64,000 bases of DNA from an uncultured Coriobacteriaceae bacterium (GTDB lineage Bacteria > Actinomycetota > Coriobacteriia > Coriobacteriales > Atopobiaceae), in the NCBI GenBank assembly GCA_902786015.1, contig CADAAU010000013.1, forward strand, positions 1 to 64,000. Direction: 5' to 3'. This document shows positions 1-64,000 of this stretch, one piece after another. How positions within the stretch are numbered: position 1 is the first letter of the stretch; each line of letters opens with the position of its first letter. The position numbers were made by a program, and so were the translations under genes. Under the pieces are notes generated by a model. The model saw only the letters and a list, made by a program, of their open reading frames with translations, did no database searches and had not been told where the DNA came from.

Positions 1-1146
1 GGCGCTGTTGTGCGCCCGGCGCACCGCGTCGGCCACGTAGGCGGCGTCGCCCTCCAGCGTGCGGCGCTGCAGCTCGCGCGAGTCGCGCACGAGCGCCGCA
101 AGCTGCGGTCGGGCGCCCGTGCGAATGGCGGTCCTAAACTCGCGGCGGATCTCCTCGTTGGGGATGAAGACGGACTCGTCGTCCTCGTCGTAGCCGAGGT
201 AGCCAAGGTGCACGAGGAGGGCATAGACCTCGTCCCTGCTCCCGACGCCAGTCATGGTGTTGTCAAACGTCGAGACGTCCGCCGAAACGCGCTGCCCGTC
301 GAGCATGGCCACGAGGTCGGCCTGCACGCCGTCGAAGTCCATGTCGATGTAGGCCTGCAGCGCCTCGTATGTCTCGGTGGAGGTCCAGTAGTTGGAGTAG
401 TGCCCGCTGCCGATGGAGCGCGCCACGGAGTTGGGGTTGTACACGTGTCGCGCGTCCCCGCCCGAGCCGATGAGGTAGCCGTCGTACCAGCGCTCCATCT
501 GCGCGTAGTCCATGCCGAAGCGCGCGCAGAGCCGCCTGACCTCGTCCGCGTCGAAGCCGACGAGTCCGGCGAGGTCCTTCGGGTCCACGATGGAGTACTC
601 GTCGAACAGGTTGAGCGCCGAGTGGCGGCCGTACTTCTTGATGGGCAGGATGCCCGTCATGTAGGCCGCGTCCACGTAGGGGGCGCCCTTGAAGAGGTCG
701 CGCAGGAAGTCGAGCCAGCGGCGCTGCAGGGCCTCGTCGTCGGCGGCCTCCCTCATGGGGCAGTCCCACTCGCGTTCGAGCTCCTCGAGGACCTCCTCTT
801 GGAACGTCTCCGGCAGGTTCTGGATCCCGCCGCCGCGCCCTATCAGGCGCTGGGCGTCCACGCGTATGACGTCGTGGGCGTTGAGGTGGCGCTCAAAGGT
901 GGGGTCGGAGGCAATCTTGAGGTCCTCGAACTGCGCGCGCGAGTCGCAGCCTCGGGAGTAGTAGGCCACGAGCATGTTCGCGTCCACGGACTTGCCGAAG
1001 CGCCTGGGCCGGCTCACGGTGACGAAGCCCGAGTCGAGCCCAAGACGCGCGTTCATGAACGACAAGAGCTCGCTCTTGTCAACGTAGAACTGCGCGTTGA
1101 GTGCACGTTGGAACATCCGGTTGCCCGGGTTGAGGTAGATTCCCAT
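1..1146 (-). CDS. AAA-ATPase-like / DUF1703-type protein, C-terminus cut by window edge
   Basis: The minus frame is open from the ATG at 1144-1146 to the window edge (382 codons, no stop). The protein starts MGIYLNPGN, then has FYVDKSELL and a P-loop-like GFVTVSRPRRFGKS near residue 55. This is the signature of the AAA-ATPase-like family (PF09820), whose members usually carry a C-terminal PD-(D/E)XK-like domain (DUF1703). The motifs FDEYSI and MERWYDGY are also typical. These proteins are common multi-copy genes in gut anaerobes. Their function is unknown; a defence or mobile-element role is sometimes proposed. The C-terminal nuclease-like domain lies outside the window, so its integrity cannot be judged. 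Confidence 0.85.
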   Translation of the reverse strand, partial: MGIYLNPGNRMFQRALNAQFYVDKSELLSFMNARLGLDSGFVTVSRPRRFGKSVDANMLVAYYSRGCDSRAQFEDLKIASDPTFERHLNAHDVIRVDAQRLIGRGGGIQNLPETFQEEVLEELEREWDCPMREAADDEALQRRWLDFLRDLFKGAPYVDAAYMTGILPIKKYGRHSALNLFDEYSIVDPKDLAGLVGFDADEVRRLCARFGMDYAQMERWYDGYLIGSGGDARHVYNPNSVARSIGSGHYSNYWTSTETYEALQAYIDMDFDGVQADLVAMLDGQRVSADVSTFDNTMTGVGSRDEVYALLVHLGYLGYDEDDESVFIPNEEIRREFRTAIRTGARPQLAALVRDSRELQRRTLEGDAAYVADAVRRAHNSA

Positions 1147-1303
1147 TCGTCCTCCCGGCTACGCTGGCTTTTGGCAACAGTATACCCGCATCCGCGGGCT
1201 AGCCGAGACGGGACAATGGCGCCTGGTTTCCGTGCCCGTGTCTCGTAGTCGGGCAGGCTGTGGGCCGGACATGGCCGTGGCTGTGACGCGGCCCCGGCCG
1301 AGG

Positions 1304-1432
1304 GCGACGGGGGCAAGGACCGGCCATCCGGGCCAGTCCCGCCGCCTCGAGGCCGTGGAGGTGCAGGTGCTGCCGCAGGGCTAGGTGCCCCGCGGCTACG
1401 ACGCCGGCAGGGCCGCCTGCGTCAACAGGTAG
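1304..1432 (+). pseudogene. Relic of a ChW-repeat surface protein C-terminus
   Basis: In one plus frame the DNA reads GQSRRLEAVEVQVLPQG, then an in-frame TAG (1382-1384), then VPRGYDAGRAACVNR and a second TAG at 1430-1432. The text GQSxRLEAVxV...LPKGxxAP is the hallmark of ChW (clostridial hydrophobic W) repeats. These end many secreted Coriobacteriia and Clostridia wall proteins. The usual Ala/Glu position is a stop codon here, no start or upstream repeats remain, and a plus-strand terminator follows. The left boundary is approximate because the frame is unclear before about 1310. Confidence 0.6.
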
Positions 1433-1472
1433 CCGAGCGAACCCACAACACCGGCGCGAACGTGTCTACTCG

Positions 1473-1509
1473 AGCCCCCGCAGGCGATGTGCTGTTGCTT
1501 GCGGGGGCT
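1473..1509 (+). terminator. Rho-independent terminator of the ChW relic
   Basis: A 10-bp perfect inverted repeat (AGCCCCCGCA at 1473-1482, TGCGGGGGCT at 1500-1509) is followed by TTTTCTT on the plus strand. The T-run is on the plus side only, so it belongs to the decayed plus-strand gene before it. The isomerase gene converges on it from the right. Confidence 0.75.
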
Positions 1510-1543
1510 TTTCTTCCGACGGTAGGGTTCTACAGACTCAACC

Positions 1544-2965
1544 CTACCTGCAGACGACCTCCACGGGAACGTCCAGGATTTTGGCGACCTTGCAAATGGT
1601 GTCGGTCCAGGAACCCTGCGCCGCGGCGAAGTGATGCGTGGGGCCGCATTCGCACCAGCGGTTGTTCCACTCGCGCGCGCCGCATGAAAAGCGCGTGCGG
1701 AAGGTGGTGTCGCCGTTGCCCAGCGTGGGACCGTCCTCGATCGCGCCCTCGCTCACCACGAACCTGAAGCGTCCGTTCGCATCCTGCGTGATGCCCAGGT
1801 AGGTGACGGGACCCGCCTTGGGGTAGAAGCGCGTGAGGAAGCCGCCACCCGCCTTGCCGTGGAACACGGGCACGATCTCCATCGAGGCCTTGCGCGCGGT
1901 GGAGAAGTCCGCGTCGCCCGAGCCGGAGTGGCCGATGAGCACGACGTCGTCGTTGAAGTCGAAGGTGTAGAACTCGGAGAGCTGACAGGCGCCGCTGATG
2001 GTCTTCATGATGCTCATGCCCATCGCGACCTTGATGTCGCCCTCCACGGCGCAGGCGACGCCCTGCTTGATGAGCATGGAGAACGCGGGGATGAGCATGG
2101 AGTCGAGCACGCCCGCCTTTCCCTTCGCGAAGCCGTCGTAGTGGCTCGCCACAAAGCCCAGCTCCTCATCCTTCACCCACTGCTCGAAGGCCACGACGTA
2201 GCGTGCCATCTCGCGGATGCTTTCCTCGTCGTAGTCGCCCAGGATGTCGAAGGTTTCGTGTATGTCGGCAATCTTTGCGGCGATAGCGTCCTCGTCGGTG
2301 ACGTCGTCGGCGATGGCCCACATCTTCTCCCAGTCGAACTGCTTGGTGTAGAGGCCCATGCGGTGGTAGAGGTTGGTCTCGTCGATGTAGAGGTCCATCA
2401 TGCCGGGGTAGGGACGGCCGATTTGGGCGAGGTTGGTGTGGCGCAGGCGACGGCGCACCTGGGCTGCGCGGCACCAGTCCTCGACCTCGGCGGCTACCTG
2501 CGCGTCGCCGCCCTCCACGACGCCGGTGATGACCGCATGGCGCTTGCCGGCGCGCTCCAGATCTGCAACCATCTCGCCCACGGCGCCGCCCGCATAGCCG
2601 ATGCCCAGCCATTCGGCCGTGCCTGCCTTCTCGAAGTCGAGGCAGCGAACCTTCTGGAGGTTGACAAGAACGACGGGCACGCTGAGGTCGCGGATGGCGG
2701 GCAGCATGTTGTAGCTCGTGGCGTAGGTGAGCAGTTGGCAGAACACGAGGTCCACGTCGGCTGCGCGGAACTTGTCACCCGCGGCCTGAGCGGCTTCCTT
2801 GGTGGTGCACATACCTCCGTCCACGACCTCCACCGTATCGGGCAGGGAGGCAACAAAGTCGGCATACTGCTGCTCGAACTCGGGTACGAGCTCGGGGAAC
2901 TGGGGCAGGTACGCACCGAGCGCAACGGAGAAGACAGCCACCTTGGCCTTGGTGTTTACAAGCAT
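1544..2965 (-). CDS. AraA/FucI-fold sugar isomerase, probable L-rhamnose isomerase
   Basis: This 473-aa protein is the last gene of the rhaB-rhaD operon. It is not a RhaA-type TIM barrel. It shows the L-arabinose/L-fucose isomerase fold: an N-terminal Rossmann-like part and a C-terminal metal site. Probable metal or catalytic residues are E308 (VEGD), E331 (SEFYTFDF), H346 (IGHSG) and H444/H445 (GPTHH). Their spacing closely matches E306, E333, H350 and H450 of E. coli AraA. No other isomerase lies beside the kinase and aldolase, so it presumably converts L-rhamnose to L-rhamnulose; L-fucose or L-arabinose are alternatives. It starts at ATG 2965 after AAAGGAAAGGA, 26 bp past the rhaD stop. 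The fold is well supported and the substrate is inferred from context. Confidence 0.82.
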   Translation of the reverse strand: MLVNTKAKVAVFSVALGAYLPQFPELVPEFEQQYADFVASLPDTVEVVDGGMCTTKEAAQAAGDKFRAADVDLVFCQLLTYATSYNMLPAIRDLSVPVVLVNLQKVRCLDFEKAGTAEWLGIGYAGGAVGEMVADLERAGKRHAVITGVVEGGDAQVAAEVEDWCRAAQVRRRLRHTNLAQIGRPYPGMMDLYIDETNLYHRMGLYTKQFDWEKMWAIADDVTDEDAIAAKIADIHETFDILGDYDEESIREMARYVVAFEQWVKDEELGFVASHYDGFAKGKAGVLDSMLIPAFSMLIKQGVACAVEGDIKVAMGMSIMKTISGACQLSEFYTFDFNDDVVLIGHSGSGDADFSTARKASMEIVPVFHGKAGGGFLTRFYPKAGPVTYLGITQDANGRFRFVVSEGAIEDGPTLGNGDTTFRTRFSCGAREWNNRWCECGPTHHFAAAQGSWTDTICKVAKILDVPVEVVCR

Positions 2966-2991
2966 GTCTGGATCCTTTCCTTTGTGGCCGT

Positions 2992-3879
2992 CTAGTCGAC
3001 AAACGCCTCGTTGATGGCAATGTTGAAGTCGTGGCAGGTGTCAATGAGACCCTTATCCTCAATCTTGTTGAGCCAGTCCTCGGAGCCGCCGTTGGCCGCG
3101 CGGGCACCGCAGTAGAGCGCGGCTGCCTTCTCGACCGTGTGCATGAGGCCAAAGGTGGTGTCGAAGTCGGGGCCTGCGGCAAAGAGTCCGTGATGCGCCC
3201 ACACGATGGTGTCGTAGGTCTTCATGAGCTCGCTCGACGCCTCGGCGATCGCCGCGCCACCGGGGACCATCCAGGGAACGACGCCCACACCTGCGGGGAA
3301 CACGACCACGCATTCGGTCATCATCTGCCACAGGCGGCGGGTGAAGTCGCGGTCGGTAAGCGGCACGATGAAGCTCATCTGGATGACGCCCGGCGTATGG
3401 GCATGGTAAATCACGCGGTTGGCACCGTTGGTGCGCTCAGCGGCAACGCAGTGGTTCATGTAGTGGCTGGGGAACTCGCTCGTGGGCTTGGCGTCGTCGA
3501 GCAGGCCCCACATGATGCGGTAGGCGTCACCTGCCTCATTGATCTGGACGATACCGATGTTGTGCGCGGGATCATCGGCCACGTTGCGCATGAACTTGCC
3601 GGAGCCGGTGGCCAGGAAGTACGAGCCGGCAAGGTTCTTGCCAGTAACGCCCATCTCGACCCACTCGCGCGGCTCGCTATCGAAGAACGGACGCGCCGCC
3701 TCAACGTCCTCGTCGGCCATGCGGTAGGTGAGGTTTCCGCCGTTGCGCTCGTGCCAGCCTTGCAGCCAGCCGTCGTTGCACATGCGGGTAAAGCCCTTAA
3801 CGAAGTCCAGATTCTCGATTGCGAGGCGAGAAGCCCCCCGCTTGATGTCTTTCACGATGCCCAAATCCTCGATTGCCAT
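2992..3879 (-). CDS. rhaD: Rhamnulose-1-phosphate aldolase
   Basis: A class II aldolase of 295 aa that splits L-rhamnulose 1-phosphate into DHAP and L-lactaldehyde. Visible family marks are NGGN (residues 46-49, phosphate site), TGSGK (91-95), E135 in PTSEFPSH, the zinc ligands H159 and H161 in HAHTPG, and H229/H230 in WAHHG. Its length is close to that of E. coli RhaD (274 aa). It sits between rhaB and the isomerase with short gaps, so all three are probably one transcript read from the operator upstream of rhaB. The ATG at 3879 follows an AAAGGAAAAG ribosome site. Nothing suggests decay. No lactaldehyde reductase or dehydrogenase gene was found nearby. Confidence 0.93.
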   Translation of the reverse strand: MAIEDLGIVKDIKRGASRLAIENLDFVKGFTRMCNDGWLQGWHERNGGNLTYRMADEDVEAARPFFDSEPREWVEMGVTGKNLAGSYFLATGSGKFMRNVADDPAHNIGIVQINEAGDAYRIMWGLLDDAKPTSEFPSHYMNHCVAAERTNGANRVIYHAHTPGVIQMSFIVPLTDRDFTRRLWQMMTECVVVFPAGVGVVPWMVPGGAAIAEASSELMKTYDTIVWAHHGLFAAGPDFDTTFGLMHTVEKAAALYCGARAANGGSEDWLNKIEDKGLIDTCHDFNIAINEAFVD

Positions 3880-3906
3880 GGTCTTTTCCTTTCTATGTCC
3901 ATCTGC

Positions 3907-5334
3907 CTAGCGCGGCAGGTACTCCCGAATCTCAAAGCTCTTCTTAATGGCGGCACGTGCCTCCTCGAGCGAGCCGTACTCGCCCGCGTGTATGAACTGC
4001 ACCATGAGGTTGCCGAGTGCGGTGCCCTCGGTGGGGCCGGTGTACACAGGCAGCCCGCAGGCGTCTGCCGTGGCTTGGTTGAGATAGCCGTTGTTGGAGC
4101 CACCGCCCACGATGTTTATGCTGGTGTAGTCCACGCCCGTGAGTTCGCTCATCTGCTCGATCGTGCGAGCGTAGTCGGCGGCCAGTGAGTCGTAGACGCA
4201 GAGCGCGTACTCGCCCATGGTGGTGGGCACTGGCTCGCCGGAGCGCTCGCAGACCTCGCGCAGCGCGGCGAGCATGCTTGCGGGGGCGAGGAACTCGGGG
4301 TCGTCGGCGTCCACCACTGCATGGAAACCTGTGGCTCGCGCCTGCTCGGCGGCCTTCACCAGCTCGTCCCACGTTGGTGCCGTACCAGTCTTCTGGCCCA
4401 GTTCGTGCCGTACGTTCTGGATCATCCACAAGCCCATGATGTTCTTGATGTAGCGGTAGCGTCGCTCGTAGCCGCCCTCGTTAGTAAAGTTGGCGGCGGC
4501 GCTTTGGGGCGTACAGATGGGCTCACGATTCTCTACGCCCACCAGGCTCCACGTTCCGGAGGAGAAGTACACGGCCTTGTCGTCGCGCGCGGGTACGGAA
4601 AGCCATGCGCTGCCGGTGTCGTGCGACGCCACGAGCACGATCTCCGCGTCGAAGCCTACGCGCTCTGCAACCTCGGGACGCAGGTGTCCCAATGTCTCGC
4701 CCGGCATGCGAATGGGCTGGAAGATATCCCATGGCAGGTTAAGACGATCGATGAGCTCGTCATCCCAGTCGCAGGTCTGCGCGTTGACCAGCGCCGTGGT
4801 GCTCGCGTTGGTGTACTCCTGCGCCTTCTTGCCGGTAAGAACCCAGTTGAGGTAGTCGGGAACCATGAGCAGGGCTGTTGCGTTGTCCAGCTGCTCGCGA
4901 TTCTCGCGGCTGAGCGCGCACAGCTGGTAGGCCGTGTTGAACTGCTGGTACTGAATGCCCGTGTGGGCGTAGTGCTCGTCGAAGGGGAGGATCCCCGCCA
5001 GCTCGAGCGCGTCGCGCATGCCGTCGGTGCGACTATCGCGGTAGCCCACACACTCGCCGAGACGCCGGTCGCGCTCGTCCAGCAGCACGTAGTCCACCGC
5101 CCAGGTGTCGATGCCGATGGTCGTGGGCGTAAAGCCAGCTTCCTTTGCTGCGGCGAGGCCGGCGATCACGCTCTGAGCCAGCGCGTCGATATCCCAGCAG
5201 AGATGGCCATCCTTGCGCGTGAGTCCGTTCTCGAACCGGTAGACCTCCGTGAGCTCCATGCGGCCGTCCACGACCTGCCCCACGATGTGACGCCCGCTCG
5301 ACGCCCCGATGTCGACTGCCAGATAACATGCCAT
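3907..5334 (-). CDS. rhaB: Rhamnulokinase
   Basis: A FGGY-family sugar kinase of 475 aa, predicted to phosphorylate L-rhamnulose at O-1 with ATP. The N-terminus has the first phosphate loop (YLAVDIGASSGRH), then GIDTWAVDY, SHDTGSAWLSVP in the middle and the second nucleotide motif NIVGGGSNNGYLNQ near the C-terminus. These match RhaB rather than xylulokinase or FucK. It is the first gene of rhaB-rhaD-isomerase. The start at 5334 follows TTGGGAAAGGGTACGCA. The region just upstream carries a TATAGT -10-like box and the 38-bp motif shared with the PTS gene and the alpha-rhamnosidase. Confidence 0.93.
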   Translation of the reverse strand: MACYLAVDIGASSGRHIVGQVVDGRMELTEVYRFENGLTRKDGHLCWDIDALAQSVIAGLAAAKEAGFTPTTIGIDTWAVDYVLLDERDRRLGECVGYRDSRTDGMRDALELAGILPFDEHYAHTGIQYQQFNTAYQLCALSRENREQLDNATALLMVPDYLNWVLTGKKAQEYTNASTTALVNAQTCDWDDELIDRLNLPWDIFQPIRMPGETLGHLRPEVAERVGFDAEIVLVASHDTGSAWLSVPARDDKAVYFSSGTWSLVGVENREPICTPQSAAANFTNEGGYERRYRYIKNIMGLWMIQNVRHELGQKTGTAPTWDELVKAAEQARATGFHAVVDADDPEFLAPASMLAALREVCERSGEPVPTTMGEYALCVYDSLAADYARTIEQMSELTGVDYTSINIVGGGSNNGYLNQATADACGLPVYTGPTEGTALGNLMVQFIHAGEYGSLEEARAAIKKSFEIREYLPR

Positions 5335-5373
5335 TGCGTACCCTTTCCCAACGTGTTGTAATTGTTATAAATA

Positions 5374-5430
5374 ACTATAGATTAGGTAGAATACCTGCAA
5401 CAATATCAATATGTGCCATATACACTGTGA
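5374..5430 (-). promoter_or_regulatory. rhaB promoter with 38-bp regulator motif (copy A)
   Basis: On the plus strand the motif spans 5393-5430 and starts ACCTGC-A-ACAATA, then TGTG and CTGTGA. Read towards rhaB it lies exactly 13 nt before TATAGT (5374-5379 on the minus strand), so it covers the -35 region. This is the usual layout for a class II activator of the AraC/XylS family. The same motif recurs at 14191-14228 and 16472-16509 with no gaps. Confidence 0.75.
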
Positions 5431-5462
5431 GTTGGTGACAGAAACTAATATCCATTGGAAGT

Positions 5463-5502
5463 CCGGGGGGTCCCGTGCCATTCCCGGCACGGGACCCCCC
5501 GG
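5463..5502 (-). terminator. Long perfect hairpin after the esterase gene
   Basis: 17-bp perfect arms (5463-5479 and 5486-5502) enclose a 6-nt loop, 22 bp past the esterase stop. No clear T-run follows on either strand, so it may be a processing or stability hairpin rather than a classical terminator. Its position separates the esterase gene from the rhaB promoter. Confidence 0.55.
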
Positions 5503-5524
5503 AGTGGTTGTATCACCTGTATCC

Positions 5525-7270
5525 CTAGCGTGAGAAGTTCTTGAAGAACTCCCAGAGGTAGGCTGCCTCGGGCTTCCAGTTCCAGTGAGCTTGGTCCTTG
5601 ATGGCCACAAGCTTCATGATGGGCTCGCCGTCCGCGCCGTTGAGCACGTTCTCCTGGGCGCTCTTTTCGCCCAGCATGATGTTGCTGCTCTTGTCGAACT
5701 TGATGCCGTACCACTCGTTGGCCTTCATGTCCATCTTCTCGGGTACATCCAAGCCGTTGATCTTCATGTAAGCCTGCAGCAGAGGGAAGATAGGCACGCG
5801 CGGGTCGACGTCCTGGATTCGCGTTCCTGCCTCGTCTACGGGGAAGGAGTTCTTGCTCGACCCGTCCACCGGAATCATGCCAAAGAAGTCGTGATCACCA
5901 CAGAGGTAGGTGAAGGGAACCGGCGTGCCGTCCCACTTTTCTGCGAGCTTGGCAATCTCGTCCTTGTCGATGCCGGGGCCAGAGACCCCACCAACGGCCG
6001 CGAAGGTGTCGGCGTACTTCACGCCGTAGAGCTCGGAGGCCGATGAGCCGGCAGAAAGACCCGTCACGTACACGCGGTGGGTGTCGATTTGCGGATACTT
6101 GGCAAACATCGTTTTGAGCCAGGTGATGATGCGGTCGTTCTGCAAGCCGTCGCACTTGAAGAAGTTTGGCAGGGGCTCGTCGGAGCCGGACTCGTACACC
6201 ACGTCCTGCCACTCGGGCGCAACTACGATGAAGTCTTCCTCGAGTGCCAGCTCCAGCCATCCGCTGGACTCGGCCTGCGCACGGGTGTCGTTGAGGTTGC
6301 CGTGCAGGGTCACGATGAGGGGTACAGAGCCGTTGGCAGCGTCGGAAAGCTTCGTGGGCACGTACTCGAACCAGGTATACTTGCCCTCGAGGCCCTTCAC
6401 GGCCGCGTTGTAGTTCTCCACGTAGTCGAACTGCGAGAAGTCGGGAATGCTGTACAGCGGGTAGGGGTCGGTGAGGTCGGTGATACTAGCCATGTAGAAC
6501 TCGGTGACCTCGTTGTGCTGGCGGTAGTTCTTCGAGAAGATCTGGTCCCAAGCGTTCGTCGCGGCCGTGGTGAGGTCGGCGTCGGAGGCAACCACCACGC
6601 GCTTGAGGGGGTCGTCGGCATTCTCGAAGACGCCCTTCTCCATCTCCTTGGCGCCATTGGCCGCAATCACGGCATCCACGGCTGCCTGGGGCGCGTTGCT
6701 GAGGTACGCCGGCACGAAGGGCACGCCCGCGGCATCCGCCTTGCTGCCGCCGTAGGTCATGATGCCGGCCACGAAGTACAGCTTGGGGGCGAGGGCACCC
6801 AGTACGAAGTCGGCGCCTTCGTCCACGCCGATGACCTTAACGTTGTTTGCGGGGCCGGCAGCGGCGGCCAGCTCCACGAACTTGTCGGCGTCGGCGGCAG
6901 CATACGCTTTGCCGTCGGCGGGGTTCACCACGGTGACGCGACCAACGTACTCCTCGATAGACTTCGCGAGGCCCAGCTGTCCCACCAGCTCGGCGGCGCC
7001 CTTGGCGTCCTTGGCGCCTGCGAAGATGTAGTAGTTGGGCGGCAGGATATCGGAATGATGCAACGTAACATCGTCCTCTGCGGCGTTGTAGGCAAAGTTG
7101 CCGTCCGTCTCGGCGAGTTTGTCGAAGGGCGTGACCTGCGTCGCCGGAGTCGACTTCGCGTTGCCGCCGCTGTTCACGGCATTACCGCACGCGGCCAAGA
7201 CAGTTGCCGACGCTACGCCCAGGCCTGCTGATAGGAAGTTCCTTCTCGTTACCGTGATACGATGACCCAT
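5525..7270 (-). CDS. Tat-exported lipoprotein, alpha/beta-hydrolase esterase
   Basis: The 581-aa protein begins with a twin-arginine signal (TRRNFL, R9-R10) that leads into a lipobox LAAC with C28, so it is predicted to be exported folded and lipid-anchored outside the membrane. The C-terminal half (about 300-581) is a PHB-depolymerase/feruloyl-esterase-like alpha/beta hydrolase: oxyanion text LIVTLHGN, nucleophile S407 in GLSAGS, an acid in CGDHDFF, and a late histidine in DQAHW. The N-terminal half (about 50-290) is a separate domain I do not recognise. Its place beside the rhamnose genes suggests removal of acyl groups from plant glycosides. The tatB/tatC genes at 52-54 kb could serve its export. 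The substrate is inferred only. Confidence 0.8.
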   Translation of the reverse strand: MGHRITVTRRNFLSAGLGVASATVLAACGNAVNSGGNAKSTPATQVTPFDKLAETDGNFAYNAAEDDVTLHHSDILPPNYYIFAGAKDAKGAAELVGQLGLAKSIEEYVGRVTVVNPADGKAYAAADADKFVELAAAAGPANNVKVIGVDEGADFVLGALAPKLYFVAGIMTYGGSKADAAGVPFVPAYLSNAPQAAVDAVIAANGAKEMEKGVFENADDPLKRVVVASDADLTTAATNAWDQIFSKNYRQHNEVTEFYMASITDLTDPYPLYSIPDFSQFDYVENYNAAVKGLEGKYTWFEYVPTKLSDAANGSVPLIVTLHGNLNDTRAQAESSGWLELALEEDFIVVAPEWQDVVYESGSDEPLPNFFKCDGLQNDRIITWLKTMFAKYPQIDTHRVYVTGLSAGSSASELYGVKYADTFAAVGGVSGPGIDKDEIAKLAEKWDGTPVPFTYLCGDHDFFGMIPVDGSSKNSFPVDEAGTRIQDVDPRVPIFPLLQAYMKINGLDVPEKMDMKANEWYGIKFDKSSNIMLGEKSAQENVLNGADGEPIMKLVAIKDQAHWNWKPEAAYLWEFFKNFSR

Positions 7271-7402
7271 GATGCTTCTCCTCTCGAAGATGTGATTGCC
7301 GTACTAACAAGTATGGATAACACGCATCATGGGTTCTATGTCTAACGATGTGCTGTTAACTAACAAATTGTGCCAGTATTGCTCACGTTTGCGACACAAC
7401 AA

Positions 7403-8185
7403 TCAAACGAGCAGGCGGTCCCTCAAGGCGCGCAGCCCCTCGCCGTCCAAGCCAAACTCCGACTGGAAGTATTCCTCCCTGGTGTGGTGGCGCGCGTCGA
7501 CCGCGTCGAAGGCGGTCTGCAGGGTCGTCTCGTCGACACCCGCCATGCGGCGCAGCTTCTCGGGCGCAATGTCTGCCATCCAGGCGGGTAACTCCTTGGG
7601 CAGGTGAGCAATCTCTGCGGCGCGGTATTCGTTGGTGAGCAGGAATTCCGCTATTATGTCCTCGTCGGGCACACCAAGCAGCATGAGCAGCACCGCGGCG
7701 CACACGCCCGTGCGGTCCTTCCCGGCCGAACAGTGAAAGTAAACGGGTGTCTCGCCCGACGCGACCCACGCAACCAGCCGATGGACGGCGGCGTTGCCGA
7801 ACATCATGGATGCGTACAGTCCGCCCATAAACGTCTCGGGGTTGCGCTCACGCTCCATAATGCGCTCGATTCCCTCTGGCGAGAAGTCCACGGGGCGCCC
7901 GTCGCTCGTCCACATGCCGGGGATCCGCTCGTAGCGCGCACCCGCGGGCACGAAGTCGGGACGGCCCACGACCTCGCCATCCGCCCGCAGGTCCAGCATC
8001 GAGCGCAGGCACCACGACTCGACTATCGCACGCATGGACTCGTCCAAGTCGACGAGTGCCGCCCCACGTAAGAGCGTCTTGTGCCTCACGAGCCTGCCGT
8101 CGGCCGCACGCTGTCCTCCAAGATCGCGCACGCCCATCGTGTCCGGAAAGCCAGGGACGTATCCTGGCAATGAAACTAAGTCCAT
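7403..8185 (-). CDS. DSP/Tyr-type protein phosphatase (Y_phosphatase3 family)
   Basis: About 260 aa with the N-terminal family text GVRDLGGQRAADGRLVRHKTLLRGA and the catalytic Cx5R loop HCSAGKDRTG. This is the bacterial tyrosine/serine phosphatase family PF13350, which also acts on phosphoinositides in pathogens. An upstream in-frame extension to 8359 exists, but the ATG at 8185 has GGAGGG four bases before it. The extension instead encodes the end of a decayed hydrolase, so 8185 is the chosen start. A second member lies at 36275-37030. The cellular substrate is unknown. Confidence 0.83.
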   Translation of the reverse strand: MDLVSLPGYVPGFPDTMGVRDLGGQRAADGRLVRHKTLLRGAALVDLDESMRAIVESWCLRSMLDLRADGEVVGRPDFVPAGARYERIPGMWTSDGRPVDFSPEGIERIMERERNPETFMGGLYASMMFGNAAVHRLVAWVASGETPVYFHCSAGKDRTGVCAAVLLMLLGVPDEDIIAEFLLTNEYRAAEIAHLPKELPAWMADIAPEKLRRMAGVDETTLQTAFDAVDARHHTREEYFQSEFGLDGEGLRALRDRLLV

Positions 8186-8209
8186 CAAACCCTCCATAGC
8201 TCTTGTCGT

Positions 8210-8300
8210 CAGTAGCGGTTCAGCTCTTTTGCCATCAAGCGCGAGCCAGCTCGCGCAAGTACGCTCCTTGTGGTTCAAAAGGTGCGGCGCGCAGATTCTC
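8210..8300 (-). pseudogene. C-terminal relic of an alpha/beta-hydrolase
   Basis: The minus frame reads RTCASWLALDGKRAEPLL. This matches the end of the larger relic at 12210-12562 (GLCANWLALDDKEELSHC). The fragment is now fused in frame to the phosphatase leader and has no start. A 30-bp sequence just upstream (8371-8400) also matches, with one mismatch, the sequence behind the PTS gene at 12676-12705. Both places therefore descend from one duplicated PTS 3'-end plus hydrolase module. Confidence 0.55.
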
Positions 8301-8370
8301 CCGCTCCTATGGTGCCAGAAAAAGAGGGTCGCCGCAGCGGTTCGTAGAATTAACGCCACCCTTTGTGGGA

Positions 8371-8400
8371 GGGCGGCGCAAGGAAAGGGAGGGCTTAGTT
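8371..8400. repeat. 30-bp repeat shared with the PTS gene 3' region
   Basis: It is identical to 12676-12705 except for one base. In both places it abuts a GC-rich hairpin (here CGCCACCCT paired with AGGGCGGCG, one mismatch). The surrounding 8301-8482 holds no gene I can support. Confidence 0.6.
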
Positions 8401-8482
8401 ATCGCTTCAAGCAGATAGTTGGGCAAGGTCCGCGGGCGTATCGACAGGCAGCCCCAGAGCTGGTGCTCGAAGAGCAATAAAC

Positions 8483-8510
8483 TGGCAAAAGGGGCTTGTC
8501 CCCTTTGGCC
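8483..8510 (-). terminator. Terminator of the AspT/YidE-like transporter
   Basis: The arms GGCAAAAGGGG and CCCCTTTGGCC form a hairpin just past the stop at 8518. On the minus strand AGTTTATTG follows. The GGGCTTGTCCC/TTTGGCC wording recurs in the hairpin at 10523-10568. Confidence 0.6.
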
Positions 8511-8517
8511 ATTTTTG

Positions 8518-9801
8518 CTACGACAGCAGCAGAACCAAGAACTGGACGCCAACAATCGTGCCCGTCAATGCGATCGGGTAGGTTGCCGCATAGGCGGGTG
8601 TCACATCTTCCGTCTTCGCCGAGTCTATGAGCGCGGCAAGAGCCGGGGTCGACGTCATGCCTCCCGCGATCGAGCCGAGGTTGTTGAGCAAGGGCATCTT
8701 CAGCACGTATTTCGCGAACAGGTAGCCGGCCAGCATCGGCGCCAACGTGATGATGATCCCGTAGAAGAAGTAGACCAGCTTGAAGTATTCGACAAACTTC
8801 ATTCCGCCGGCTACGCCTGAGCCAACAAGGAAGAGAACGAGGCCCAGCTCTCGAAAGCTTCGGAGCGTGTTCGACGAGAGGTTGACCCCAATCGGCCCAA
8901 TATGCCCAAAGTGGCCCACAACCAATCCCATGAGCAGCACGCCACCGGTGGACGTAAGACTAAAGGTCGCACCGGAATACCCCTTGGGCGTCAACGGAAT
9001 CCTAAAGGTCCCAATAAGGATGCCTACCACCATGACAAACGCGAAGGCGCACAAACCCTGCGGATCCACCTCAAACCACTTCCTCGCGGCAACTCCCTCG
9101 CCAGTGTCCTTGGAGCCGATAAGGGCGCGCTCCTTTTCCATGTTTGCCTTGGTGGCAGTCGGAATGATCTGCACGAACAAAACGACGCCAATCACCCCAA
9201 AGACATAGGAAATACCATATCCCACAGAGACTATGGCCTCTGCATCCGCAGCCGACAAGACCGACCCTTGGTCGGCAGCAACGGTTGCCACAACGTCTTT
9301 TGCCGCAGACAGTGCGGGAGCGCTGGTTAGCGCTCCGGACATGACGCCGGATAGCGCCGCGATGCTCTCTTGGTCACTGCTCTGCGCACCACGTCCCAAA
9401 TAGAAGCAAAGGACCGTCACGAGGATGCCGACCACGGTTATGACGACAGCGACCAAGAAATAGTCTTTGAAGTTCGATCTTAGGCTTTTGAAGAAGCCGG
9501 GACCAGAGATCAGACCAACGGAGCCGACAAAAACAACGAGGCCCGTGGTGTCGATGACCTTGAGCGAGTTCAAGGAGATGTCGACCTTCTCGCCCGCCAC
9601 GGTCTGGGTAATGTTCTGTCCGATCTCGGTACTATAGAGAGCGCCGTAAAGCAGCGCGACGATGAATACGCCCGCCGTTCCCAGACCAATGCCTTTGATT
9701 CTGATCCTTCCCAGCAGATAGCCGAAGAAGATGATCTCGAACCCCATAAAGACTAGGAAGGTAACTCCGGTGATAGAGATTGCCCCATCGAATAGATTCA
9801 T
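8518..9801 (-). CDS. AspT/YidE/YbjL-type membrane antiporter-like protein
   Basis: A polytopic membrane protein of 427 aa with an internal duplication. The two halves carry the matching motifs LSGVMSGALTSAPALSAA (about 155-172) and LGSIAGGMTSTPALAALI near residue 385. Paired G-(AM)-(L/M)-T-(S/T)-(A/T)-PAL motifs identify the aspartate-alanine antiporter duplication family (PF06826). The TrkA-C domains found between the halves in E. coli YidE and YbjL are missing; a short loop replaces them. The substrate cannot be read from sequence; organic or amino acid anions are usual. It stands alone, with a terminator at 8483-8510. Confidence 0.8.
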   Translation of the reverse strand: MNLFDGAISITGVTFLVFMGFEIIFFGYLLGRIRIKGIGLGTAGVFIVALLYGALYSTEIGQNITQTVAGEKVDISLNSLKVIDTTGLVVFVGSVGLISGPGFFKSLRSNFKDYFLVAVVITVVGILVTVLCFYLGRGAQSSDQESIAALSGVMSGALTSAPALSAAKDVVATVAADQGSVLSAADAEAIVSVGYGISYVFGVIGVVLFVQIIPTATKANMEKERALIGSKDTGEGVAARKWFEVDPQGLCAFAFVMVVGILIGTFRIPLTPKGYSGATFSLTSTGGVLLMGLVVGHFGHIGPIGVNLSSNTLRSFRELGLVLFLVGSGVAGGMKFVEYFKLVYFFYGIIITLAPMLAGYLFAKYVLKMPLLNNLGSIAGGMTSTPALAALIDSAKTEDVTPAYAATYPIALTGTIVGVQFLVLLLS

Positions 9802-9864
9802 GTTTGAGCCTCTGTGATTCCTCGTCGAACATTAGGTTACAAAAAACAAGCATGTGCCTTCTGC

Positions 9865-10437
9865 CTATGCCGTGGCCACCTGGCAGCTCGCCATGGTCGC
9901 CAGCGCGGCGTCGTGAGCCGCAGGTGTCACACCGGCACAGGCATCGGGCAGCACGCGCAGGGGCACCTCGGGCAGTGCGGCCTTGATGAGCAGCGCGTTG
10001 GAAACCACGCAGATGTCGGTGCACAGTCCGATGAGCGTGATCGAGCGGATTGGCGCCACGGCGTTTGCCGCGACAAGGTCACGCGCCAACGCCATGCTCC
10101 CAAAGGTCGGCTTCTCGTACACATAGTACGGGTCGGGGCGACCGTCGAGCGCCTGGGCCACCCGCGCATCGAAAGCCCAGCCGGGCGTTTCGCGCACGCA
10201 GTGCACCACGGGCAGGTTGCGGCCCTCCTGCGTTTGGAGGTAGTCGGGAGCGTGCGTGTCCAGCGTGGCTATAACGGTGCCGTCCCAGTTTTGGATCACC
10301 TCGCACACGCGCGGCACGATCGCCTCGGCCTCGGTGGTTCCGAGGGCGCCGTCTACGAAGTCCACCTGCATGTCCACAACAACGAGCACGTCTCGTTTGG
10401 TACCCGACTCTGCGAGTTTGGTTTGGCAAACGGCCAT
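9865..10437 (-). CDS. Isochorismatase-family hydrolase, nicotinamidase-like
   Basis: A cysteine amidohydrolase of 190 aa. The triad is visible as D22 (VVVDMQVDFVDGAL), K109 (VYEKPTFGSM) and C143 (GLCTDICV, followed by the usual SNALLIKAA). D59/H62 in TLDTHAPDYL resemble the metal-site segment of nicotinamidases, so PncA-like deamidation of nicotinamide in NAD salvage is the best guess. Other isochorismatase-fold amidases cannot be excluded. The ATG at 10437 follows AAAGGGGATTTCC. A strong hairpin lies 85 bp upstream. Confidence 0.8.
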   Translation of the reverse strand: MAVCQTKLAESGTKRDVLVVVDMQVDFVDGALGTTEAEAIVPRVCEVIQNWDGTVIATLDTHAPDYLQTQEGRNLPVVHCVRETPGWAFDARVAQALDGRPDPYYVYEKPTFGSMALARDLVAANAVAPIRSITLIGLCTDICVVSNALLIKAALPEVPLRVLPDACAGVTPAAHDAALATMASCQVATA

Positions 10438-10522
10438 GGAAATCCCCTTTCGTAAGGCAACTTGTGTAGTCGTAGCTCAAGATATCCTACTCCATGTCGG
10501 CTGGTTTTACGCATGGCCGTTG

Positions 10523-10568
10523 GGGCTTGTCCCTTTTGGACATTCCGATGGCCAAAAGGGACAAGCCC
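10523..10568. terminator. 17-bp perfect hairpin between genes
   Basis: GGGCTTGTCCCTTTTGG (10523-10539) pairs perfectly with 10552-10568 over a 12-nt loop. It sits in the 337-bp gap between the isochorismatase gene and the ATPase pseudogene. TTTCG follows on the plus strand. The sequence resembles hairpins at 8483-8510 and 50909-50940, so a family of related stem-loops exists. Nothing else is seen in this gap. Confidence 0.5.
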
Positions 10569-10774
10569 TTTCGCCAGGCAAATGCCGCCGATGAAACGCT
10601 GTTGCGGCACACCGGACAAAACGGGAGCCCTTGAGCCCACAAAGTCGCAACGTACTTGCAGGACGCATCTTTGGGACAGACCGATAGAGCTGGGCGGACG
10701 CGTGCTCGCGACCGGCGTGTATGAGGTGACCTACGAGACAAGTGAGCCCCTGCGTCGCATTCCCATAATTCGCT

Positions 10775-12072
10775 TTACCACGACACCAGCAACGGCGTCT
10801 CCTCTACGGCCCGACAGAACATGAGCAGATACCAGGGAAGGTAGCAAATGGATCCGTCAACCTGCACGTTGTCCGAACAGAATACGAGCGCTTCTTCCAA
10901 GCCCCACTCGCGCACGCCCAGCACGTTATCCAAAGCCTTGTGACGCCGATAAGACGCCCCCGACTTAATCTCAACAGGTAGGACATGCGATCCGCTCTGC
11001 AAAACGAAGTCGACCTCACCATACCTCGACTTGTCAAAGTAACGCAGGCCATAACCGTTCACGACGAGCTCTTGGGCGGCCAGCGTCTCAAGCAAGGCAC
11101 CGTTGTTTATTCCCGGATCGCCCTGAACCAGGTCGAACTGCACGGACTGCTCGAGCATCGCCCCCAGTAGGCCCACGTCGCATGGATAGAGCTTAAAGAG
11201 GCTATGTTGCTCATTGAGAGCAAGCGGTGCCTGAGGTGCCCGGACGTTATAGCAAGGAAGAGCCACCCCTGCGTCAACCAGCCACATAAAGTCCGACGCA
11301 TACCGTTCCATACGCGCCGACGGTGCAAGGTCGCGAAGCGTGAATCGCTTGTTGGTACCAATGATCTCGCTCGGCATTGCGTCAAAAATGGACTTGACAT
11401 GAGGCTATCTCGCAGCACAGCAAGGACGCTGGCCAGATCCTGCGTCTGCACCAGTCGATCGACGGCAGCGGGCATGCCGCCGCAGGCCAAATAGAGCCGA
11501 GTCAGCCGAAGCATGCGCTCGTGAATGGCAGTCGGAACCGTCGTCCTTCGTCTGTGGCAGTCCTCAAGCAGATCCAAAGTCTCTGCCTGCACGCCCAAGG
11601 CCACGAAGAACTCCCTCAGACTCAAAGGGTACATTCGCATGACGTTTTCGTACCCCACGGGAAGCGACGGCACATCGTGATAGAGGACACCCAGGAGCGA
11701 TCCCGACTCGATGTAGTCAAACCTGCCGTCGTCGACAAGGAACTTGATGGCCGTTCTCGCGCGCGGGCACTCCTGTATCTCATCGAAGAAGACGAGGGAT
11801 TTGCCTTGTACGAGTGGCACACCAGAAAAGGCCGTGATGTTGGCGATCAGTGTATTGGCATCAAGATTGCCCTCAAAGATGGCCTTTGCCTGTGGCGTCT
11901 CTACAAAGTTGATTTCGAGCGCCGTATCGTAGTGCTCCTTCATGAACTCGCGGACGGCAAAGGTCTTGCCAACCTGTCTGGCACCGGTAACGAGGAGCGC
12001 CTTGTGGGAGGGGTCTTCGTACCAACGGGTCAGCTCGTCTTCGATGCTGCGACAAAGCGACATGAAAACCAC
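10775..12072 (-). pseudogene. AAA_14/DUF4143 ATPase, frameshifted and internally deleted
   Basis: The N-terminal part (12072 to about 11400) encodes an AAA_14 ATPase with Walker A (GARQVGKT) and Walker B (LVFFDEIQECP). The C-terminal DUF4143 part (FTLRDLAPSARMER ... YGEVDFVLQ...VLPVEIKSG) continues in another frame from about 11400 to 10775. Near 11400 the first frame reads VLRDSLMS and the second picks up as VKSIFDAMPSE. About 15-25 residues that normally follow VLAVQRDI in the family are also absent. A single frameshift is therefore not the whole lesion. Such ATPases with a PD-(D/E)XK-like end are common, often decayed, accessory genes. Confidence 0.85.
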
Positions 12073-12096
12073 CGCCTTCGTGTTGTGAGTTATGAC

Positions 12097-12175
12097 TTGC
12101 GACCAATTTTAGCAATGATAGATAGTTATTTGCGACCAATTTCTTAGTTTTGTTGCCATGGCTTGCGACCATTTT
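12097..12175 (-). promoter_or_regulatory. Three direct repeats at 33-bp spacing upstream of the ATPase pseudogene
   Basis: The core TGGTCGCAA (read on the minus strand, usually preceded by AAAT) occurs three times, at plus-strand starts 12097, 12130 and 12163. The period is exactly 33 bp, three helical turns. The last copy ends about 25 bp before the ATPase start. This looks like an operator array for a protein bound on one DNA face, possibly autoregulation of the now broken gene. Confidence 0.6.
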
Positions 12176-12209
12176 GCTCATACGCTCTCACGTTATGCTG
12201 TTTTTTGCG

Positions 12210-12562
12210 TCAGCAGTGGCTCAGCTCTTCCTTATCGTCGAGAGCGAGCCAGTTCGCGCAAAGTCCAGCCCAGGTTGCCGCCTCGTCGTTGAGTGGGTCC
12301 TCCCGACTTGCCGTGCTGCGGTCGGAAAGCGCCATGCCGTGAATCCCGCGCTCGTAGAGGTGGAACTCCACGGGCACACCTGCGCGCTGGAGCAGCGCTA
12401 CCAGCTCGGTCGTCTCATACGACGTTACAACCTCGTCCTCGTTGGTTTGCCACACGAAGGTCCGAGGCTCTTGTAGACACCTGTCGCAACCTCAGGATCC
12501 AAAAGGTGGCAGTCGAGCCGTGCTGCTCCGTCTTCGCCCAAAAATACCTCTTCGTAATGCAT
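12210..12562 (-). pseudogene. Alpha/beta-hydrolase (acetylesterase-like) with its centre deleted
   Basis: From the ATG at 12562 (after CAAGGAGAGCATGA) the frame reads MHYEEVFLGEDGAARLDCHL...YKSL, the N-terminus of a BD-FAE/acetylesterase-like hydrolase. It then jumps to another frame with TFVWQTNEDEVV and ends with GIHGMALSD, which holds the catalytic-His region, and LDDKEELSHC. About 180 residues, including the nucleophile-Ser GxSxG motif, are missing, so this cannot be an active enzyme. It probably once acted with the PTS and rhamnosidase genes upstream in the same direction. Confidence 0.75.
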
Positions 12563-12658
12563 TCATGCTCTCCTTGTAGTTGATTAGGTGCGAGTTTGTA
12601 AAGCCTCGTCCCCATGATGCCAGATAGCAAGAACCGTTGTTGTGGTTTATTGCAAAAA

Positions 12659-12684
12659 GCGCCGCCCCCGTGAGGGGGCGGCGC
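12659..12684 (-). terminator. Terminator of the PTS EIIBC gene
   Basis: Perfect 11-bp arms GCGCCGCCCCC and GGGGGCGGCGC (12659-12669, 12674-12684) flank a GTGA loop. On the minus strand TTTTTGCAATAA follows at once. It is a strong intrinsic terminator 34 bp beyond the PTS stop codon. Confidence 0.85.
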
Positions 12685-12717
12685 AAGGAAAGGAAGGGCT
12701 TAGTTGCTGTGCGCGGT

Positions 12718-14130
12718 CTACTCCTTGCCCTCCATCTGGGCGGGTGTGAGTGCCGTGAACCATGCGACCACGAAGGCAACGATCATGCCGAGGGCGATTG
12801 CGATGCAGCCGTTGACCATGTTCATTTGGTCGCCGCCGAGGAACGAGAGGGGCGAGAAGATGCCCTGCACGGGAGTGTAGAGGATGACTCCGGTCAGCGC
12901 CGCGTAGAGTCCGGCGGCCGCACCGCCTGCGATGGAGGCGATCCAGGGGCGCTTGTAGCGCAGGAACACACCGTAGAGCAGGGGCTCGCCCACGCCGCCG
13001 ATGAACTGGGTCACGAAGTAGCCGAAGGCGAGGGTCTTCTGCTCGGGATCCTTCATACGCAGCCATACGGCAAGGGCGACGCCGGAGACGGTGAATGCCT
13101 GGACGGTGGCGGCGAGCAGCAGCATGGTGTCCTGACCTGTTTGAGCGTAGTCGGCAAGGGCGATGGCGGCCATGCCCACGTGCATGCCAGTCATAACGAG
13201 GAGCGGCCACAGGGCGGAGATGACGGTGACGGCGAGGAAGCCGAGCGGGGTGCCTGCAAGCCAGAAGAAGAATCCGGAGATGGCATTGCCAATCATGTTG
13301 CCGAGCGGCGCGAGGGCGCACAGGGCGATGGGCATCATGATGACCATGGTGAGGAAGGGGACGAAGATGGTGCGGACGCTCGCGGGCATCTTGGCGTTGA
13401 GGAACTTGTTGATGGGTGCCATAGCGGCCACGCACAGGAGCACGGGGATGAGCGTCTGCTGGTAGCCGTTAATCGGGGCGGGGATGCCGTAAACGTTGAA
13501 GACGGCACCCTCCTGGCCTTGCAGGGCGACGTAGCTGGGCTCGATCAGGACGGCGCCCATGAATGCGCCGAGGAAGCCGTTGATGCCGAGTTTCTGCGCC
13601 GCCGCGAAACCTGCGATGATGGGCATGAAGTAGAAGGCCGCGTTGTACACCATCTCGCACAGGAACACGAAGGGGCTGTCCGCCGGCACGAGGTTAAGAA
13701 GCGTGGGCCCAAAGATCGCCTCGAGCGTCTTGAAGAGGGCGCCACCCACGAGCACGGGAATCAGGGGAACGACGGATCCGGAGAGGTAGTTGAGGATGTT
13801 GTTGCCGATCTCCTTGGGAGTGAGCTTGCCCTTGGGCGCCTCGGCTTCGTCGAGGTTCTCGTCGACGGCCTTCTCGGCACCAATGCCGGCCATCTCGGTG
13901 AGCTCCTTGTAGACCTCGGGCACGTTGGTGCCAATGATAACTTGGTACTGGCCACCCTGCTTGGCGACGCCCAGGGCGCCGTTGACGGCCTTGACCTCGT
14001 CGTCGTTCGCGATGGACTCGTCCACCAGGTTAAAGCGCAGGCGTGTCATGCAGTGAAGCACAGACTTCACGTTCTCCTTGCCGCCTACAGCAGCCAGTAC
14101 GTCGGCTGCTATTTGCTTGTTGTCTGCCAT
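12718..14130 (-). CDS. PTS EIIBC component, beta-glucoside (BglF) type
   Basis: A 470-aa sugar permease of the phosphotransferase system. Residues 1-90 form EIIB with the phospho-cysteine C27 in VLHCMTRLRF. From about 105 on it is EIIC, with many membrane spans and conserved text GGALFKTLEAI, GFAAAQKLGINGFLGAFMGA and FIGGVGEPLLYG. The EIIA domain that ends BglF is absent, so a separate EIIA must phosphorylate it. The gene has the same 38-bp motif and a TATAGT box upstream as rhaB. Import and 6-phosphorylation of a rhamnose-containing glycoside, later cut by the adjacent GH78, is the likely role. The exact sugar is unknown. Confidence 0.88.
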   Translation of the reverse strand: MADNKQIAADVLAAVGGKENVKSVLHCMTRLRFNLVDESIANDDEVKAVNGALGVAKQGGQYQVIIGTNVPEVYKELTEMAGIGAEKAVDENLDEAEAPKGKLTPKEIGNNILNYLSGSVVPLIPVLVGGALFKTLEAIFGPTLLNLVPADSPFVFLCEMVYNAAFYFMPIIAGFAAAQKLGINGFLGAFMGAVLIEPSYVALQGQEGAVFNVYGIPAPINGYQQTLIPVLLCVAAMAPINKFLNAKMPASVRTIFVPFLTMVIMMPIALCALAPLGNMIGNAISGFFFWLAGTPLGFLAVTVISALWPLLVMTGMHVGMAAIALADYAQTGQDTMLLLAATVQAFTVSGVALAVWLRMKDPEQKTLAFGYFVTQFIGGVGEPLLYGVFLRYKRPWIASIAGGAAAGLYAALTGVILYTPVQGIFSPLSFLGGDQMNMVNGCIAIALGMIVAFVVAWFTALTPAQMEGKE

Positions 14131-14171
14131 GCTCGTTCCTTCCTATTGAGTTGGTACTTATCGTTGCTATA

Positions 14172-14228
14172 ACTATAAATTGGCGAATATACCTGCGACA
14201 ATATCTAATTGTGTGGCGTATGCTGTTA
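14172..14228 (-). promoter_or_regulatory. PTS gene promoter with 38-bp regulator motif (copy B)
   Basis: The motif spans 14191-14228 and reads ACCTGC-G-ACAATA, then AATTGTG, then CTGTTA. Its last three bases are the stop codon of the rhamnosidase gene. A TATAGT -10-like box lies on the minus strand at 14172-14177, again exactly 13 nt away. The PTS gene therefore has its own regulated promoter, though it follows the rhamnosidase on the same strand. Confidence 0.75.
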
Positions 14229-16421
14229 CTTTTTGTAGGAGTCTACGCGAATGCAGCTAGGCGCGTCGTAGACAAAGTCCACACGGCCGTTTGCGTCGCG
14301 CGTCCAATCGGTGCGAATCGTGCCCAGACGTGTGGCAAGCGAACACGCCACGTGGTCCGTGGCCTCGCTAAAGTAGGGACGGATCTCCACGTGGTCGCAG
14401 CCCACAGCGTCATCTGCCACGCGGATGCCGCCGAGCCCTTGGTAGAACCACTGCAGGTAGCTGGAGAACATGGCGTGGTTGTACGACGAGAGGAAGGTCT
14501 CGAATTGCTCGGCCAAAGTGCCGTTGCCGCTTGCCAGCATGGCCTTGAAGCTGGGCGCCTCCTCGCGCGTGAGCCAGCGCTCCACCACGTCCGAGTGACC
14601 GGTGCGATGCAACAGGTCGAAGGCGATGGTCGTGCCGAAGATGCCCGTGGCAAGGACGCCGCCCTCCTCTTTGACTTTATCCGCAAGAAGTGCGGCGAGC
14701 CGGCGCTCGTCGTCGAGGCCGAGGTCGGCCGCAAAGGCAATGCCCGTTTGGGTGCCGTCGCCATAGGTGCCGTCCTCGCGCAGGAAGCGCGCTCGGATCT
14801 GCCGCCTCAACTCGTCGTAGCGGATTGCATAGCCAGAGTCAGGTAGACCGAGAATGGCTTCGAAACGCGCCGCCGCGCGCGCGAATCGTGCGATGGTGCA
14901 CCAGCCCACGAACTCCTTGTCCGGCGTGCCGCTCTTGAAGTTTTCGCTCGTCTGTACGGATCCATGGTCGCCAAGGCAGTGCTGCGCGAGCTCGGCTGGG
15001 TCCCACCCCAGCAGGTAGTCCACGAGCCGCTTTACGTAGGGCCACTCGGACTCCACGAGGTCGCGTGCGCCATAGTACTGGTAGGCGCGAAGCACCAGAT
15101 GCGGGTAGGCTAGCTGCCACAGCAATGGCCCCTCGCCCGGGGCGGTGCCGTTGGAGCCGATTCCCACAAAGGGGGCCGTCTCGGGCACGCCGCCGGCCGC
15201 AGTCTGGTCGTTGCGGAAGTCGCGTACGGTTTTGCGAATGAGCTGCTCGCAGTCGAAGGCCATGAGGTTGGACGCCGCAAGGGCAATCATGTCGCCGCCA
15301 TAGCCCAGGCGCTCGCGCGCACAGTCCTCCCAAACTCCGTGCACGTTGTTGAGCTTGGTGCGCACGGCAGCATCCACGAGCTGGTCGAAGAACGCGTTGC
15401 CTGTTTGCACGGTGCCTGTGGCAGCAAGGTTGGTGTAGACGGGAGCGAGCGTGATGGCCTGAAGGTCGTCTTGCGCAATGCCCGTTATGTGTGCATAGCG
15501 ACACGAGTGCACAGTAAAGGTGTTTGTAAAGTGGTTCTCGCCCTCCGCGCACAGGATGCGGTCGGTTTGGATGGCCTGCTCGGGCGCCCCGGGGCCGCCG
15601 GGGATAACGAACCCTTCGGGCACGCGCTGGCCGACAAGCCCCGCAAAGCTCGAGGCATACGACGGCATGCCGTCCTCGTCCGCCTCCTCGGCGTAGCGCA
15701 CCACGACCTCATCGCCCCTGTGGGCCACGAACGCAAGCTCTACCATGCCTGTGTTGAGCATGCCAAAGTCCACAAGCACGCTATCATCCGCAAGTGTGCG
15801 CACGGACGCGGGCTCAACTGGCTCGAAGCGGCAGCAGCGCTCAACCACCGCAGGCTCCAGGTGACGGGTGTTTTGGCGGGTGACCAGGGGCAGCGTGTGG
15901 GACGCATACGCAAAGTCGCACGTCTCTCCCAAATACACGTTGTTGAACAGGAGCCTGCCCTCGCGGCACTCCCACGCGTCGTCGGAGACGAGCACGGGCG
16001 CGCCGTCCGCGACCAGGTCCACAAGTACGGAAGGCGTGCCCACCTCGGCCAGGCGCTCACGTAGGTTGTACTTGCCAAACATCGTAAGCGGCGAGGGGTT
16101 GTACCAGCCGTTGCCCAGTTCCACCACGAGTTCGTTTTTGCCCTCATGCAGCAGCCCCGCCACGTCAAAGGTGTCGTAGTACACAACCTTGGTGGGGTTG
16201 GTCCAGTCGCCAAGCAGCTCGGCGTCGCTCACGGGCACGCCGTTAAGCAGCACGCGCGCGTAGCCCAGCACGGCAACATGCAGCAGGGCAGACTCATGCT
16301 GTCCCGCATCAAAGCTCCGTACAAGCACGTGGTTGGGGTGGTTCTGGTAATAGCCGGCATCGTCGGTCCCATAGTCGTAGGCGGGACCGGATATCCATTG
16401 GGCTTCATTGCAAAAACTCAT
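14226..16421 (-). CDS. Alpha-L-rhamnosidase, GH78
   Basis: A 731-aa glycosidase predicted to release L-rhamnose from alpha-rhamnosides by an inverting mechanism. The N-terminal beta domains contain GYARVLLNG and VELGNGWYN, typical of GH78. The (alpha/alpha)6 catalytic part has the family segment CARERLGYGGDM, which carries acidic residues of the active site; LGDHGSVQT, FVGWCTIAR and FGTTIAFDLL also fit. The C-terminal beta domain holds GLGGI...GCDHVEIRPYFSEATDHV. There is no signal peptide, so it works in the cytoplasm on imported, perhaps PTS-phosphorylated, substrate. The frame extends to 16553, but the ATG at 16421 follows AAAGGAGCG and is the better start. Confidence 0.9.
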   Translation of the reverse strand: MSFCNEAQWISGPAYDYGTDDAGYYQNHPNHVLVRSFDAGQHESALLHVAVLGYARVLLNGVPVSDAELLGDWTNPTKVVYYDTFDVAGLLHEGKNELVVELGNGWYNPSPLTMFGKYNLRERLAEVGTPSVLVDLVADGAPVLVSDDAWECREGRLLFNNVYLGETCDFAYASHTLPLVTRQNTRHLEPAVVERCCRFEPVEPASVRTLADDSVLVDFGMLNTGMVELAFVAHRGDEVVVRYAEEADEDGMPSYASSFAGLVGQRVPEGFVIPGGPGAPEQAIQTDRILCAEGENHFTNTFTVHSCRYAHITGIAQDDLQAITLAPVYTNLAATGTVQTGNAFFDQLVDAAVRTKLNNVHGVWEDCARERLGYGGDMIALAASNLMAFDCEQLIRKTVRDFRNDQTAAGGVPETAPFVGIGSNGTAPGEGPLLWQLAYPHLVLRAYQYYGARDLVESEWPYVKRLVDYLLGWDPAELAQHCLGDHGSVQTSENFKSGTPDKEFVGWCTIARFARAAARFEAILGLPDSGYAIRYDELRRQIRARFLREDGTYGDGTQTGIAFAADLGLDDERRLAALLADKVKEEGGVLATGIFGTTIAFDLLHRTGHSDVVERWLTREEAPSFKAMLASGNGTLAEQFETFLSSYNHAMFSSYLQWFYQGLGGIRVADDAVGCDHVEIRPYFSEATDHVACSLATRLGTIRTDWTRDANGRVDFVYDAPSCIRVDSYKK

Positions 16422-16452
16422 ATGCGCTCCTTTATAGCCATCGACACAATAC

Positions 16453-16509
16453 ACCGTACTAAAGAGTTTTAACCTGCTACAATACGAAATTGTGTGTTGT
16501 ACCCTGTGA
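16453..16509 (-). promoter_or_regulatory. Rhamnosidase/regulator intergenic operator (copy C)
   Basis: The 38-bp motif lies at 16472-16509 (ACCTGC-T-ACAATA, AATTGTG, CTGTGA), between the divergent rhamnosidase and AraC-type genes. Towards the rhamnosidase, TACGGT (minus strand, 16453-16458) stands 13 nt away, in the place of TATAGT at the other two sites. The motif also covers the probable leader of the regulator gene, so autoregulation is possible. Confidence 0.72.
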
Positions 16510-16531
16510 ATTTGTGAGAAACGGTGATGCA

Positions 16532-17512
16532 ATGGAAGTCCAACAGTTGCCACGAGCCATACGCGTTGCGGCAGGCGTTCAAACTCACACCTACGAGGAG
16601 GTCGTTGCGCATATTGCAGAGAAGTATGAGCTCATCGACTACAACGGACGTAAGGTGTATCTGTTTGGGCAGGGACGCGAGTTCGGCGACCACCGCCACA
16701 TTGTTGCATTCCACGAGACTTGCTCGCCGCCGACGCCCGAGCATATTCTCTCGTATGCGCTCATCACGTACTGCCTCTCGGGCCACTTTCCCATCGTCGT
16801 GGACGGTAAGCCCTCGATGCTCAGCGAGGGGGAGTGCGTCGTACTCGACCGGCAGGTTCCCCATTCGGTGGGCGAAACCGGACCCGACGACATTGCCGTA
16901 AACATCATCCTGCCCGAGGAGTTCTTCGACGGCTTTATGCTCGACGGCATCGCCGACCTCGCATCGCCCTTTGCCACGCAACTCACGACCATAGGCGCGT
17001 CGCACAGCGAGTGGCGCTTCTACCGCACCTCGAAGGATGAGGTCGTGCGCACCTGCATGGAACGCGTGCTCTGCGAGTGCCTCGAGCCCGACATGACCAG
17101 CCCGTACATGACGAACTTCTTCCTCGCGGCTCTGTTTACCCACCTCATGCGCACGTACGAACCGCACGGTCAGCTCGATGACGTGGCTTGGGAACGCTCC
17201 GAGCTCGTGGGGCGTGTGCGCGAGTATATTAGCAACCACTACAAAGAGGGCAACCTGGGGCAGATGGCGGCAGACCTTGGATACGAGCGCACGTACCTCT
17301 CTAAGTTCATCCGTTCTGCCACTGGATTCACGTTCAAGCAGTTGGTAAACGCAGAGCGCATGCGCCACGCGGCGCTCATGCTGCGTGGTACCCAACAGCC
17401 CATCTACGACGTGGCGCAGTCTGTGGGGCTTGCCAACCTCACGAGCTTCTATGCGCGTTTTCGCGAATACGCCGGCAAGACGCCGCAAGAGTATCGCAAG
17501 CAAAAAGGTTGA
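16532..17512 (+). CDS. AraC-family regulator, probable activator of rhamnoside use
   Basis: About 326 aa from the ATG at 16532; a TTG at 16490 in the same frame would overlap the operator. The N-terminus is a cupin-type sensor (YCLSGHFPIVVDGKPSMLSEGECVVLDRQVPHSVGE). The C-terminal 100 residues are the double helix-turn-helix: YISNHYKEGNLGQMAADLGYERTYLSKFIR, then MLRGTQQPIYDVAQSVGLANLTSFYARFREYAGKTPQEYRK. It is divergent from the GH78 gene and sits next to one of the three shared motifs. That makes it the obvious candidate to bind them with L-rhamnose or a rhamnoside as signal. The ligand is inferred, not visible. Confidence 0.88.
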   Translation: MEVQQLPRAIRVAAGVQTHTYEEVVAHIAEKYELIDYNGRKVYLFGQGREFGDHRHIVAFHETCSPPTPEHILSYALITYCLSGHFPIVVDGKPSMLSEGECVVLDRQVPHSVGETGPDDIAVNIILPEEFFDGFMLDGIADLASPFATQLTTIGASHSEWRFYRTSKDEVVRTCMERVLCECLEPDMTSPYMTNFFLAALFTHLMRTYEPHGQLDDVAWERSELVGRVREYISNHYKEGNLGQMAADLGYERTYLSKFIRSATGFTFKQLVNAERMRHAALMLRGTQQPIYDVAQSVGLANLTSFYARFREYAGKTPQEYRKQKG

Positions 17513-17585
17513 TGTCGCCACAGCCAGTTCAAAGGGGGCTGGGCCAGAATTACCTCACCCGCAAGGGGATGATGGACGAGAATTG

Positions 17586-17624
17586 CAGGGGCTGGTCCCG
17601 GAAAACTTCCGGGACCAGCCCCTG
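17586..17624 (+). terminator. 18-bp perfect hairpin after the AraC gene
   Basis: Perfect arms at 17586-17603 and 17607-17624 enclose a 3-nt loop, 73 bp after the regulator stop. There is no strong T-run. A second GC-rich fold (CGGGCC.../GGCCCG) follows up to 17690. It probably ends convergent transcripts from both sides. Confidence 0.55.
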
Positions 17625-17693
17625 TGGCTTGGCGCCGATCTGGTCACCCGGGCCTTTGGGCCCGGCCTGGGGCCGGGTGCCCTTCATGCCCGC

Positions 17694-18308
17694 CTAGCTG
17701 CGCCTGCGATTCAGGCCGAGTGCGAGTACGGCCGCACCGAACAGGCCGAGTGCAACCATACCGGTGGGTGTGGCATCGGCGGTCTTGGCGAGCGGGGTGG
17801 TGCTGCTTGTGGTTCTGGTCGTGGTGCTCGGCGAAGTGACGGTACGCGTCACGATGCCCGTGCCAGTATCGCTGCCCTGTTCCGAGGAGGAGTCCCCCTG
17901 ATCGGGAGAGCTCGCCGGGTTGACCACGACGGTCTCCTCGGCCAGTGAGGTGGGTGCGAAGTCCGCGCCTTCGTCGAAGAGCGCGTAGGCCTGGTAGGTG
18001 CCCGGTTCCATCACGCCGAGCTTGTCGGCGTAGGCGTAGTCGCGAGCCACGACGTAGCCCTCCGCTTCCTCGGGCTTATCTTCGCCGACCGCGATCGGGA
18101 TCTTCCATCCGTCCTTGTCGGTCTTGTACCAGACCTTGTCGCCGCTCTGCACGTCCAGGTGGGTGGTGCTGGCGCCCTCGGCCTGGGCCGCGTCCTGGTC
18201 CGCCGCAGCCGCGTCGCTCGACGCCTCCGTGCCGGATTCGCTGGCCTGAGATGCGCCTTGGCCTGAGGTCGTCCAGGCAACGGCGGGGTTGCCGCCCGGC
18301 GCCCCCTT
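17694..18308 (-). pseudogene. C-terminal remnant of a sortase-anchored surface protein
   Basis: The minus frame, blocked by a TGA just before 18308, encodes an Ala/Ser/Thr/Gln-rich linker and then WYKTDKDGWKIPIAVGED. A beta-like segment (LGVMEPGTYQAYALFDEG) and a Thr-rich wall spacer follow. It ends with LAKTADATPTG, a hydrophobic stretch (MVALGLFGAAVLALGL) and NRRRS. That is a cell-wall sorting signal in form, with LAKTA in place of LPxTG. No start codon or signal peptide is present. An internal GTG at 18152 could give a 152-aa product, but no ribosome site supports it. Confidence 0.6.
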
Positions 18309-18720
18309 TCAGCTGATGGTAAGACATTTCTAATACTTTTGGTGGGCTTGCGCAAGCGCGGACAAAGGGAGCGGGAGTGCTTGCTCCTGCCCGCCCATGA
18401 CCCACGTTGTGCGGGGCGTATCGGGGCCACGGAGTTCGCGATTGCAGTCGCCGTGACAGGGGGCGGCGAGGGGGACAGTCTGCCCTGCCACACCCCCTTT
18501 ATGCGTAGGCTGGAACGCGCTCGAGCGCGGCTCTCCCATACGATAGCTGTCGGCGCCTAGGCCATGCTATTGCATGAGCGTAACATCTCAAAACGGCGCA
18601 TAATGATGCAACCATCATGTACGGCTTGTGCCACGAGCGGCGTGCGGCCTCGCTTTTGCTCGTGTAACATGTTGTGACAATAACGTGCGCCTATACGCCT
18701 TGGTCCCTAGCAGAGGAGAA
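18309..18720. other. Gene-free stretch with decayed sequence
   Basis: No reading frame with a plausible start, ribosome site and protein-like composition is seen. The segment around 18465-18500 (GGGGACAGTCTGCC, CTGCCACACCCCC) resembles the GGGGAC...CTGACAC text at 21912-21933. The right end (about 18640-18720) should hold the promoter of the HD-GYP operon, with AGAGGAGAAGC as ribosome site directly before the ATG at 18723. Confidence 0.4.
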
Positions 18721-18722
18721 GC

Positions 18723-19730
18723 ATGAAAGAGCGAGTTGTTGTTGTGGACGACGACGCCATAAGCCTGAGGATAGTCAAACGCATATTCGATCGGGCAGGT
18801 ATTGAGGGCCATTATCTTCACTCCGGAAAGGACCTCAACGCGCACCTCCGCAAAGGCACTCCTCTCGACCTCTTTTTGCTGGACATATACATGCCGGATA
18901 CGAATGGGTTCGACCTACTGAAGCACATTCGCACCAACCCCGCTTACCGCAACGTTCCCGTTATATTCCTCACGGGAGACGATGACGTGAAGACAGAGGC
19001 TGCCGGCCTTCATGCGGGGGCGGCCGACTTCATCCGCAAGCCGTTTGCCGCGGAAGTGCTTCTCAAACGGGTGCACAACACCATTGAGCTCACCCGACTA
19101 CACAACAACATGGCTCAAGAGATCCGCACAAAAACAGAGAAGCTCTCGCGTGCCTATCTCCAAATCGTCGAGGCGCTGGCAGCTTCCGTGGACGCCAAGG
19201 ACACCTATACTCACGGCCATTCATCACGCGTGGCAGCTTACTCGCGCGAGATTGCCCGGCGAGCTGGCTTCAGCGAGGAAGAGCAGGACTCAACATTCAT
19301 GATGGGCATTCTGCACGACGTGGGAAAGATCGGCATTCAGGACTCGATCATAAACAAAGAGGGTCGCCTGACGGACGAGGAATTCGCCGCCATCAAGACG
19401 CATCCTGGCATGGGCGCCGAGATACTGGGCCACATCACGGACTACCCCGAGTTGGCGATTGGCGCACGGTGGCACCATGAGCGATACGATGGCCACGGAT
19501 ACCCCGATGGACTGGCTGGCGACGACATTCCCGAAGTCGCGCGCATTATCGCAGTCGCCGACTCCTACGACGCCATGACAAGCAACCGCAGCTATAGAGA
19601 CGCCATGGCACAAGACGTGGTTCGAGCCGAAATTGCCCGCTGCAGCGGCAGCCAGTTCGATCCGCGCTTTGCCAGCATCATGCTCCAGATGATTGACGAG
19701 GATGTCGATTACACGATGAGGGAGGTCTAA
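18723..19730 (+). CDS. Response regulator with HD-GYP domain (c-di-GMP phosphodiesterase)
   Basis: 335 aa, RpfG-like. Residues 1-120 are a receiver domain with acidic pocket DDD (10-11), phospho-acceptor D54 in LLDIYMPDTNG and K107 in RKPF. After a short coiled linker comes HD-GYP: THGHSSRVAAYS, the metal pair in MGILHDVGKIG, KTHPGMGAEIL, ARWHHERYDGHGYPDGLAGDDIP and the late DSYDAMTSNRSYRDAM. All key motifs are intact, so c-di-GMP hydrolysis is expected. It is first in an operon with an Hpt protein 2 bp on and a hybrid kinase, and is the natural output of that phosphorelay. Confidence 0.92.
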   Translation: MKERVVVVDDDAISLRIVKRIFDRAGIEGHYLHSGKDLNAHLRKGTPLDLFLLDIYMPDTNGFDLLKHIRTNPAYRNVPVIFLTGDDDVKTEAAGLHAGAADFIRKPFAAEVLLKRVHNTIELTRLHNNMAQEIRTKTEKLSRAYLQIVEALAASVDAKDTYTHGHSSRVAAYSREIARRAGFSEEEQDSTFMMGILHDVGKIGIQDSIINKEGRLTDEEFAAIKTHPGMGAEILGHITDYPELAIGARWHHERYDGHGYPDGLAGDDIPEVARIIAVADSYDAMTSNRSYRDAMAQDVVRAEIARCSGSQFDPRFASIMLQMIDEDVDYTMREV

Positions 19731-19732
19731 AC

Positions 19733-20101
19733 ATGCTCGATAGAGATGCCCTAACAAGGCTGGGAATAGATGTGGAGGAAGGTATTGCTTGCTGTGCGGG
19801 TGACCCCGATTTCTTTGACGAGATGGTGGTGGAGTACCTGGACGAGAGCGCCGAGCGACTTGCCGAGCTGGCGCGTCTTTACAAGAGCCGGGATTGGCCG
19901 CAGTACACCCGGTGCGCCCACTCCATCAAGAGCACCTCAATGATGATAGGGGCACGCTCACTCGCGGATCTTGCCCGCACAATGGAGTCGTCGGGAAAAA
20001 GGGGGGACGAGGCTGCGATTCTTGCCAAGCACGAGCATTTCTTGGGGAAATATGCGGGCCTTGCAGTCGATTTGCGTGCTGTTGTTGATGCTGCGAGGTG
20101 A
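19733..20101 (+). CDS. Hpt phosphotransfer protein
   Basis: A four-helix-bundle Hpt domain of 122 aa. H63 lies in the canonical CAHSIKSTSMMIGA text, preceded by the acidic helix EMVVEYLDESAERLAEL. It has no other domain. It begins 2 bp after the HD-GYP gene and its stop overlaps the GTG/ATG start of the histidine kinase. The expected job is to take phosphate from the kinase's own receiver and pass it to D54 of the HD-GYP regulator. Confidence 0.9.
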   Translation: MLDRDALTRLGIDVEEGIACCAGDPDFFDEMVVEYLDESAERLAELARLYKSRDWPQYTRCAHSIKSTSMMIGARSLADLARTMESSGKRGDEAAILAKHEHFLGKYAGLAVDLRAVVDAAR

Positions 20102-21882
20102 TGCCAGTGACCTCCATGATGGGTCGCATCCTGAACCCAGAGAAACAGCTGAGGGAGCGGCTCTTCCAGCTCCTCTCTACCATAGCCCTGGCGGAGTTCG
20201 TCATCGTGACCATCTACCAGATTATCCAGGGTGGAGGCATGACGCAAATTCTCATCATGTGTGTTGGCACTGCGCTCTTTGCCGGGACGGTTGCCTTCAC
20301 CTTTCGCTCAAAGAGCATGCGCCTGGGCTCGGCCATCTCTGCCATCCTGTACTTCTCGTTTTATCCCCTCACGTTTTTCGACTCTGGAGGCATGTACGGC
20401 GGGGCTCCCGTGGTCTTTGCTTTCGCGCTCGTCTACGTGTTTCTTGTAACCGAGAAATGGGAGCGGTTTGTGGTATTGGGGCTGTGCATTGCCGCGAGTG
20501 CCGCCTGCTTTGCGGTGTCTTGCACACATCCCGAGCTGCTCAAGCGACATACGGTGCCGGTGGAACACGTGGAATCGCTGCTGTCCGTCCTCTTGGTTGC
20601 CGTCCTGCTCTGTGTGCTGTTCGCGTTTGTGACGGAGGTGTACCGGGACGAGAACAAAATCGTGCAGAAGCAGAAAAGAGAGATTGAGGAGCTCAGCAAG
20701 TCCCAGAAGCGCTTCTTCTCGAGCATGAGCCACGAGATTCGCACCCCCGTAAACGCGATCATCGGCTTTAACGAGATGACGCTCAGGGCAAACGTCTCCG
20801 ATGAGGTGCGAGAAAACGCGCGCAACATCGATGTCGCAAGCCGGATTCTGCTCCACACCATCAACGAGATACTGGACATGTCCAAGCTCGAGACTGGCAG
20901 CATGGAGATTCTGGAAGTCGACTACCTCACCCCCTCGCTGCTTTCCAACATCGTGAGCATGGTGTGGCGGCAGGCGCAGGAGAAGGGGCTCGACTTCCCA
21001 GTTCAGGTTGATTCTGAGTTCCCGACGAAGCTGCATGGTGATGAGGTTCGCATTCGGCAGGTGCTGCTGAACATCATTAGCAACGCAATTAAGTACACGA
21101 GGGAAGGCTCAATGGCATTCTGCGTCGCAGGGCATACGGACGAGAGGGGTACCTTCTGGGCGGTGTTCGACATTACAGATACCGGAATTGGCATCCGTGA
21201 GGAGAACATCCCGCAGCTCTTCTCGGCATTCCAGCGCGTCGACGAACAGAACACGCATGCCATCGAAGGTACGGGCCTCGGCCTTTCCATCGTCAAGCAG
21301 CTCCTTGACCTGATGGATGGCACGGTGAGCGTCATCAGCGAATACGGGAGGGGCTCGACCTTCCATGTTGAGATTCCGCAGGGCGTCGTGGATACGACTC
21401 CCGTTGGGACAATCGATTTGAGGAAGACGCAGGAGACCGAGGTCGCCCCGCGCGATCATGCTGTTGTGGCACCAGGGGTAAGGATTCTTGCGGTAGATGA
21501 CACTCGCATGAACCTCAAGGTGGTAAAGAAGCTGCTCAGCAATACGAAGATTGACGTCGACACCGCCGAAAGCGGTGCCGAGGCGTTGTGCAAGACCCGC
21601 GAGAGCTTCTACGACGTTATTCTTATGGACCACCAGATGCCCGAGATGGATGGCGTCGAGTGTCTGCACGAGATACGGCGCCAGAAGGGTGGCATGTGCC
21701 ATAACAGCAAGGTCGTGTGCCTAACCGCCAACGCCGGCGCAGACAGCGAGGAGCTGTATCGCCAAGAAGGCTTTGACGGCTATCTTGCCAAACCAATAAG
21801 GGGCAAGACGCTGGAAAGCGAGATTGCGCGCCTCGTGCCCGAACTTGGCTCAAAGGGCTCCACACCAGAAGAACGAGAGTGA
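20098..21882 (+). CDS. Hybrid sensor histidine kinase with C-terminal receiver
   Basis: 594 aa. Five or six predicted membrane helices fill residues 25-180, with no large outside domain, followed by a short coiled coil (185-205). The H-box is FFSSMSHEIRTPVNAI with H212. The ATPase domain follows, with ISNAIKYT (N), ITDTGIGI (G1) and GTGLGLSIVKQLLDLM (G2). A receiver starts at VRILAVDDTRMNL, with its phospho-Asp in DVILMDHQMPEMDG near residue 515. Translation can start at GTG 20098 or ATG 20101, overlapping the Hpt stop. The tight coupling supports a single relay: kinase, own receiver, Hpt, HD-GYP regulator. The stimulus is unknown. Confidence 0.9.
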   Translation: MMPVTSMMGRILNPEKQLRERLFQLLSTIALAEFVIVTIYQIIQGGGMTQILIMCVGTALFAGTVAFTFRSKSMRLGSAISAILYFSFYPLTFFDSGGMYGGAPVVFAFALVYVFLVTEKWERFVVLGLCIAASAACFAVSCTHPELLKRHTVPVEHVESLLSVLLVAVLLCVLFAFVTEVYRDENKIVQKQKREIEELSKSQKRFFSSMSHEIRTPVNAIIGFNEMTLRANVSDEVRENARNIDVASRILLHTINEILDMSKLETGSMEILEVDYLTPSLLSNIVSMVWRQAQEKGLDFPVQVDSEFPTKLHGDEVRIRQVLLNIISNAIKYTREGSMAFCVAGHTDERGTFWAVFDITDTGIGIREENIPQLFSAFQRVDEQNTHAIEGTGLGLSIVKQLLDLMDGTVSVISEYGRGSTFHVEIPQGVVDTTPVGTIDLRKTQETEVAPRDHAVVAPGVRILAVDDTRMNLKVVKKLLSNTKIDVDTAESGAEALCKTRESFYDVILMDHQMPEMDGVECLHEIRRQKGGMCHNSKVVCLTANAGADSEELYRQEGFDGYLAKPIRGKTLESEIARLVPELGSKGSTPEERE

Positions 21883-22152
21883 CGCGGAAAGTCTGTGCCG
21901 CAGGGGCGTCAAGGGGACGGGACCTGACACGTGGGGGTTGTTGGCGTTCGACGACGGGAAAGACTACCGCTGGGAGTACAAGGCAGACCGCACCTACGTC
22001 TCAATCTGGCGTGCAATGGGTAGCTGCAGGACTTTACCTCTCGATTATATCGAGCGGAAAAGCGAGCCAAAAGAAGAGATGCTTCGAGTGAGAAGTCACC
22101 GCTCTCCTTCGCGGCAACCAGGAAAAGGTGGGCTTAGCGCATGTCTGCGATT
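21883..22152. other. Convergent intergenic stretch with gene debris
   Basis: Between the kinase stop and the protease stop lies a REP-like text (AAGGGGACGGGACCTGACAC at 21911-21930). Protein-like wording follows in one plus frame, LLAFDDGKDYRWEYKADRTY (about 21940-22000), and then breaks down. It has no start or ribosome site. I do not recognise the fragment. Confidence 0.35.
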
Positions 22153-25100
22153 TCAAACCAAGGGGTACCTTTTGCGGGTCAGGATTCCCGTTGCTACAGT
22201 GGCGGAGCCCGCGATGAATACGGCGAGCAGGGGAGCTGTCTCGTCTCCGGTTCGCGGAAGAGCTCTGGTTTCCGTGGCCGTGACAGCGGACGCTGTCGTT
22301 GTGCCATCTGTCGGAGTGGAGGCCGACGCTGGTTGCGACGTGCTACCTTTGTTGGAGTCAGGAGTTGGAGTCGGCTCGGGCTCCGGCGTCGGCTGTGGCT
22401 CCGGCTTGGGCTTTGGCTCCGGCGTCGGCTTTGGCTCCGGCGTCGGCTTTGGCCCCGGCGTCGGCTCCGGCTCGGGCTCCGGCTCTGGATCCACATCGCA
22501 CGGAATGTCGCCTGGGTACTCGGGCACCTCCATGGCTGTCGCGCGGAAGAGCCTGTTGTTGGGCTCGAGCAGGGCCGCCCCAATTACGAAGAGCCTTCCG
22601 CGATACGTGCATGCCGCCTGAGAGTACACGCAGTCCTCGGACGAGCGCTTTCCGTACGGCTCGAGCTTGTCCGAACCGTCGCGCAGCACGTAGGTGTCCG
22701 ACGACCCGTCTGCGGCAGGCGGACCCACGAGCACGAAGCCGTCACTTGTGGGCGCGAGCACGCCGTGGAAGATGATGTTCCTCTTCTCGCCGAACAAGAT
22801 GTAGGCGAGTGTCTCCGAGTCGGCCACGAATGCCGGCAGCGCTCCCTCGAGCTCGGTCGCCTGTTCGTCTCGTACGCGTATGACCGCAGGAACAAGGGCT
22901 TTGGGGCTCATACCGTCGCTGTAGATGAGCAGTGTGCCGTCGTGCGCCGCCACCTGAGGATTGGGCAGCGCGAGGGGCAGGGCGCACAGCTCGTCACCCG
23001 CACCCGACGTGAGGTCGTAGCTCGTCACCGGCGCCGGCACCGTTCTTCCCGGCTGCTCGGGATGCTCTGGGTCGGGCATGGAGCCTCCCGCCAGCTTGAG
23101 CTTGCCGCCGTCATTGACGATGGTCTGGCCCAGGTGCATCCCGTTCGCGGACGCCTTTGTCCACGAGCCGGCCGTGGGGTCGTACACGTACACGCGCTCC
23201 TCGGCGGACTCGCCCGCGGGGAACGACGCCGCGTGCTCACCGTTCTCCAGCGCGTGCATGCTGGCGCCCTCAACGATGATCTTGCCCTCATACATGACCG
23301 CAGAGACGCCGCTCAGCCATTCGGGCAAAGCGGGAAGCTCCGACCACGTCTGCTTCTTGAGGTCGAAGCAGAGCATCCTGTTGTAGCCTGGCACAAGCTC
23401 GTCGTATCCCGCATAGCCGGGCAGGTAGTACAGCTTGCAGCCCAAGCCAACGAGCGGTCCCTTGGCCTCCCAGTCACCTAGGCCGTCGCCGTAGACAAAG
23501 GCGTTGCCGACGGAGGCATCGAAGGGCAGGTCCTGCTCGTAGACGCTCGCCCCCTTGCTCACAAAGACATACTGCGTGTCCCACTTGCTGGCGGCGTTGG
23601 TGAGCACGGCGCGCAGGATCCCCTCGAACGGTGCATCAAGCGAGAGCACCACCTCGTTGTCGGACCACGACGCAACCGTCGCGGCAACCGGCTGGACCTC
23701 GGCGCCCACTACGTAGCGGGCGAGTTTCACGGATACCGGCTCCTCACCAAAGTTGGCACCCGTTATGGTCACGGTTGTGCCGTCGACTGTCGCGTCGGTG
23801 ATGTCGGGGCCAAGAGCGTGCGAGCCTGTGGGTCCGGACGAGTCGTCAGCGAGAAAGTCAAAGATGCCGCCAGTCTTCACCTCGAGCGCGGGGTCGGGAA
23901 CGCGCACCTTCGAGCGCAGCAGCGACGCGAGCTCGGTACCCTCATGTCCCTGCGAGGCGAGCACAGCCCCGGCTCCCGACACGAGCGGCGTGGCCATGGA
24001 CGTGCCCGACTTGAAGCCGTATGGCGCGACCTGCGTTCCCAGACCCAGCGAGTCGATGTAGCACGCGGTGCTGCCCTTGGGAAGCGCAACGCGAATCTTG
24101 ATCACGAGGTGGTCGTCTTCGGGGCGTAGGGCCGCTCCCGTTGGGGCCTCCTCTCCCTCGATGGCTTTGTCGGTTGCCCCGAGCTCGGTGACGACCTTGT
24201 CGAAGGGGAGCCAGTCGGCGCGTCCCGACGGGTACGAGCCAAGGGGGAACTCGATGTTCGCGAGGTTCGTGGCGAGCGACCAGACCATTGCGTTGGCTGA
24301 ATCCGTGCCGCCCGCAAACATAAATCCGAGGTGAAGGCCCTCGAGTCCCTCTAACCTGTCGGCGATATCTGTGCCCGTTAGATCGATGTCGAACTTCAGG
24401 TCGTAGAAGTTGTTCTTCCCGGTCTCGCTCACGGCATACGATGGGTCGACGTCGATCTTGAGGCCACCCGATCCGTAGGCATGGACGTCGCTTACCGGTG
24501 TCCCCACGTTTTCCACCACGACGTTATCGTCGTGCCAGATGCTGGGATTATCGTCCTGGTAGAGCTGGGAGACGGTCACTGGGGGCTCGGGGTCGCCGTC
24601 GAATCCCACGTAGAGAGGGTCGAACGAGCGGGTCGCATCGGCAAGGTACTGCGAGTGCGTGTCCGTCTTGGCCATGGTCGACAGGATGAGCGTTCCGGGT
24701 GCTGCCAGGTCCACGCTGGCGGTACCGTACTCGCTGCTGGTGTCCAGGGTTTCAGCTCCGTTCGAGTTTGCGACGATGACGGCAAAGGGGTTGTCCTCGA
24801 CGTACGAGTTGGCCCGCTCGTAGTGGTCGTTGTTCCTACCGTCGTTGCCTGAGGAGAAGACGCTGATGACGTTCCACGTTTCCCCAAGCTTGCGAACGGC
24901 CGCATCGACGGCGCGAGTCGACTGTATGGCACCCCACGAGTTGCTGGTGATCCGAATGCGATCGTCCTCAGATGCCTGCTCGTTGAATCGGTCGACGAAC
25001 CCGAAGGCGCAGATGGCGTCCGCGGTCGACACGACCTTACCCTCACTTGCGTAGTCAATCGACACGATGCGCACGTCTGATGCGACGCCGCTGGTGCCAA

Positions 25101-25920
25101 AGCCGTTCCACTCCGCCCCGATGATGCCTGCCGTGTGCGTGCCATGCCCGATTTCCACGGATTCCGGGTCGTAGTAGTTTCCCATGGCTCCCTTGTTCCC
25201 CGCCTTGTAGCCCAGCTCGTAGCAGCCAAGCGCGGCCTGCTGCTCGGGGGAGAAGTGGTACAAGACGTTGGCCAGGTCGGGGTGCTGGTTGTCGACGGCC
25301 GAGTCGATTAGTGCCATCACGATTGGTTTGCTCATGTTCGCGCCGCGCTGGGACGACCCGAAGTTGGGCACATTGACGGACGGGTTGGTCTTGAACGCCT
25401 CTGTGCGCAACGTTTGGTCGGTCGTCCAGTTGGCCCACTGGATCGGCTTCAGGTCACCGACGGTGGTGGCATCCACTTGTGGTGACAGGCTGCCGTCAGA
25501 TGCGGGGTTGCTCGGATTTGCGTCCTCGAGCGAGAAGGTGTAGTTGGGCTCGACGAACGCGACGTTTGCGTCTTCGGACAGCAGGCGCAGGAGCTCCTCG
25601 GTCGTGAGGGTGGCGGAGGTGACAGACGAGAGCGTCAGGCCTTCCTCGGATTGCGCCGTCAGCGCGTTGTCGCCTGCCTCGGTTGCCGACGTGCCCACCT
25701 CCATGAGCGGCGTGACCTCGTAAGGCGCTTCCGACTGCGCCACGAGCTGGTCACTTTGAGGGAAGAACGCCGCGACGACCTCGCCCTCGGTGTAGCTGCC
25801 GGCGGCCAGCATGTCGTCGATCTCGTCCGCGTGGGCGACCAACGGGAGGGGTGCGAGATATAACAGTGTTGCAACAAGAGAGATGACGAGCCGGCGAAAT
25901 GACGTGCAACGTGAGTCCAT
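22153..25920 (-). CDS. Cell-wall-anchored subtilisin-like protease with Kelch-like region and LPRTG signal
   Basis: 1255 aa from ATG 25920, which follows AGGAGAAAGCCC; the open frame reaches 26103 without a ribosome site. Order: signal peptide (1-31, ending VAHA); propeptide ending FVEPNYTF (about 100-130); S8 domain with D206 (ALIDSAVD), H259 (GHGTHTAG), the oxyanion region SSGND and S641 (FKSGTSMATP). About 210 residues (420-630) are inserted between DLAAPGT and the Ser motif. Next come an IPT/TIG-like domain (ITDATVDGTTVTITGANFGEEP), Kelch-like repeats (ERVYVYDPTAGSW and others), a Pro-Glu-Lys wall spacer, LPRTGDE, a membrane stretch and RKRYPLV. It should be an active surface protease; its target is unknown. 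Confidence 0.92.
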   Translation of the reverse strand: MDSRCTSFRRLVISLVATLLYLAPLPLVAHADEIDDMLAAGSYTEGEVVAAFFPQSDQLVAQSEAPYEVTPLMEVGTSATEAGDNALTAQSEEGLTLSSVTSATLTTEELLRLLSEDANVAFVEPNYTFSLEDANPSNPASDGSLSPQVDATTVGDLKPIQWANWTTDQTLRTEAFKTNPSVNVPNFGSSQRGANMSKPIVMALIDSAVDNQHPDLANVLYHFSPEQQAALGCYELGYKAGNKGAMGNYYDPESVEIGHGTHTAGIIGAEWNGFGTSGVASDVRIVSIDYASEGKVVSTADAICAFGFVDRFNEQASEDDRIRITSNSWGAIQSTRAVDAAVRKLGETWNVISVFSSGNDGRNNDHYERANSYVEDNPFAVIVANSNGAETLDTSSEYGTASVDLAAPGTLILSTMAKTDTHSQYLADATRSFDPLYVGFDGDPEPPVTVSQLYQDDNPSIWHDDNVVVENVGTPVSDVHAYGSGGLKIDVDPSYAVSETGKNNFYDLKFDIDLTGTDIADRLEGLEGLHLGFMFAGGTDSANAMVWSLATNLANIEFPLGSYPSGRADWLPFDKVVTELGATDKAIEGEEAPTGAALRPEDDHLVIKIRVALPKGSTACYIDSLGLGTQVAPYGFKSGTSMATPLVSGAGAVLASQGHEGTELASLLRSKVRVPDPALEVKTGGIFDFLADDSSGPTGSHALGPDITDATVDGTTVTITGANFGEEPVSVKLARYVVGAEVQPVAATVASWSDNEVVLSLDAPFEGILRAVLTNAASKWDTQYVFVSKGASVYEQDLPFDASVGNAFVYGDGLGDWEAKGPLVGLGCKLYYLPGYAGYDELVPGYNRMLCFDLKKQTWSELPALPEWLSGVSAVMYEGKIIVEGASMHALENGEHAASFPAGESAEERVYVYDPTAGSWTKASANGMHLGQTIVNDGGKLKLAGGSMPDPEHPEQPGRTVPAPVTSYDLTSGAGDELCALPLALPNPQVAAHDGTLLIYSDGMSPKALVPAVIRVRDEQATELEGALPAFVADSETLAYILFGEKRNIIFHGVLAPTSDGFVLVGPPAADGSSDTYVLRDGSDKLEPYGKRSSEDCVYSQAACTYRGRLFVIGAALLEPNNRLFRATAMEVPEYPGDIPCDVDPEPEPEPEPTPGPKPTPEPKPTPEPKPKPEPQPTPEPEPTPTPDSNKGSTSQPASASTPTDGTTTASAVTATETRALPRTGDETAPLLAVFIAGSATVATGILTRKRYPLV

Positions 25921-26169
25921 GGGCTTTCTCCTCGTTTGAGCTGCGTGTGCCAAGGTTGATTTTAGTTTACCTTTTGTCAGGGGCCGGTCATATGAGTATT
26001 CCCTTTGCGTCATGATATCCGAGATTGACAGACAGACTTGTTTGCGTGATTCTATTAATGATGTATTATCGTGGATATAGCGAGAGTCCCTGATGGCGGC
26101 CACACAGGGTGGCCGCGAAGGCCTTCGCGCAAATCGGCCATCGACCCACTGTTATCGAAAGGAAAGACC

Positions 26170-26325
26170 GTGAAGATTAGCGCATTCAACCCGCTCGTCC
26201 TCACCTCCAAGGGCTTCAAGAACGCCGCGGGCGACAAAGTCACCGATACCGGCTCCTCCAAGGCGGCGCTCATGGTTTCGCCCTCCGGCTTTGCCATTAG
26301 CTTGGCCGAGCATATCCGTAAATAG
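26170..26325 (+). pseudogene. Internally deleted VOC/glyoxalase-like protein
   Basis: A 51-codon frame from GTG 26170, with AAAGGAAAG before it, reads VKISAFNPLVLTS, then directly GFKN...VTDTGSSKAALMVSPSG and ends AEHIRK. The first 13 and last 30 residues match both ends of the intact protein at 26440-26814 (VKITTFNPVIITP ... IETGSSKIAIMVSPSGF...SEHLKNR). The roughly 75 residues between are missing, in frame. It could still be translated as a mini-protein, but the VOC fold cannot form. Confidence 0.7.
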
Positions 26326-26439
26326 GGACGAGTTGGCAGGGATTGACAGCCAGCCCAACAGAATCGTAAAAGAGACGGAGGACGACGTGCAAATCGCGTC
26401 GTCCTCCGCCTGTCTTTTGGTGCTCTTCTTTAGTGAGTT

Positions 26440-26814
26440 TTAGCGATTCTTGAGGTGCTCGGAAATCGAGAAGATGAAGCCGGAGGGGGACACCATAATT
26501 GCAATCTTGGACGACCCCGTCTCGATTGTCTCGTTGGCTGCTTCGTGCCTCGCCCACCTAAAACCATGCTCTGTCAGGAATTCTACGGCCTCGTCAAAGT
26601 TGTCCACGTTCATTCGAATCATGGTCCATTGCCCGTCGCCTTGCGAGATGTCAAGGTAGAAACCGTCGGCGTTCTTCATGCGAACGTCCGTGACGCCATG
26701 CATGCCGATTCCCTGCTTTGTGTGGTGCCGCTTGAACCCCAGCTCCTCAAACAGCTGAATGGTGGGCTCCGGGTCAGGAGTAATGATGACCGGGTTGAAC
26801 GTCGTGATTTTCAC
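26440..26814 (-). CDS. VOC (glyoxalase/bleomycin-resistance) superfamily protein
   Basis: 124 aa from GTG 26814, with AAAGG about ten bases upstream; the longer frame to 27036 runs through AT-rich promoter-like DNA and is not protein-like. The sequence has a VOC half-repeat arrangement: ITTFNPVIITPDPEPTIQLFEELGF, then GVTDVRMKNADGFYLDISQ, MIRMNVDNFDEAVEFLTEHGF and IMVSPSGFIFSISEHL. Such small proteins are glyoxalase-like or ligand-binding and are common in gut Firmicutes and Coriobacteriia. The exact reaction is unknown. It converges on a deleted paralogue at 26170. Confidence 0.75.
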   Translation of the reverse strand: MKITTFNPVIITPDPEPTIQLFEELGFKRHHTKQGIGMHGVTDVRMKNADGFYLDISQGDGQWTMIRMNVDNFDEAVEFLTEHGFRWARHEAANETIETGSSKIAIMVSPSGFIFSISEHLKNR

Positions 26815-27053
26815 CTTACACACCTTTCCACAAATACTTATATGAATTTGTCCTATAGTGCTATATGTAAATATATAGGTATAGGGCAATATTTTTATAG
26901 CACATAGTTTCACAAAAATAAACACCGGTATGACGTGTAATCCAATAAAGCCGGCTAAAGACGTTCGACCTACAATACAAACCACTTGGTCGACTGCCTT
27001 CCAAGCGTTATAGTGAATGGCAACTCGGCAAAACATGCATGGGGGGCCTCATT
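26815..27053. promoter_or_regulatory. AT-rich divergent promoter region with inverted repeat
   Basis: This stretch is clearly richer in A/T than its surroundings and separates the VOC gene from the GH32 gene. GTGCTATA (26858-26865) and TATAGCAC (26896-26903) form an 8-bp inverted repeat, a possible operator. It contains no supportable gene. Confidence 0.4.
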
Positions 27054-28553
27054 ATGTGTACCAAATATACCGACAGCGTGAAATTATATGCGGCAAGGCG
27101 TCATGAGGCGCTCTTTGGCGGCAACATTCCTGCGAGCGATCGTCCGGTAGTGCACCTTGGCTCGCAGATCGGCTGGATGAACGACCCTAACGGTTTTTCG
27201 CTCTACAAGGGACGTTATCACCTCTTTTATCAGTACCATCCCTTTAACTCCGCATGGGGACCCATGCACTGGGGCCATGCAGTGAGCGACGACCTCATCC
27301 ATTGGGAGCACCTCCCCGCGGCGCTTGCTCCCGATGCCCGCTACGACAGCTCGGGGTGCTTCTCGGGCAGTGCTCTGGAACTTGCCGATGGTAGGCACCT
27401 GCTCATGTACACCGGTCTTTCCCAGACGGGGCGGAATCCCGACGGCACGCCGGAAAACCGTCAGATTCAGTGCATCGCCTACGGAGATGGCATCGACTAC
27501 GAGAAGTACGACGACAACCCGGTTATCGACGGTAGCCAACTGCCCGAAGGGGCGAGCCTTCAGGACTTTCGTGATCCAAAGATCTGGGCTTGTGAGGACG
27601 GGGGTTTCCGCTGCGTGTTGGGCAGTCTCGACTCGGAGCGAAGTGGGCAGATTCTTCAGTATCGTAGTCCCGACGGTATTGCATGGGAGTTCGAGTGCGT
27701 GTTGGCGGCCAACCATGGGCGCTATGGCATTATGTGGGAATGTCCCGACACCTTTGTCCTTGACGGCAAGCAGGTTCTTTTGGTGAGTCCGCAAGACATG
27801 CTGCCCGAAGGTAACGAGTTCATGAGTGGCAACGGCACGCTCGCGCTCATTGGTCACCTTGACGGCCAGACGGGCACGCTCGTGGAGGAAGCCACGCAGT
27901 CCATCGACTACGGCATCGACTTCTATGCCACACAGACGCTCGAAACTGTCGACGGACGCCGTGTGATGGTGGCTTGGATGCAAAACTGGGACACCACCTC
28001 TGTTGGAGACGGACAGCCGTGGTTTGGGCAGATGTCCCTTCCTCGAGAGCTGCATGTGCGAGACGGACGCCTATATCAGTGGCCAGTGCGCGAAATCGAG
28101 GATGCCCGTCGCAACAGGGTGGCGTACGAGGGCGTGCGAGTGGAAGGCCTGTGCGTGTTAGACGGCATTCGCGGCCGCTGCGTGGACCTCACGCTCGTGG
28201 TGCGTCCGGCCGATGCTGACGAGCCCTATCGCGAGTTCTTCATCCGTTATGCCCAGCGTGGACGTTTCCGTTCGTCGATCTGCTTCCGCATGGCTGACCA
28301 GTCGCTCAAGATTAATCGCAAACACTCTGGGTTGCGCCGCGCCGTCGTCAAGGATCGCAAGTGCAAGCTCCTGTCATATAACGGGGCGCTACACTTGCGC
28401 ATAATCCTCGATCGCTTTAGCGTCGAGGTGTTTGTGGGGGAGGGCGAGCAGACCATGACCATGACCATTCCCACCGACCCCAGCTACGACGAAATCACCT
28501 TCTTTGCCGAGGGCAAAGCCATTATGGACGTCGAGAAGTTCGATCTCGTGTAA
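27054..28553 (+). CDS. GH32 beta-fructosidase (sucrose-6-phosphate hydrolase/levanase type)
   Basis: 499 aa. The three GH32 active-site motifs are present: nucleophile Asp in GWMNDPNGF (about residue 45), RDPK (FRDPKIW, about 175) and acid/base Glu in WECPDTF (about 230). The C-terminal beta-sandwich ends with the family text ILDRFSVEVFVGEGEQTMTM. There is no signal peptide, so it is cytoplasmic and probably cleaves imported sucrose (phosphate) or short fructans. The ATG at 27054 follows GGGGGGCCTCATT and is preferred to the upstream in-frame ATG at 27039. No sucrose PTS or regulator gene adjoins it. Confidence 0.9.
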   Translation: MCTKYTDSVKLYAARRHEALFGGNIPASDRPVVHLGSQIGWMNDPNGFSLYKGRYHLFYQYHPFNSAWGPMHWGHAVSDDLIHWEHLPAALAPDARYDSSGCFSGSALELADGRHLLMYTGLSQTGRNPDGTPENRQIQCIAYGDGIDYEKYDDNPVIDGSQLPEGASLQDFRDPKIWACEDGGFRCVLGSLDSERSGQILQYRSPDGIAWEFECVLAANHGRYGIMWECPDTFVLDGKQVLLVSPQDMLPEGNEFMSGNGTLALIGHLDGQTGTLVEEATQSIDYGIDFYATQTLETVDGRRVMVAWMQNWDTTSVGDGQPWFGQMSLPRELHVRDGRLYQWPVREIEDARRNRVAYEGVRVEGLCVLDGIRGRCVDLTLVVRPADADEPYREFFIRYAQRGRFRSSICFRMADQSLKINRKHSGLRRAVVKDRKCKLLSYNGALHLRIILDRFSVEVFVGEGEQTMTMTIPTDPSYDEITFFAEGKAIMDVEKFDLV

Positions 28554-28670
28554 CCGAGCAACCACTTGGTTACAAAAGTTGGCATTGGGTTGGACTTCGT
28601 TCAAACTTCAATGTTTGGGATAAGATAACATAGCAGGAGAATTCCAATTTCCGCTCATCGGAGGCGTGCC

Positions 28671-31600
28671 ATGTACGAGGATGGCCCAGCGATTTACGAG
28701 AATTATATACAACTAAACAGCGAGGCGATTCCCGGCGGATTCGTTCGCTATTTCGCTGATGGCGACGAAGAGATTATACACGCGAACCGATACGTTCTTG
28801 AACTCTTTGAGTGCGAAAGCACCGAGGAGTTCCTGGAGCTTACGCAGGGCTCCTTTAGGCACTTCGTGTGCAAAGAAGACTTGGGGGCCGCAGAGAACAG
28901 CATGTGGGGACAAGTTGGCGACCGAACGAACCTCAGCCATGTGTACTATCGCATACGGACGAAGACTGGAAGGTTCGTCACGGTGGTGGACTATGGCAGG
29001 CTCATAGAGGAAACCAAATACGGTCGCCCCATCTTCGAGATGTTCGTGGTTCGCGCGACGCCGGATGGCGCTGTCGACTGGCTCACGGGCTTGTCTGGCA
29101 TGGCACGCTTCCATGCGCTCGCCCGTATGCGCGCATCAACGTTGGCGAACGCCGGACAACGTATCGTAGCCATGGCGTTCGACATCATGGGCATGAAGTC
29201 GTTCAACACGCGCTATGGTAGGGAGGAGGGCGATCGGCTTCTCTGCGCCCTTGCTGACGCGTTACGTGCGGAGTTCGGTGGGGAGGCGTGCTCACGCTTT
29301 GGCGAGGATCACTTCTATGCCTTCGCTCCCGAGAAGGACGTTACGCAGAAAGTCAAGAACGTGTTTGTTCGTTTCGCTTCTGCGGACTTTGAGCGTGTGC
29401 CGCCCGTGCGTGCCGGACTATACCTCTGTGACGAGCAGGACGACATTGTTGCCGTTGGCTTCGACCGTGCGAGGATTGCCCGTGACTTGGATCGGACTAC
29501 TTGGCAGTCGCATCTGGCGTGGTTTACTAGCAAGATGAAGGCGGAGGCACAGGTGCGTGCCCATGTGCTTGATTGCTTGGATCAGGCCATAGAGGAGGGG
29601 TGGATTCGCCCTTACTACCAGCCGATCATGCGCTCCTCCACGGGCATGGCATGCGAAGAGGAGGCGCTGGCCCGCTGGGTAGACCCAGAATACGGCGTGC
29701 TTTCGCCCGACAAGTTCATTCCGGTGCTCGAAGAAGCGTCTCTGCTGCACAGGCTCGACCTCCACATCATCGACTGCGTGCTCAAAGATCTCGTCCAGAA
29801 ACGCGACATGGGCGTTCCCGTTGTGCCCGTTTCGGTAAACATTTCTTATCGTGACCTCGCACAGTACGAGGTTGCCCACGAGGTTGCCTCACGTGCGGAT
29901 GTGCTGGGTGTGCCCCATGAGCTCCTTCATGTGGAGTTTACCGAGTCTGCTATCCATTCGGATCCGGAGCTCTTTATGGCTCAGGTACGGTCCTTGCACG
30001 AAGCGGGGTTCGAGGTTTGGATGGACGACTTTGGCAGTGGCTATTCGTCGCTCAACGTATTGCAGCGCTACGAGTTCGATGTGCTGAAGCTCGACATGGA
30101 GTTTCTGCGGGGCGCGGCTCACGACTGGAGCAAGGCCCGCTCCATCGTTGCGGGCATCGTGCGTACGGCAAAGAGGCTCGGCGTGCGGTCGCTCGCCGAA
30201 GGCGTGGAGACCGAGAATCAGGCAGTCTTTCTTGAAAGCATTGGCTGCGACATGCTACAGGGATACCTGTTCTCGTCACCGCAACCGCTCGATGTCATCG
30301 CCCAACGCTGGTTCAGTGGGATCGGTCTTCCGCGCGAGCCTCGTGGGGAGGAGTCGTACTGGAACGACGTGAGTCGTATCTCGCTCACGGACTTCTCTGA
30401 ATATGATGATGGACAGGGCATCGAGGGGATCTCGATTTCGGAGTTTCCCGCTGGCGTGTTCGAGAAACGAAATGGTAGTTGGTACGTGGTGCGCGACAAT
30501 CGTCCGCTTGGTGACTTCCTAGAGCATGGGGGCCTTCTACGCGAGGGGCATTCTGGACTGTGCGTCAACGAGACGTTGCGCGAGCCGGACTTCGAGTTCA
30601 TCACAGCCTGTACGCAGAGCGATGTGTCTGGCAAATGGGAGTTTGTTGCCGGCAGGCTCGAGGACGGTTCGAGCTTCCAGTTCTACGTGAGGCCCCTGTC
30701 TTCGTCATCAGAGGCCAACGCCTATCTTGCAGTTGGTGTACCCACCATGCTTGGCACGGCGCTCGGATCGTTTGGTGACGTGCCGGTGGGGTATGCGGTC
30801 TTCCGTGTGATTCTGAACGAGTCCGGGGACGAAGTCATTGACGCAAGGTACGTATACGCCAACAAGCTGTATCGGAACTGGGCAGGTTTTGGTGACATGA
30901 AGCTTGCGGGCAAGTCGTTCTTGGAGGCGGCGCCCAATGCAAGTGACATGTGGTTCCCCTACTGCTACAAGGCCGCTGTGCTGGGTGAAGAGGTGCACGA
31001 TACCGTGTACAGTCCGGAAGCCAACCACTGGCTGAGCTTCCATCTTGCGCCATCCCCGGTAAAGAACTGTTGCGTGTACGCGTTTTCCATGGCAGACGAC
31101 GAGCACTACGAACGCGAGGAGATGCGCGTAGGACTGGACACGTCCGACCTCATCATCCGAATCGCAAACACGCTCAACGGCGAGCTGAGTTACGATGCGG
31201 CCATGACCCGCCTGCTCGAGACCATAAGCGATGTTATCCATCCCGATAGACTCTACGTGTTCGAATATGGCGAGAAGACCGTAAGCAATACCTTCGAATG
31301 GTGCGCCGAGGGAATCGAACCCGAAATCGACACGCTTCAGGACTTGGATTTCTCGGAGTTCGCTACGTGGGAGAAGCTGCTTGCGCGTGAGCCCGTTGTC
31401 GTGATTCCCGACGTCGAGGAATTCAAAGAGGTCGATCCGCAAATGTACTGGCAGCTTTCGCGTCAGGGGATTACCCATCTTTTGGCCGTTCCCTTCTACG
31501 ACGGCGAAGAACTACTTGGCTATTTGGGGGCCGACAACTATATGCTGGAAGAAGACGTGGACTCCATTCGTGTGCTCCAGACGGTTGCTTCGTTCGTTGG

Positions 31601-32141
31601 TGCGCGCATCGTGAACCGTCGGCTTTTGGATACGGTCGAACGGTTGGCGACACACGACGAACTGACTGGCCTCTTGAATCGCAAGGGAATTGACCTCGCT
31701 ATAGACGGACGCCTGTCTGAATGCGACGGTGTTTCGTACGCGCTTGCGCTCATGGACATCGACGGCTTTAAGGACGCAAACAGCGCGTATGGCCGCGGGT
31801 TGGGAGACGTCGCCCTGCGTAGGATTGCGCATGAACTAGAGGTAGTGTTTCCAGCGGGATCAGTCATCGGGCGCAATGGTGGCGACGAGTTTATTGCCGT
31901 GCTGTTTGGTGATGACGCTCAGGAAATGGAACGGCATCTCAAGGAGCTTGCGAATTTGGATATGACCTGCGAGCATGCGGGAATGAGACATACTTTCACC
32001 CTTTCGGCGGGGTATGCGTCCTATCCCGAACAGGCAGACGATCTACACGGTGCCTATTCCAATGCCGATGCTGCATTACGCGCGATGCAGCTCTCGGGCG
32101 GTCGGGGATTCTTGCGATACTCCGACAGCATGAAAGGGTAG
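28671..32141 (+). CDS. Multidomain c-di-GMP enzyme: PAS-GGDEF*-EAL-PAS-GAF-GGDEF
   Basis: 1156 aa, soluble. The order is a PAS-like region (15-125), a GGDEF-fold domain whose signature has become FGEDHF (about 140-290, expected inactive), and an EAL phosphodiesterase domain with EEEALARW near 329, ENQAVFLESIGCD and the DDFGSGYSSL loop near 455. A divergent PAS/GGDEF-associated stretch follows (560-830), then GAF (about 840-990, RLYVFEYGEKTVSNTFEWCAEGI) and a C-terminal GGDEF with intact NGGDEF near 1068. It can in principle both make and break c-di-GMP, or the degenerate GGDEF may regulate EAL. The ATG follows CGGAGGCGTGCC. It stands alone, with no co-transcribed partner. Confidence 0.9.
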   Translation: MYEDGPAIYENYIQLNSEAIPGGFVRYFADGDEEIIHANRYVLELFECESTEEFLELTQGSFRHFVCKEDLGAAENSMWGQVGDRTNLSHVYYRIRTKTGRFVTVVDYGRLIEETKYGRPIFEMFVVRATPDGAVDWLTGLSGMARFHALARMRASTLANAGQRIVAMAFDIMGMKSFNTRYGREEGDRLLCALADALRAEFGGEACSRFGEDHFYAFAPEKDVTQKVKNVFVRFASADFERVPPVRAGLYLCDEQDDIVAVGFDRARIARDLDRTTWQSHLAWFTSKMKAEAQVRAHVLDCLDQAIEEGWIRPYYQPIMRSSTGMACEEEALARWVDPEYGVLSPDKFIPVLEEASLLHRLDLHIIDCVLKDLVQKRDMGVPVVPVSVNISYRDLAQYEVAHEVASRADVLGVPHELLHVEFTESAIHSDPELFMAQVRSLHEAGFEVWMDDFGSGYSSLNVLQRYEFDVLKLDMEFLRGAAHDWSKARSIVAGIVRTAKRLGVRSLAEGVETENQAVFLESIGCDMLQGYLFSSPQPLDVIAQRWFSGIGLPREPRGEESYWNDVSRISLTDFSEYDDGQGIEGISISEFPAGVFEKRNGSWYVVRDNRPLGDFLEHGGLLREGHSGLCVNETLREPDFEFITACTQSDVSGKWEFVAGRLEDGSSFQFYVRPLSSSSEANAYLAVGVPTMLGTALGSFGDVPVGYAVFRVILNESGDEVIDARYVYANKLYRNWAGFGDMKLAGKSFLEAAPNASDMWFPYCYKAAVLGEEVHDTVYSPEANHWLSFHLAPSPVKNCCVYAFSMADDEHYEREEMRVGLDTSDLIIRIANTLNGELSYDAAMTRLLETISDVIHPDRLYVFEYGEKTVSNTFEWCAEGIEPEIDTLQDLDFSEFATWEKLLAREPVVVIPDVEEFKEVDPQMYWQLSRQGITHLLAVPFYDGEELLGYLGADNYMLEEDVDSIRVLQTVASFVGARIVNRRLLDTVERLATHDELTGLLNRKGIDLAIDGRLSECDGVSYALALMDIDGFKDANSAYGRGLGDVALRRIAHELEVVFPAGSVIGRNGGDEFIAVLFGDDAQEMERHLKELANLDMTCEHAGMRHTFTLSAGYASYPEQADDLHGAYSNADAALRAMQLSGGRGFLRYSDSMKG

Positions 32142-32221
32142 CCTTGCTTTGCGCATTGAATTTGCAGCGTTAGTCCATTGAATCTACACACCGAGGACTG
32201 CCCATCGTCGGGCGCTTGAAG

Positions 32222-32332
32222 TATACTTTGTAGGCTACTTTTGCAGAGCCCCGTAATCTCTGGCAAAAAGAAACTAGCAAACGGTCAGTCCAGGGGCCGT
32301 TGGAACGAACAGTACTGTGATGGAGGAGTCAA
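32222..32332 (+). promoter_or_regulatory. rplM-rpsI promoter and leader
   Basis: TATACT at 32222-32227 is the best -10 candidate and leaves a transcribed leader of about 100 nt with GC-rich folding potential (CCAGGGGCC and neighbours). Leaders before ribosomal protein operons are often autoregulatory, but I cannot assign this one to a known leader family. Confidence 0.4.
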
Positions 32333-32773
32333 GTGAAGAAGTCGACTCAGTACGCCAAACCAGGCGAGGTAGAGCGCAAGTGGGTGCTCATCGACGCTGA
32401 CGGCGCGACGCTCGGCCGCCTTGCCACCAAGGCAGCCATGATTCTGCGCGGCAAGAACAAGCCGCAGTTCACCCCGCACACCGATACCGGTGACTTCGTG
32501 GTCATCATCAACGCCGACAAGGTCAAGCTTACGGGCAACAAGGCTCAGCATAAGTCATATTGGCGCCACTCCGGATACCTAGGTGGTCTCAAGACCGAGT
32601 CCTTTGAGGACGCCATGGCAAAGAAGCCCGAGTGGGTCGTTGAGCACGCCGTAAAGGGCATGCTGCCCCACACCACGCTTGGTCGCAAGCAGGGAATGAA
32701 GCTCAAGGTATACGCTGGTCCCGAGCATCCGCATACGGCTCAGAACCCCGTAAAGATTGACTTGGAGGCATAA
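32333..32773 (+). CDS. rplM: 50S ribosomal protein L13
   Basis: 146 aa, starting at GTG 32333 after GGAGGAGTCAA. Typical text includes [43 protein letters not shown] and [23 protein letters not shown]. It is a large-subunit protein that binds 23S rRNA early in assembly. It forms the usual rplM-rpsI pair with a 2-bp gap. A 190-bp leader upstream contains a TATACT box at 32222-32227. Confidence 0.97.
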
Positions 32774-32775
32774 CG

Positions 32776-33171
32776 ATGGCCGATAACACCGCAGTCTACA
32801 CAGGCACCGGTCGTCGCAAGGAGGCAGTCGCACGCGTGCGTCTGGTTCCCGGCACCGGCAAGGTTACCGTCAACGGGCGCGATGCCAGCGATTACTTTGG
32901 CCGCCAGCAGCTCGTCGACAACGCAACCGCTCCCTTCCGCGTAACCGATACGGTCGATCGCTTTGACGTGCTCGCCAACTGCAAGGGTGGTGGCATCACC
33001 GGACAGGCTGGCGCACTGCGCCTTGGCATCGCTCGCGCTCTTCTTGAGGCCGGCGAGTATCGCCCCGAGCTCAAGAAGGCTGGCTTCCTCACGCGCGACG
33101 CCCGTGCCGTCGAGCGCAAGAAGTATGGTCTAAAGAAGGCCCGCAAGCGTCCGCAATTCTCCAAGCGCTAA
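32776..33171 (+). CDS. rpsI: 30S ribosomal protein S9
   Basis: 131 aa with the S9 marks [50 protein letters not shown] and the basic tail [12 protein letters not shown], whose last residues reach the P-site tRNA. It lies 2 bp behind rplM and is followed by a strong terminator. Confidence 0.97.
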
Positions 33172-33220
33172 GCCTGCCTGCGAGTGTTTGTTTGAATGCT
33201 CGCTCGGAGATTCTTGTAAG

Positions 33221-33266
33221 AGCGCGCCCTTGGCATTGACGAGATCATCGATGCCAAGGGCGCGCT
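33221..33266 (+). terminator. Terminator of rplM-rpsI
   Basis: Perfect 16-bp arms (33221-33236 and 33251-33266) around a 14-nt loop are followed by GCTTTCTT, 50 bp after the rpsI stop. Confidence 0.8.
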
Positions 33267-33362
33267 GCTTTCTTCCGCAATGTGAATGTGCTGTCCGTCC
33301 ATGGAGGCTACACGGCCTGCTGGTAAACTGATGGAACGCTTTTTATATAGAGAGGGTCGCAC

Positions 33363-34700
33363 ATGAAATACTTTGGAACCGATGGATTCCGTGGTCAGGC
33401 CAACGAGGGCCTCAACGTGGATCATGCCTTTAAGATTGGCCGCTTTGTGGGTTGGTATTATGGTGGCCGCCGTCAGCAGAAGGCACGCGTCGTCATTGGC
33501 AAGGACACACGTCGATCGAGCTATATGTTTGAGGCCGCGCTCGTGGCCGGTCTTGTGGCAAGTGGTGCCGATGCGTATATGCTGCACGTCATCCCCACGC
33601 CAGGTGTGAGCTACGAGGTCGTGGACGGCGACTTTGACTGTGGAATCATGATTACCGCAAGCCACAACCCCTACACCGACAACGGCATCAAGTTGGTAAA
33701 CAACGAGGGCTACAAGATGGATGAGGAGGTGCTCGAGCAGATCGAGGCCTACATCGACGGCAAAACCGATGTACCGCTTGCTGTGGGCGACGACATTGGC
33801 CAAACGGTCGACTACATGATTGGTCGCAACCGCTACATCGCACACCTCATCGCTAGCGCGAACTTCAGTCTGCAAGGAGTGCGCGTGGGCTTGGACTGCG
33901 CGAATGGCGCGGCCAGTTCGGTGGCCAAACCGGTCTTTGACGCGCTCGGCGCCGACGTGCACGTAATCAACAATGCGCCCAATGGCTTCAACATCAACGT
34001 GCATTGCGGCTCCACACACATGGAGAACCTCCAGACCTACGTGGTGCGCAACCAACTGGACGTGGGCTTTGCCTTCGACGGCGATGCCGACCGTTGCCTT
34101 GCCGTGGACGAGAACGGGCATCTGGTGGACGGCGACTTGATTCTGTACGTATGCGGTCGCTACCTGCACAAATACGGACGTCTTGTCAAAGACACGGTGG
34201 TTCCTACCGTCATGAGCAACTTTGGGCTGTACAAGGCGTTCGACGAGCTGGGCATTAAGTACCGCACCACGGATGTCGGTGACAAGTACGTGCACGCGTG
34301 CATGCGCAAGCACGGCTACATCTTGGGCGGCGAGCAGTCCGGCCACATCATCTTTGGCGAGATCGAGCAGACCGGTGACGGCATCATGACCGCACTGCGC
34401 GTGATGGAGGCGGTACGCGCGGAGCGCGAAAGCCTGAGCGTGCTTACGAGGCCGGTCAAGCGCTACCCTCAGCGTCTCGACAACGTGCCCGTGCGCAACA
34501 AGCAGGAGGCTATGTCGTCTGCAGCGGTTTTGGCTGCCGAGAAGGATGCACAGCGGTTCCTTGGCAGCGACGGAAGGTGCTTCGTTCGCGCGAGTGGCAC
34601 CGAGCAGCTCGTGCGCGTGCTTTCGGAGGCTCCAAGTGCAGAGCTGTGCAAGCAGGCCAACGAGATCGTGCTCAAGGTCCTCGAGCAGTACATGGCTTAG
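33363..34700 (+). CDS. glmM: Phosphoglucosamine mutase
   Basis: 445 aa, alpha-D-phosphohexomutase family, converting glucosamine 6-phosphate to glucosamine 1-phosphate for peptidoglycan synthesis. It starts with MKYFGTDGFRGQANEGL, the GlmM N-terminal signature. It has the phospho-serine loop TASHNPYTDNGIK (Ser near residue 101), the metal loop DGDADRCLAVDE, the sugar-binding GGEQSGHIIF and the phosphate-binding FVRASGTEQLVRV. GlmM is preferred over phosphomannomutase because of the length and the first and third motifs. The ATG follows AGAGAGGGTCGCAC. Confidence 0.92.
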   Translation: MKYFGTDGFRGQANEGLNVDHAFKIGRFVGWYYGGRRQQKARVVIGKDTRRSSYMFEAALVAGLVASGADAYMLHVIPTPGVSYEVVDGDFDCGIMITASHNPYTDNGIKLVNNEGYKMDEEVLEQIEAYIDGKTDVPLAVGDDIGQTVDYMIGRNRYIAHLIASANFSLQGVRVGLDCANGAASSVAKPVFDALGADVHVINNAPNGFNINVHCGSTHMENLQTYVVRNQLDVGFAFDGDADRCLAVDENGHLVDGDLILYVCGRYLHKYGRLVKDTVVPTVMSNFGLYKAFDELGIKYRTTDVGDKYVHACMRKHGYILGGEQSGHIIFGEIEQTGDGIMTALRVMEAVRAERESLSVLTRPVKRYPQRLDNVPVRNKQEAMSSAAVLAAEKDAQRFLGSDGRCFVRASGTEQLVRVLSEAPSAELCKQANEIVLKVLEQYMA

Positions 34701-34727
34701 CCGTTCTTGATAGAACTGCTAAACGAT

Positions 34728-34798
34728 AAGCGATGGGGAATATTCCCTTTGCATGGCGGGGTGTACAAGCAAGGCAAAGGGGATACTCCCCATCGCTT
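34728..34798. repeat. 25-bp-stem hairpin repeat after glmM
   Basis: Arms 34728-34752 and 34774-34798 are complementary with two G-U type differences and enclose a 21-nt loop. The right arm recurs, with changes only in its centre, at 60881-60905, and the following bases (CATCGCTT, CCTC, AGTGAA) are similar there too. It may end the glmM transcript. Confidence 0.6.
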
Positions 34799-34850
34799 TC
34801 CTCCGGCAGTGAACAGGAACTTTTGACGTAGGTGGTAGGAAGGAGCCGAC

Positions 34851-36266
34851 ATGTCCAGCTCAACGGACGTGCTTATCATAGGAGCAGGACCGGCGGGCAT
34901 CTTCTGTGCTTTGGGCCTTCTTCGCCAAGGCGTTACGCGCCGCATCACCATCGTCGAGCGTGGCCTGCCCATAGAGCGTCGCAACTGTCCCAAGGAACGT
35001 ACGGGGCGCTGCGTTGGTTGCATGCCATGCCGCATCACGACGGGTTTCAGTGGCGCCGGCGCGTTCTCGGACGGGAAGCTCTCGCTCTCGTACGAGGTTG
35101 GAGGCGACCTGCCCGAGCTGCTGGGGCCGTCGTTCGTGCAACAGACCATTGGGCGTTGCGACCAGATTTATTTGGACTTCGGCGCCGACCCGCATGTCGA
35201 GGGTGTCGATAATCCCGACCAGATTGCCCAGATTCGCCGGCGCGCCATCAGGGCGGGCCTTAAGCTCGTGGACTGTCCGATCCGACATCTGGGGACCGAG
35301 CGTGCCCAGCAGATTTATGCTCGCATCCAACGATACCTCTTGGACGCCGGCGTCGAGATTCTCTTTGAACATGATTGTCTTGACCTCGTGATGGAGCAAG
35401 GGGCCCTCGGTACCACATGCGTAGGTGCGATGGTGCGTGACGCGAGCCCTGGCGGCTCATCCGATGCATGGACTATTCATGCGGGCGAGACGGTCGTTGC
35501 CGTTGGTCGGCGAGGAGCGGCTTGGCTCGCCAAGCTCTGCGACGAGCACGGTATCGATCACGAGCCCGGCCCCATGGACATGGGTGTGCGCGTTGAGGTG
35601 CGCAACGAGGTCATGAACGATGTCAACAACGTCCTCTACGAAAGCAAGCTCGTGGGGTATCCGCATCCTTTCCGCGATAAGGTGCGCACGTTCTGCCAGA
35701 ATCCCGGTGGCTTCGTGAGCCAAGAAAACTATGACGGCAGGCTGGCGGTAGTGAACGGGCACAGCTACAAGGATCGCAAAAGCGACAACACGAACCTCGC
35801 CGTGCTCGCGACTCAGCACTTTAAGGCGCCGTTCGACCGGCCCATTTCGTATTCCCAACAGGTGGGGCGTCTCGTCAACATGCTAGGAGCTGGCAACATC
35901 CTCGTGCAGCGCTTTGGGGACATTCTGGACGGCAAGCGCACGTGGCCCAAGGAGCTCTCTCGCTCCAACGTCGTGCCCACGCTCCCCGACGCCGAGCCCG
36001 GGGACATCACCAGCGCGCTCCCATACCGCACGATGACAGACATTGTGGAGTTCATCAAATCGGTCGATTTGGTCGTGCCGGGATTCGCGGCAGAGGAGAC
36101 CCTACTCTACGCACCTGAGCTCAAGTTCTATAGCAACCGCGTGCGAATGACCGAGGATCTCGACACATCCATCGCGCGACTCCACTGTCTGGGTGACAGC
36201 TCCGGTTGGACACGCGGACTCATGATGGCAAGCGTCATGGGGCTCGTTATGGGAGAACGCTTGTAG
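34851..36266 (+). CDS. FAD-dependent oxidoreductase, COG2509 type
   Basis: 471 aa. The N-terminal dinucleotide fold is LIIGAGPAGIFCALGLL, followed by a Cys-containing CPKERTGRCVGCMPC and the family text GFSGAGAFSDGKLSLSYEVGG. FAD contacts near the end include LHCLGDSSGWTRGLMMASVMG. Proteins of this type are NAD/FAD 'uncharacterised dehydrogenases', widespread in anaerobes, with no proven reaction. Paired Cys motifs near the flavin suggest redox chemistry or a metal site. The ATG follows GGAAGGAGCCGAC. The gene converges on the phosphatase at 36275 with only 8 bp between stops. Confidence 0.83.
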   Translation: MSSSTDVLIIGAGPAGIFCALGLLRQGVTRRITIVERGLPIERRNCPKERTGRCVGCMPCRITTGFSGAGAFSDGKLSLSYEVGGDLPELLGPSFVQQTIGRCDQIYLDFGADPHVEGVDNPDQIAQIRRRAIRAGLKLVDCPIRHLGTERAQQIYARIQRYLLDAGVEILFEHDCLDLVMEQGALGTTCVGAMVRDASPGGSSDAWTIHAGETVVAVGRRGAAWLAKLCDEHGIDHEPGPMDMGVRVEVRNEVMNDVNNVLYESKLVGYPHPFRDKVRTFCQNPGGFVSQENYDGRLAVVNGHSYKDRKSDNTNLAVLATQHFKAPFDRPISYSQQVGRLVNMLGAGNILVQRFGDILDGKRTWPKELSRSNVVPTLPDAEPGDITSALPYRTMTDIVEFIKSVDLVVPGFAAEETLLYAPELKFYSNRVRMTEDLDTSIARLHCLGDSSGWTRGLMMASVMGLVMGERL

Positions 36267-36274
36267 GTTGGGCC

Positions 36275-37030
36275 TTACACCTTGACCAGATGCGCGAGTA
36301 CGGCCTCAAGGTGGGCTTGGGGGACTTTGCAGGATTCCAGGTACGACCGCACCGACCCATGGTGTGCGATGAGTGTATCGTAGACGGTGGCGATGGCCTC
36401 GAGTCGGGTGTATAGAAGATACGACTCAAAGGCGCTTTGGGGAGGACGCTCGGCCTGCACGTTTTGCACGTACTCATGCACGGTTGCGTCGACGCGATCC
36501 TTGTTGGCAAAGGAATAACAATAGTCGGCCAATATTTCTTCGCGTGGGACCTCGGCCAGCCCAAGCAGCAACATGGCCACCATGCCCGTGCGATCCATGC
36601 CGGCGGCACAGTGAAACAACACGCATTCATTCTTGTCGGCCAAAGCCATAAACGAGAATACCGCCCGCACCGCCTCGTCGCCTGCAAGCATGTGGAGGTA
36701 GCTTGTCACGAGGTAGTTGTTTACGTCGGTTTTGGGCACCATCGTCGGTGCGGAAATGTTCACATCGTAGAACCCCACGTTGCACCAGCGTACCCAAGAC
36801 TGGCGAGAGAACACGCAGGTTGCGCGTGGTGACTCCATCTCGCTGCGGAGGTCAAGCACAAGTCTCACGCCCCAACGCCTGAGCCTAAGCAGGTCGATGC
36901 GCGTAACGGAGGCGGTGGCGCCGCAGCGTAGGAATCGGCGCTCGTGGATTTTGCCATATGGGGAGTCGTATCCTCCAAGGTCGCGCAAGTTGGTGATGGA
37001 ACGTACGTTGGGTGCGAGGGTGGTGTCCAT
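36275..37030 (-). CDS. DSP/Tyr-type protein phosphatase
   Basis: 251 aa from ATG 37030, which follows AGGGAGGACGTC; the longer frame to 37174 would run into hydE. Marks are SITNLRDLGGYDSPYGKIHERRFLRCGA, VRLVLDLRSEMES and the catalytic loop FHCAAGMDRTGMVAMLL. It belongs to the same PF13350-like family as 7403-8185 but is clearly divergent. The start lies 10 bp after the hydE stop, so the two are probably one transcript. The functional link with hydE is unknown. Confidence 0.83.
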   Translation of the reverse strand: MDTTLAPNVRSITNLRDLGGYDSPYGKIHERRFLRCGATASVTRIDLLRLRRWGVRLVLDLRSEMESPRATCVFSRQSWVRWCNVGFYDVNISAPTMVPKTDVNNYLVTSYLHMLAGDEAVRAVFSFMALADKNECVLFHCAAGMDRTGMVAMLLLGLAEVPREEILADYCYSFANKDRVDATVHEYVQNVQAERPPQSAFESYLLYTRLEAIATVYDTLIAHHGSVRSYLESCKVPQAHLEAVLAHLVKV

Positions 37031-37040
37031 GACGTCCTCC

Positions 37041-38129
37041 CTACTCCTGATGGCACAAACGCACCGAGTTCGTGTGTGCCGTTTTTCGGATGTCGCCTCG
37101 GTCGATGACAACCTCGTACCCGATGTTGCGCATACGTATCTGTAGGCAGCTACGACACTGGGCGGCTTCGTCACCTATGCAAATCTTGTTGTCGTAGAGT
37201 TCGTACTGCCTGCGAACGGTGACAGGAGAGAGATTGGGCATCACGACGTTTGCCCCTGCCTGCATACCTTTCTCCCTGCCGCGAGCGTCAATGGTGCCAA
37301 GTGCTGTGGTGGCCGGCAGTAGCACAGGCGGATGAATGAGGCGAATCATACTGAGCAAATAGCATGTGAGTTCGAGCGTTCCTGCAGGATGGTCCTTGAA
37401 GGGCGTGTCGTGGTGCGGGATGAAGGGGCCTATGCCGCACATGTCGGGCTTGAATTCCTCGACGAAGCGCATTTCTTGGGCAAGGTGGGCGTTCGTCTGG
37501 AACGGTGCGCCCACCATAAACCCTGCGCCTACCTGATAGCCTATCTCACGCAGGTTGTACAGGCACTGCATGCGTGCATCCCAGCTCATGCCTTTGGGGT
37601 GCAGCCGCTCGTAGTGCTCTCTGGTCGCCGTCTCGTGACGTAGCAGGTAGCGTGTGGCACCGGCTTCATGCAGGAGCTCGTAGCTCGCACGACTTCGTTC
37701 TCCCATCGAGAGCGTTACGGCCGTGTCGGGACAGCTTGCCACAATGCGCGATACGATGCCGCACAGAATCTCGTCGGAAAAGAAGCTGTCCTCGCCTCCC
37801 TGGAGCACAATGGTGCGAAATCCCAGCTCATAACCCTCTTGAGCGCATGCGACAATCACGTCGGGCTCGAGTCGGTAGCGTTCCACGTTGCGATTGGATC
37901 GACGGATACCGCAGTAGAGGCAGTCGTTCTTGCAGATGTTGCTTATTTCGATGAGTCCGCGCGTAAACACGGTTTTTCCGTAAATGGGTTCACGGGCTTC
38001 CACGGCGCGTTGTGCAAGAAGCTCGGCGGATTCTGGGGTGCGGCCCGCAATGAGCTCCTCATATTCGCCGAGGGAGAGCGCGTGCTCTTGGCTGAGCCTG
38101 TCAATCAGCCGTTGCATGCGATCGTTCAT
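37041..38129 (-). CDS. hydE: [FeFe] hydrogenase H-cluster maturase, radical SAM
   Basis: 362 aa. The radical SAM cluster is CKNDCLYCG (Cx3Cx2C, about residues 66-73) within RGLIEISNICKNDCLYCGIRRSN, typical of HydE and its relatives. Supporting text is TIVLQGGED, GATRYLLRHETA, GAGFMVGAPFQT and PFIPHHDTPFKDHPAG. HydE helps build the dithiolate-bridged 2Fe subcluster. HydF, HydG and a hydrogenase are not in the window. C-terminal cysteines (QCRSCLQIR) could hold a second cluster. The ATG at 38129 follows AAGGGGGGTCTT. Confidence 0.9.
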   Translation of the reverse strand: MNDRMQRLIDRLSQEHALSLGEYEELIAGRTPESAELLAQRAVEAREPIYGKTVFTRGLIEISNICKNDCLYCGIRRSNRNVERYRLEPDVIVACAQEGYELGFRTIVLQGGEDSFFSDEILCGIVSRIVASCPDTAVTLSMGERSRASYELLHEAGATRYLLRHETATREHYERLHPKGMSWDARMQCLYNLREIGYQVGAGFMVGAPFQTNAHLAQEMRFVEEFKPDMCGIGPFIPHHDTPFKDHPAGTLELTCYLLSMIRLIHPPVLLPATTALGTIDARGREKGMQAGANVVMPNLSPVTVRRQYELYDNKICIGDEAAQCRSCLQIRMRNIGYEVVIDRGDIRKTAHTNSVRLCHQE

Positions 38130-38189
38130 AAGACCCCCCTTGGGTCGGAATCTCCATTGCTCGAATTGTATGGGACCCTGGTGTCCTGT

Positions 38190-39050
38190 CTAGGCTTCCG
38201 GCAAAGGAAACATAATGGACCAAGCGAGCGATCCGTCCCTGTCGTCATATGAGGTAACACCTCCGTGTATGGCAACGATGTCCGATACGGTGCTTAAACC
38301 GAGTGGACGAGCTGCAAATCTCTTGGCTGTCTGTGAGGGCCACAGAGGAGAGACGCCGTTTTCGGGGACGCAGGAGCTTGTGACTTCCGCAAAGAACTGT
38401 CCCGCCTGTATCTTTGAGCTCACGGTAATCTGCAACCTTTGAGGATGTGTGCCCTCGTGAACAAGGGCCTGGCATTCTCGCATAGCATTGTCGATGAGAT
38501 GTAAAAAGATTGCTGCAATCTCGGTGTCTTCGATGGGGAGGTCGACTGGAAGCGTGACGTATGTGCGAAAGTCGATGCCGGCATCCTCGCATTGCTGCGC
38601 CTTGCTCGAGAGCACGGCGGAAACCACAGCGTTGTTGCAACGTGGGGACATCGCCTGCGAGGCGAGCTCGATGCTCCTGTCCAGGTGTTCGCTCATGAGG
38701 TCTACGTTTCCCTGGCCAAGCGCGTTCTGCGCAGCGGCAAGTTCCTTGTCGATGCCTCGGGCCAGCTTGAGTGAGACTTGATTGGCCCGTTCGGCCCGTT
38801 CGGCGTATGCCTCGAGTGACTCCTCGAGTTGATTCTCGACTTCGCGGATATAGGATCGCTCTATGTAGCGTAATCGCCCAAGCATGCTACGAGCAATGAC
38901 GATGTCCACGATTGCGCTTGCAAGCATGAGGGCCATGCAAAGCAGTGTCTTGCCCGTGATGGGGTCTTGCATCCCATACGCTACGATGCCAACCTGCAGC
39001 ACAAACAAGAAGCAGAACACAACGATGACGTTGCTCGTTCTCCTCCTCAT
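38190..39050 (-). CDS. Half-kinase: membrane GHKL ATPase without the phospho-histidine
   Basis: 286 aa with two membrane helices (about 8-27 and 35-58) and a coiled coil (60-100). A DHp-like helix pair follows in which the His position is lost (SLKLARGIDKELAAAQNALGQGN). The GHKL ATPase domain has HLIDNAMREC (N-box) and RPLGLSTVSDIVAIHGG (G-box). The DHp-like stretch aligns with RRLRHELSNSSPVIVESVKNGN of its partner, where the His is kept. Its start overlaps the partner's stop by 4 bp (ATGA). It is probably the catalytic half of a two-protein kinase. Confidence 0.82.
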   Translation of the reverse strand: MRRRTSNVIVVFCFLFVLQVGIVAYGMQDPITGKTLLCMALMLASAIVDIVIARSMLGRLRYIERSYIREVENQLEESLEAYAERAERANQVSLKLARGIDKELAAAQNALGQGNVDLMSEHLDRSIELASQAMSPRCNNAVVSAVLSSKAQQCEDAGIDFRTYVTLPVDLPIEDTEIAAIFLHLIDNAMRECQALVHEGTHPQRLQITVSSKIQAGQFFAEVTSSCVPENGVSPLWPSQTAKRFAARPLGLSTVSDIVAIHGGVTSYDDRDGSLAWSIMFPLPEA

Positions 39051-39937
39051 GAGCGCTCCTCGGTGTTGTCTATGACGCTTTGGGCTTGTGCGCGCAGCGC
39101 GTTAAGATATGCATGCGCTTTTTTTGCATTGCCGTTTTTGACTGATTCGACAATTACGGGCGATGAGTTCGAGAGCTCGTGGCGCAATCGTCGCGTGATG
39201 GCAGCCTGTCGTGTAGCCGCGTCAATCTCGGTACGCATGTGCTTGGACTGGCGGGCGAGTGCCGTCCGGTCACTTGCCCGTCTTGTGGCGTAATAGTCTT
39301 GACGAAGGAGCGCGATAGAGGTCGTACTGAGAAGTAAGACCAAGACGTAGTACACCGTGCTCACGACCGAAAAGGAGGCGTCAATCGTGTACAGACCGTC
39401 GGTGGAAAAATACGTGCCCAAAATTGAGATACCGTACGACCAAAGCAGTAGAGCTACGAGCGACGGGACGACTCCGGTATCGAGATGGCGGTCTATACGG
39501 TTAAAGAACGAGATCATGGCTTCGAGGGCGACTGCCATGAGCGAGGTGGATACAAAGATGGAGACCATAATGATGAGAGGGCTACCCGTGCCGGCCGTCA
39601 GGAATGTGTTGGGGCCAAAGATGAGGACGAGTATCATGTCCGAGGCAAGACCAACAAGCATCAGGACGGCGGCGAGCAGAGCACAACGTAGAACTCGCGA
39701 GCGAAGCGGTCCGCGGGAATAGGCGATAGGGAAGACGACAAATACGATGGGGGCGATAACCGCCGTTCGCACAAGCGAGTTGACGTTTAGGGTGTCTAAG
39801 GCAAGTCCCAAAGCCATCCCTGACATGTTGATGATGGCAAACACGACATTCGATTTCATGTCGAGCAGCTTGCAGTAGGCTCGGATAATCAACAGCTCGG
39901 CAAGGATATTCGTGATTAGGCGCATGGCGTCTATCAT
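39047..39937 (-). CDS. Half-kinase: membrane sensor with DHp histidine but no ATPase domain
   Basis: About 296 aa from ATG 39937 (GGGGAGGATAAG upstream; the frame is open to 39985, which would overlap the regulator). Six to seven membrane helices fill residues 1-210, as in AgrC-type quorum kinases. A coiled coil and the phospho-acceptor segment TRRLRHELSNSSPVIVE follow. The protein then ends after one more helix, with no GHKL domain. The missing ATPase is in the next gene, whose own DHp lacks His. Together they make one functional kinase for the LytTR regulator upstream. Confidence 0.82.
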   Translation of the reverse strand: MIDAMRLITNILAELLIIRAYCKLLDMKSNVVFAIINMSGMALGLALDTLNVNSLVRTAVIAPIVFVVFPIAYSRGPLRSRVLRCALLAAVLMLVGLASDMILVLIFGPNTFLTAGTGSPLIIMVSIFVSTSLMAVALEAMISFFNRIDRHLDTGVVPSLVALLLWSYGISILGTYFSTDGLYTIDASFSVVSTVYYVLVLLLSTTSIALLRQDYYATRRASDRTALARQSKHMRTEIDAATRQAAITRRLRHELSNSSPVIVESVKNGNAKKAHAYLNALRAQAQSVIDNTEERS

Positions 39938-39945
39938 GGGTGTTC

Positions 39946-40665
39946 TTATCCTCCCCTTGATCCAAGGTATGCGAGTAGGTCGCATTGCACATCGCGTAGC
40001 TTCCTCCTACTCACGGGGATAATCGTGCCATCACGTAGGCATGCCTCACTGCCCTCGAAAGATTTGAGATACGCCAGATTCACCAAGAAGCTGCGATGGC
40101 AACGAGAAAAGTGCGCTGGCAGTTGCGCCTGCAGTTCGTCGAGGCGTGCGTATGTCTCGAAGGTCCGGTCGCCGCAATGGATAAGCGCCTTGTGCAGGCT
40201 GCTTTCCAAATATCGAATGGACGAGATGTTTATGAGCTGCTCCTTATGCCCGCATTTTACGCGAAGCATGGCGGGCCGTGCGGTAGGCAGTGCGTCGTAT
40301 GCCCTGCGAAGGGCATCGCGGAGCTTCTCTTCGTCAATGGGTTTGAGCAAGAAGTATACGTGACTTGTGCGATACACCTCGGGAGCTTGGCCAAGGTCTC
40401 CGCTCATGTAGATGATTTGGGTTCCCGCAGAGGGCGGAAAGAACCCCTGAACGATGTCGATGCCCGACGGCTGTCCCTCAGGCATCATGATGTCGGTAAC
40501 CAGTATGTCGATGTGGGTGTCGGCGGAGATGATTTGCGTGAGGTCGTCGATGCAATTTGCATCAAGTATGGTGCGAGACTCATCCTTTGGTGCGCATTGT
40601 TCGACAAGCGCGTGGATACGGGCAAGATACTGTGGGTCGTCGTCAAGTATGGCGATGGTCGCCAT
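39946..40665 (-). CDS. LytTR response regulator (AgrA/ComE type)
   Basis: 239 aa. The receiver domain has DDD (8-10), D58 in ILVTDIMMPEG and K in FLLKPIDEEKL. The LytTR DNA-binding domain is at about 135-235: INISSIRYLESSLHKALIHCGDRTFETYARLDELQAQL, FSRCHRSFLVNLAYLKSF and IPVSRRKLRDV. It is first gene of the three-gene regulator/half-kinase operon. A 21-bp direct repeat, the expected LytTR site layout, lies 51-84 bp before its start, so it probably controls its own operon. No AgrD/AgrB-like signal genes were found beside it. Confidence 0.9.
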   Translation of the reverse strand: MATIAILDDDPQYLARIHALVEQCAPKDESRTILDANCIDDLTQIISADTHIDILVTDIMMPEGQPSGIDIVQGFFPPSAGTQIIYMSGDLGQAPEVYRTSHVYFLLKPIDEEKLRDALRRAYDALPTARPAMLRVKCGHKEQLINISSIRYLESSLHKALIHCGDRTFETYARLDELQAQLPAHFSRCHRSFLVNLAYLKSFEGSEACLRDGTIIPVSRRKLRDVQCDLLAYLGSRGG

Positions 40666-40715
40666 TGAGCACTCCTCTCATGTGACGCGCTAACGTTGTA
40701 TCCAAAAATAGATTA

Positions 40716-40749
40716 CCAAATCTGTCGGTTAGACTGCCAAATCTGTCGG
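40716..40749 (-). promoter_or_regulatory. LytTR-type direct-repeat operator
   Basis: CCAAATCTGTCGG occurs twice, at 40716-40728 and 40737-40749, a 21-bp period (two helical turns). Paired imperfect direct repeats at this spacing are the standard target of LytTR regulators. The site is 51-84 bp upstream of the LytTR gene and over 200 bp from proA, so control of the regulator operon is most likely. Confidence 0.7.
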
Positions 40750-40805
40750 AATTGGGCACATCAGCTTGCTTCGAGCCGATTACGGACTATCATGGGCTTT
40801 GGACA

Positions 40806-40825
40806 TACCGACACAGAAGTCGGTA
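40806..40825. terminator. Small hairpin between the LytTR operator and proA
   Basis: TACCGAC (40806-40812) and GTCGGTA (40819-40825) pair over a 6-nt loop. Weak; it could also be a partial binding site, since GTCGG also ends the direct repeats nearby. Confidence 0.3.
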
Positions 40826-40935
40826 AGCCATCCCTTCCCAAGCGTGTGGGCATCGTTCTCCGCCGATGTCCGCATGCGTTTTTATTGGCTCGATTTCGGT
40901 TTTCTTCCCATATGTGAGCAGCATGTTCCTTCCGC

Positions 40936-40941
40936 TATACT
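40936..40941 (+). promoter_or_regulatory. -10 box of proA
   Basis: TATACT stands 28 bp before the proA start. The same hexamer precedes rplM, the class Ic aminotransferase, tmk and the GH5-like gene, so it seems to be the housekeeping -10 here. No convincing -35 was seen. Confidence 0.45.
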
Positions 40942-40968
40942 GAAGCGCATCCGTCGAAAGGAGTACCC

Positions 40969-42249
40969 ATGCTTTCTATTGCAGAGGTTGCCGCGCACAT
41001 GAAGCTCCAAAGCCCCGTGATGGCGGCCACATCGCTCGATGAGCGAAACGAAGCACTCGTGCGCATTCGCGAGGCGCTGCTCAACAATCGTGACAAGATC
41101 TTTGCCGCAAATGCCGCCGATCTGGATGCTGCCCAAAAGAACGGCGTGGCCGCACCCATCGTCAAACGACTCAAGTTCGACGAGTCGAAGCTTGAGGGCG
41201 TGTGTGAGGGGATACGGGACCTCGTGTCTCTGCCCGATCCCGTTGGCCGAGTGCAGCTGCGACGTGAGCTCGACCAAGGGCTCGTGCTCGTACGCGAGAC
41301 CTGCCCCATCGGCGTCATCGGTGTCATCTTTGAGGCACGCCCCGACGCGCTCGTGCAGATCTCCACGCTCTGCCTCAAGAGCGGCAACTGCGCTCTGCTC
41401 AAGGGTGGTAGCGAGACGATGCGTACCAACAGGGCCTTGTTTGAGGTAATCCATGCCGCGGCCATCGAGGCCGGTCTTCCCGAGGGCTGCTTGCACCAAG
41501 TTGAGGCGCGCGAGGAAATAAGCGAGCTGTTGGCATGCGACGAGTCCGTTGACCTGCTTATTCCGCGCGGTTCAAACGAGTTCGTGCGCTACATCATGGA
41601 CCACACGCGCATTCCCGTCATGGGGCATGCAGATGGCATCTGCCACGTGTACGTGGATGCCGAGGCAGACCTGCAAACCGCAATTGACGTGGTGGTTGAC
41701 GCAAAGACGCAATACGTTGCCGTCTGCAACGCATGCGAGACGTTGCTCGTGGCACGCGAAGCTGCATCCACGCTGGTACCGGCTCTTGTCGCCGCGCTGC
41801 AAGCGGCGGGCGTCGAGGTGCGTGGCGACGAAGAAGTGCGTGCGCTGGCTGACTGCGAGCCTGCGACTGATGAGGACTGGGACACCGAGTATTTATCGCT
41901 CGTCATCTCCGTCAAGGTGGTCGCCGACGTGGACGAGGCCATCGACCACATCAACCGTCACGGTTCGCATCACACGGATGCAATCGTCACCCAAAATGCC
42001 GCAACTGCCGAGCGCTTCCAGCAGCTCGTGGATTCGGCGGGTGTGTACTGGAACGTATCTACGCGCTTTGCCGATGGCTTCCGCTACGGCTTTGGTGCCG
42101 AGGTGGGAATCTCCACAAGCAAACTGCACGCCCGTGGACCGGTGGGTCTTGACGGGCTCGTAACCTATAAATACAAGCTCTCGGGCAACGGGCACGTCGT
42201 GGCCGACTACGCGAGCGGTAAGAAGAGCTTCCACTTCCGCGATATCTAA
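40969..42249 (+). CDS. proA: Gamma-glutamyl phosphate reductase
   Basis: 426 aa, aldehyde-dehydrogenase superfamily, reducing gamma-glutamyl phosphate to the semialdehyde in proline synthesis. Marks are FEARPDALVQISTLCLKSGNCALLKGGSE (NADPH site), the catalytic Cys in VAVCNACETLLV, and the C-terminal family text GVYWNVSTRFADGFRYGFGAEVGISTSKLHARGPVGLDGLVTYKY. The ATG follows AAAGGAGTACCC. The partner proB is not adjacent, so the pathway genes are dispersed or proB lies elsewhere. Confidence 0.95.
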   Translation: MLSIAEVAAHMKLQSPVMAATSLDERNEALVRIREALLNNRDKIFAANAADLDAAQKNGVAAPIVKRLKFDESKLEGVCEGIRDLVSLPDPVGRVQLRRELDQGLVLVRETCPIGVIGVIFEARPDALVQISTLCLKSGNCALLKGGSETMRTNRALFEVIHAAAIEAGLPEGCLHQVEAREEISELLACDESVDLLIPRGSNEFVRYIMDHTRIPVMGHADGICHVYVDAEADLQTAIDVVVDAKTQYVAVCNACETLLVAREAASTLVPALVAALQAAGVEVRGDEEVRALADCEPATDEDWDTEYLSLVISVKVVADVDEAIDHINRHGSHHTDAIVTQNAATAERFQQLVDSAGVYWNVSTRFADGFRYGFGAEVGISTSKLHARGPVGLDGLVTYKYKLSGNGHVVADYASGKKSFHFRDI

Positions 42250-42267
42250 TGCGGGTGTTCGGGTAGT

Positions 42268-42362
42268 CCTCGCTCTCAGCGGGGCAGAGGTTATGCGCCT
42301 GTGCTCGAACAGTCCTTGGCTTCGCCTGCGGAACTCGCACCGGCACATAACCTCTGCCCCGC
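42268..42362. repeat. Palindromic repeat element, copy 1
   Basis: Perfect 17-bp outer arms (42279-42295 and 42346-42362) flank about 50 bp that contain GTGCTC...AGTCCTTGGCTTCGCC, TGCGGAACTCGCAC. Nearly the same element is at 56330-56426. The order of arms and centre is conserved, so this is a REP/MITE-like mobile or structural repeat rather than chance. Confidence 0.7.
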
Positions 42363-42468
42363 CTTGCTGTGAAGCTGCGTACGGTGGACCCCAACGCGTT
42401 CGTTGTTGTCCCTTTCATGGAGTACAATCTATGCTCCAAACGAACGAAGGACGCCAACGGAGGGCTGT

Positions 42469-44841
42469 ATGACCGTAGATCTAAAAGGACTCAATCCCGC
42501 GCAGCGCGAGGCGGTGCTCTGCACGGACGGACCGCTGCTCGTGCTTGCAGGCGCCGGCTCGGGCAAGACCCGTGTGCTCACCCAGCGCATTGCGCACATC
42601 GTGGGCGACTGCGATGTGCGGCCGTGGCATATCCTCGCCATTACGTTTACCAACAAGGCTGCGGCCGAGATGCGCGAGCGTATTGGTCAGGCGGTATCCG
42701 ATACGCGCGGCATGTGGATCTGCACATTCCACGCCATGTGCGTGCGTATGTTGCGCGACGATGCCGAGCTTATTGGCTACAAGACCAATTTCTCGATTTA
42801 CGACGACGACGATTCCAAGCGTCTGGTGCGTCAAATCATGACGGACCTCGATATCGACCAGCGCCACTTCCCGTTGCCCGCCATCCGCTCGCGTATTTCT
42901 GCGGCAAAAAACGCCTTGCTTTCGGTGGACGAGATGCAGGACCAGGCATCCGACCCGCTTGAGGCGGTGTCGGCGCGAGTTTATCGCGAACTGCAACGCC
43001 GCCTGGAGCGTGCCAATGCCATGGACTTTGACGACCTGCTCGTAAACGCCTACGAGCTGCTTGCAAAAAACGAGCGTTTGCTTGATGCCTACCAAGAACG
43101 CTTTACCTACATCTGTGTGGACGAGTACCAAGACACCAACCACGTTCAGTACGCCATTACCAACCTGTTGGCGAGCAAGTACCAAAACCTCATGGTGGTG
43201 GGTGATGACGACCAGTCCATCTACTCCTGGCGCGGTGCCGACATCCAAAACATCCTCTCGTTCAAGCGGGACTATCCCGAGGCGCACGTCGTTAAGTTGG
43301 AGCAAAACTATCGCTCCACCGGCCACATCCTCGCGGCTGCCAACGCCGTGGTGGCGCACAACTCTCGCCGCGAGTCCAAACGCCTGTTCACCGAATCGGG
43401 CGAAGGCGAGCTCATTCACGTGTTTCAGGCAGCCGACGAGCGAGACGAGGGGCGCTGGATTGGTGCCCAGATCGAGAAGCTGCATGACAAGGGCACGAGC
43501 TACGACGACGTGGCGGTATTCTATCGTACCAACGCGCAGTCGCGCGTGCTCGAAGATATGTTCTTGCGAGCGGGCGTGCCCTACAAGCTCGTGGGCGGTA
43601 CGCGATTCTTTGACCGCGCCGAGATTCGCGACGTTATGGCATATCTCAAGCTCGTGCTCAATCCCGACGACGACGTGAGCGCCCACCGCATCGTCAACAC
43701 GCCACGCCGTGGCATCGGTGCCGCGAGCATCGCAAAGATCGACTCGTACGCCATGAGCAACGGCATCTCGTTCTTCTCGGCGGCTCAAGCGTGCGTGGCC
43801 GAGCCGGGCGTACTGGGCGCGCGGGCGCGCAATGCTTTGGCTGGATGGACGCAGGTCATCGAGCATGCGCGTCATTATGACGGAGAGCTAATCGAAGTCG
43901 TCAAGCGCATCGTGGACGAAGCCGGGCTCATTCAAGCGCTCGAAGCCGAGCATAGCGTAGAGGCCGACGGCCGCGTGGAGAACATCCGCGAGTTTTTTGG
44001 CGTGGCGCAGGAATTTGACGAGTCTCACGAGGATGCGGCTGCCACGTTGGAAAGCCTACGACAGTTGCGAGCGGCGGGGGAGGAAGGCGTTGGTCCTGCT
44101 GAGCCGGCCGAGCAGGCCACTGTCGACGAAGTCGTTGCGCCGCCCGTGGCCTCGCAGATGCTGCCGGCCTTTCTTGAGTGGCTTGCCCTCCGAAGCGACT
44201 TGGATTCCCTTGCCGGTCAGACACAAGCCATCACGATGATGACAGTGCATTCGGCCAAGGGATTGGAGTTTCCCGTCGTGTTTGTTGCCGGCATGGAGGA
44301 GGGGCTGTTCCCGCACTCCAACGGCTCGGACGAGCCTGGTCGCATGGAGGAGGAGCGTCGTCTCGCCTACGTTGCTATCACCCGAGCGCGCAAGAGCCTC
44401 TACCTTACCTATGCATCCACGAGGCGCATGTACGGGTCTACTCAGGCGTATCCGCGCAGCCGCTTCGTGAACGAGATTCCCGAGGAGCACGTGGACTCAA
44501 TCGGCGTCGGTTCGTCAGGGTTCACGGGTGTCGGCTGGGAGAAGCGTGGCGATCGCCACGGCACGTTTGGATCAGGGCGCGGGCAGGACGTGTACGGCGG
44601 TCGTGTGTTTGGGCAGCGCACGCGGTCCACGGGACGCAGCTCCGCGTCCGAGCGCAGTGGTGCGGGACTGCCGAAGCCGCAGGCCAAGGAGGTGTTTGCT
44701 GTCGGTGATCGCGTTTCTCACAAGACGTTTGGCCCGGGACTCGTGCTGGCAGTGGACGGCGACGTCATCAAGGTGCAGTTCAGTCGCACCGGCAAGGTCA
44801 AGCAGCTCATGCGCGGCTTTGCCCCTCTGGTAAAGATTTAG
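42469..44841 (+). CDS. pcrA: ATP-dependent DNA helicase PcrA/UvrD
   Basis: 790 aa, superfamily 1A 3'-5' helicase for repair and replication restart. It starts at ATG 42469 after GGAGGGCTGT. The motifs in order are Q (LNPAQREAV), I (LAGAGSGKT), Ia (AITFTNKAAAEM), II (CVDEYQDTN), III (GDDDQSIYSWRGA), IV (LEQNYRST), V (TVHSAKGLEFPVVFVAGMEEGLFP) and VI (EERRLAYVAITRARKSLYL). The C-terminus ends with a Tudor-like fold (VGDRVSHKTFGPGLVLAVDGDVIKVQF), as in PcrA. Nothing is odd. It ends at a terminator shared with the convergent degV-like gene. Confidence 0.95.
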   Translation: MTVDLKGLNPAQREAVLCTDGPLLVLAGAGSGKTRVLTQRIAHIVGDCDVRPWHILAITFTNKAAAEMRERIGQAVSDTRGMWICTFHAMCVRMLRDDAELIGYKTNFSIYDDDDSKRLVRQIMTDLDIDQRHFPLPAIRSRISAAKNALLSVDEMQDQASDPLEAVSARVYRELQRRLERANAMDFDDLLVNAYELLAKNERLLDAYQERFTYICVDEYQDTNHVQYAITNLLASKYQNLMVVGDDDQSIYSWRGADIQNILSFKRDYPEAHVVKLEQNYRSTGHILAAANAVVAHNSRRESKRLFTESGEGELIHVFQAADERDEGRWIGAQIEKLHDKGTSYDDVAVFYRTNAQSRVLEDMFLRAGVPYKLVGGTRFFDRAEIRDVMAYLKLVLNPDDDVSAHRIVNTPRRGIGAASIAKIDSYAMSNGISFFSAAQACVAEPGVLGARARNALAGWTQVIEHARHYDGELIEVVKRIVDEAGLIQALEAEHSVEADGRVENIREFFGVAQEFDESHEDAAATLESLRQLRAAGEEGVGPAEPAEQATVDEVVAPPVASQMLPAFLEWLALRSDLDSLAGQTQAITMMTVHSAKGLEFPVVFVAGMEEGLFPHSNGSDEPGRMEEERRLAYVAITRARKSLYLTYASTRRMYGSTQAYPRSRFVNEIPEEHVDSIGVGSSGFTGVGWEKRGDRHGTFGSGRGQDVYGGRVFGQRTRSTGRSSASERSGAGLPKPQAKEVFAVGDRVSHKTFGPGLVLAVDGDVIKVQFSRTGKVKQLMRGFAPLVKI

Positions 44842-44852
44842 GGAACAGGACA

Positions 44853-44881
44853 GGGGGGCTGGTTACAATAACCAGCCCCCT
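44853..44881. terminator. Bidirectional terminator between pcrA and the DegV gene
   Basis: GGGGGCTGGTTA pairs with TAACCAGCCCCC over a 3-nt loop, 11 bp after the pcrA stop and 36 bp from the DegV stop. It is placed to end both convergent transcripts. Confidence 0.7.
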
Positions 44882-44916
44882 CTGCTGCGCCAGCTTGCCT
44901 CGTACAAGAGGCGTGC

Positions 44917-45771
44917 CTATGCCGGCTGGACTCCCATGCCAACGAGCTCGGGCCCCGTGTGTACCACCAGGTCCGCCGAGAGACCAGAGCGAATGACCTC
45001 GCAGATGTTGCCAATTTCGCTTCGCAGACGCTCTTCGAGCTGATCGAACATATCGGACGCGTCGGTGCAGCAGATGCCCACGCGCACCTTGTCGAACTGC
45101 TCGGCATACGAGCGGATCATGCGGACTTGCGCGGAGATGGCGCGATCCCAGCCGCGGGTCTTCTTGGCCACCACGTAATAGCCGCCTTCGTCGCAGGTGA
45201 TTACCGGCTTGATGTTGAGGACGCTGCCGAGTCGATACGTGAGCTGGTTGATGCGGCCCCCCTTGTACAGGTAGTCGAGGGTCTTGGTCACAAAGAATAC
45301 ATGGCTCTTTTCGGCTAGGTCGTCCAGGCGGGCACCCAGCTCGCCAAAGGGGACGCCCCGCTCGATCATGCGTTGGGCCTGCATTACGACCATGCCCGCT
45401 ACGACGCCAATGCTCTTTGTGTCGCAAATGGTCAGCGGGAAATCGACCATGCGCGACACCATCTTTACCGTTTGGTAGGTGGCCGAGAGTGCCGAAGAGA
45501 TAGTGACAAAGACGCCGCGCTCATATCCGCCCGCCTTTGCCTGTTCAATGGCGGTCTTTATCTGCTGGGGCGTGGGCAGGGAAGTGGTGGGAATTTCTTC
45601 GTCGAGTCGCGCTATTACCTCGTCACAGCTGATGTCGACGCCACTTCTATACGTGTTTCCGTCCCTATAGTTGATGAGTAGCGGTACGACGCGGATATCA
45701 TGCTCGTTCACGAACTCCTCTGGCGTGTTGGTGCCAGAGTCAGTAAGGATTGCGATGCGTTGGTCGTTCAT
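44917..45771 (-). CDS. DegV family fatty-acid-binding protein
   Basis: About 284 aa from ATG 45771, which has GGGAGGGAC before it; the frame is open to 45804. The DegV marks are AILTDSGTNTPEEF, VPLLINY, the Thr-Ser cluster TTSLPTPQQ, the VFVTISSALSATYQT loop and TLDYLYKGGRIN. DegV (FakB) proteins bind a fatty acid for phosphorylation by FakA and so feed host or exogenous fatty acids into phospholipids. No fakA lies nearby. It converges on pcrA. Confidence 0.88.
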   Translation of the reverse strand: MNDQRIAILTDSGTNTPEEFVNEHDIRVVPLLINYRDGNTYRSGVDISCDEVIARLDEEIPTTSLPTPQQIKTAIEQAKAGGYERGVFVTISSALSATYQTVKMVSRMVDFPLTICDTKSIGVVAGMVVMQAQRMIERGVPFGELGARLDDLAEKSHVFFVTKTLDYLYKGGRINQLTYRLGSVLNIKPVITCDEGGYYVVAKKTRGWDRAISAQVRMIRSYAEQFDKVRVGICCTDASDMFDQLEERLRSEIGNICEVIRSGLSADLVVHTGPELVGMGVQPA

Positions 45772-45860
45772 GTCCCTCCCAAAGATTCGTGTGTCACTCA
45801 CCATGGGACTATAGCACTTGCGGTAGGATTAAGAGTTACAAAGGGGGATTGGGGGGTTGT

Positions 45861-47354
45861 ATGCTCAACACGCCTAAACATGGTTCGTTTACACCCATAC
45901 TATCTCGTCATGAAGAAGTCGAAGCTCCTGACGTCCTCGAACTCAATGACGCCGACAACATGAGGCGTTTCATCTTTGACGAGCCGGCAGTCATTCGACG
46001 ACTCGAGCAAAGATCGGTATTTGAGGATATTACGTCCAACGGGACGGTCGCGGCTGCCGTCATGGTTCTGGCGGCGATTCTTGCCGTCGTGGTCGCAAAC
46101 TCACCGGCGTATGCCGTCGTCGAAGAGGCGCTCATGTCGACCATTGGCTTTACGATTGGCCCCCTTACGGTGGACATCTCGTTCGAGGCGTTCGTCAACG
46201 ATGCTCTGATGGCGGTCTTCTTTTTGCTGGTGGGCATCGAGCTCAAATACGAGATGACGGTGGGCCAGCTCAGGCGGCCACGTCAGGCCGCCCTGCCCAT
46301 GCTGGCGGCCGTCGGCGGCGTGGCTGTGCCTGCGATGATATACCTCGCGTTCAATCACGGAGAGACGGGTAGCGGTTGGGCGATACCCATTGCCACCGAC
46401 ATCGCATTTGCCTTGGGCGTCATGTCGCTTCTGGGCGATCGCATTGCCCCCGAGACGAAGGTCTTCTTTCAAACTCTGGCAATTGCCGATGACATCCTGG
46501 CCATCGTAGTGTTGGCGCTGTTCTATGGTCAGACGCCAAACATCGCATGGTGTGGCGCGTCGCTTGCCGCAGTCGTGGTGCTCGCGATGCTCAACGGCGC
46601 GCGCGTGTATTCGGTCAAGCCGTACGCGCTCGTGGGCATCGTGCTGTGGGTGTGCATGTATAAGAGCGGCATTCACGCCACTCTTGCCGGAGTCATCCTC
46701 GCCTTCTTCTTGCCGGCGCGGACCGATGTTCGTCTCTCGGCTCTGCACGATTGGCTGGACGGGTGGGCAACGGAGCTCGATGACAACTACGACGACGAGA
46801 CCCACGTGCTCGGCCAGCACGACTTTACCGATGACGCAAACATCGTGGAACGCGTCATGCACCACGTGACGCCTCCACTGCTTCGCACGGAGCACAACAT
46901 CGCGGTGTTGGTGAACTTTGGGATTCTGCCGCTGTTCGCCTTCGTGAATGCGCAGGTGAGGCTTGTGGGGGTCGACCCGGCATCAATCGTGGGTAACTCC
47001 GTGACGCAGGGCGCATTTCTTGGCGCGGTTCTCGGCAAGCCAGCAGGCATCATTTTGGTGACGTTGGTGCTCGTACGAATCGGTTTCGCCAAGCTACCAC
47101 GTCATGTGGACTGGGTCCAGATAATTGCGGTGGGCATAATGGGCGGCTTGGGCTTTACCATGTCGATTCTCATCGCGGGGCTGGCGTTTCCCGACCCGGC
47201 GTATGTGATGGCGGCGAAGTGTGCCATATTGGCAGGTTCCGTGACGTCTGCGTTGGCGGGTATAGTCTTTGTGCATGTGGCTGAGGCGGCAATTGCACAC
47301 CGAGAACAACAAGAGCTCCTTCGTTCGGAGCCAGACACAAAGGAGCAATCATGA
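45861..47354 (+). CDS. nhaA: Na+/H+ antiporter NhaA
   Basis: About 497 aa from ATG 45861 (GGGGGGTTGT upstream). It has the NhaA fold with VNDALMAVFFLLVGIELKYEM, the key motif IPIATDIAFALGVMSLLG, where T and D lie at the crossed helices, and LAIADDILAIVVLALFYG with the DD pair that binds Na+. The late GKPAGIILVTLVLVRIGFAKLP is also typical. It is about 100 residues longer than E. coli NhaA, mainly through an acidic N-terminus (EEVEAPDVLELNDAD) and an acidic internal loop (TELDDNYDDETHVLGQHDFTDD). Role: sodium export and pH control. Its stop overlaps the next gene by 4 bp. Confidence 0.93.
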   Translation: MLNTPKHGSFTPILSRHEEVEAPDVLELNDADNMRRFIFDEPAVIRRLEQRSVFEDITSNGTVAAAVMVLAAILAVVVANSPAYAVVEEALMSTIGFTIGPLTVDISFEAFVNDALMAVFFLLVGIELKYEMTVGQLRRPRQAALPMLAAVGGVAVPAMIYLAFNHGETGSGWAIPIATDIAFALGVMSLLGDRIAPETKVFFQTLAIADDILAIVVLALFYGQTPNIAWCGASLAAVVVLAMLNGARVYSVKPYALVGIVLWVCMYKSGIHATLAGVILAFFLPARTDVRLSALHDWLDGWATELDDNYDDETHVLGQHDFTDDANIVERVMHHVTPPLLRTEHNIAVLVNFGILPLFAFVNAQVRLVGVDPASIVGNSVTQGAFLGAVLGKPAGIILVTLVLVRIGFAKLPRHVDWVQIIAVGIMGGLGFTMSILIAGLAFPDPAYVMAAKCAILAGSVTSALAGIVFVHVAEAAIAHREQQELLRSEPDTKEQS

Positions 47355-47611
47355 TATCTCCCTCACGGCCGGCAGACGAGTACGGCGAGCTGCAAGGGCT
47401 GGTCGACGACCTGTTTCGCGACGCACTCGGAGGCTCGGTGGCTCGAGTCGACGTGCTCGTGCGTGCAGAGGTCAACGACCTGTCGGATGACCTCATGGAA
47501 GTGGTGGAGCTGCTGCCCGCGGGAACCTACAAGCGGATGCGACTCTGCGACCAGCTCAACTCCATTATCACGGCACACGGCTGGGCGTATTTGTACGGTA
47601 CGGTCGAGTAG
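47351..47611 (+). CDS. Small conserved-looking hypothetical protein downstream of nhaA
   Basis: 86 aa, starting in the ATGA overlap with nhaA, which suggests translational coupling. The sequence is acidic with helical periodicity (ELQGLVDDLFRDALGGSVARVDVLVRAEVNDLSDDLMEVVELLPAGTY) and ends AHGWAYLYGTVE. It has no membrane span and no motif that I know. It could be a regulatory partner of the antiporter or simply co-transcribed. Codon use is like its neighbours, so it is probably a real gene. Confidence 0.7.
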   Translation: MISPSRPADEYGELQGLVDDLFRDALGGSVARVDVLVRAEVNDLSDDLMEVVELLPAGTYKRMRLCDQLNSIITAHGWAYLYGTVE

Positions 47612-47827
47612 AGGCTGTGGCGCTGATTTGAGTTGGACTCCGAGCATACAGACGTGACTCGTGCTATAACAGCTTGTGGATAAAACTGCGCGTTAGGGGC
47701 TTGCGAATTAAGGTATCTTATGAGACGATGAAATTCCGAGCTACTCACTGTGGGCAACTCGGAAATGAGCCGTAAAGCAGTGCGGCATGTTTGAGTGTGT
47801 CATGAAAAGCAGTAGAGAGGGAGGTTC

Positions 47828-49423
47828 ATGAAGGTGGACGGTTGGAAGCGAAGGGTCGGCGCAACGGCAATGTCGCTCTGCCTCGTGGCTTCGTTGATGC
47901 CCGCAACGGCAATCGCCGAGGAAACGGAGGCAATTGAGGCCCAGACAGAAGAAGCTGCTGCACCCGAGTATGTGAAAGAAATCGTCGAATACCGCGGGGG
48001 CACGGTGACCGAGGATGTCGGTGACATCGACGGAACGTCGACGGGGCAACGTGGAGTGTCGGTAGAGGCCGCCATGAACAGTTCGGCTACTGTAAATGTT
48101 GGTGATGTCCAAGCAAAGGATAGCGGTGTCGAAAATGGGGCAGCGATAGGATCAACCACAGACGTTACCGCTGGCAACGTAAGCGTTACGAGCGACATCG
48201 ATTTTGTGACGGGAGAACCTACAGGCGTTTACAATTATTCCGCAGGCAACAAGAGCAGCGCCACCACAACAGTTAGGGACGTCTCGTTTACCAGCACAGT
48301 AAACAATGGTGCCGCTGTATGGACATCGAACCAGGGAGATAGCAACAACAGCTTGACTGCCAGGACGGTTACCAGTGATGCTTCGGGCGTCTTGGTCACT
48401 TGCATTGAAGATGGCGCCTCAAGCGTGAACGTTGAGGACAGCGTGAAGGCGAAGGAGACCGGCGTCACCATTGTGCAGCGTGGCGAGAACAGCTCGATAG
48501 ACGTGAATGTGGCAAACACCATCTCGGGCGATAAGTGCGGCGTTGGGATCAATGCGTCCGATCCGTCTACGATCAAGCTCACCACTTGGAAGATCGAGTC
48601 GTCCGAGGGCGAGATAGTTTCTGCAAAGCAGTTTAAGGAAGTTCCGCTGGAATCCGGTGCTACTCAATCGGAGCTCGTCGATGTTACCGAAGACTTCGCC
48701 AAGACCATCAACTACATCATCAAACTGGAGCAGCCCAAGGAGGGCGGTGCCATAGCGGCCACCAACGCGCTCGGAGAAGCCATAGAAACGGCGCACGAGG
48801 GCGAAAAGGTGCTTCTTAAGGTAGAACTTAAGGACGGATACAAGCTTCTTGCAGCCTACAATGGCGAGGGCAAGGAACAAAAGCTCGTTGCAGTTGACGG
48901 CAAGTACTATGTCGAGGTCCCGCGTGGCGGCGGTGTGTATCTTTCGGTGGAACTAGAGGGCGCTCCTGCTCTCGCTCCAGAGCAAATTCCAGAGTCCATT
49001 CCCAACTCGCAGCCCGCGCCTACGCTGGAGTCCGCACTTGCGTTGGAGCCCGCGCCTACGCTGGAGTCCACACTTGCGTTGGAACCCGCGCTTTGGCGCG
49101 AGACCGTCGCAGGTCCGACTGGTAACGTGAACGTTGACGGGTCGTTCTCCATTGATTCGGATGAATCGGGTATCCACGTGGCTGCCAGGAACGGCAGCAA
49201 TAGCGTTGGCACCCAGACGATTACCGCCAAGCCCGGTGTCGGCCTGAAGATTAAGGCCACCGTGAACGAAGGGTCCTTCCATGTGAAGATGATCGACAGC
49301 GCGGACAAAGTGGTTTTTGACGAGGATATTACGAAGAGCACGACCAAGTCGGTATCGGTTGAGGGAACTGTGCGAGTTGAGGTAAAGGCCAACGCGGCTG
49401 ACGGTACCATCGACATCGCGTAG
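47828..49423 (+). CDS. Secreted protein with beta-type repeats, function unknown
   Basis: 531 aa with a clear signal peptide (KRRVGATAMSLCLVASLMPATAIAEE, cut near residue 30). Residues 65-250 are about seven loose repeats of 20-25 residues rich in Ser/Thr/Val/Asn, such as SATVNVGDVQAKDSGV, SSATTTVRDVSFTS and SSIDVNVANTISG, suggestive of a beta-solenoid. Residues 285-370 are another beta domain. A Pro-Thr-Leu-Glu linker with two near-identical 14-residue units follows, and then a C-terminal beta-sandwich-like domain. There is no LPxTG or C-terminal membrane helix, so it is released or held by the wall non-covalently. The ATG follows AGAGAGGGAGGTTC. Confidence 0.75.
   Translation: MKVDGWKRRVGATAMSLCLVASLMPATAIAEETEAIEAQTEEAAAPEYVKEIVEYRGGTVTEDVGDIDGTSTGQRGVSVEAAMNSSATVNVGDVQAKDSGVENGAAIGSTTDVTAGNVSVTSDIDFVTGEPTGVYNYSAGNKSSATTTVRDVSFTSTVNNGAAVWTSNQGDSNNSLTARTVTSDASGVLVTCIEDGASSVNVEDSVKAKETGVTIVQRGENSSIDVNVANTISGDKCGVGINASDPSTIKLTTWKIESSEGEIVSAKQFKEVPLESGATQSELVDVTEDFAKTINYIIKLEQPKEGGAIAATNALGEAIETAHEGEKVLLKVELKDGYKLLAAYNGEGKEQKLVAVDGKYYVEVPRGGGVYLSVELEGAPALAPEQIPESIPNSQPAPTLESALALEPAPTLESTLALEPALWRETVAGPTGNVNVDGSFSIDSDESGIHVAARNGSNSVGTQTITAKPGVGLKIKATVNEGSFHVKMIDSADKVVFDEDITKSTTKSVSVEGTVRVEVKANAADGTIDIA
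49032..49087 (+). repeat. Tandem repeat encoding the Pro/Leu/Glu linker
   Basis: Two near-identical units of about 42 bp each, beginning CTACGCTGGAGTCC, encode PTLESALALEPA and PTLESTLALEPA in the secreted protein's linker. Such repeats can vary in number by slippage. Confidence 0.6.
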
Positions 49424-49460
49424 GTTGTTTCTAAAGGTTCAGGAAACTAGCTGATTGTGG

Positions 49461-49503
49461 GGCGACCCCCGGATCGAACGGTTTGTTCGATTCGGGGGTC
49501 GCC
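49461..49503 (+). terminator. Terminator of the secreted-protein gene
   Basis: Arms 49461-49479 and 49485-49503 pair over 19 positions with one G-T type difference, followed by TTCTTTA. Confidence 0.8.
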
Positions 49504-49568
49504 TTCTTTATGGTTAGCTAACCATACCTGCTGGCGCGATTAACGCTGTATGTTCGTGTTGTCTGCGC

Positions 49569-49574
49569 TATACT
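49569..49574 (+). promoter_or_regulatory. -10 box of the aminotransferase gene
   Basis: TATACT stands 30 bp before the start at 49604. A -35 box is not clear. Confidence 0.4.
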
Positions 49575-49603
49575 TGCCACGAAATCGACTTTGAGGAGGC
49601 AGC

Positions 49604-50881
49604 ATGCCAAACGCTTATCAAAACATGGGACCAGCCGAGCTCGATGCAATGATTGCGCAGCTTGAGGCCGAGGCAGAGGCGATTCGCGCGCGTGGCCTCA
49701 AGCTCGACATGGCGCGTGGCAAGCCCAGCGTCGAGCAGACCAACCTGTCTCGTCCCATGCTCGACACGCTTACCAGCAAGTCGGAGCTCGTGGATGAGGG
49801 TGCTCCGGCCGACAACTACGGGATTCCCGACGGCCTGCCCTCGGCGAGACGCCTGGCGGCAGACCTTCTTGGCGTCGACGCGCAGAACGTGTTGGTGTGT
49901 GGCTCCTCGAGCCTGAACCTCATGCACGACGTGGTGGTCAATGCATATACCAAGGGCATTGGCGGCTGCAAGCCGTGGTGTCAGCAGGGAGAGATCGCAT
50001 TTTTGTGCCCAAGCCCCGGCTACGATCGCCACTTCGCCGTCACTGAGCGCTATGGCATCAAAAACATTCCCATCGAGATGACCGCAGATGGCCCCAACAT
50101 GGACGAGGTCGAGCGCCTCGTGAGCACCGATGCCTCCATCAAGGGAATGTGGTGTGTTCCCAAGTATGCGAATCCCACGGGCGTGACCTATTCCGATGAG
50201 GTTGTGCGACGGATTGCCGCGCTCAAGCCTCTTGCGCCGGACTTTCGCGTGTTCTGGGACAACGCCTATATCGTGCACGACCTGTACGATGAAGGCGATA
50301 AGCTCCTAAACATCTTTGACGTTCTTGCCGAGCAGGGGCGCGAGAATCTGGTGTATGAGTTTGCTTCCACGGCAAAGATCACGTTCCCGAGCTCGGGTAT
50401 GGCGTTTGTGACGGCAAGCCCCGTCGACATAGCAGAGATTCGTGCGGCCTTTGCGATCGAGCGTGTGAGTCCCGAAAAGATCTCGCAGCTGGCCCACGTT
50501 CGTTTCTTGCACGATGCGGACGGCGTGCGCGCACACATGGCCAAGCACGCAGAGATTTTGCGTCCGCGGTTCGAGCTCGTGCAGCAAAAGCTCGAGGACG
50601 GGCTGGCCGATTTGGACGTGGCCACATGGACCAAGCCGCGAGGTGGATACTTCGTGTCGTTCGATGGCCCCGAGGGCTCGGCCAAGGCAATCGTCTCGCT
50701 CATGTCTGAGCTCGGTGTCACGCTCACTGGAGCTGGAGCCACGTGGCCATACGGCGAGGACCCGCGCGACACCAACATTCGCATCGCGCCGACGTTCCCC
50801 TCGCCCGACGAGCTGGGTGAGGCGCTTGACGTGTTCGTGGTTGCCGTCAAGTTGGTGTCGGCCCGTCTGGCACGTGCATAA
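49604..50881 (+). CDS. Aminotransferase, subgroup Ic aspartate aminotransferase type
   Basis: 425 aa, fold-type I PLP enzyme. The PLP lysine is in YEFASTAKITFPSSGMAF. Other contacts are CPSPGYDRHF, KYANPTGVTYSD, FWDNAYIVHDLY and the late GATWPYGEDPRDTNIRIAPTFPS, whose last Arg should bind the substrate carboxylate. The DMARGKPS start and these motifs match the subgroup Ic aspartate aminotransferases (PF12897), a form found in some bacteria in place of AspC. Expected reaction: aspartate plus 2-oxoglutarate to oxaloacetate plus glutamate. The ATG follows TTGAGGAGGCAGC. A monocistronic unit with its own terminator. Confidence 0.88.
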   Translation: MPNAYQNMGPAELDAMIAQLEAEAEAIRARGLKLDMARGKPSVEQTNLSRPMLDTLTSKSELVDEGAPADNYGIPDGLPSARRLAADLLGVDAQNVLVCGSSSLNLMHDVVVNAYTKGIGGCKPWCQQGEIAFLCPSPGYDRHFAVTERYGIKNIPIEMTADGPNMDEVERLVSTDASIKGMWCVPKYANPTGVTYSDEVVRRIAALKPLAPDFRVFWDNAYIVHDLYDEGDKLLNIFDVLAEQGRENLVYEFASTAKITFPSSGMAFVTASPVDIAEIRAAFAIERVSPEKISQLAHVRFLHDADGVRAHMAKHAEILRPRFELVQQKLEDGLADLDVATWTKPRGGYFVSFDGPEGSAKAIVSLMSELGVTLTGAGATWPYGEDPRDTNIRIAPTFPSPDELGEALDVFVVAVKLVSARLARA

Positions 50882-50908
50882 CGGTCAATTTACGACGAGA
50901 AATGAATG

Positions 50909-50940
50909 GCGACGGAAGGGGCTTTTGTCCCTTTGTCGCC
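50909..50940 (+). terminator. Terminator of the aminotransferase gene
   Basis: GGCGACGGAAGGGGC and GTCCCTTTGTCGCC form an imperfect hairpin 28 bp after the stop. The loop wording resembles the hairpins at 8483 and 10523. Confidence 0.55.
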
Positions 50941-51075
50941 ATTCTCGCCATGTGAAAAAGGGAAACGGGCTTTTTTCGCTGGCAGAATTATGTAGAATGG
51001 GCTTTCGTATGTCGCTGTACGTACGAGTGAGGCGCATGCGAGCGCAGGCAAAGGTACACGGGAGGCAGATAGAGC

Positions 51076-51999
51076 ATGTCGGAGCCTAAGAAAAAGGAAC
51101 TCGGTGGAACGCGAAAGATGTCCACGGGAATGAAAGTGGGAGTTGGCATCTTTGCCGTCATCATGGCACTAAGCATGACGCTTCCTTCGCTCACGTCGAT
51201 TTTTGGGAACCGTGCCGCCGAAGAAGAGGCGACCGAGCAGGAGTCGTCGAACGAGGACGAGGCAAAGACGGACGAGTCCAAGACGAGCGAGGACGACAAG
51301 GCCAAAGAAGAGGAAAAGAAGGCCGGAGAGCAAAAGAAGGAAGAGCAGAAGGTCCCCGACAACGAGACGCTCAAGAACCTTGCCGAGACCAACGCCGAAA
51401 ACGTAGAGAAGTACAGCAAGCGTCTTGAAGAAGACGAGAACAACCTCGCCGCGTTGCTCCATCTGGGCGAGACATACATGAACTGGGGCTATTCGGCCAT
51501 GAACGGCAGCACGACCGACGAAGAGAAGGAATACTCCAAGGGGCTTCTCAACAAGGCGACGGAGTACTTTGACCGTTACCTCAAGCTCAACGATTCGGTG
51601 ACGGTAAAGATCGATCGCACGCTTGTGGAGTACTATGCCGGCGATACCGACAAGGCGGTAGCGGACCTCAAGAAGATATGTGACGAGAACCCCGAGAACT
51701 CGCTGGCTTGGGCGCAGCTCGGCTATCTCTATGAGTCTCAGTACAAAAACGAAGATGCTACCGCAGCCTACAAGAAGGCCATCGAGATCGACCCTGACGA
51801 CTCATATGGCGTGAAGTCCTACGCGAATCAGCGTCTCATTGCAATGAACGCCAAGGTCTCCTCGCCGGGTGATGCGGGCGACGCCGCGGTCGAGCCGTCA
51901 TCCGAAGGCCAATCCGAGCTGCTCAACAAACTTACCGAGGGTTCTGGCCTCGGCACGAGCGGAACAACAGGTTCCGGCGGTAACGTAATCACACTGTAG
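51076..51999 (+). CDS. Membrane-anchored TPR protein
   Basis: 307 aa. One N-terminal membrane helix (MKVGVGIFAVIMALSMTLPSL, about 19-40) is followed by a highly charged, low-complexity Glu/Lys linker (50-95). Three to four tetratricopeptide repeats follow: NLAALLHLGETYMNWGYS, KATEYFDRYLKLN and SLAWAQLGYLYESQYKNEDATAAYKKAIEIDPDD. The Gly/Ser tail is disordered. It probably scaffolds a protein complex at the membrane. It heads a cluster with a STAS protein and tatB/tatC, with short gaps, so a role near export or stress signalling is possible but not shown. The ATG follows GAGGCAGATAGAGC. Confidence 0.8.
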   Translation: MSEPKKKELGGTRKMSTGMKVGVGIFAVIMALSMTLPSLTSIFGNRAAEEEATEQESSNEDEAKTDESKTSEDDKAKEEEKKAGEQKKEEQKVPDNETLKNLAETNAENVEKYSKRLEEDENNLAALLHLGETYMNWGYSAMNGSTTDEEKEYSKGLLNKATEYFDRYLKLNDSVTVKIDRTLVEYYAGDTDKAVADLKKICDENPENSLAWAQLGYLYESQYKNEDATAAYKKAIEIDPDDSYGVKSYANQRLIAMNAKVSSPGDAGDAAVEPSSEGQSELLNKLTEGSGLGTSGTTGSGGNVITL

Positions 52000-52017
52000 C
52001 GGGTGAAGGGACACGCC

Positions 52018-52329
52018 ATGTCAGTAACCATTTCTCACAAGCTCGAGGGAGACGCCTGCACCGTGGTGACCTCTGGCGAGATAGACGTCTCGAATGCGAG
52101 CGAACTTCGACGGGCGCTCAATGAGGCCCTCGCTGCCGAAGCCGTGCGCGTCGAGGTCGATATGAAAGACGTCTCGTACATCGACTCTACTGGCATTGGC
52201 GTACTCGTGGGGGCGGCGAGGCGTGCGTCGGAGGACGGAAAGGCCCTGAGTGTCGTTCGTCCTCAGCGCAACGTAGCGCGCGTGCTGTCACTTTTGGGGG
52301 TCGAAAGCGAGCTGGGAGTGAGCCAGTAG
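52018..52329 (+). CDS. STAS-domain anti-sigma factor antagonist
   Basis: About 103 aa; ATG 52018 is preferred to the GTG at 52003 because GAAGGGA lies upstream of it. The SpoIIAA-like text is CTVVTSGEIDVSNASELRRAL, VEVDMKDVSYIDSTGIGVLVGAARRA and RNVARVLSLLGVE. The serine normally phosphorylated by an anti-sigma kinase is in IDSTGIG. No RsbW-like kinase or sigma-B-type factor lies within the window, so its partner is encoded elsewhere. It is 18 bp behind the TPR gene. Confidence 0.88.
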   Translation: MSVTISHKLEGDACTVVTSGEIDVSNASELRRALNEALAAEAVRVEVDMKDVSYIDSTGIGVLVGAARRASEDGKALSVVRPQRNVARVLSLLGVESELGVSQ

Positions 52330-52344
52330 GGAGGCGGGAACGCG

Positions 52345-52962
52345 TTGTTTGGCATTGGCGAAACCGAGCTTGTAATAATCGTAATCTTTGCGTTCATGCT
52401 TTTTGGACCCGACAAACTGCCGGGCATGGGCAGGACGCTGGGGCGTGTGTTGCGCCAGTTTAGGCAAGCGTCGGATGGCTTTACCGAAGTCGTGCAGACC
52501 AACATCATGGATCCCGCGTCAGAAGAGCTCGAAAAGTCTCCCAAGCAACGCGCCCGTGAGGCTGCCGAGCAGGCTGGCGAACAGACGACAGTCGAAGCCG
52601 CCGCGTCCGAGGAGGCTACGGCTGCAGATGCCGCGCCTCGCCGCGAGACCTTTGCCGAGCGTAAGGCGCGTCTCGCTGCGGAACGCGCACAGAGGGAGCA
52701 GGCAAAGGCCGAGGATGTTGCCGCGCCTGCGGAAGCGTCATCTGCCCAAGGGGAGTCGGCCGACGCCGAGGCCACCGGCCAAAAAGACGAGGCTCCAGCT
52801 CGTACGACTGCGGCCGACCTGTACGCCATGTCCGGCTTGCGCAAGAGTTCGCGCTCGCGTTCTGAGGAGCAGACGATAACCGATGCGGAGGCCGATGCCA
52901 ATGAGGGCGTCAAGCCTGTCCACGACACGGACGGAGAGGGGGACGAGGCCAGCGAGGCTTAA
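52345..52962 (+). CDS. tatB: Sec-independent translocase TatA/TatB component
   Basis: 205 aa, starting at TTG 52345 (GGGAGGCGGGAACGCG before it). The N-terminus is FGIGETELVIIVIFAFMLFGPDKLPGMGRTLGRVLRQF, with one membrane helix, the FGP hinge and an amphipathic helix. The long acidic and Ala-rich tail (from about residue 60) is more like TatB than TatA. tatC follows 21 bp later. The Tat system moves folded proteins; the esterase lipoprotein at 5525-7270 is a likely client. No second tatA-like gene is in the window. Confidence 0.82.
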   Translation: MFGIGETELVIIVIFAFMLFGPDKLPGMGRTLGRVLRQFRQASDGFTEVVQTNIMDPASEELEKSPKQRAREAAEQAGEQTTVEAAASEEATAADAAPRRETFAERKARLAAERAQREQAKAEDVAAPAEASSAQGESADAEATGQKDEAPARTTAADLYAMSGLRKSSRSRSEEQTITDAEADANEGVKPVHDTDGEGDEASEA

Positions 52963-52983
52963 GGCTCTCGCCCCTCAATTGCT

Positions 52984-53775
52984 ATGCCTATAGGACCAGC
53001 ACGTATGCCCTTGTTCGACCATCTGGCCGAACTCCGTCGTCGCATCACCATAATAGTGGTATCCATAGTTGCCGCTGCCATCGTGGTATACATGGCGACC
53101 CCAACGCTCATAGACATCATGCTCGACCCCATCAAGTCCGTGCTTCCGGAGGGATCGTCGCTCACCGTGCTTTCGGCACTAGGCGGTTTCACCATTAGGT
53201 TCAAGGTATCGCTGTTCTTTGGCGCTATCATGTGTACGCCCATCATCCTCTGGCAGATCCTTGGCTTCTTTTTGCCTGCCCTCAACGAAAAGGAGCGCAG
53301 GTGGGTGCTGCCCACGATGTCGGCCATGGTCGCGCTGTTTTTCTTGGGCATGGTCTTTTGTTACCTCTTTATCCAAAAGACTGCATTCGGCTGGCTCATA
53401 GACCAAATTACCGAGTTTGCGACGGCAACCATCAATGCCGAAGACTACCTGTCGATCATGCTTCTGCTTGAGGTGGGCTTTGGTATTGCATTCCAGCTTC
53501 CTCTCATCATATTCTACCTATCCATTTTGCATGTGGTGCCCTATCGCTCGTTCCGCACTAACTGGCGCTACGTGTACGTGGGCCTTCTTGTGATCTGCGC
53601 GGTTGTGACGCCTGACGCATCGCCCATAACCATGATTTTGATGTATGCCGTCATGCTTGCGCTGTACGAGATCTCGCTGGCAATCGCGCGACATGTCATT
53701 ATGCTGCGCGATGGCAAGGAAGCGCTCTATTGGTCGCGCGACGAATACGCCGAGCACGAGATCAACAAATCATAA
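52984..53775 (+). CDS. tatC: Sec-independent translocase TatC
   Basis: 263 aa with six membrane helices and the cytoplasmic signal-peptide-binding start MPLFDHLAELRRRI. LPALNEKERRWVLP, with the conserved Glu/Arg region, and the EVGFGIAFQLPLIIFYL and VVTPDASPITMILM segments are family typical. ATG 52984 has no good ribosome site. An alternative in-frame ATG at 53005, right before PLFDHL, has AGGA at a normal distance and may be the true start. Confidence 0.92.
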   Translation: MPIGPARMPLFDHLAELRRRITIIVVSIVAAAIVVYMATPTLIDIMLDPIKSVLPEGSSLTVLSALGGFTIRFKVSLFFGAIMCTPIILWQILGFFLPALNEKERRWVLPTMSAMVALFFLGMVFCYLFIQKTAFGWLIDQITEFATATINAEDYLSIMLLLEVGFGIAFQLPLIIFYLSILHVVPYRSFRTNWRYVYVGLLVICAVVTPDASPITMILMYAVMLALYEISLAIARHVIMLRDGKEALYWSRDEYAEHEINKS

Positions 53776-53814
53776 TTCAAACAGCCACTACGCGATACGT
53801 GTGAGGAGGCCTTC

Positions 53815-56286
53815 GTGAAGCTTGTCGTTACCGAGAAAAATGATGCCGCGACGCAAATCGCACGACTGTTGTGCGACGTGGGGCGTCCTAAATCCGATAA
53901 GGTGTACAACACGCCAATCTTTCGTTTTCAGCATGAGGGAGACGACTGGGTGACCATTGGACTGCGTGGCCACATCCTGGCGCCCGATTTTCCCAAGGAG
54001 CTCAAGTTCGACAAAAAGCAGGGTTGGTATGGTGTGTCCTCCGATGGAGAAGTCATGCCTGCGGAGGTGCCCGACGGACTCGAACGTCCGCCCTATTCAA
54101 CCAAGCGCAAGCCTTATTTGGCTGATGGCGTGGATATCAAGGGCTGGAAGGTCCCGAGCCTGCCGTATTTGGTGTGGGCACCCATCGAGAAGCTCCCTGC
54201 CGAAAAGGAGATTATTCGGGCGCTCAAGAACCTTGCAAAGAAGGCGGACTCCATCATCATTGGCACCGACTTCGATCGTGAGGGCGAACTCATCGGCTCC
54301 GACGCGCTCAATCAGATTCGCATGGTCGCTCCAGACGTACCGGTGAGCCGAGCGCGGTACTCGGCATTCACCAAAGCCGAGATAGATCATGCGTTCTCCA
54401 ACCTCGTGGAACTCGATCAAAACCTTGCCGACGCTGGAGAGAGCCGCCAGTACATCGACTTGGTGTGGGGTGCTGTCCTTACGCGCTACCTCACCCTTGC
54501 GCGGCGAGGCGGCTTTGGTAACGTGCGCTCGGCCGGTCGCGTGCAAACGCCCACGCTGGCGCTTGTCGTACAGAAGGAAGAAGAGCGCAACGCGTTCGTA
54601 CCGGAGGACTATTGGGTGATTTCGGGCGAGCTGAGCCACGATGGCTCCGATCCGTTCAAGACCACACATGCCACGGCACGTTTCAAGGACGAGGAGGCAG
54701 CCAACTTGGCCTTCTCGCATGTGCGTGATGCCAAGGAGGCCAAGGTGACCGACGTCGCCAAGAAGGCCCGCACGCAGCGCCCGCCCGCTCCGTTCAACAC
54801 CACGTCGCTGCAGGCGGCTGCGGCAAGCGAGGGGCTTTCTCCCGCACGCACGATGCGCCTGGCTGAGTCGCTGTACATGAGCGGTCTTATCTCGTACCCG
54901 CGTGTCGACAATACGGTATATCCGCGCTCGCTCGACCTCAAGGAGTGTGTGCGCACACTGCAGGCCGTGCCTCAGTATGCGCCCGTGTGCAAGCAGCTAT
55001 TGGCCCAGCCCAAGCTCACGGCCACGCGCGGCAAGCAGGAGACTACCGACCATCCGCCCATCTATCCCACCGCTGCGGCCGACCCAAACAAGCTTCAGCC
55101 AGCGGAGTGGAAGCTCTACAACTTGGTGGCGCGTCGTTTTATGGCGACGCTCATGGACTCGTCAGTAAGCGAAGGCACCAAGGTGAGCTTCGAGATTGGC
55201 GGCGAGCCGTTCGTGACGACGGGAAGCGTCTTGGTGAAGCCCGGATTCAGGGCGATATACCCTTACGGCCTCAAGAAGGACGACCAATTGCCCGCACTCG
55301 AAGTGGGCGATGTCTGCGACGTGCGCAAGATGCAGCTTGAGGCCAAGCAGACCGAGCCGCCCGCCCGCTACAGCCAGGGTCGCCTTATTCAAGAGATGGA
55401 GCGCCGTGGGCTGGGCACCAAGTCTACGCGTGCGAACATCATCCAGCGCCTGTACGACGTCAAGTACCTCAAGGGCGATCCGGTCGAGCCGAGTCAGCTG
55501 GGCATGGCCGTCATCAAGGCCTTGCACGAGTATGCGCCGCCCATCACGACGCCCGACATGACGGCAGAGCTGGAACAGAGCATGACCGCCGTGAGCGAGG
55601 GTCACGACACGCAGGGCCATGTGGTGGAACAGTCGCGCGCAGTGCTCGCCACGTGGATCGACAAGCTCATCGAGCACAAGGACGACCTTGGCGAAGAGAT
55701 CGCCGATGCCGTGGTGGCCGATGCCAAGGTGGGCGTATGTCCCAAGTGCGGCAAGGACCTGGTGATGAAGTCCTCCGCAAAGACACGCGGTTCGTTTATT
55801 GGCTGCATGGGTTGGCCCGACTGCGACGTGACGTATCCGGTGCCTCAGGGCCGTATCTCTCCGCTCGATGGCGCCTGTCCTGAGTGTGGTGCCCCGCGAG
55901 TCAAGGTGCAACCGTTCCGCCAGCGTGCATACGAGACGTGCGTCAATCCCAAATGTCCCACCAACTTCGAGCCCGACCTCAAGGTGGGAGAGTGCAAGGC
56001 GTGCGCCGAGGCCGGAAGGCACGGTGACCTCATTGCCCACAAGAGCGAGCGTACCGGAAAGCGGTTTATTCGCTGTAAGAATTTCGACGAGTGCGGCACA
56101 AGCTATCCGCTGCCTGCACGCGGCGAGCTTCACGCCTTGGGCGAGACGTGCCCCGAATGCGGAGCGCCCATGGTGGAGGTCACCACACAGCGCGGGCCGT
56201 GGCGCATCTGCGTAAACATGGAATGTCCCAGCAAAGAAAAGAAGGCCAAGGCTCCCGCACGTCGCGGTCGCCGACGTCGTTCCTAG
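53815..56286 (+). CDS. topA: DNA topoisomerase I, archaeal-type core with C-terminal zinc ribbons
   Basis: 823 aa, type IA enzyme that relaxes negative supercoils. The Toprim domain has E8 (VVTEKND) and DFDREGE (152-158). The catalytic tyrosine is Y361 in GLISYPRVDNTVYP, a wording characteristic of archaeal TopA (bacterial TopA has YMRTDS or YPRTDS). The opening LVVTEKNDAATQIARLL and IGLRGHILAPDFP also resemble the archaeal form. QGRLIQEMERRGLGTKSTRANIIQRL is conserved. Four Cys4 zinc ribbons follow from about residue 640 (CPKCGKDL, CPECGAPR, CKACAEAG, CPECGAPM), and then a basic tail. It appears complete and is probably the main topoisomerase I. Confidence 0.9.
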   Translation: MKLVVTEKNDAATQIARLLCDVGRPKSDKVYNTPIFRFQHEGDDWVTIGLRGHILAPDFPKELKFDKKQGWYGVSSDGEVMPAEVPDGLERPPYSTKRKPYLADGVDIKGWKVPSLPYLVWAPIEKLPAEKEIIRALKNLAKKADSIIIGTDFDREGELIGSDALNQIRMVAPDVPVSRARYSAFTKAEIDHAFSNLVELDQNLADAGESRQYIDLVWGAVLTRYLTLARRGGFGNVRSAGRVQTPTLALVVQKEEERNAFVPEDYWVISGELSHDGSDPFKTTHATARFKDEEAANLAFSHVRDAKEAKVTDVAKKARTQRPPAPFNTTSLQAAAASEGLSPARTMRLAESLYMSGLISYPRVDNTVYPRSLDLKECVRTLQAVPQYAPVCKQLLAQPKLTATRGKQETTDHPPIYPTAAADPNKLQPAEWKLYNLVARRFMATLMDSSVSEGTKVSFEIGGEPFVTTGSVLVKPGFRAIYPYGLKKDDQLPALEVGDVCDVRKMQLEAKQTEPPARYSQGRLIQEMERRGLGTKSTRANIIQRLYDVKYLKGDPVEPSQLGMAVIKALHEYAPPITTPDMTAELEQSMTAVSEGHDTQGHVVEQSRAVLATWIDKLIEHKDDLGEEIADAVVADAKVGVCPKCGKDLVMKSSAKTRGSFIGCMGWPDCDVTYPVPQGRISPLDGACPECGAPRVKVQPFRQRAYETCVNPKCPTNFEPDLKVGECKACAEAGRHGDLIAHKSERTGKRFIRCKNFDECGTSYPLPARGELHALGETCPECGAPMVEVTTQRGPWRICVNMECPSKEKKAKAPARRGRRRRS

Positions 56287-56298
56287 TGTCAGACAAGG

Positions 56299-56426
56299 GC
56301 GCAGGTTATGCGCCTGTGCTCAGATAGTCCTCGCTCCCGGCAGCGGCGCAGGTTATGTACCCGTGCTCAGACAGTCCTCGGCTTCGCCTGCGGAACTCGC
56401 ACGGGCACATAACCTCCGCCGCTGCC
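56299..56426. repeat. Palindromic repeat element, copy 2 plus half copy
   Basis: Outer arms 56339-56358 and 56407-56426 pair over 20 positions with one mismatch. The enclosed text (GTGCTCAGACAGTCCTCGGC, TTCGCCTGCGGAACTCGCAC) is near-identical to copy 1 at 42268-42362. A left-half copy at 56299-56340 precedes it. The tmk promoter follows. Confidence 0.7.
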
Positions 56427-56486
56427 CTGCTGACGGGTCCAATTGTGCCATTCCGTGCCGTTCCTGCGCATGCGGAACTCTTGCGA

Positions 56487-56492
56487 TATACT
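56487..56492 (+). promoter_or_regulatory. -10 box of tmk
   Basis: TATACT, 28 bp before the tmk start, in the same setting as at proA and the aminotransferase gene. Confidence 0.4.
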
Positions 56493-56519
56493 ACACGCAT
56501 CTGTGAGAAGGGAGTGTAC

Positions 56520-57146
56520 ATGAGCGACACGGGACTCTTTATAACCCTTGAGGGCGTTGATGGCTGCGGTAAGTCCACACAGGGCGAGCTGCTGGCGCAC
56601 GCGTTGGAGGCGACTGGACGCGAGGTCGTGCGCCTGCGCGATCCGGGCAGCACGCGCCTTTCGGAAAAGATCCGTCTTATGTTGCTCGATCCCGGCAATG
56701 ACGACATGTGTGACGAGTGCGAACTGCTTCTGTACGAGGCCGCGCGTGCCCAGCTCGTGCGCGAAGAGATAGAGCCCGCGCTCAAGCGCGGTGCGGTGGT
56801 GGTGTGCGACAGGTTCAGCGACTCCACCTACGCCTACCAATCCGTTGCTCGCGGACTCTCTGCTGGCATGATTGAGGCGGCAAACGAACTTGGTTGTTGC
56901 GGCATTACGCCCGACGTGACGTTGGTCTTTGACCTCGACCCGCGCGAAGCGCTAACGCGTGCCACCCACGAGGGGACAGATCGCCTGGAAGGCGAGGGCA
57001 TGCGTTTCCAGCGCGAGGTTCGTGAGGGGTATTTGCAGCTTGCAAGCGCAGATTCCGAGCGCGTGCGCATCGTGGACGCGCTGGGCACCGTCGAGGTCGT
57101 ACACGTGCGCGTCATTACGGCGTTGCACGACGTCATAGCGTTGTAG
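56520..57146 (+). CDS. tmk: Thymidylate kinase
   Basis: 208 aa from ATG 56520, with GAAGGGAGTGTAC upstream; the frame runs on to 56355 only through the palindromic repeat. The P-loop is ITLEGVDGCGKSTQ, the DRX motif is VVCDRFSDSTYAYQ, and LRDPGSTRLSEKIR matches the dTMP-binding region. It makes dTDP from dTMP. It heads a tmk-holB-ricT order that many Gram-positive bacteria share. Confidence 0.95.
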   Translation: MSDTGLFITLEGVDGCGKSTQGELLAHALEATGREVVRLRDPGSTRLSEKIRLMLLDPGNDDMCDECELLLYEAARAQLVREEIEPALKRGAVVVCDRFSDSTYAYQSVARGLSAGMIEAANELGCCGITPDVTLVFDLDPREALTRATHEGTDRLEGEGMRFQREVREGYLQLASADSERVRIVDALGTVEVVHVRVITALHDVIAL

Positions 57147-57155
57147 GGAGCCCTT

Positions 57156-58322
57156 GTGGCACGTGCTTCTTCGTCCATGCCCCGGCCCCTTGCGGGCATA
57201 GCAAACCAACCGCGCGTGCGCGAGTTTCTTGCGGCCGCATATACCGAGGGCCAACTCTCGCATGCGTATCTTTTTACGGGCATGCCAGGCGCTGGAATGG
57301 AAGAGGCGGCCTTGGCGTTGGCCCAATGCGTGGTGTGCCCCAACGATGCGGACGGCACATGCGACGAGTGCATGCGAGTTGCGCACCGCACGCATCCCGA
57401 CGTCAAGTTTCTTGCGCCCAATGGCGTCTCGGGTTATTTGGTAGAGCAGGTACGAGAACTCGCGGAGGACGTTCCGCTCGCCCCGGTGCGCGCCACCTCC
57501 AAGGTGTATGTGATCGACCGGGCCGATCAGCTGCGTGCGGCCTCGGCCAACGCGCTGCTCAAGACGCTGGAAGAACCGCCCGATGACGTCATGTTTATCC
57601 TCATCGCGCGTTCGGCCGATGCGGTCTTGCCTACGATTCTCTCGCGATGCCAACAAGTTCCGTTTCGCGTTGTGCCGCCGCAGGCTGCCGTGGCGGCGAT
57701 CTGCGAGCGATGTGGGGCGGGCGAGACAGACGCGCACATCGCGCTCGCGGTTACGGGAACGCCCGATCGGGCATGTGCCTTTTTGGCATCCCCCGATAGA
57801 CGCAACGTGCGCCTGGCCATGGTACGCGTGCTTTGCGAGCTGGCCAACGACGACGAATGGGACGTCCTCGTTGCGGCTCGCAAGATTGCCGAGGAAGTGC
57901 AGGTGTCGGCAGGGGTGCGGCGTCGCGACAAACCCAATGCCAGACGCGATACCATTGTGCGCGATGAGGCCAAGCGGCGTACCCAAGGCCAGGAGGACTA
58001 TTACACGCCCGCCATGCTCAAACGACTTGAAGGAGTTATACGTCGTGAACTCTCGGCACGCGAGCGTTCGGGTATGATAGAGGCCTTGGCGGCGGCGGAG
58101 TCCTTCCTTCGCGACGTGCTCATCTGCTGCGAAGGGGCATTGGAGCCCATCGTAAACGAGGATGTTGCGCCCTCGGTCGAGCATATTGCTCATACGACAA
58201 CAACCTCGGGCGTTTTGTGCGCGCTGGAAGCGTGCCGTACGGCCGCAAGCGACCTTGCCCGCAACGTAACACCCCAGCTGGCCCTTGAGGTCATGCTTCT
58301 TGCCATCAAGGAGGCACTGTAA
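57156..58322 (+). CDS. holB: DNA polymerase III clamp-loader subunit delta'
   Basis: 388 aa from GTG 57156. The fold is AAA+-like with a degenerate P-loop (AYLFTGMPGAGMEEAALALA, where the Lys is lost, as usual for delta'), a Cys4 zinc module (CVVCPNDADGTCDECMR), VYVIDRADQLRAASANALLKTLEEPP and the sensor text LPTILSRCQQVPF. It sits 9 bp behind tmk and its stop overlaps the ricT start by one base (TAATG). Confidence 0.92.
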   Translation: MARASSSMPRPLAGIANQPRVREFLAAAYTEGQLSHAYLFTGMPGAGMEEAALALAQCVVCPNDADGTCDECMRVAHRTHPDVKFLAPNGVSGYLVEQVRELAEDVPLAPVRATSKVYVIDRADQLRAASANALLKTLEEPPDDVMFILIARSADAVLPTILSRCQQVPFRVVPPQAAVAAICERCGAGETDAHIALAVTGTPDRACAFLASPDRRNVRLAMVRVLCELANDDEWDVLVAARKIAEEVQVSAGVRRRDKPNARRDTIVRDEAKRRTQGQEDYYTPAMLKRLEGVIRRELSARERSGMIEALAAAESFLRDVLICCEGALEPIVNEDVAPSVEHIAHTTTTSGVLCALEACRTAASDLARNVTPQLALEVMLLAIKEAL

Positions 58323-59944
58323 TGTCAACCGTCATACCTGTGCGGTTTGCCTATGCCGCCCGTGACCTGTGGTTTGACCCCAAGGAGACCGGCGCGCAAG
58401 AGGGCGACCATCTTATCTGCTCCACCGAACGTGGGACCGAAATCGGTCTTGCCACGGCGCCTCCGCGCGAAGTAACGAGCTTGGAGCTGGGAAACAAGAC
58501 GGGCAATGCAGCCCTGAAGCCAGTTTTGCGCGTCGCGAGCGATGGGGATCTCGTGCGTGCCGAGAAACTCGCGCGGCAAGGCGATGAGGCTTTGCCCGTG
58601 TTTCGTCGCCTCGTAGAAGAGAGCGGCCTAGATATGAAGCCGGTGGGCGTCGAGTACCTGTTTGGGCGCGAGCGCGTTGTGTGCTATTTCGCTGCCGAGG
58701 AGCGCGTCGACTTTCGCCAGCTCGTGCGCAATCTTTCTCATGAGCTCCACGAGCGCATTGACATGCGTCAGATTGGCGTGCGCGAGGAAGCTGCGGTCGT
58801 CGGAGGATATGGGCATTGCGGACAAGAGCTGTGCTGCGCGCGCATAGGCCTGTCGTTCGAGCCGGTTTCCATACGTATGGCAAAGGAACAGGATCTGCCC
58901 CTTACCTCAAACAAGATTAGCGGTGCCTGTGGTCGCCTCATGTGCTGTCTGCGCTACGAGTTCGAGGCGTACCGTGACTTTAAGGGTCGCGCTCCCAAGC
59001 GCAATGCCGTTATCGACACCCCGCTGGGGAAGGCAAAGATTATCGAATACGACACGCCCAAGGAGCAGCTCGCCCTGCGTTTGGAAAACGGCAAAGTCAT
59101 GCGGATTCCCCTGTCCGAGATGCTGGCTTCGGATGCGGCGAAAAAGAAGTCCGAGGAGCTTCATTGCCCCTGCCGACCCGACACGGTGGTGCGGGAGTCT
59201 CTTGACAAGCTCAACTCTCCGGACATACAGATGGCCCTTGCGGAGTTGGACCGAAAGATGGGCGTCGTGCAGGAAGACCAGTTCGACTCGCCGGACATCT
59301 TCGTGGAGCCGAAACCGCGCAAGCGCAGAAGCCGCCGTGGTTCCGAGGAGAGTACGCAGGCCGTCGCGCAGGCAGACACTTCGACCAAGACATCGAAGCG
59401 CACGCGTCGTCGCAGAGGGCAAAAGGCGACAGCCGAGGGTGTCGAGCAGCAGGCCCAACAGACGCAGCAAAAGACCGCGGCCGAGGATGCGGCCAAGGAC
59501 GAGAAGCGGACACGTCGCAGAAGGCGCCGGCGTTCCGGTTCCGGAGCGGCCACCGCGGCCGGCGCTGGTGCGCAGGCACAGGCAAAGGGGGGTAACGAAG
59601 TCCAAAACAGCACGCCAAAGAACGAGAAGGCGTCCGAAGGCCAGACTTCCTCGCGTCGTCGCAGGCGTCACCGTTCGGAAAACGTCCAAGGGCAAAGCCA
59701 GGGCCAGACCCAAGGACAGGGACAAGGGCGGCAGCAGAACGCCAAGGGATCGCAACAGCAAGGCAAGCCGCGTCGTCGGCCGGGCGATCGGGGCGGACAG
59801 GCCGGACCGCAGCAAGCTTCCAAGGAGGCAAAGCCAAACGCCGAGGACGCCGCTCCCAAGCGCCGCAGGCGCCGTCGCAGCGGGCGGGGTCGTGGCGGTA
59901 ACGGCGGAGGCAAAGGCGACGGCCAGCCGACGAAGGCCGAATAA
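58322..59944 (+). CDS. PSP1-domain protein RicT (YaaT-like) with Arg-rich disordered tail
   Basis: 540 aa. Residues 1-290 are the PSP1/RicT core with conserved Cys motifs HCGQELCCARIG and GRLMCCLRYE, which in B. subtilis RicT help bind 4Fe-4S clusters, and the text SFEPVSIRMAKEQDLPL...KISGACGR. From about 330 the protein is low-complexity: clusters of Arg (KRRSRR, RTRRRRRRRSG, RRRRHRS, KRRRRRRSGRGRGG) between Gln/Ala/Gly stretches. This recalls the RNA-binding tails of actinobacterial Rho and RNase E. In B. subtilis the Ric complex affects RNase Y mRNA maturation. The tail suggests direct RNA contact here; that part is inference. Confidence 0.88.
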   Translation: MSTVIPVRFAYAARDLWFDPKETGAQEGDHLICSTERGTEIGLATAPPREVTSLELGNKTGNAALKPVLRVASDGDLVRAEKLARQGDEALPVFRRLVEESGLDMKPVGVEYLFGRERVVCYFAAEERVDFRQLVRNLSHELHERIDMRQIGVREEAAVVGGYGHCGQELCCARIGLSFEPVSIRMAKEQDLPLTSNKISGACGRLMCCLRYEFEAYRDFKGRAPKRNAVIDTPLGKAKIIEYDTPKEQLALRLENGKVMRIPLSEMLASDAAKKKSEELHCPCRPDTVVRESLDKLNSPDIQMALAELDRKMGVVQEDQFDSPDIFVEPKPRKRRSRRGSEESTQAVAQADTSTKTSKRTRRRRGQKATAEGVEQQAQQTQQKTAAEDAAKDEKRTRRRRRRRSGSGAATAAGAGAQAQAKGGNEVQNSTPKNEKASEGQTSSRRRRRHRSENVQGQSQGQTQGQGQGRQQNAKGSQQQGKPRRRPGDRGGQAGPQQASKEAKPNAEDAAPKRRRRRRSGRGRGGNGGGKGDGQPTKAE

Positions 59945-59961
59945 CTCATAAGTGACCGGTG

Positions 59962-59990
59962 TATCACTCTGGAATGTTTCCAGAGTGATA
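59962..59990 (+). terminator. Terminator of tmk-holB-ricT
   Basis: Perfect 13-bp arms TATCACTCTGGAA and TTCCAGAGTGATA with a TGT loop, followed by TTCTTTA, 18 bp after the ricT stop. Confidence 0.88.
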
Positions 59991-60036
59991 TTCTTTATCG
60001 CAAGGACTTCATTGCGGATGGATGACGGGAGCAGTT

Positions 60037-60876
60037 ATGTACAAGGCCATTCTTCTTGATATCGACGGAACGCTCACGAACGACGACAAGGTCATCACAG
60101 CTCGTACACGCCACGCGCTCAAGGAGGCGCAGGCCAACGGGATGCGATTGGTGCTGGCGTCGGGTCGTCCTGACGTAGGGCTCCACTCCTTCGCCGACGT
60201 CTTGGACATGCGCGACAACAACGGCGTTTTTGTGGCGTTCAATGGTGCCAAGTCACTCAACTACCAAACGGGCGAAATCTATTTTGAGCAGGCCATGACG
60301 GCAGAGCAAGGGCGGCGCGTGCTCGAGCACATGAGGCGCTTTGAGGTCGCGTCGTGTGTCGATTGCGGCGAGTACATGCTCACGAACGATGCGTATTTCA
60401 CGATCATGCGCGACGGAGCTCCGCATCTGATCGTGGAATACGAGGCCCACAACAACGGCTTTTTGGTCCGCGAGGAGCGAGACCTCGCCGCTTCCGTCAG
60501 CTGGCCCATCAACAAGATCCTCAATGCGGGAGAGCCCTCATACTTGCAGGAACATTGGCGTGAGATGTGCGCTCCGTTCGAAGGAGAGCTCTCGGCCATG
60601 TTTACGGCACCGTTCTACTACGAGTTTACGCCCCTTGGCGTCGATAAGAGCCGCGCATTGCGCGAGACGTTTGCCGCGCTGGGTATCGACAAGTCCGAGG
60701 TCATCGCCTTTGGCGACGCGCAAAATGACCGCACCATGCTGGAGTGGGCGGGCATGGGCGTGGCCATGGGCAATGCCGTCGATGAGGTCAAGGCGGTGGC
60801 TAACATGGTGACCGGTACAAACAATGAGGATGGAATTGCGTCGGCCCTCCAGGAACTGCTGGCAGGCGATAGGTAG
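60037..60876 (+). CDS. HAD-superfamily (Cof-type) sugar phosphatase
   Basis: About 279 aa from ATG 60037 (GACGGGAGCAGTT upstream); the in-frame ATG at 60022 is less likely. HAD motifs: I ILLDIDGTLTND with both Asp, II VLASGRP, III the Lys in LGVDKSRAL, and IV AFGDAQNDRTMLEWAGMGVAMGNAVDEVK. The large IIB cap places it among Cof-type phosphatases acting on sugar phosphates or FMN. The substrate is not evident. Confidence 0.9.
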   Translation: MYKAILLDIDGTLTNDDKVITARTRHALKEAQANGMRLVLASGRPDVGLHSFADVLDMRDNNGVFVAFNGAKSLNYQTGEIYFEQAMTAEQGRRVLEHMRRFEVASCVDCGEYMLTNDAYFTIMRDGAPHLIVEYEAHNNGFLVREERDLAASVSWPINKILNAGEPSYLQEHWREMCAPFEGELSAMFTAPFYYEFTPLGVDKSRALRETFAALGIDKSEVIAFGDAQNDRTMLEWAGMGVAMGNAVDEVKAVANMVTGTNNEDGIASALQELLAGDR

Positions 60877-60880
60877 GCAG

Positions 60881-60905
60881 GCAAAGGGGGGTATCCCCAT
60901 CGCTT
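60881..60905. repeat. Partial copy of the glmM-downstream hairpin arm
   Basis: 25 bp matching the right arm at 34774-34798 except for the four central bases, with similar following sequence. It forms only a weak hairpin on its own. Confidence 0.45.
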
Positions 60906-60990
60906 GCCTCTAGGAGTGAATAGTGACGGCAGTGGGGATATCGTGTAGCAAAAAGTCCGGCGTTGCGCAAATAGTGTCCCCTATGAGGGA

Positions 60991-60996
60991 TATACT
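60991..60996 (+). promoter_or_regulatory. -10 box of the GH5-like gene
   Basis: TATACT, 47 bp before the start at 61043. Confidence 0.35.
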
Positions 60997-61042
60997 GTGC
61001 GTATAGGTTGCCAAACGCGGTGTGTCGAGGAGGAACGCGAAT

Positions 61043-62083
61043 ATGGCAAAGCGAGCTCTACATGGTGTAAACCTTGCCGGATGGCTTAGTCTGGAGCAAT
61101 GGGTTACGCCAGAACTCTTTGCGGGTACCGGAACGTTGGGCGAGGATGAATTGCTACGCAACCTAGGCGATGAGCTCTACACCGACCTTATCGTTGAACA
61201 TCGCAATACGTTCATTACAGAGGCTGACTTTGCCCTTATAGCCAAACGGGGCTTCAATGCCGTGCGCATTCAGGTCCCGTGGTATGCGCTGGGGAGCGAT
61301 GGACCAGCATCCGCTCGTAGCGTGGGCTGCAAAAAACAGGTAGACAACGCGTTCGCATGGGCGGAAGAGAACGGACTCATGGTGCTTGTCGTGCTGGATA
61401 TCAGCCCTGGGTCCAAGGGCCAAGAAGAGATCCTGTCTACTACTGGTCGTGGGCAGCGGTTCGACATGCTTGCGGCCATTTCGGGTTTGGCAAGCCGCTA
61501 TGCGCAGGAGCCAGCACTCTTTGGCTTCGAGGTGGCGCACGAGCCGGTCGTGCAACGGCGCAGGGGGATGCTTGGAATTTCGGACGGAGTACCCATGCAC
61601 GCGCTGCGAAACTATTATCGCGAGGCCTACCAAGAGGTTCGTAGGGCGGCGGGCGACAAGCCCTGCGTGGTGTTTCCCGATGCGGGGATGCCGCGTGCAT
61701 GGCGAAGCTTCGCCGCCAAGAACAGGTACACCAACGTATGGCTCGATTGCCACCTGTATCACTTTGACGAACGTGTCGATGCTACGGGGCCGGCGGGTGC
61801 GGCGGCACTTGTCTCTAGGTCTCGCAGCACTTTGCAACGTGCCCAAAAGTGCGGTCTTCCCGTTATGGTGGGCGCTTGGTCGGCCGCTCTTCCCTTTGCG
61901 GACTCGCTCATGACACCTGAGGGGCGCATCGCATTGGAGCGCGTGTATTGTGCCGAGCAGATAGCGGCGTTCGAAGACCAGCCCGCATGGTTCTTTCAAA
62001 CGTGGAAGACGAGCGGTCACCTATCGGGATGGGACTCCCGCATCGCGCTCTCGAGCTTCGAAAGGAGCATGCTGGTGGGGTAG
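61043..62083 (+). CDS. GH5-fold (exo-beta-1,3-glucanase-like) protein lacking the nucleophile
   Basis: 346 aa from ATG 61043 after GAGGAGGAACGCGAAT. The N-terminus LHGVNLAGWLSLEQWVTPELF is the classic start of GH5 exo-1,3-glucanases, and GFNAVRIQVPWYAL and DCHLYHFD also fit. The acid/base motif NEP is HEP here (E167), and the nucleophile motif VGEWSAAL of yeast Exg1-type enzymes is VGAWSAAL, with Ala278 in place of the catalytic Glu. It is otherwise full length and has no signal peptide, so it is cytoplasmic. Standard retaining hydrolysis is not expected. It may bind a glycan or have another activity. rsmI starts 17 bp after its stop. Confidence 0.82.
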   Translation: MAKRALHGVNLAGWLSLEQWVTPELFAGTGTLGEDELLRNLGDELYTDLIVEHRNTFITEADFALIAKRGFNAVRIQVPWYALGSDGPASARSVGCKKQVDNAFAWAEENGLMVLVVLDISPGSKGQEEILSTTGRGQRFDMLAAISGLASRYAQEPALFGFEVAHEPVVQRRRGMLGISDGVPMHALRNYYREAYQEVRRAAGDKPCVVFPDAGMPRAWRSFAAKNRYTNVWLDCHLYHFDERVDATGPAGAAALVSRSRSTLQRAQKCGLPVMVGAWSAALPFADSLMTPEGRIALERVYCAEQIAAFEDQPAWFFQTWKTSGHLSGWDSRIALSSFERSMLVG

Positions 62084-62100
62084 CCGAAGCACGTGGGGGC

Positions 62101-62928
62101 ATGTTGTCTTTGGTGGGAACGCCCATAGGCAATCTGGACGATGCCTCCGCGAGGATGCTCACCACGCTCAAAAACGCTGACCTACTTCTTTGCGAAGATA
62201 CCCGCGTGACTTCCAAGTTGCTCGCACGGTTCGACATACGGGTGTCTCTTATGCGCTGCGACCAGAACGTGATCGCCTCGCGCGTAGAGGGCGTGTGTCG
62301 GCGTGTGGAAGAGGGCGAGCGCGTTGCCTTTGTTTCCGATGCGGGAATGCCCGGCATTTCGGATCCCGGGCAACAGCTTGTGGATGCGGCGCTCGATAGA
62401 GGCCTTCCAGTCGAGGTAATACCTGGACCAAGTGCCATGACCTGCGCGTTGGTGGCGTCGGGACTCGCAATCGATCACTTCTTCTTTGAGGGATTCGTTC
62501 CACGCAAGGCCGGGGCGCGCGAACGACGGTTGCGCGAGCTTGTTCCGATTCCCGGAGCGCTCGTATTGTATGAGTCACCACGTCGAGTATCGGCAACGCT
62601 TGACTCCATAGCCGTGGTGATGCCCGAGCGACGCGTAGCCCTTGTGCGTGAGCTCACCAAGCTGCACGAGGAGGTCGTGCGCGACGTGGCACCCGAACTC
62701 GCGCGGCGCATCGCGGAGGGCCCCGAAGTACGTGGCGAGTGTGTCATTGTAGTCGAAGGCCCCAGTTCCGATGCGCCAATTGCACCGCAGCGCCTGCTTG
62801 ACGAGGCAATTGCGGAAGGTCTTTCTTCTGGAGAGCCAAAGAGTCGGCTAGCCAAGCGTCTGGCAAAGGAGTACGCGCTGCCGCGCGCCCAGGTTTACGA
62901 GCAAATTCTTGCATTCGGCTCCAAATGA
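62101..62928 (+). CDS. rsmI: 16S rRNA C1402 ribose 2'-O-methyltransferase
   Basis: 275 aa from ATG 62101. The open frame continues back into the GH5 gene, but the family start is LSLVGTPIGNLDD. Tetrapyrrole-methylase fold: LCEDTRVTSKLL, VAFVSDAGMPGISDPGQQLV, VIPGPSAMTCALVASGL, FFEGFVPRKAGARERRL and LYESPRRVSATL. It methylates C1402 in the decoding centre with SAM. It is probably co-transcribed with the GH5-like gene. Confidence 0.95.
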   Translation: MLSLVGTPIGNLDDASARMLTTLKNADLLLCEDTRVTSKLLARFDIRVSLMRCDQNVIASRVEGVCRRVEEGERVAFVSDAGMPGISDPGQQLVDAALDRGLPVEVIPGPSAMTCALVASGLAIDHFFFEGFVPRKAGARERRLRELVPIPGALVLYESPRRVSATLDSIAVVMPERRVALVRELTKLHEEVVRDVAPELARRIAEGPEVRGECVIVVEGPSSDAPIAPQRLLDEAIAEGLSSGEPKSRLAKRLAKEYALPRAQVYEQILAFGSK

Positions 62929-63050
62929 CAGGAAGTGGGCGGGAGGTGGGGTATCCCATTGCCCGCAGATACCACAAACGGCATCGAATTGGCTATCCCA
63001 ATTGCCATGTCATACAATAGACGCGCAATGGACCGACGAAAGGATGTACC

Positions 63051-64000
63051 ATGCTCAAGGACAACGCCATATGGGTCGCCCAGGGAGAAAACCCTTGCTA
63101 CCTGTTACTCAACCAAGCCAATCGTCACGGCCTAATAGCCGGGGCGTCGGGCACCGGCAAGACCGTGACACTCAAGGTGATGGCAGAAGGCTTTTCTGAC
63201 GCGGGTGTTCCCGTTTTTATGGCCGACGTAAAGGGCGACGTTACGGGCATGGCACAGGCGGGCGAACTCAGCGATGCGTTGAGTGATCGCATGGAGGCTT
63301 TTGGCATCGATGAGCGTGCGTTCGCGTTCCAAGGAACGCCTTGTCGCATCTGGGATATGCTCGGTGGCGCGGGAATTCCCATTCGCATAACCATTTCGGA
63401 TATGGGCCCCGAGCTCCTGAGTCGTCTGCTTGGCCTTACCGAGGTGCAAAAGGGTGTGCTCAACATTGTGTTTCGAGTGGCTGACGATCAGCAGATGCTA
63501 CTTATCGACCTCAAGGATCTGCGTTCCATGCTCGCATACGTCGCAGAGCATGCCAAGGAGTACGAGACGACCTACGGGCGCGTTTCCTCGCAGTCGGTGG
63601 GCGCCATCCAGCGCGCGCTCATAGCCGTTGAAGATCAGGGTGGCAATGTGTTCTTTGGCGAGCCCAGCCTCGACATCATGGACTGGTTCGAATGCGATGC
63701 TAATGGTCGTGGCTACGTAAACATTCTCAATGCAACCGAGCTCGTAAACACACCGCTCATTTACTCGATGTTCCTGCTGTGGATGCTCAGCTCGTTGTTT
63801 GAGCGTCTGCCTGAGGTTGGCGATTTGGACAAGCCCAAGTTCGTGTTCTTCTTTGACGAGGCACACCTGCTGTTCAACGGCATGCCCAAGCAGCTCGTCG
63901 ATAAGGTGGTGCAGGTCGTGCGCCTCATTCGCTCCAAGGGCGTGGGTGTGTACTTCATTACACAGAGTCCGTCCGACGTGCCTGCCGACGTGTTGGCGCA
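63051..64000 (+). CDS. HerA/DUF853-type ATPase, C-terminus cut by window edge
   Basis: The frame is open from ATG 63051 to the end (316 codons). Text: LIAGASGTGKTVTLKVMAEGF (Walker A), VFMADVKGDVTGMAQ, VFFFDEAHLLFNGMPKQLVDKVVQVVRLIRSKGVGVYFITQSPSDVPADVL (Walker B and the conserved Arg region). This is the YjgR/DUF853 family of HerA-like ATPases, whose exact role is unknown. The ribosome site is CGAAAGGATGTACC. The C-terminal 150-200 residues lie outside the window. Confidence 0.9.
   Translation, partial: MLKDNAIWVAQGENPCYLLLNQANRHGLIAGASGTGKTVTLKVMAEGFSDAGVPVFMADVKGDVTGMAQAGELSDALSDRMEAFGIDERAFAFQGTPCRIWDMLGGAGIPIRITISDMGPELLSRLLGLTEVQKGVLNIVFRVADDQQMLLIDLKDLRSMLAYVAEHAKEYETTYGRVSSQSVGAIQRALIAVEDQGGNVFFGEPSLDIMDWFECDANGRGYVNILNATELVNTPLIYSMFLLWMLSSLFERLPEVGDLDKPKFVFFFDEAHLLFNGMPKQLVDKVVQVVRLIRSKGVGVYFITQSPSDVPADVLA

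Follow-up and report, generated by a model that had tools for sequence, protein, structure and literature searches.

Organization of the Locus

The window, a 64,000-nucleotide stretch of DNA from an uncultured Coriobacteriaceae bacterium, carries on its minus strand a LytTR response regulator (RR), followed by the H-half and then the K-half of a candidate histidine kinase (Table 1). The two kinase genes share an ATGA, in agreement with the 4-bp overlap given in a preliminary description of the locus. Downstream of the pair, at 36275-38129 on the same strand, are a HydE/BioB-like radical SAM protein and a Y_phosphatase3 protein, whose membership in the system is unsupported. Comparison of the neighbor genes of related loci revealed none that is broadly conserved.

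Two direct repeats sit 44 bp upstream of the RR start. Similar repeats with the same spacing, resembling CGACAnATTTGG, occur upstream of the RR in loci L063, L066, L071, and L072, where they do not singly exceed the level of shuffled sequence. These repeats fit tandem LytTR sites through which the operon would regulate its own expression. A search for a wider regulon with the tandem-repeat pattern returned only the operon's own copy and two weak sites with 3 mismatches.

Table 1. Features of the candidate split kinase operon in the window
Feature	Position	Strand	Basis or remark
Two 20-nt direct repeats, 21-bp spacing, CCAAATCTGTCGG core; probable tandem LytTR operator	40709..40749	.	0 expected in shuffles
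LytTR RR, 239 aa	39946..40665	-	Pfam Response_reg 8e-9, LytTR 4.5e-20
RR D58 codon, predicted phospho-acceptor	40492-40494	-	Asp conserved in every RR readable there
H-half, 296 aa: 7-TM sensor and DHp with phospho-His, no ATPase domain	39047..39937	-	AlphaFold2
H-half DHp region, about residues 235-295, RLRHELSN	39053..39235	-	
H253 codon, predicted phosphorylation site	39179..39181	-	His in 76/76 readable H domains
Shine-Dalgarno-like GAGGAG of K-half, five bases before ATG	39056-39061	-	
ATGA overlap, 4 bp: H stop and K start	39047..39050	-	
K-half, 286 aa: 2 TM, His-less DHp, GHKL/CA domain	38190..39050	-	AlphaFold2, PDB fold matches
K-half R98 codon, aligned with H-half His	38757..38759	-	Sequence alignment, LARGID
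K-half CA (GHKL) domain	38196..38630	-	Pfam, AlphaFold2, motif census
K-half N-box N188 codon	38487-38489	-	Kept
K-half G251 codon	38298-38300	-	Kept; first G-box Gly lost

The H-Half

The H-half is a polytopic membrane sensor with a C-terminal DHp segment. Its sequence contains about seven hydrophobic spans, and its AlphaFold2 model (mean pLDDT 91.1) contains seven transmembrane (TM) helices, the last of which runs continuously into DHp helix 1, bearing H253, and is followed by DHp helix 2 and the C-terminus. The chain stops about 40 residues after H253, which bears out the earlier statement that the upstream protein ends after a multi-span sensor and an RLRHEL site. H253 lies within RLRHELSN, where RHELSN corresponds to the [R]H[D/E]xxN motif of phospho-His DHp domains. 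H253 and N257 are the sole invariant columns among 39 H-halves, and the H and N of the HxxxN motif are invariant across families.

No significant Pfam match was obtained for the window H-half, NCBIfam matched neither half, and searching the PDB by fold brought up no relative of the H-half (E>1). H-halves bear a weak likeness to Spo0B-type DHp phosphotransferases (PF14689, below the cut-off). Because the H-halves scanned lack Pfam and NCBIfam matches above cut-off, they are probably annotated as hypothetical proteins, and the K-halves then look like incomplete kinases.

The K-Half

The K-half is predicted by AlphaFold2 (pLDDT 86.8) to consist of two TM helices, a long helix that extends into the DHp, and a Bergerat-type alpha/beta domain. 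Its top PDB fold matches are the cytoplasmic kinase of S. aureus AgrC (6e95/6e52; E about 1e-9), and the AgrC CA domain 4bxi matches it with a TMt of 0.73. The position aligned with the phospho-His is an arginine, as had been noted from the LARGID motif.

Conservation of the ATPase domain is uneven. The window K-half scores 21.8 bits against Pfam HATPase_c_5, for which the cut-off is 22, and the E. lenta-type K-half scores 52.2 bits. The window protein reads HLIDNA at the N-box and retains N188 and G251, and its G-box reads RPLGL in place of the family's HGWGL. Thus, of the N- and G-boxes claimed for this protein, the first is present and the second is partial. In the three K-halves nearest to the window K-half (L063, L064, and L066), both the N-box Asn and the ATP lid are lost, and their partner H-halves keep the His in an HHV that replaces RHD. 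A similar double loss, of the N-box Asn and of the acid after the partner His, occurs in L081 and L082, and the Asn alone is lost in L073/L074 and L079/L080. The phospho-acceptor Asp is intact in all readable RRs of pairs that lack the N-box Asn.

Judged from these motifs, the K-halves without the N-box Asn (L063, L064, L066, L073, L074, and L079-L082) are possible pseudokinase lineages, and kinase activity driven by ATP may have ceased in part of the rumen lineage, perhaps in the window pair as well. The CA domain of the window pair is divergent, with a degraded G-box and three sister pairs that lack the Asn, and its catalytic competence is therefore uncertain; on sequence grounds, the chances for and against it appear about even. 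The earlier conclusion that the downstream protein keeps the ATPase accordingly holds for its AgrC-like CA fold and N188 and stays uncertain for the activity of this pair.

Conservation across the Coriobacteriales

Within the family of the window pair, relatives of the K-half and H-half occur in the same 15 genomes and lie side by side in nearly all of them. The close K-half relatives have 25-41% identity. The His is invariant in 29 H-halves of this set and never appears at the aligned K position. Twelve of these loci are assigned to uncultured Coriobacteriales/Atopobiaceae assemblies, some labelled sheep jejunum.

A K-half profile retrieved 20 further loci in other families, and all but one contain an RR (or part of one), an H-half, and a K-half. 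L119, the exception, begins at the edge of a contig, where the end of an H-half can still be seen. Motifs in these families are canonical, with RHDxxN in the H-half and NLxDNA and HGWGL in the K-half; the K-half residue at the His position is E, A, S, D, G, R, or T.

The survey for the pair in other genomes that had been suggested covered 301 genomes of Coriobacteriales, with E<1e-20 defining a strong H match. It yielded 82 strong H-half matches in 50 genomes, 79 of which adjoin a K-half on the same strand; the remaining three are at or near contig ends. Samples of 250 genomes from the class and 297 from the phylum gave no clear H-half beyond Coriobacteriales; the one match outside the order was weak and lay in a 464-aa frame. 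One system, at about 547.5-550.1 kb of genome G189, is probably that of the Eggerthella lenta type strain.

A motif census covered both halves. The motif could be read in 76 of 78 H domains, and the His is present in each of these 76, whereas 56 of 59 K domains lack it; the other three (L134, L137, and L138) have a His without an acidic neighbor. Of 61 domains, 52 (50 of the 59 K domains and two one-chain controls) retain the N-box Asn, and nine K domains have lost it. As a control, 10 of 11 one-chain relatives from the same order (the eleventh, L158, read in part) keep RHD/E and, with one exception, have a recognized N-box on the same chain. Such one-chain HPK10 kinases occur in the same genomes as split pairs.

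Some loci depart from the three-gene layout. No RR was found in the fetched stretch around the H/K pairs of L067, L076, L077, L079, L080, and L081, and a K gene without an adjoining H-half or RR lies beside purine-biosynthesis-like genes at L148 5140-6210 (genome G295). Genome G137 has three H/K loci with only one full RR beside them. Taken together, the best reading of these sequences is that the split AgrC/HPK10-like kinase is ancient and specific to Coriobacteriales.

Natural Fusions and Multiplied H Genes

Single-chain H–K fusions occur at six loci in five genera. They are arranged as TMs, a DHp with RHDxxN, a linker, two TMs, a His-less DHp, and a CA domain; in the L128 fusion, the N-terminal TMs are absent from the frame read.

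H genes outnumber K genes at other loci: the ratio is 3:1 in L067 and 2:1 in L070, L073, L077, L081, L117, L135, and L138. L120 is arranged H-K-H, and L133 contains four H and two K genes. A second H gene, broken by a frameshift, lies upstream of the RR at 2556-3454 of L109 (contig C1 of G189, about 546.6-547.4 kb). A second H gene occupies the corresponding place in its congeners L106 and L107, and the match in L107 (genome G216) contains one in-frame stop.

Homology and Origin of the Two Halves

The two halves are homologous over their shared region. In a profile-profile comparison, the last two TMs (TM6-7) and the DHp of the H-half align with TM1-2 and the DHp of the K-half over 145 columns (probability 97.4, E 1.5e-11). 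The end-to-end DHp alignment of the preliminary description is thus confirmed and reaches further, into two TMs of the membrane region. A combined alignment of fusions and separate halves (A5), in which H-half DHps fell onto the K DHp, was discarded.

A tree of 133 two-TM and DHp segments contains a single 100/100 branch that separates all K-halves from all H-halves and conventional kinases. The K part of each fusion falls with the K-halves and its H part on the opposite side; the segment is short and the finer branching unsure. Across 35 loci, H-DHp and K-DHp distances correlate after RR distance is regressed out (r 0.50, p 0.001, by a partial Mantel test, which is known to be liberal).

The profile alignment and the predicted folds suggest that a full-length kinase was duplicated and that the halves are complementary truncations of it. 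The architecture would have a single origin, in which a full-length HPK10 kinase was duplicated within Coriobacteriales and the copies underwent complementary losses. Re-fusion in some lineages and multiplication of H genes in others would have come later.

Relation to Known Kinases

AgrC/HPK10 (HATPase_c_5) kinases are peptide sensors that share with the pair a multi-TM sensor, an HxxxN DHp motif, a LytTR partner, and, by the predicted K-half fold with AgrC as top PDB match, a GHKL CA fold; the HATPase_c_5 domain is clear in the family at large and just under the Pfam cut-off in the window K-half. They carry His and ATPase on one homodimerizing polypeptide, whereas here two genes show complementary losses: the His lies on one protein and the CA domain on the other, a DHp is present on both, and the K-half has two TMs only. 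One-chain HPK10 kinases of Coriobacteriales (e.g., L142, L144, and L149-L157) have homologous DHp and CA domains and in most cases an adjoining LytTR RR, but unlike the pair they contain the RHD/E motif and the ATPase domain in one polypeptide.

An agr quorum-sensing role was considered and rejected, as neither AgrB in the genome nor a broadly conserved neighbor gene was found. The AgrB search gave no PF04647 match at E<=0.001 in the genome, with a weak control (one weak hit in 14 genomes). The pair is AgrC-like in fold and RR type, yet no AgrB was found, so identity as an agr quorum-sensing system is unsupported.

Split histidine kinases have the phospho-acceptor and the ATPase on separate proteins, and motifs and AlphaFold2 models place them so in this pair. 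CheA3 and CheA4 of Rhodobacter sphaeroides likewise divide the phospho-His and the catalytic domain between two proteins, neither of which autophosphorylates alone, and many HisKA proteins lack an ATPase domain (PMC3591291). CheA3/CheA4 are built from CheA domains (P1, P3-P5) in a cytoplasmic cluster, whereas both halves here are membrane proteins with a DHp; Pfam scans of the halves found no CheA or HPt domains. Hik36/Hik43 (PilL-N/PilL-C) of Synechocystis is another kinase divided between two genes and encoded with an RR (PMC7656254), but it is a CheA-like HPt/CA split rather than a DHp-based membrane sensor pair. The open-access literature covered on split or heterodimeric kinases and on kinases of Coriobacteriia contained CheA-type splits only and no membrane HPK10 split. 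With CheA-type splits alone in this literature and His and ATPase on different chains, the pair is classed with the split histidine kinases and proposed to work like AgrC.

Proposed Mechanism and Alternatives

We infer heterodimerization, trans-phosphorylation, phosphotransfer, and autoregulation as follows. The H-half would supply the 7-TM sensor and a DHp with a phosphorylatable His, while an anchor of two TMs, a DHp partner without His, and an ATP-binding CA domain would come from the K-half. The homologous DHps would join the two halves, probably in a four-helix heterobundle, and the CA domain of the K-half would phosphorylate H253 in trans. From H253, the phosphate would be handed to Asp58 of the LytTR RR; by way of the tandem repeats, this RR probably exerts feedback on its own operon. 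The obligate heteromer and the restriction to phosphorylation in trans, both proposed at the outset, would follow from this anatomy. For the family, a heteromeric AgrC-like kinase is strongly supported by conservation of the pair, fusions, the K/H split, the AgrC fold, and correlated divergence. The proposal as a whole, a membrane split AgrC/HPK10 kinase that signals from the K-half CA domain through the H-half His to the LytTR RR, is considered likely.

That the two reading frames are one gene split by sequencing error or pseudogenization is vanishingly improbable. The 4-bp overlap alone speaks for it, while the K gene has a start and a Shine-Dalgarno-like site of its own and encodes two TMs. 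In addition, dozens of loci at 25-40% identity have the two-gene layout with separate TMs, and in fusions the K-half TMs and second DHp still follow a linker. These dozens of two-gene loci rule out an assembly artifact and exclude the joining frameshift that the preliminary description had envisaged. It is improbable, at a less extreme level, that the K-half is merely regulatory and that an unrelated full-length kinase phosphorylates the H-half. The Spo0B likeness of H-halves and the conventional HPK10 kinases in the same genomes would suit such an arrangement, but it is opposed by the strict linkage of the H and K genes, by their fusions, and by the canonical ATPase motifs of most K-halves.

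Separate H and K homodimers might instead meet transiently rather than form a stable heterobundle, as in CheA3/CheA4, the characterized split kinase, which uses a transient P1-P4 contact (PMC3591291). The several loci with two to four H genes per K gene are compatible with this arrangement; it is nevertheless unlikely, given that both halves retain a DHp and two homologous TMs, that 1:1 fusions occur naturally, and that DHp distances are correlated. The remaining alternative concerns the window sub-lineage, where the K-half may serve as a scaffold that is decaying or a pseudokinase, while the H-half would act mainly as a phosphatase or phosphotransfer partner of the RR, with phosphate from acetyl phosphate or another kinase. 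It draws on RPLGL and HLIDNA in the window K-half and on the sister pairs that lack the Asn and ATP lid and read HV for HD/HE while His and RR Asp persist. Against it, the window pair retains H253, E254, N257, and N188, and its modelled CA domain is well ordered with AgrC as the best PDB match; the scaffold reading is possible and somewhat on the unlikely side.

Implications for the Coriobacteriales

The multiplied H genes raise the tentative idea, given slightly less than even credence, of order-wide receptor kinases, obligately heteromeric, whose single catalytic K-half serves two to four different His-bearing 7-TM receptors per operon. If true, several inputs would vie for a single ATPase subunit and a single regulator.

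A classic laboratory proof of trans-phosphorylation is intermolecular complementation between kinase mutants that lack either the His or the ATP site. In a whole order of gut bacteria, just this state appears to have become fixed by evolution. Natural heterodimers of fixed direction, together with natural fusions, would provide test material for cis versus trans phosphorylation, signal asymmetry, and the ultrasensitivity predicted for split kinases.
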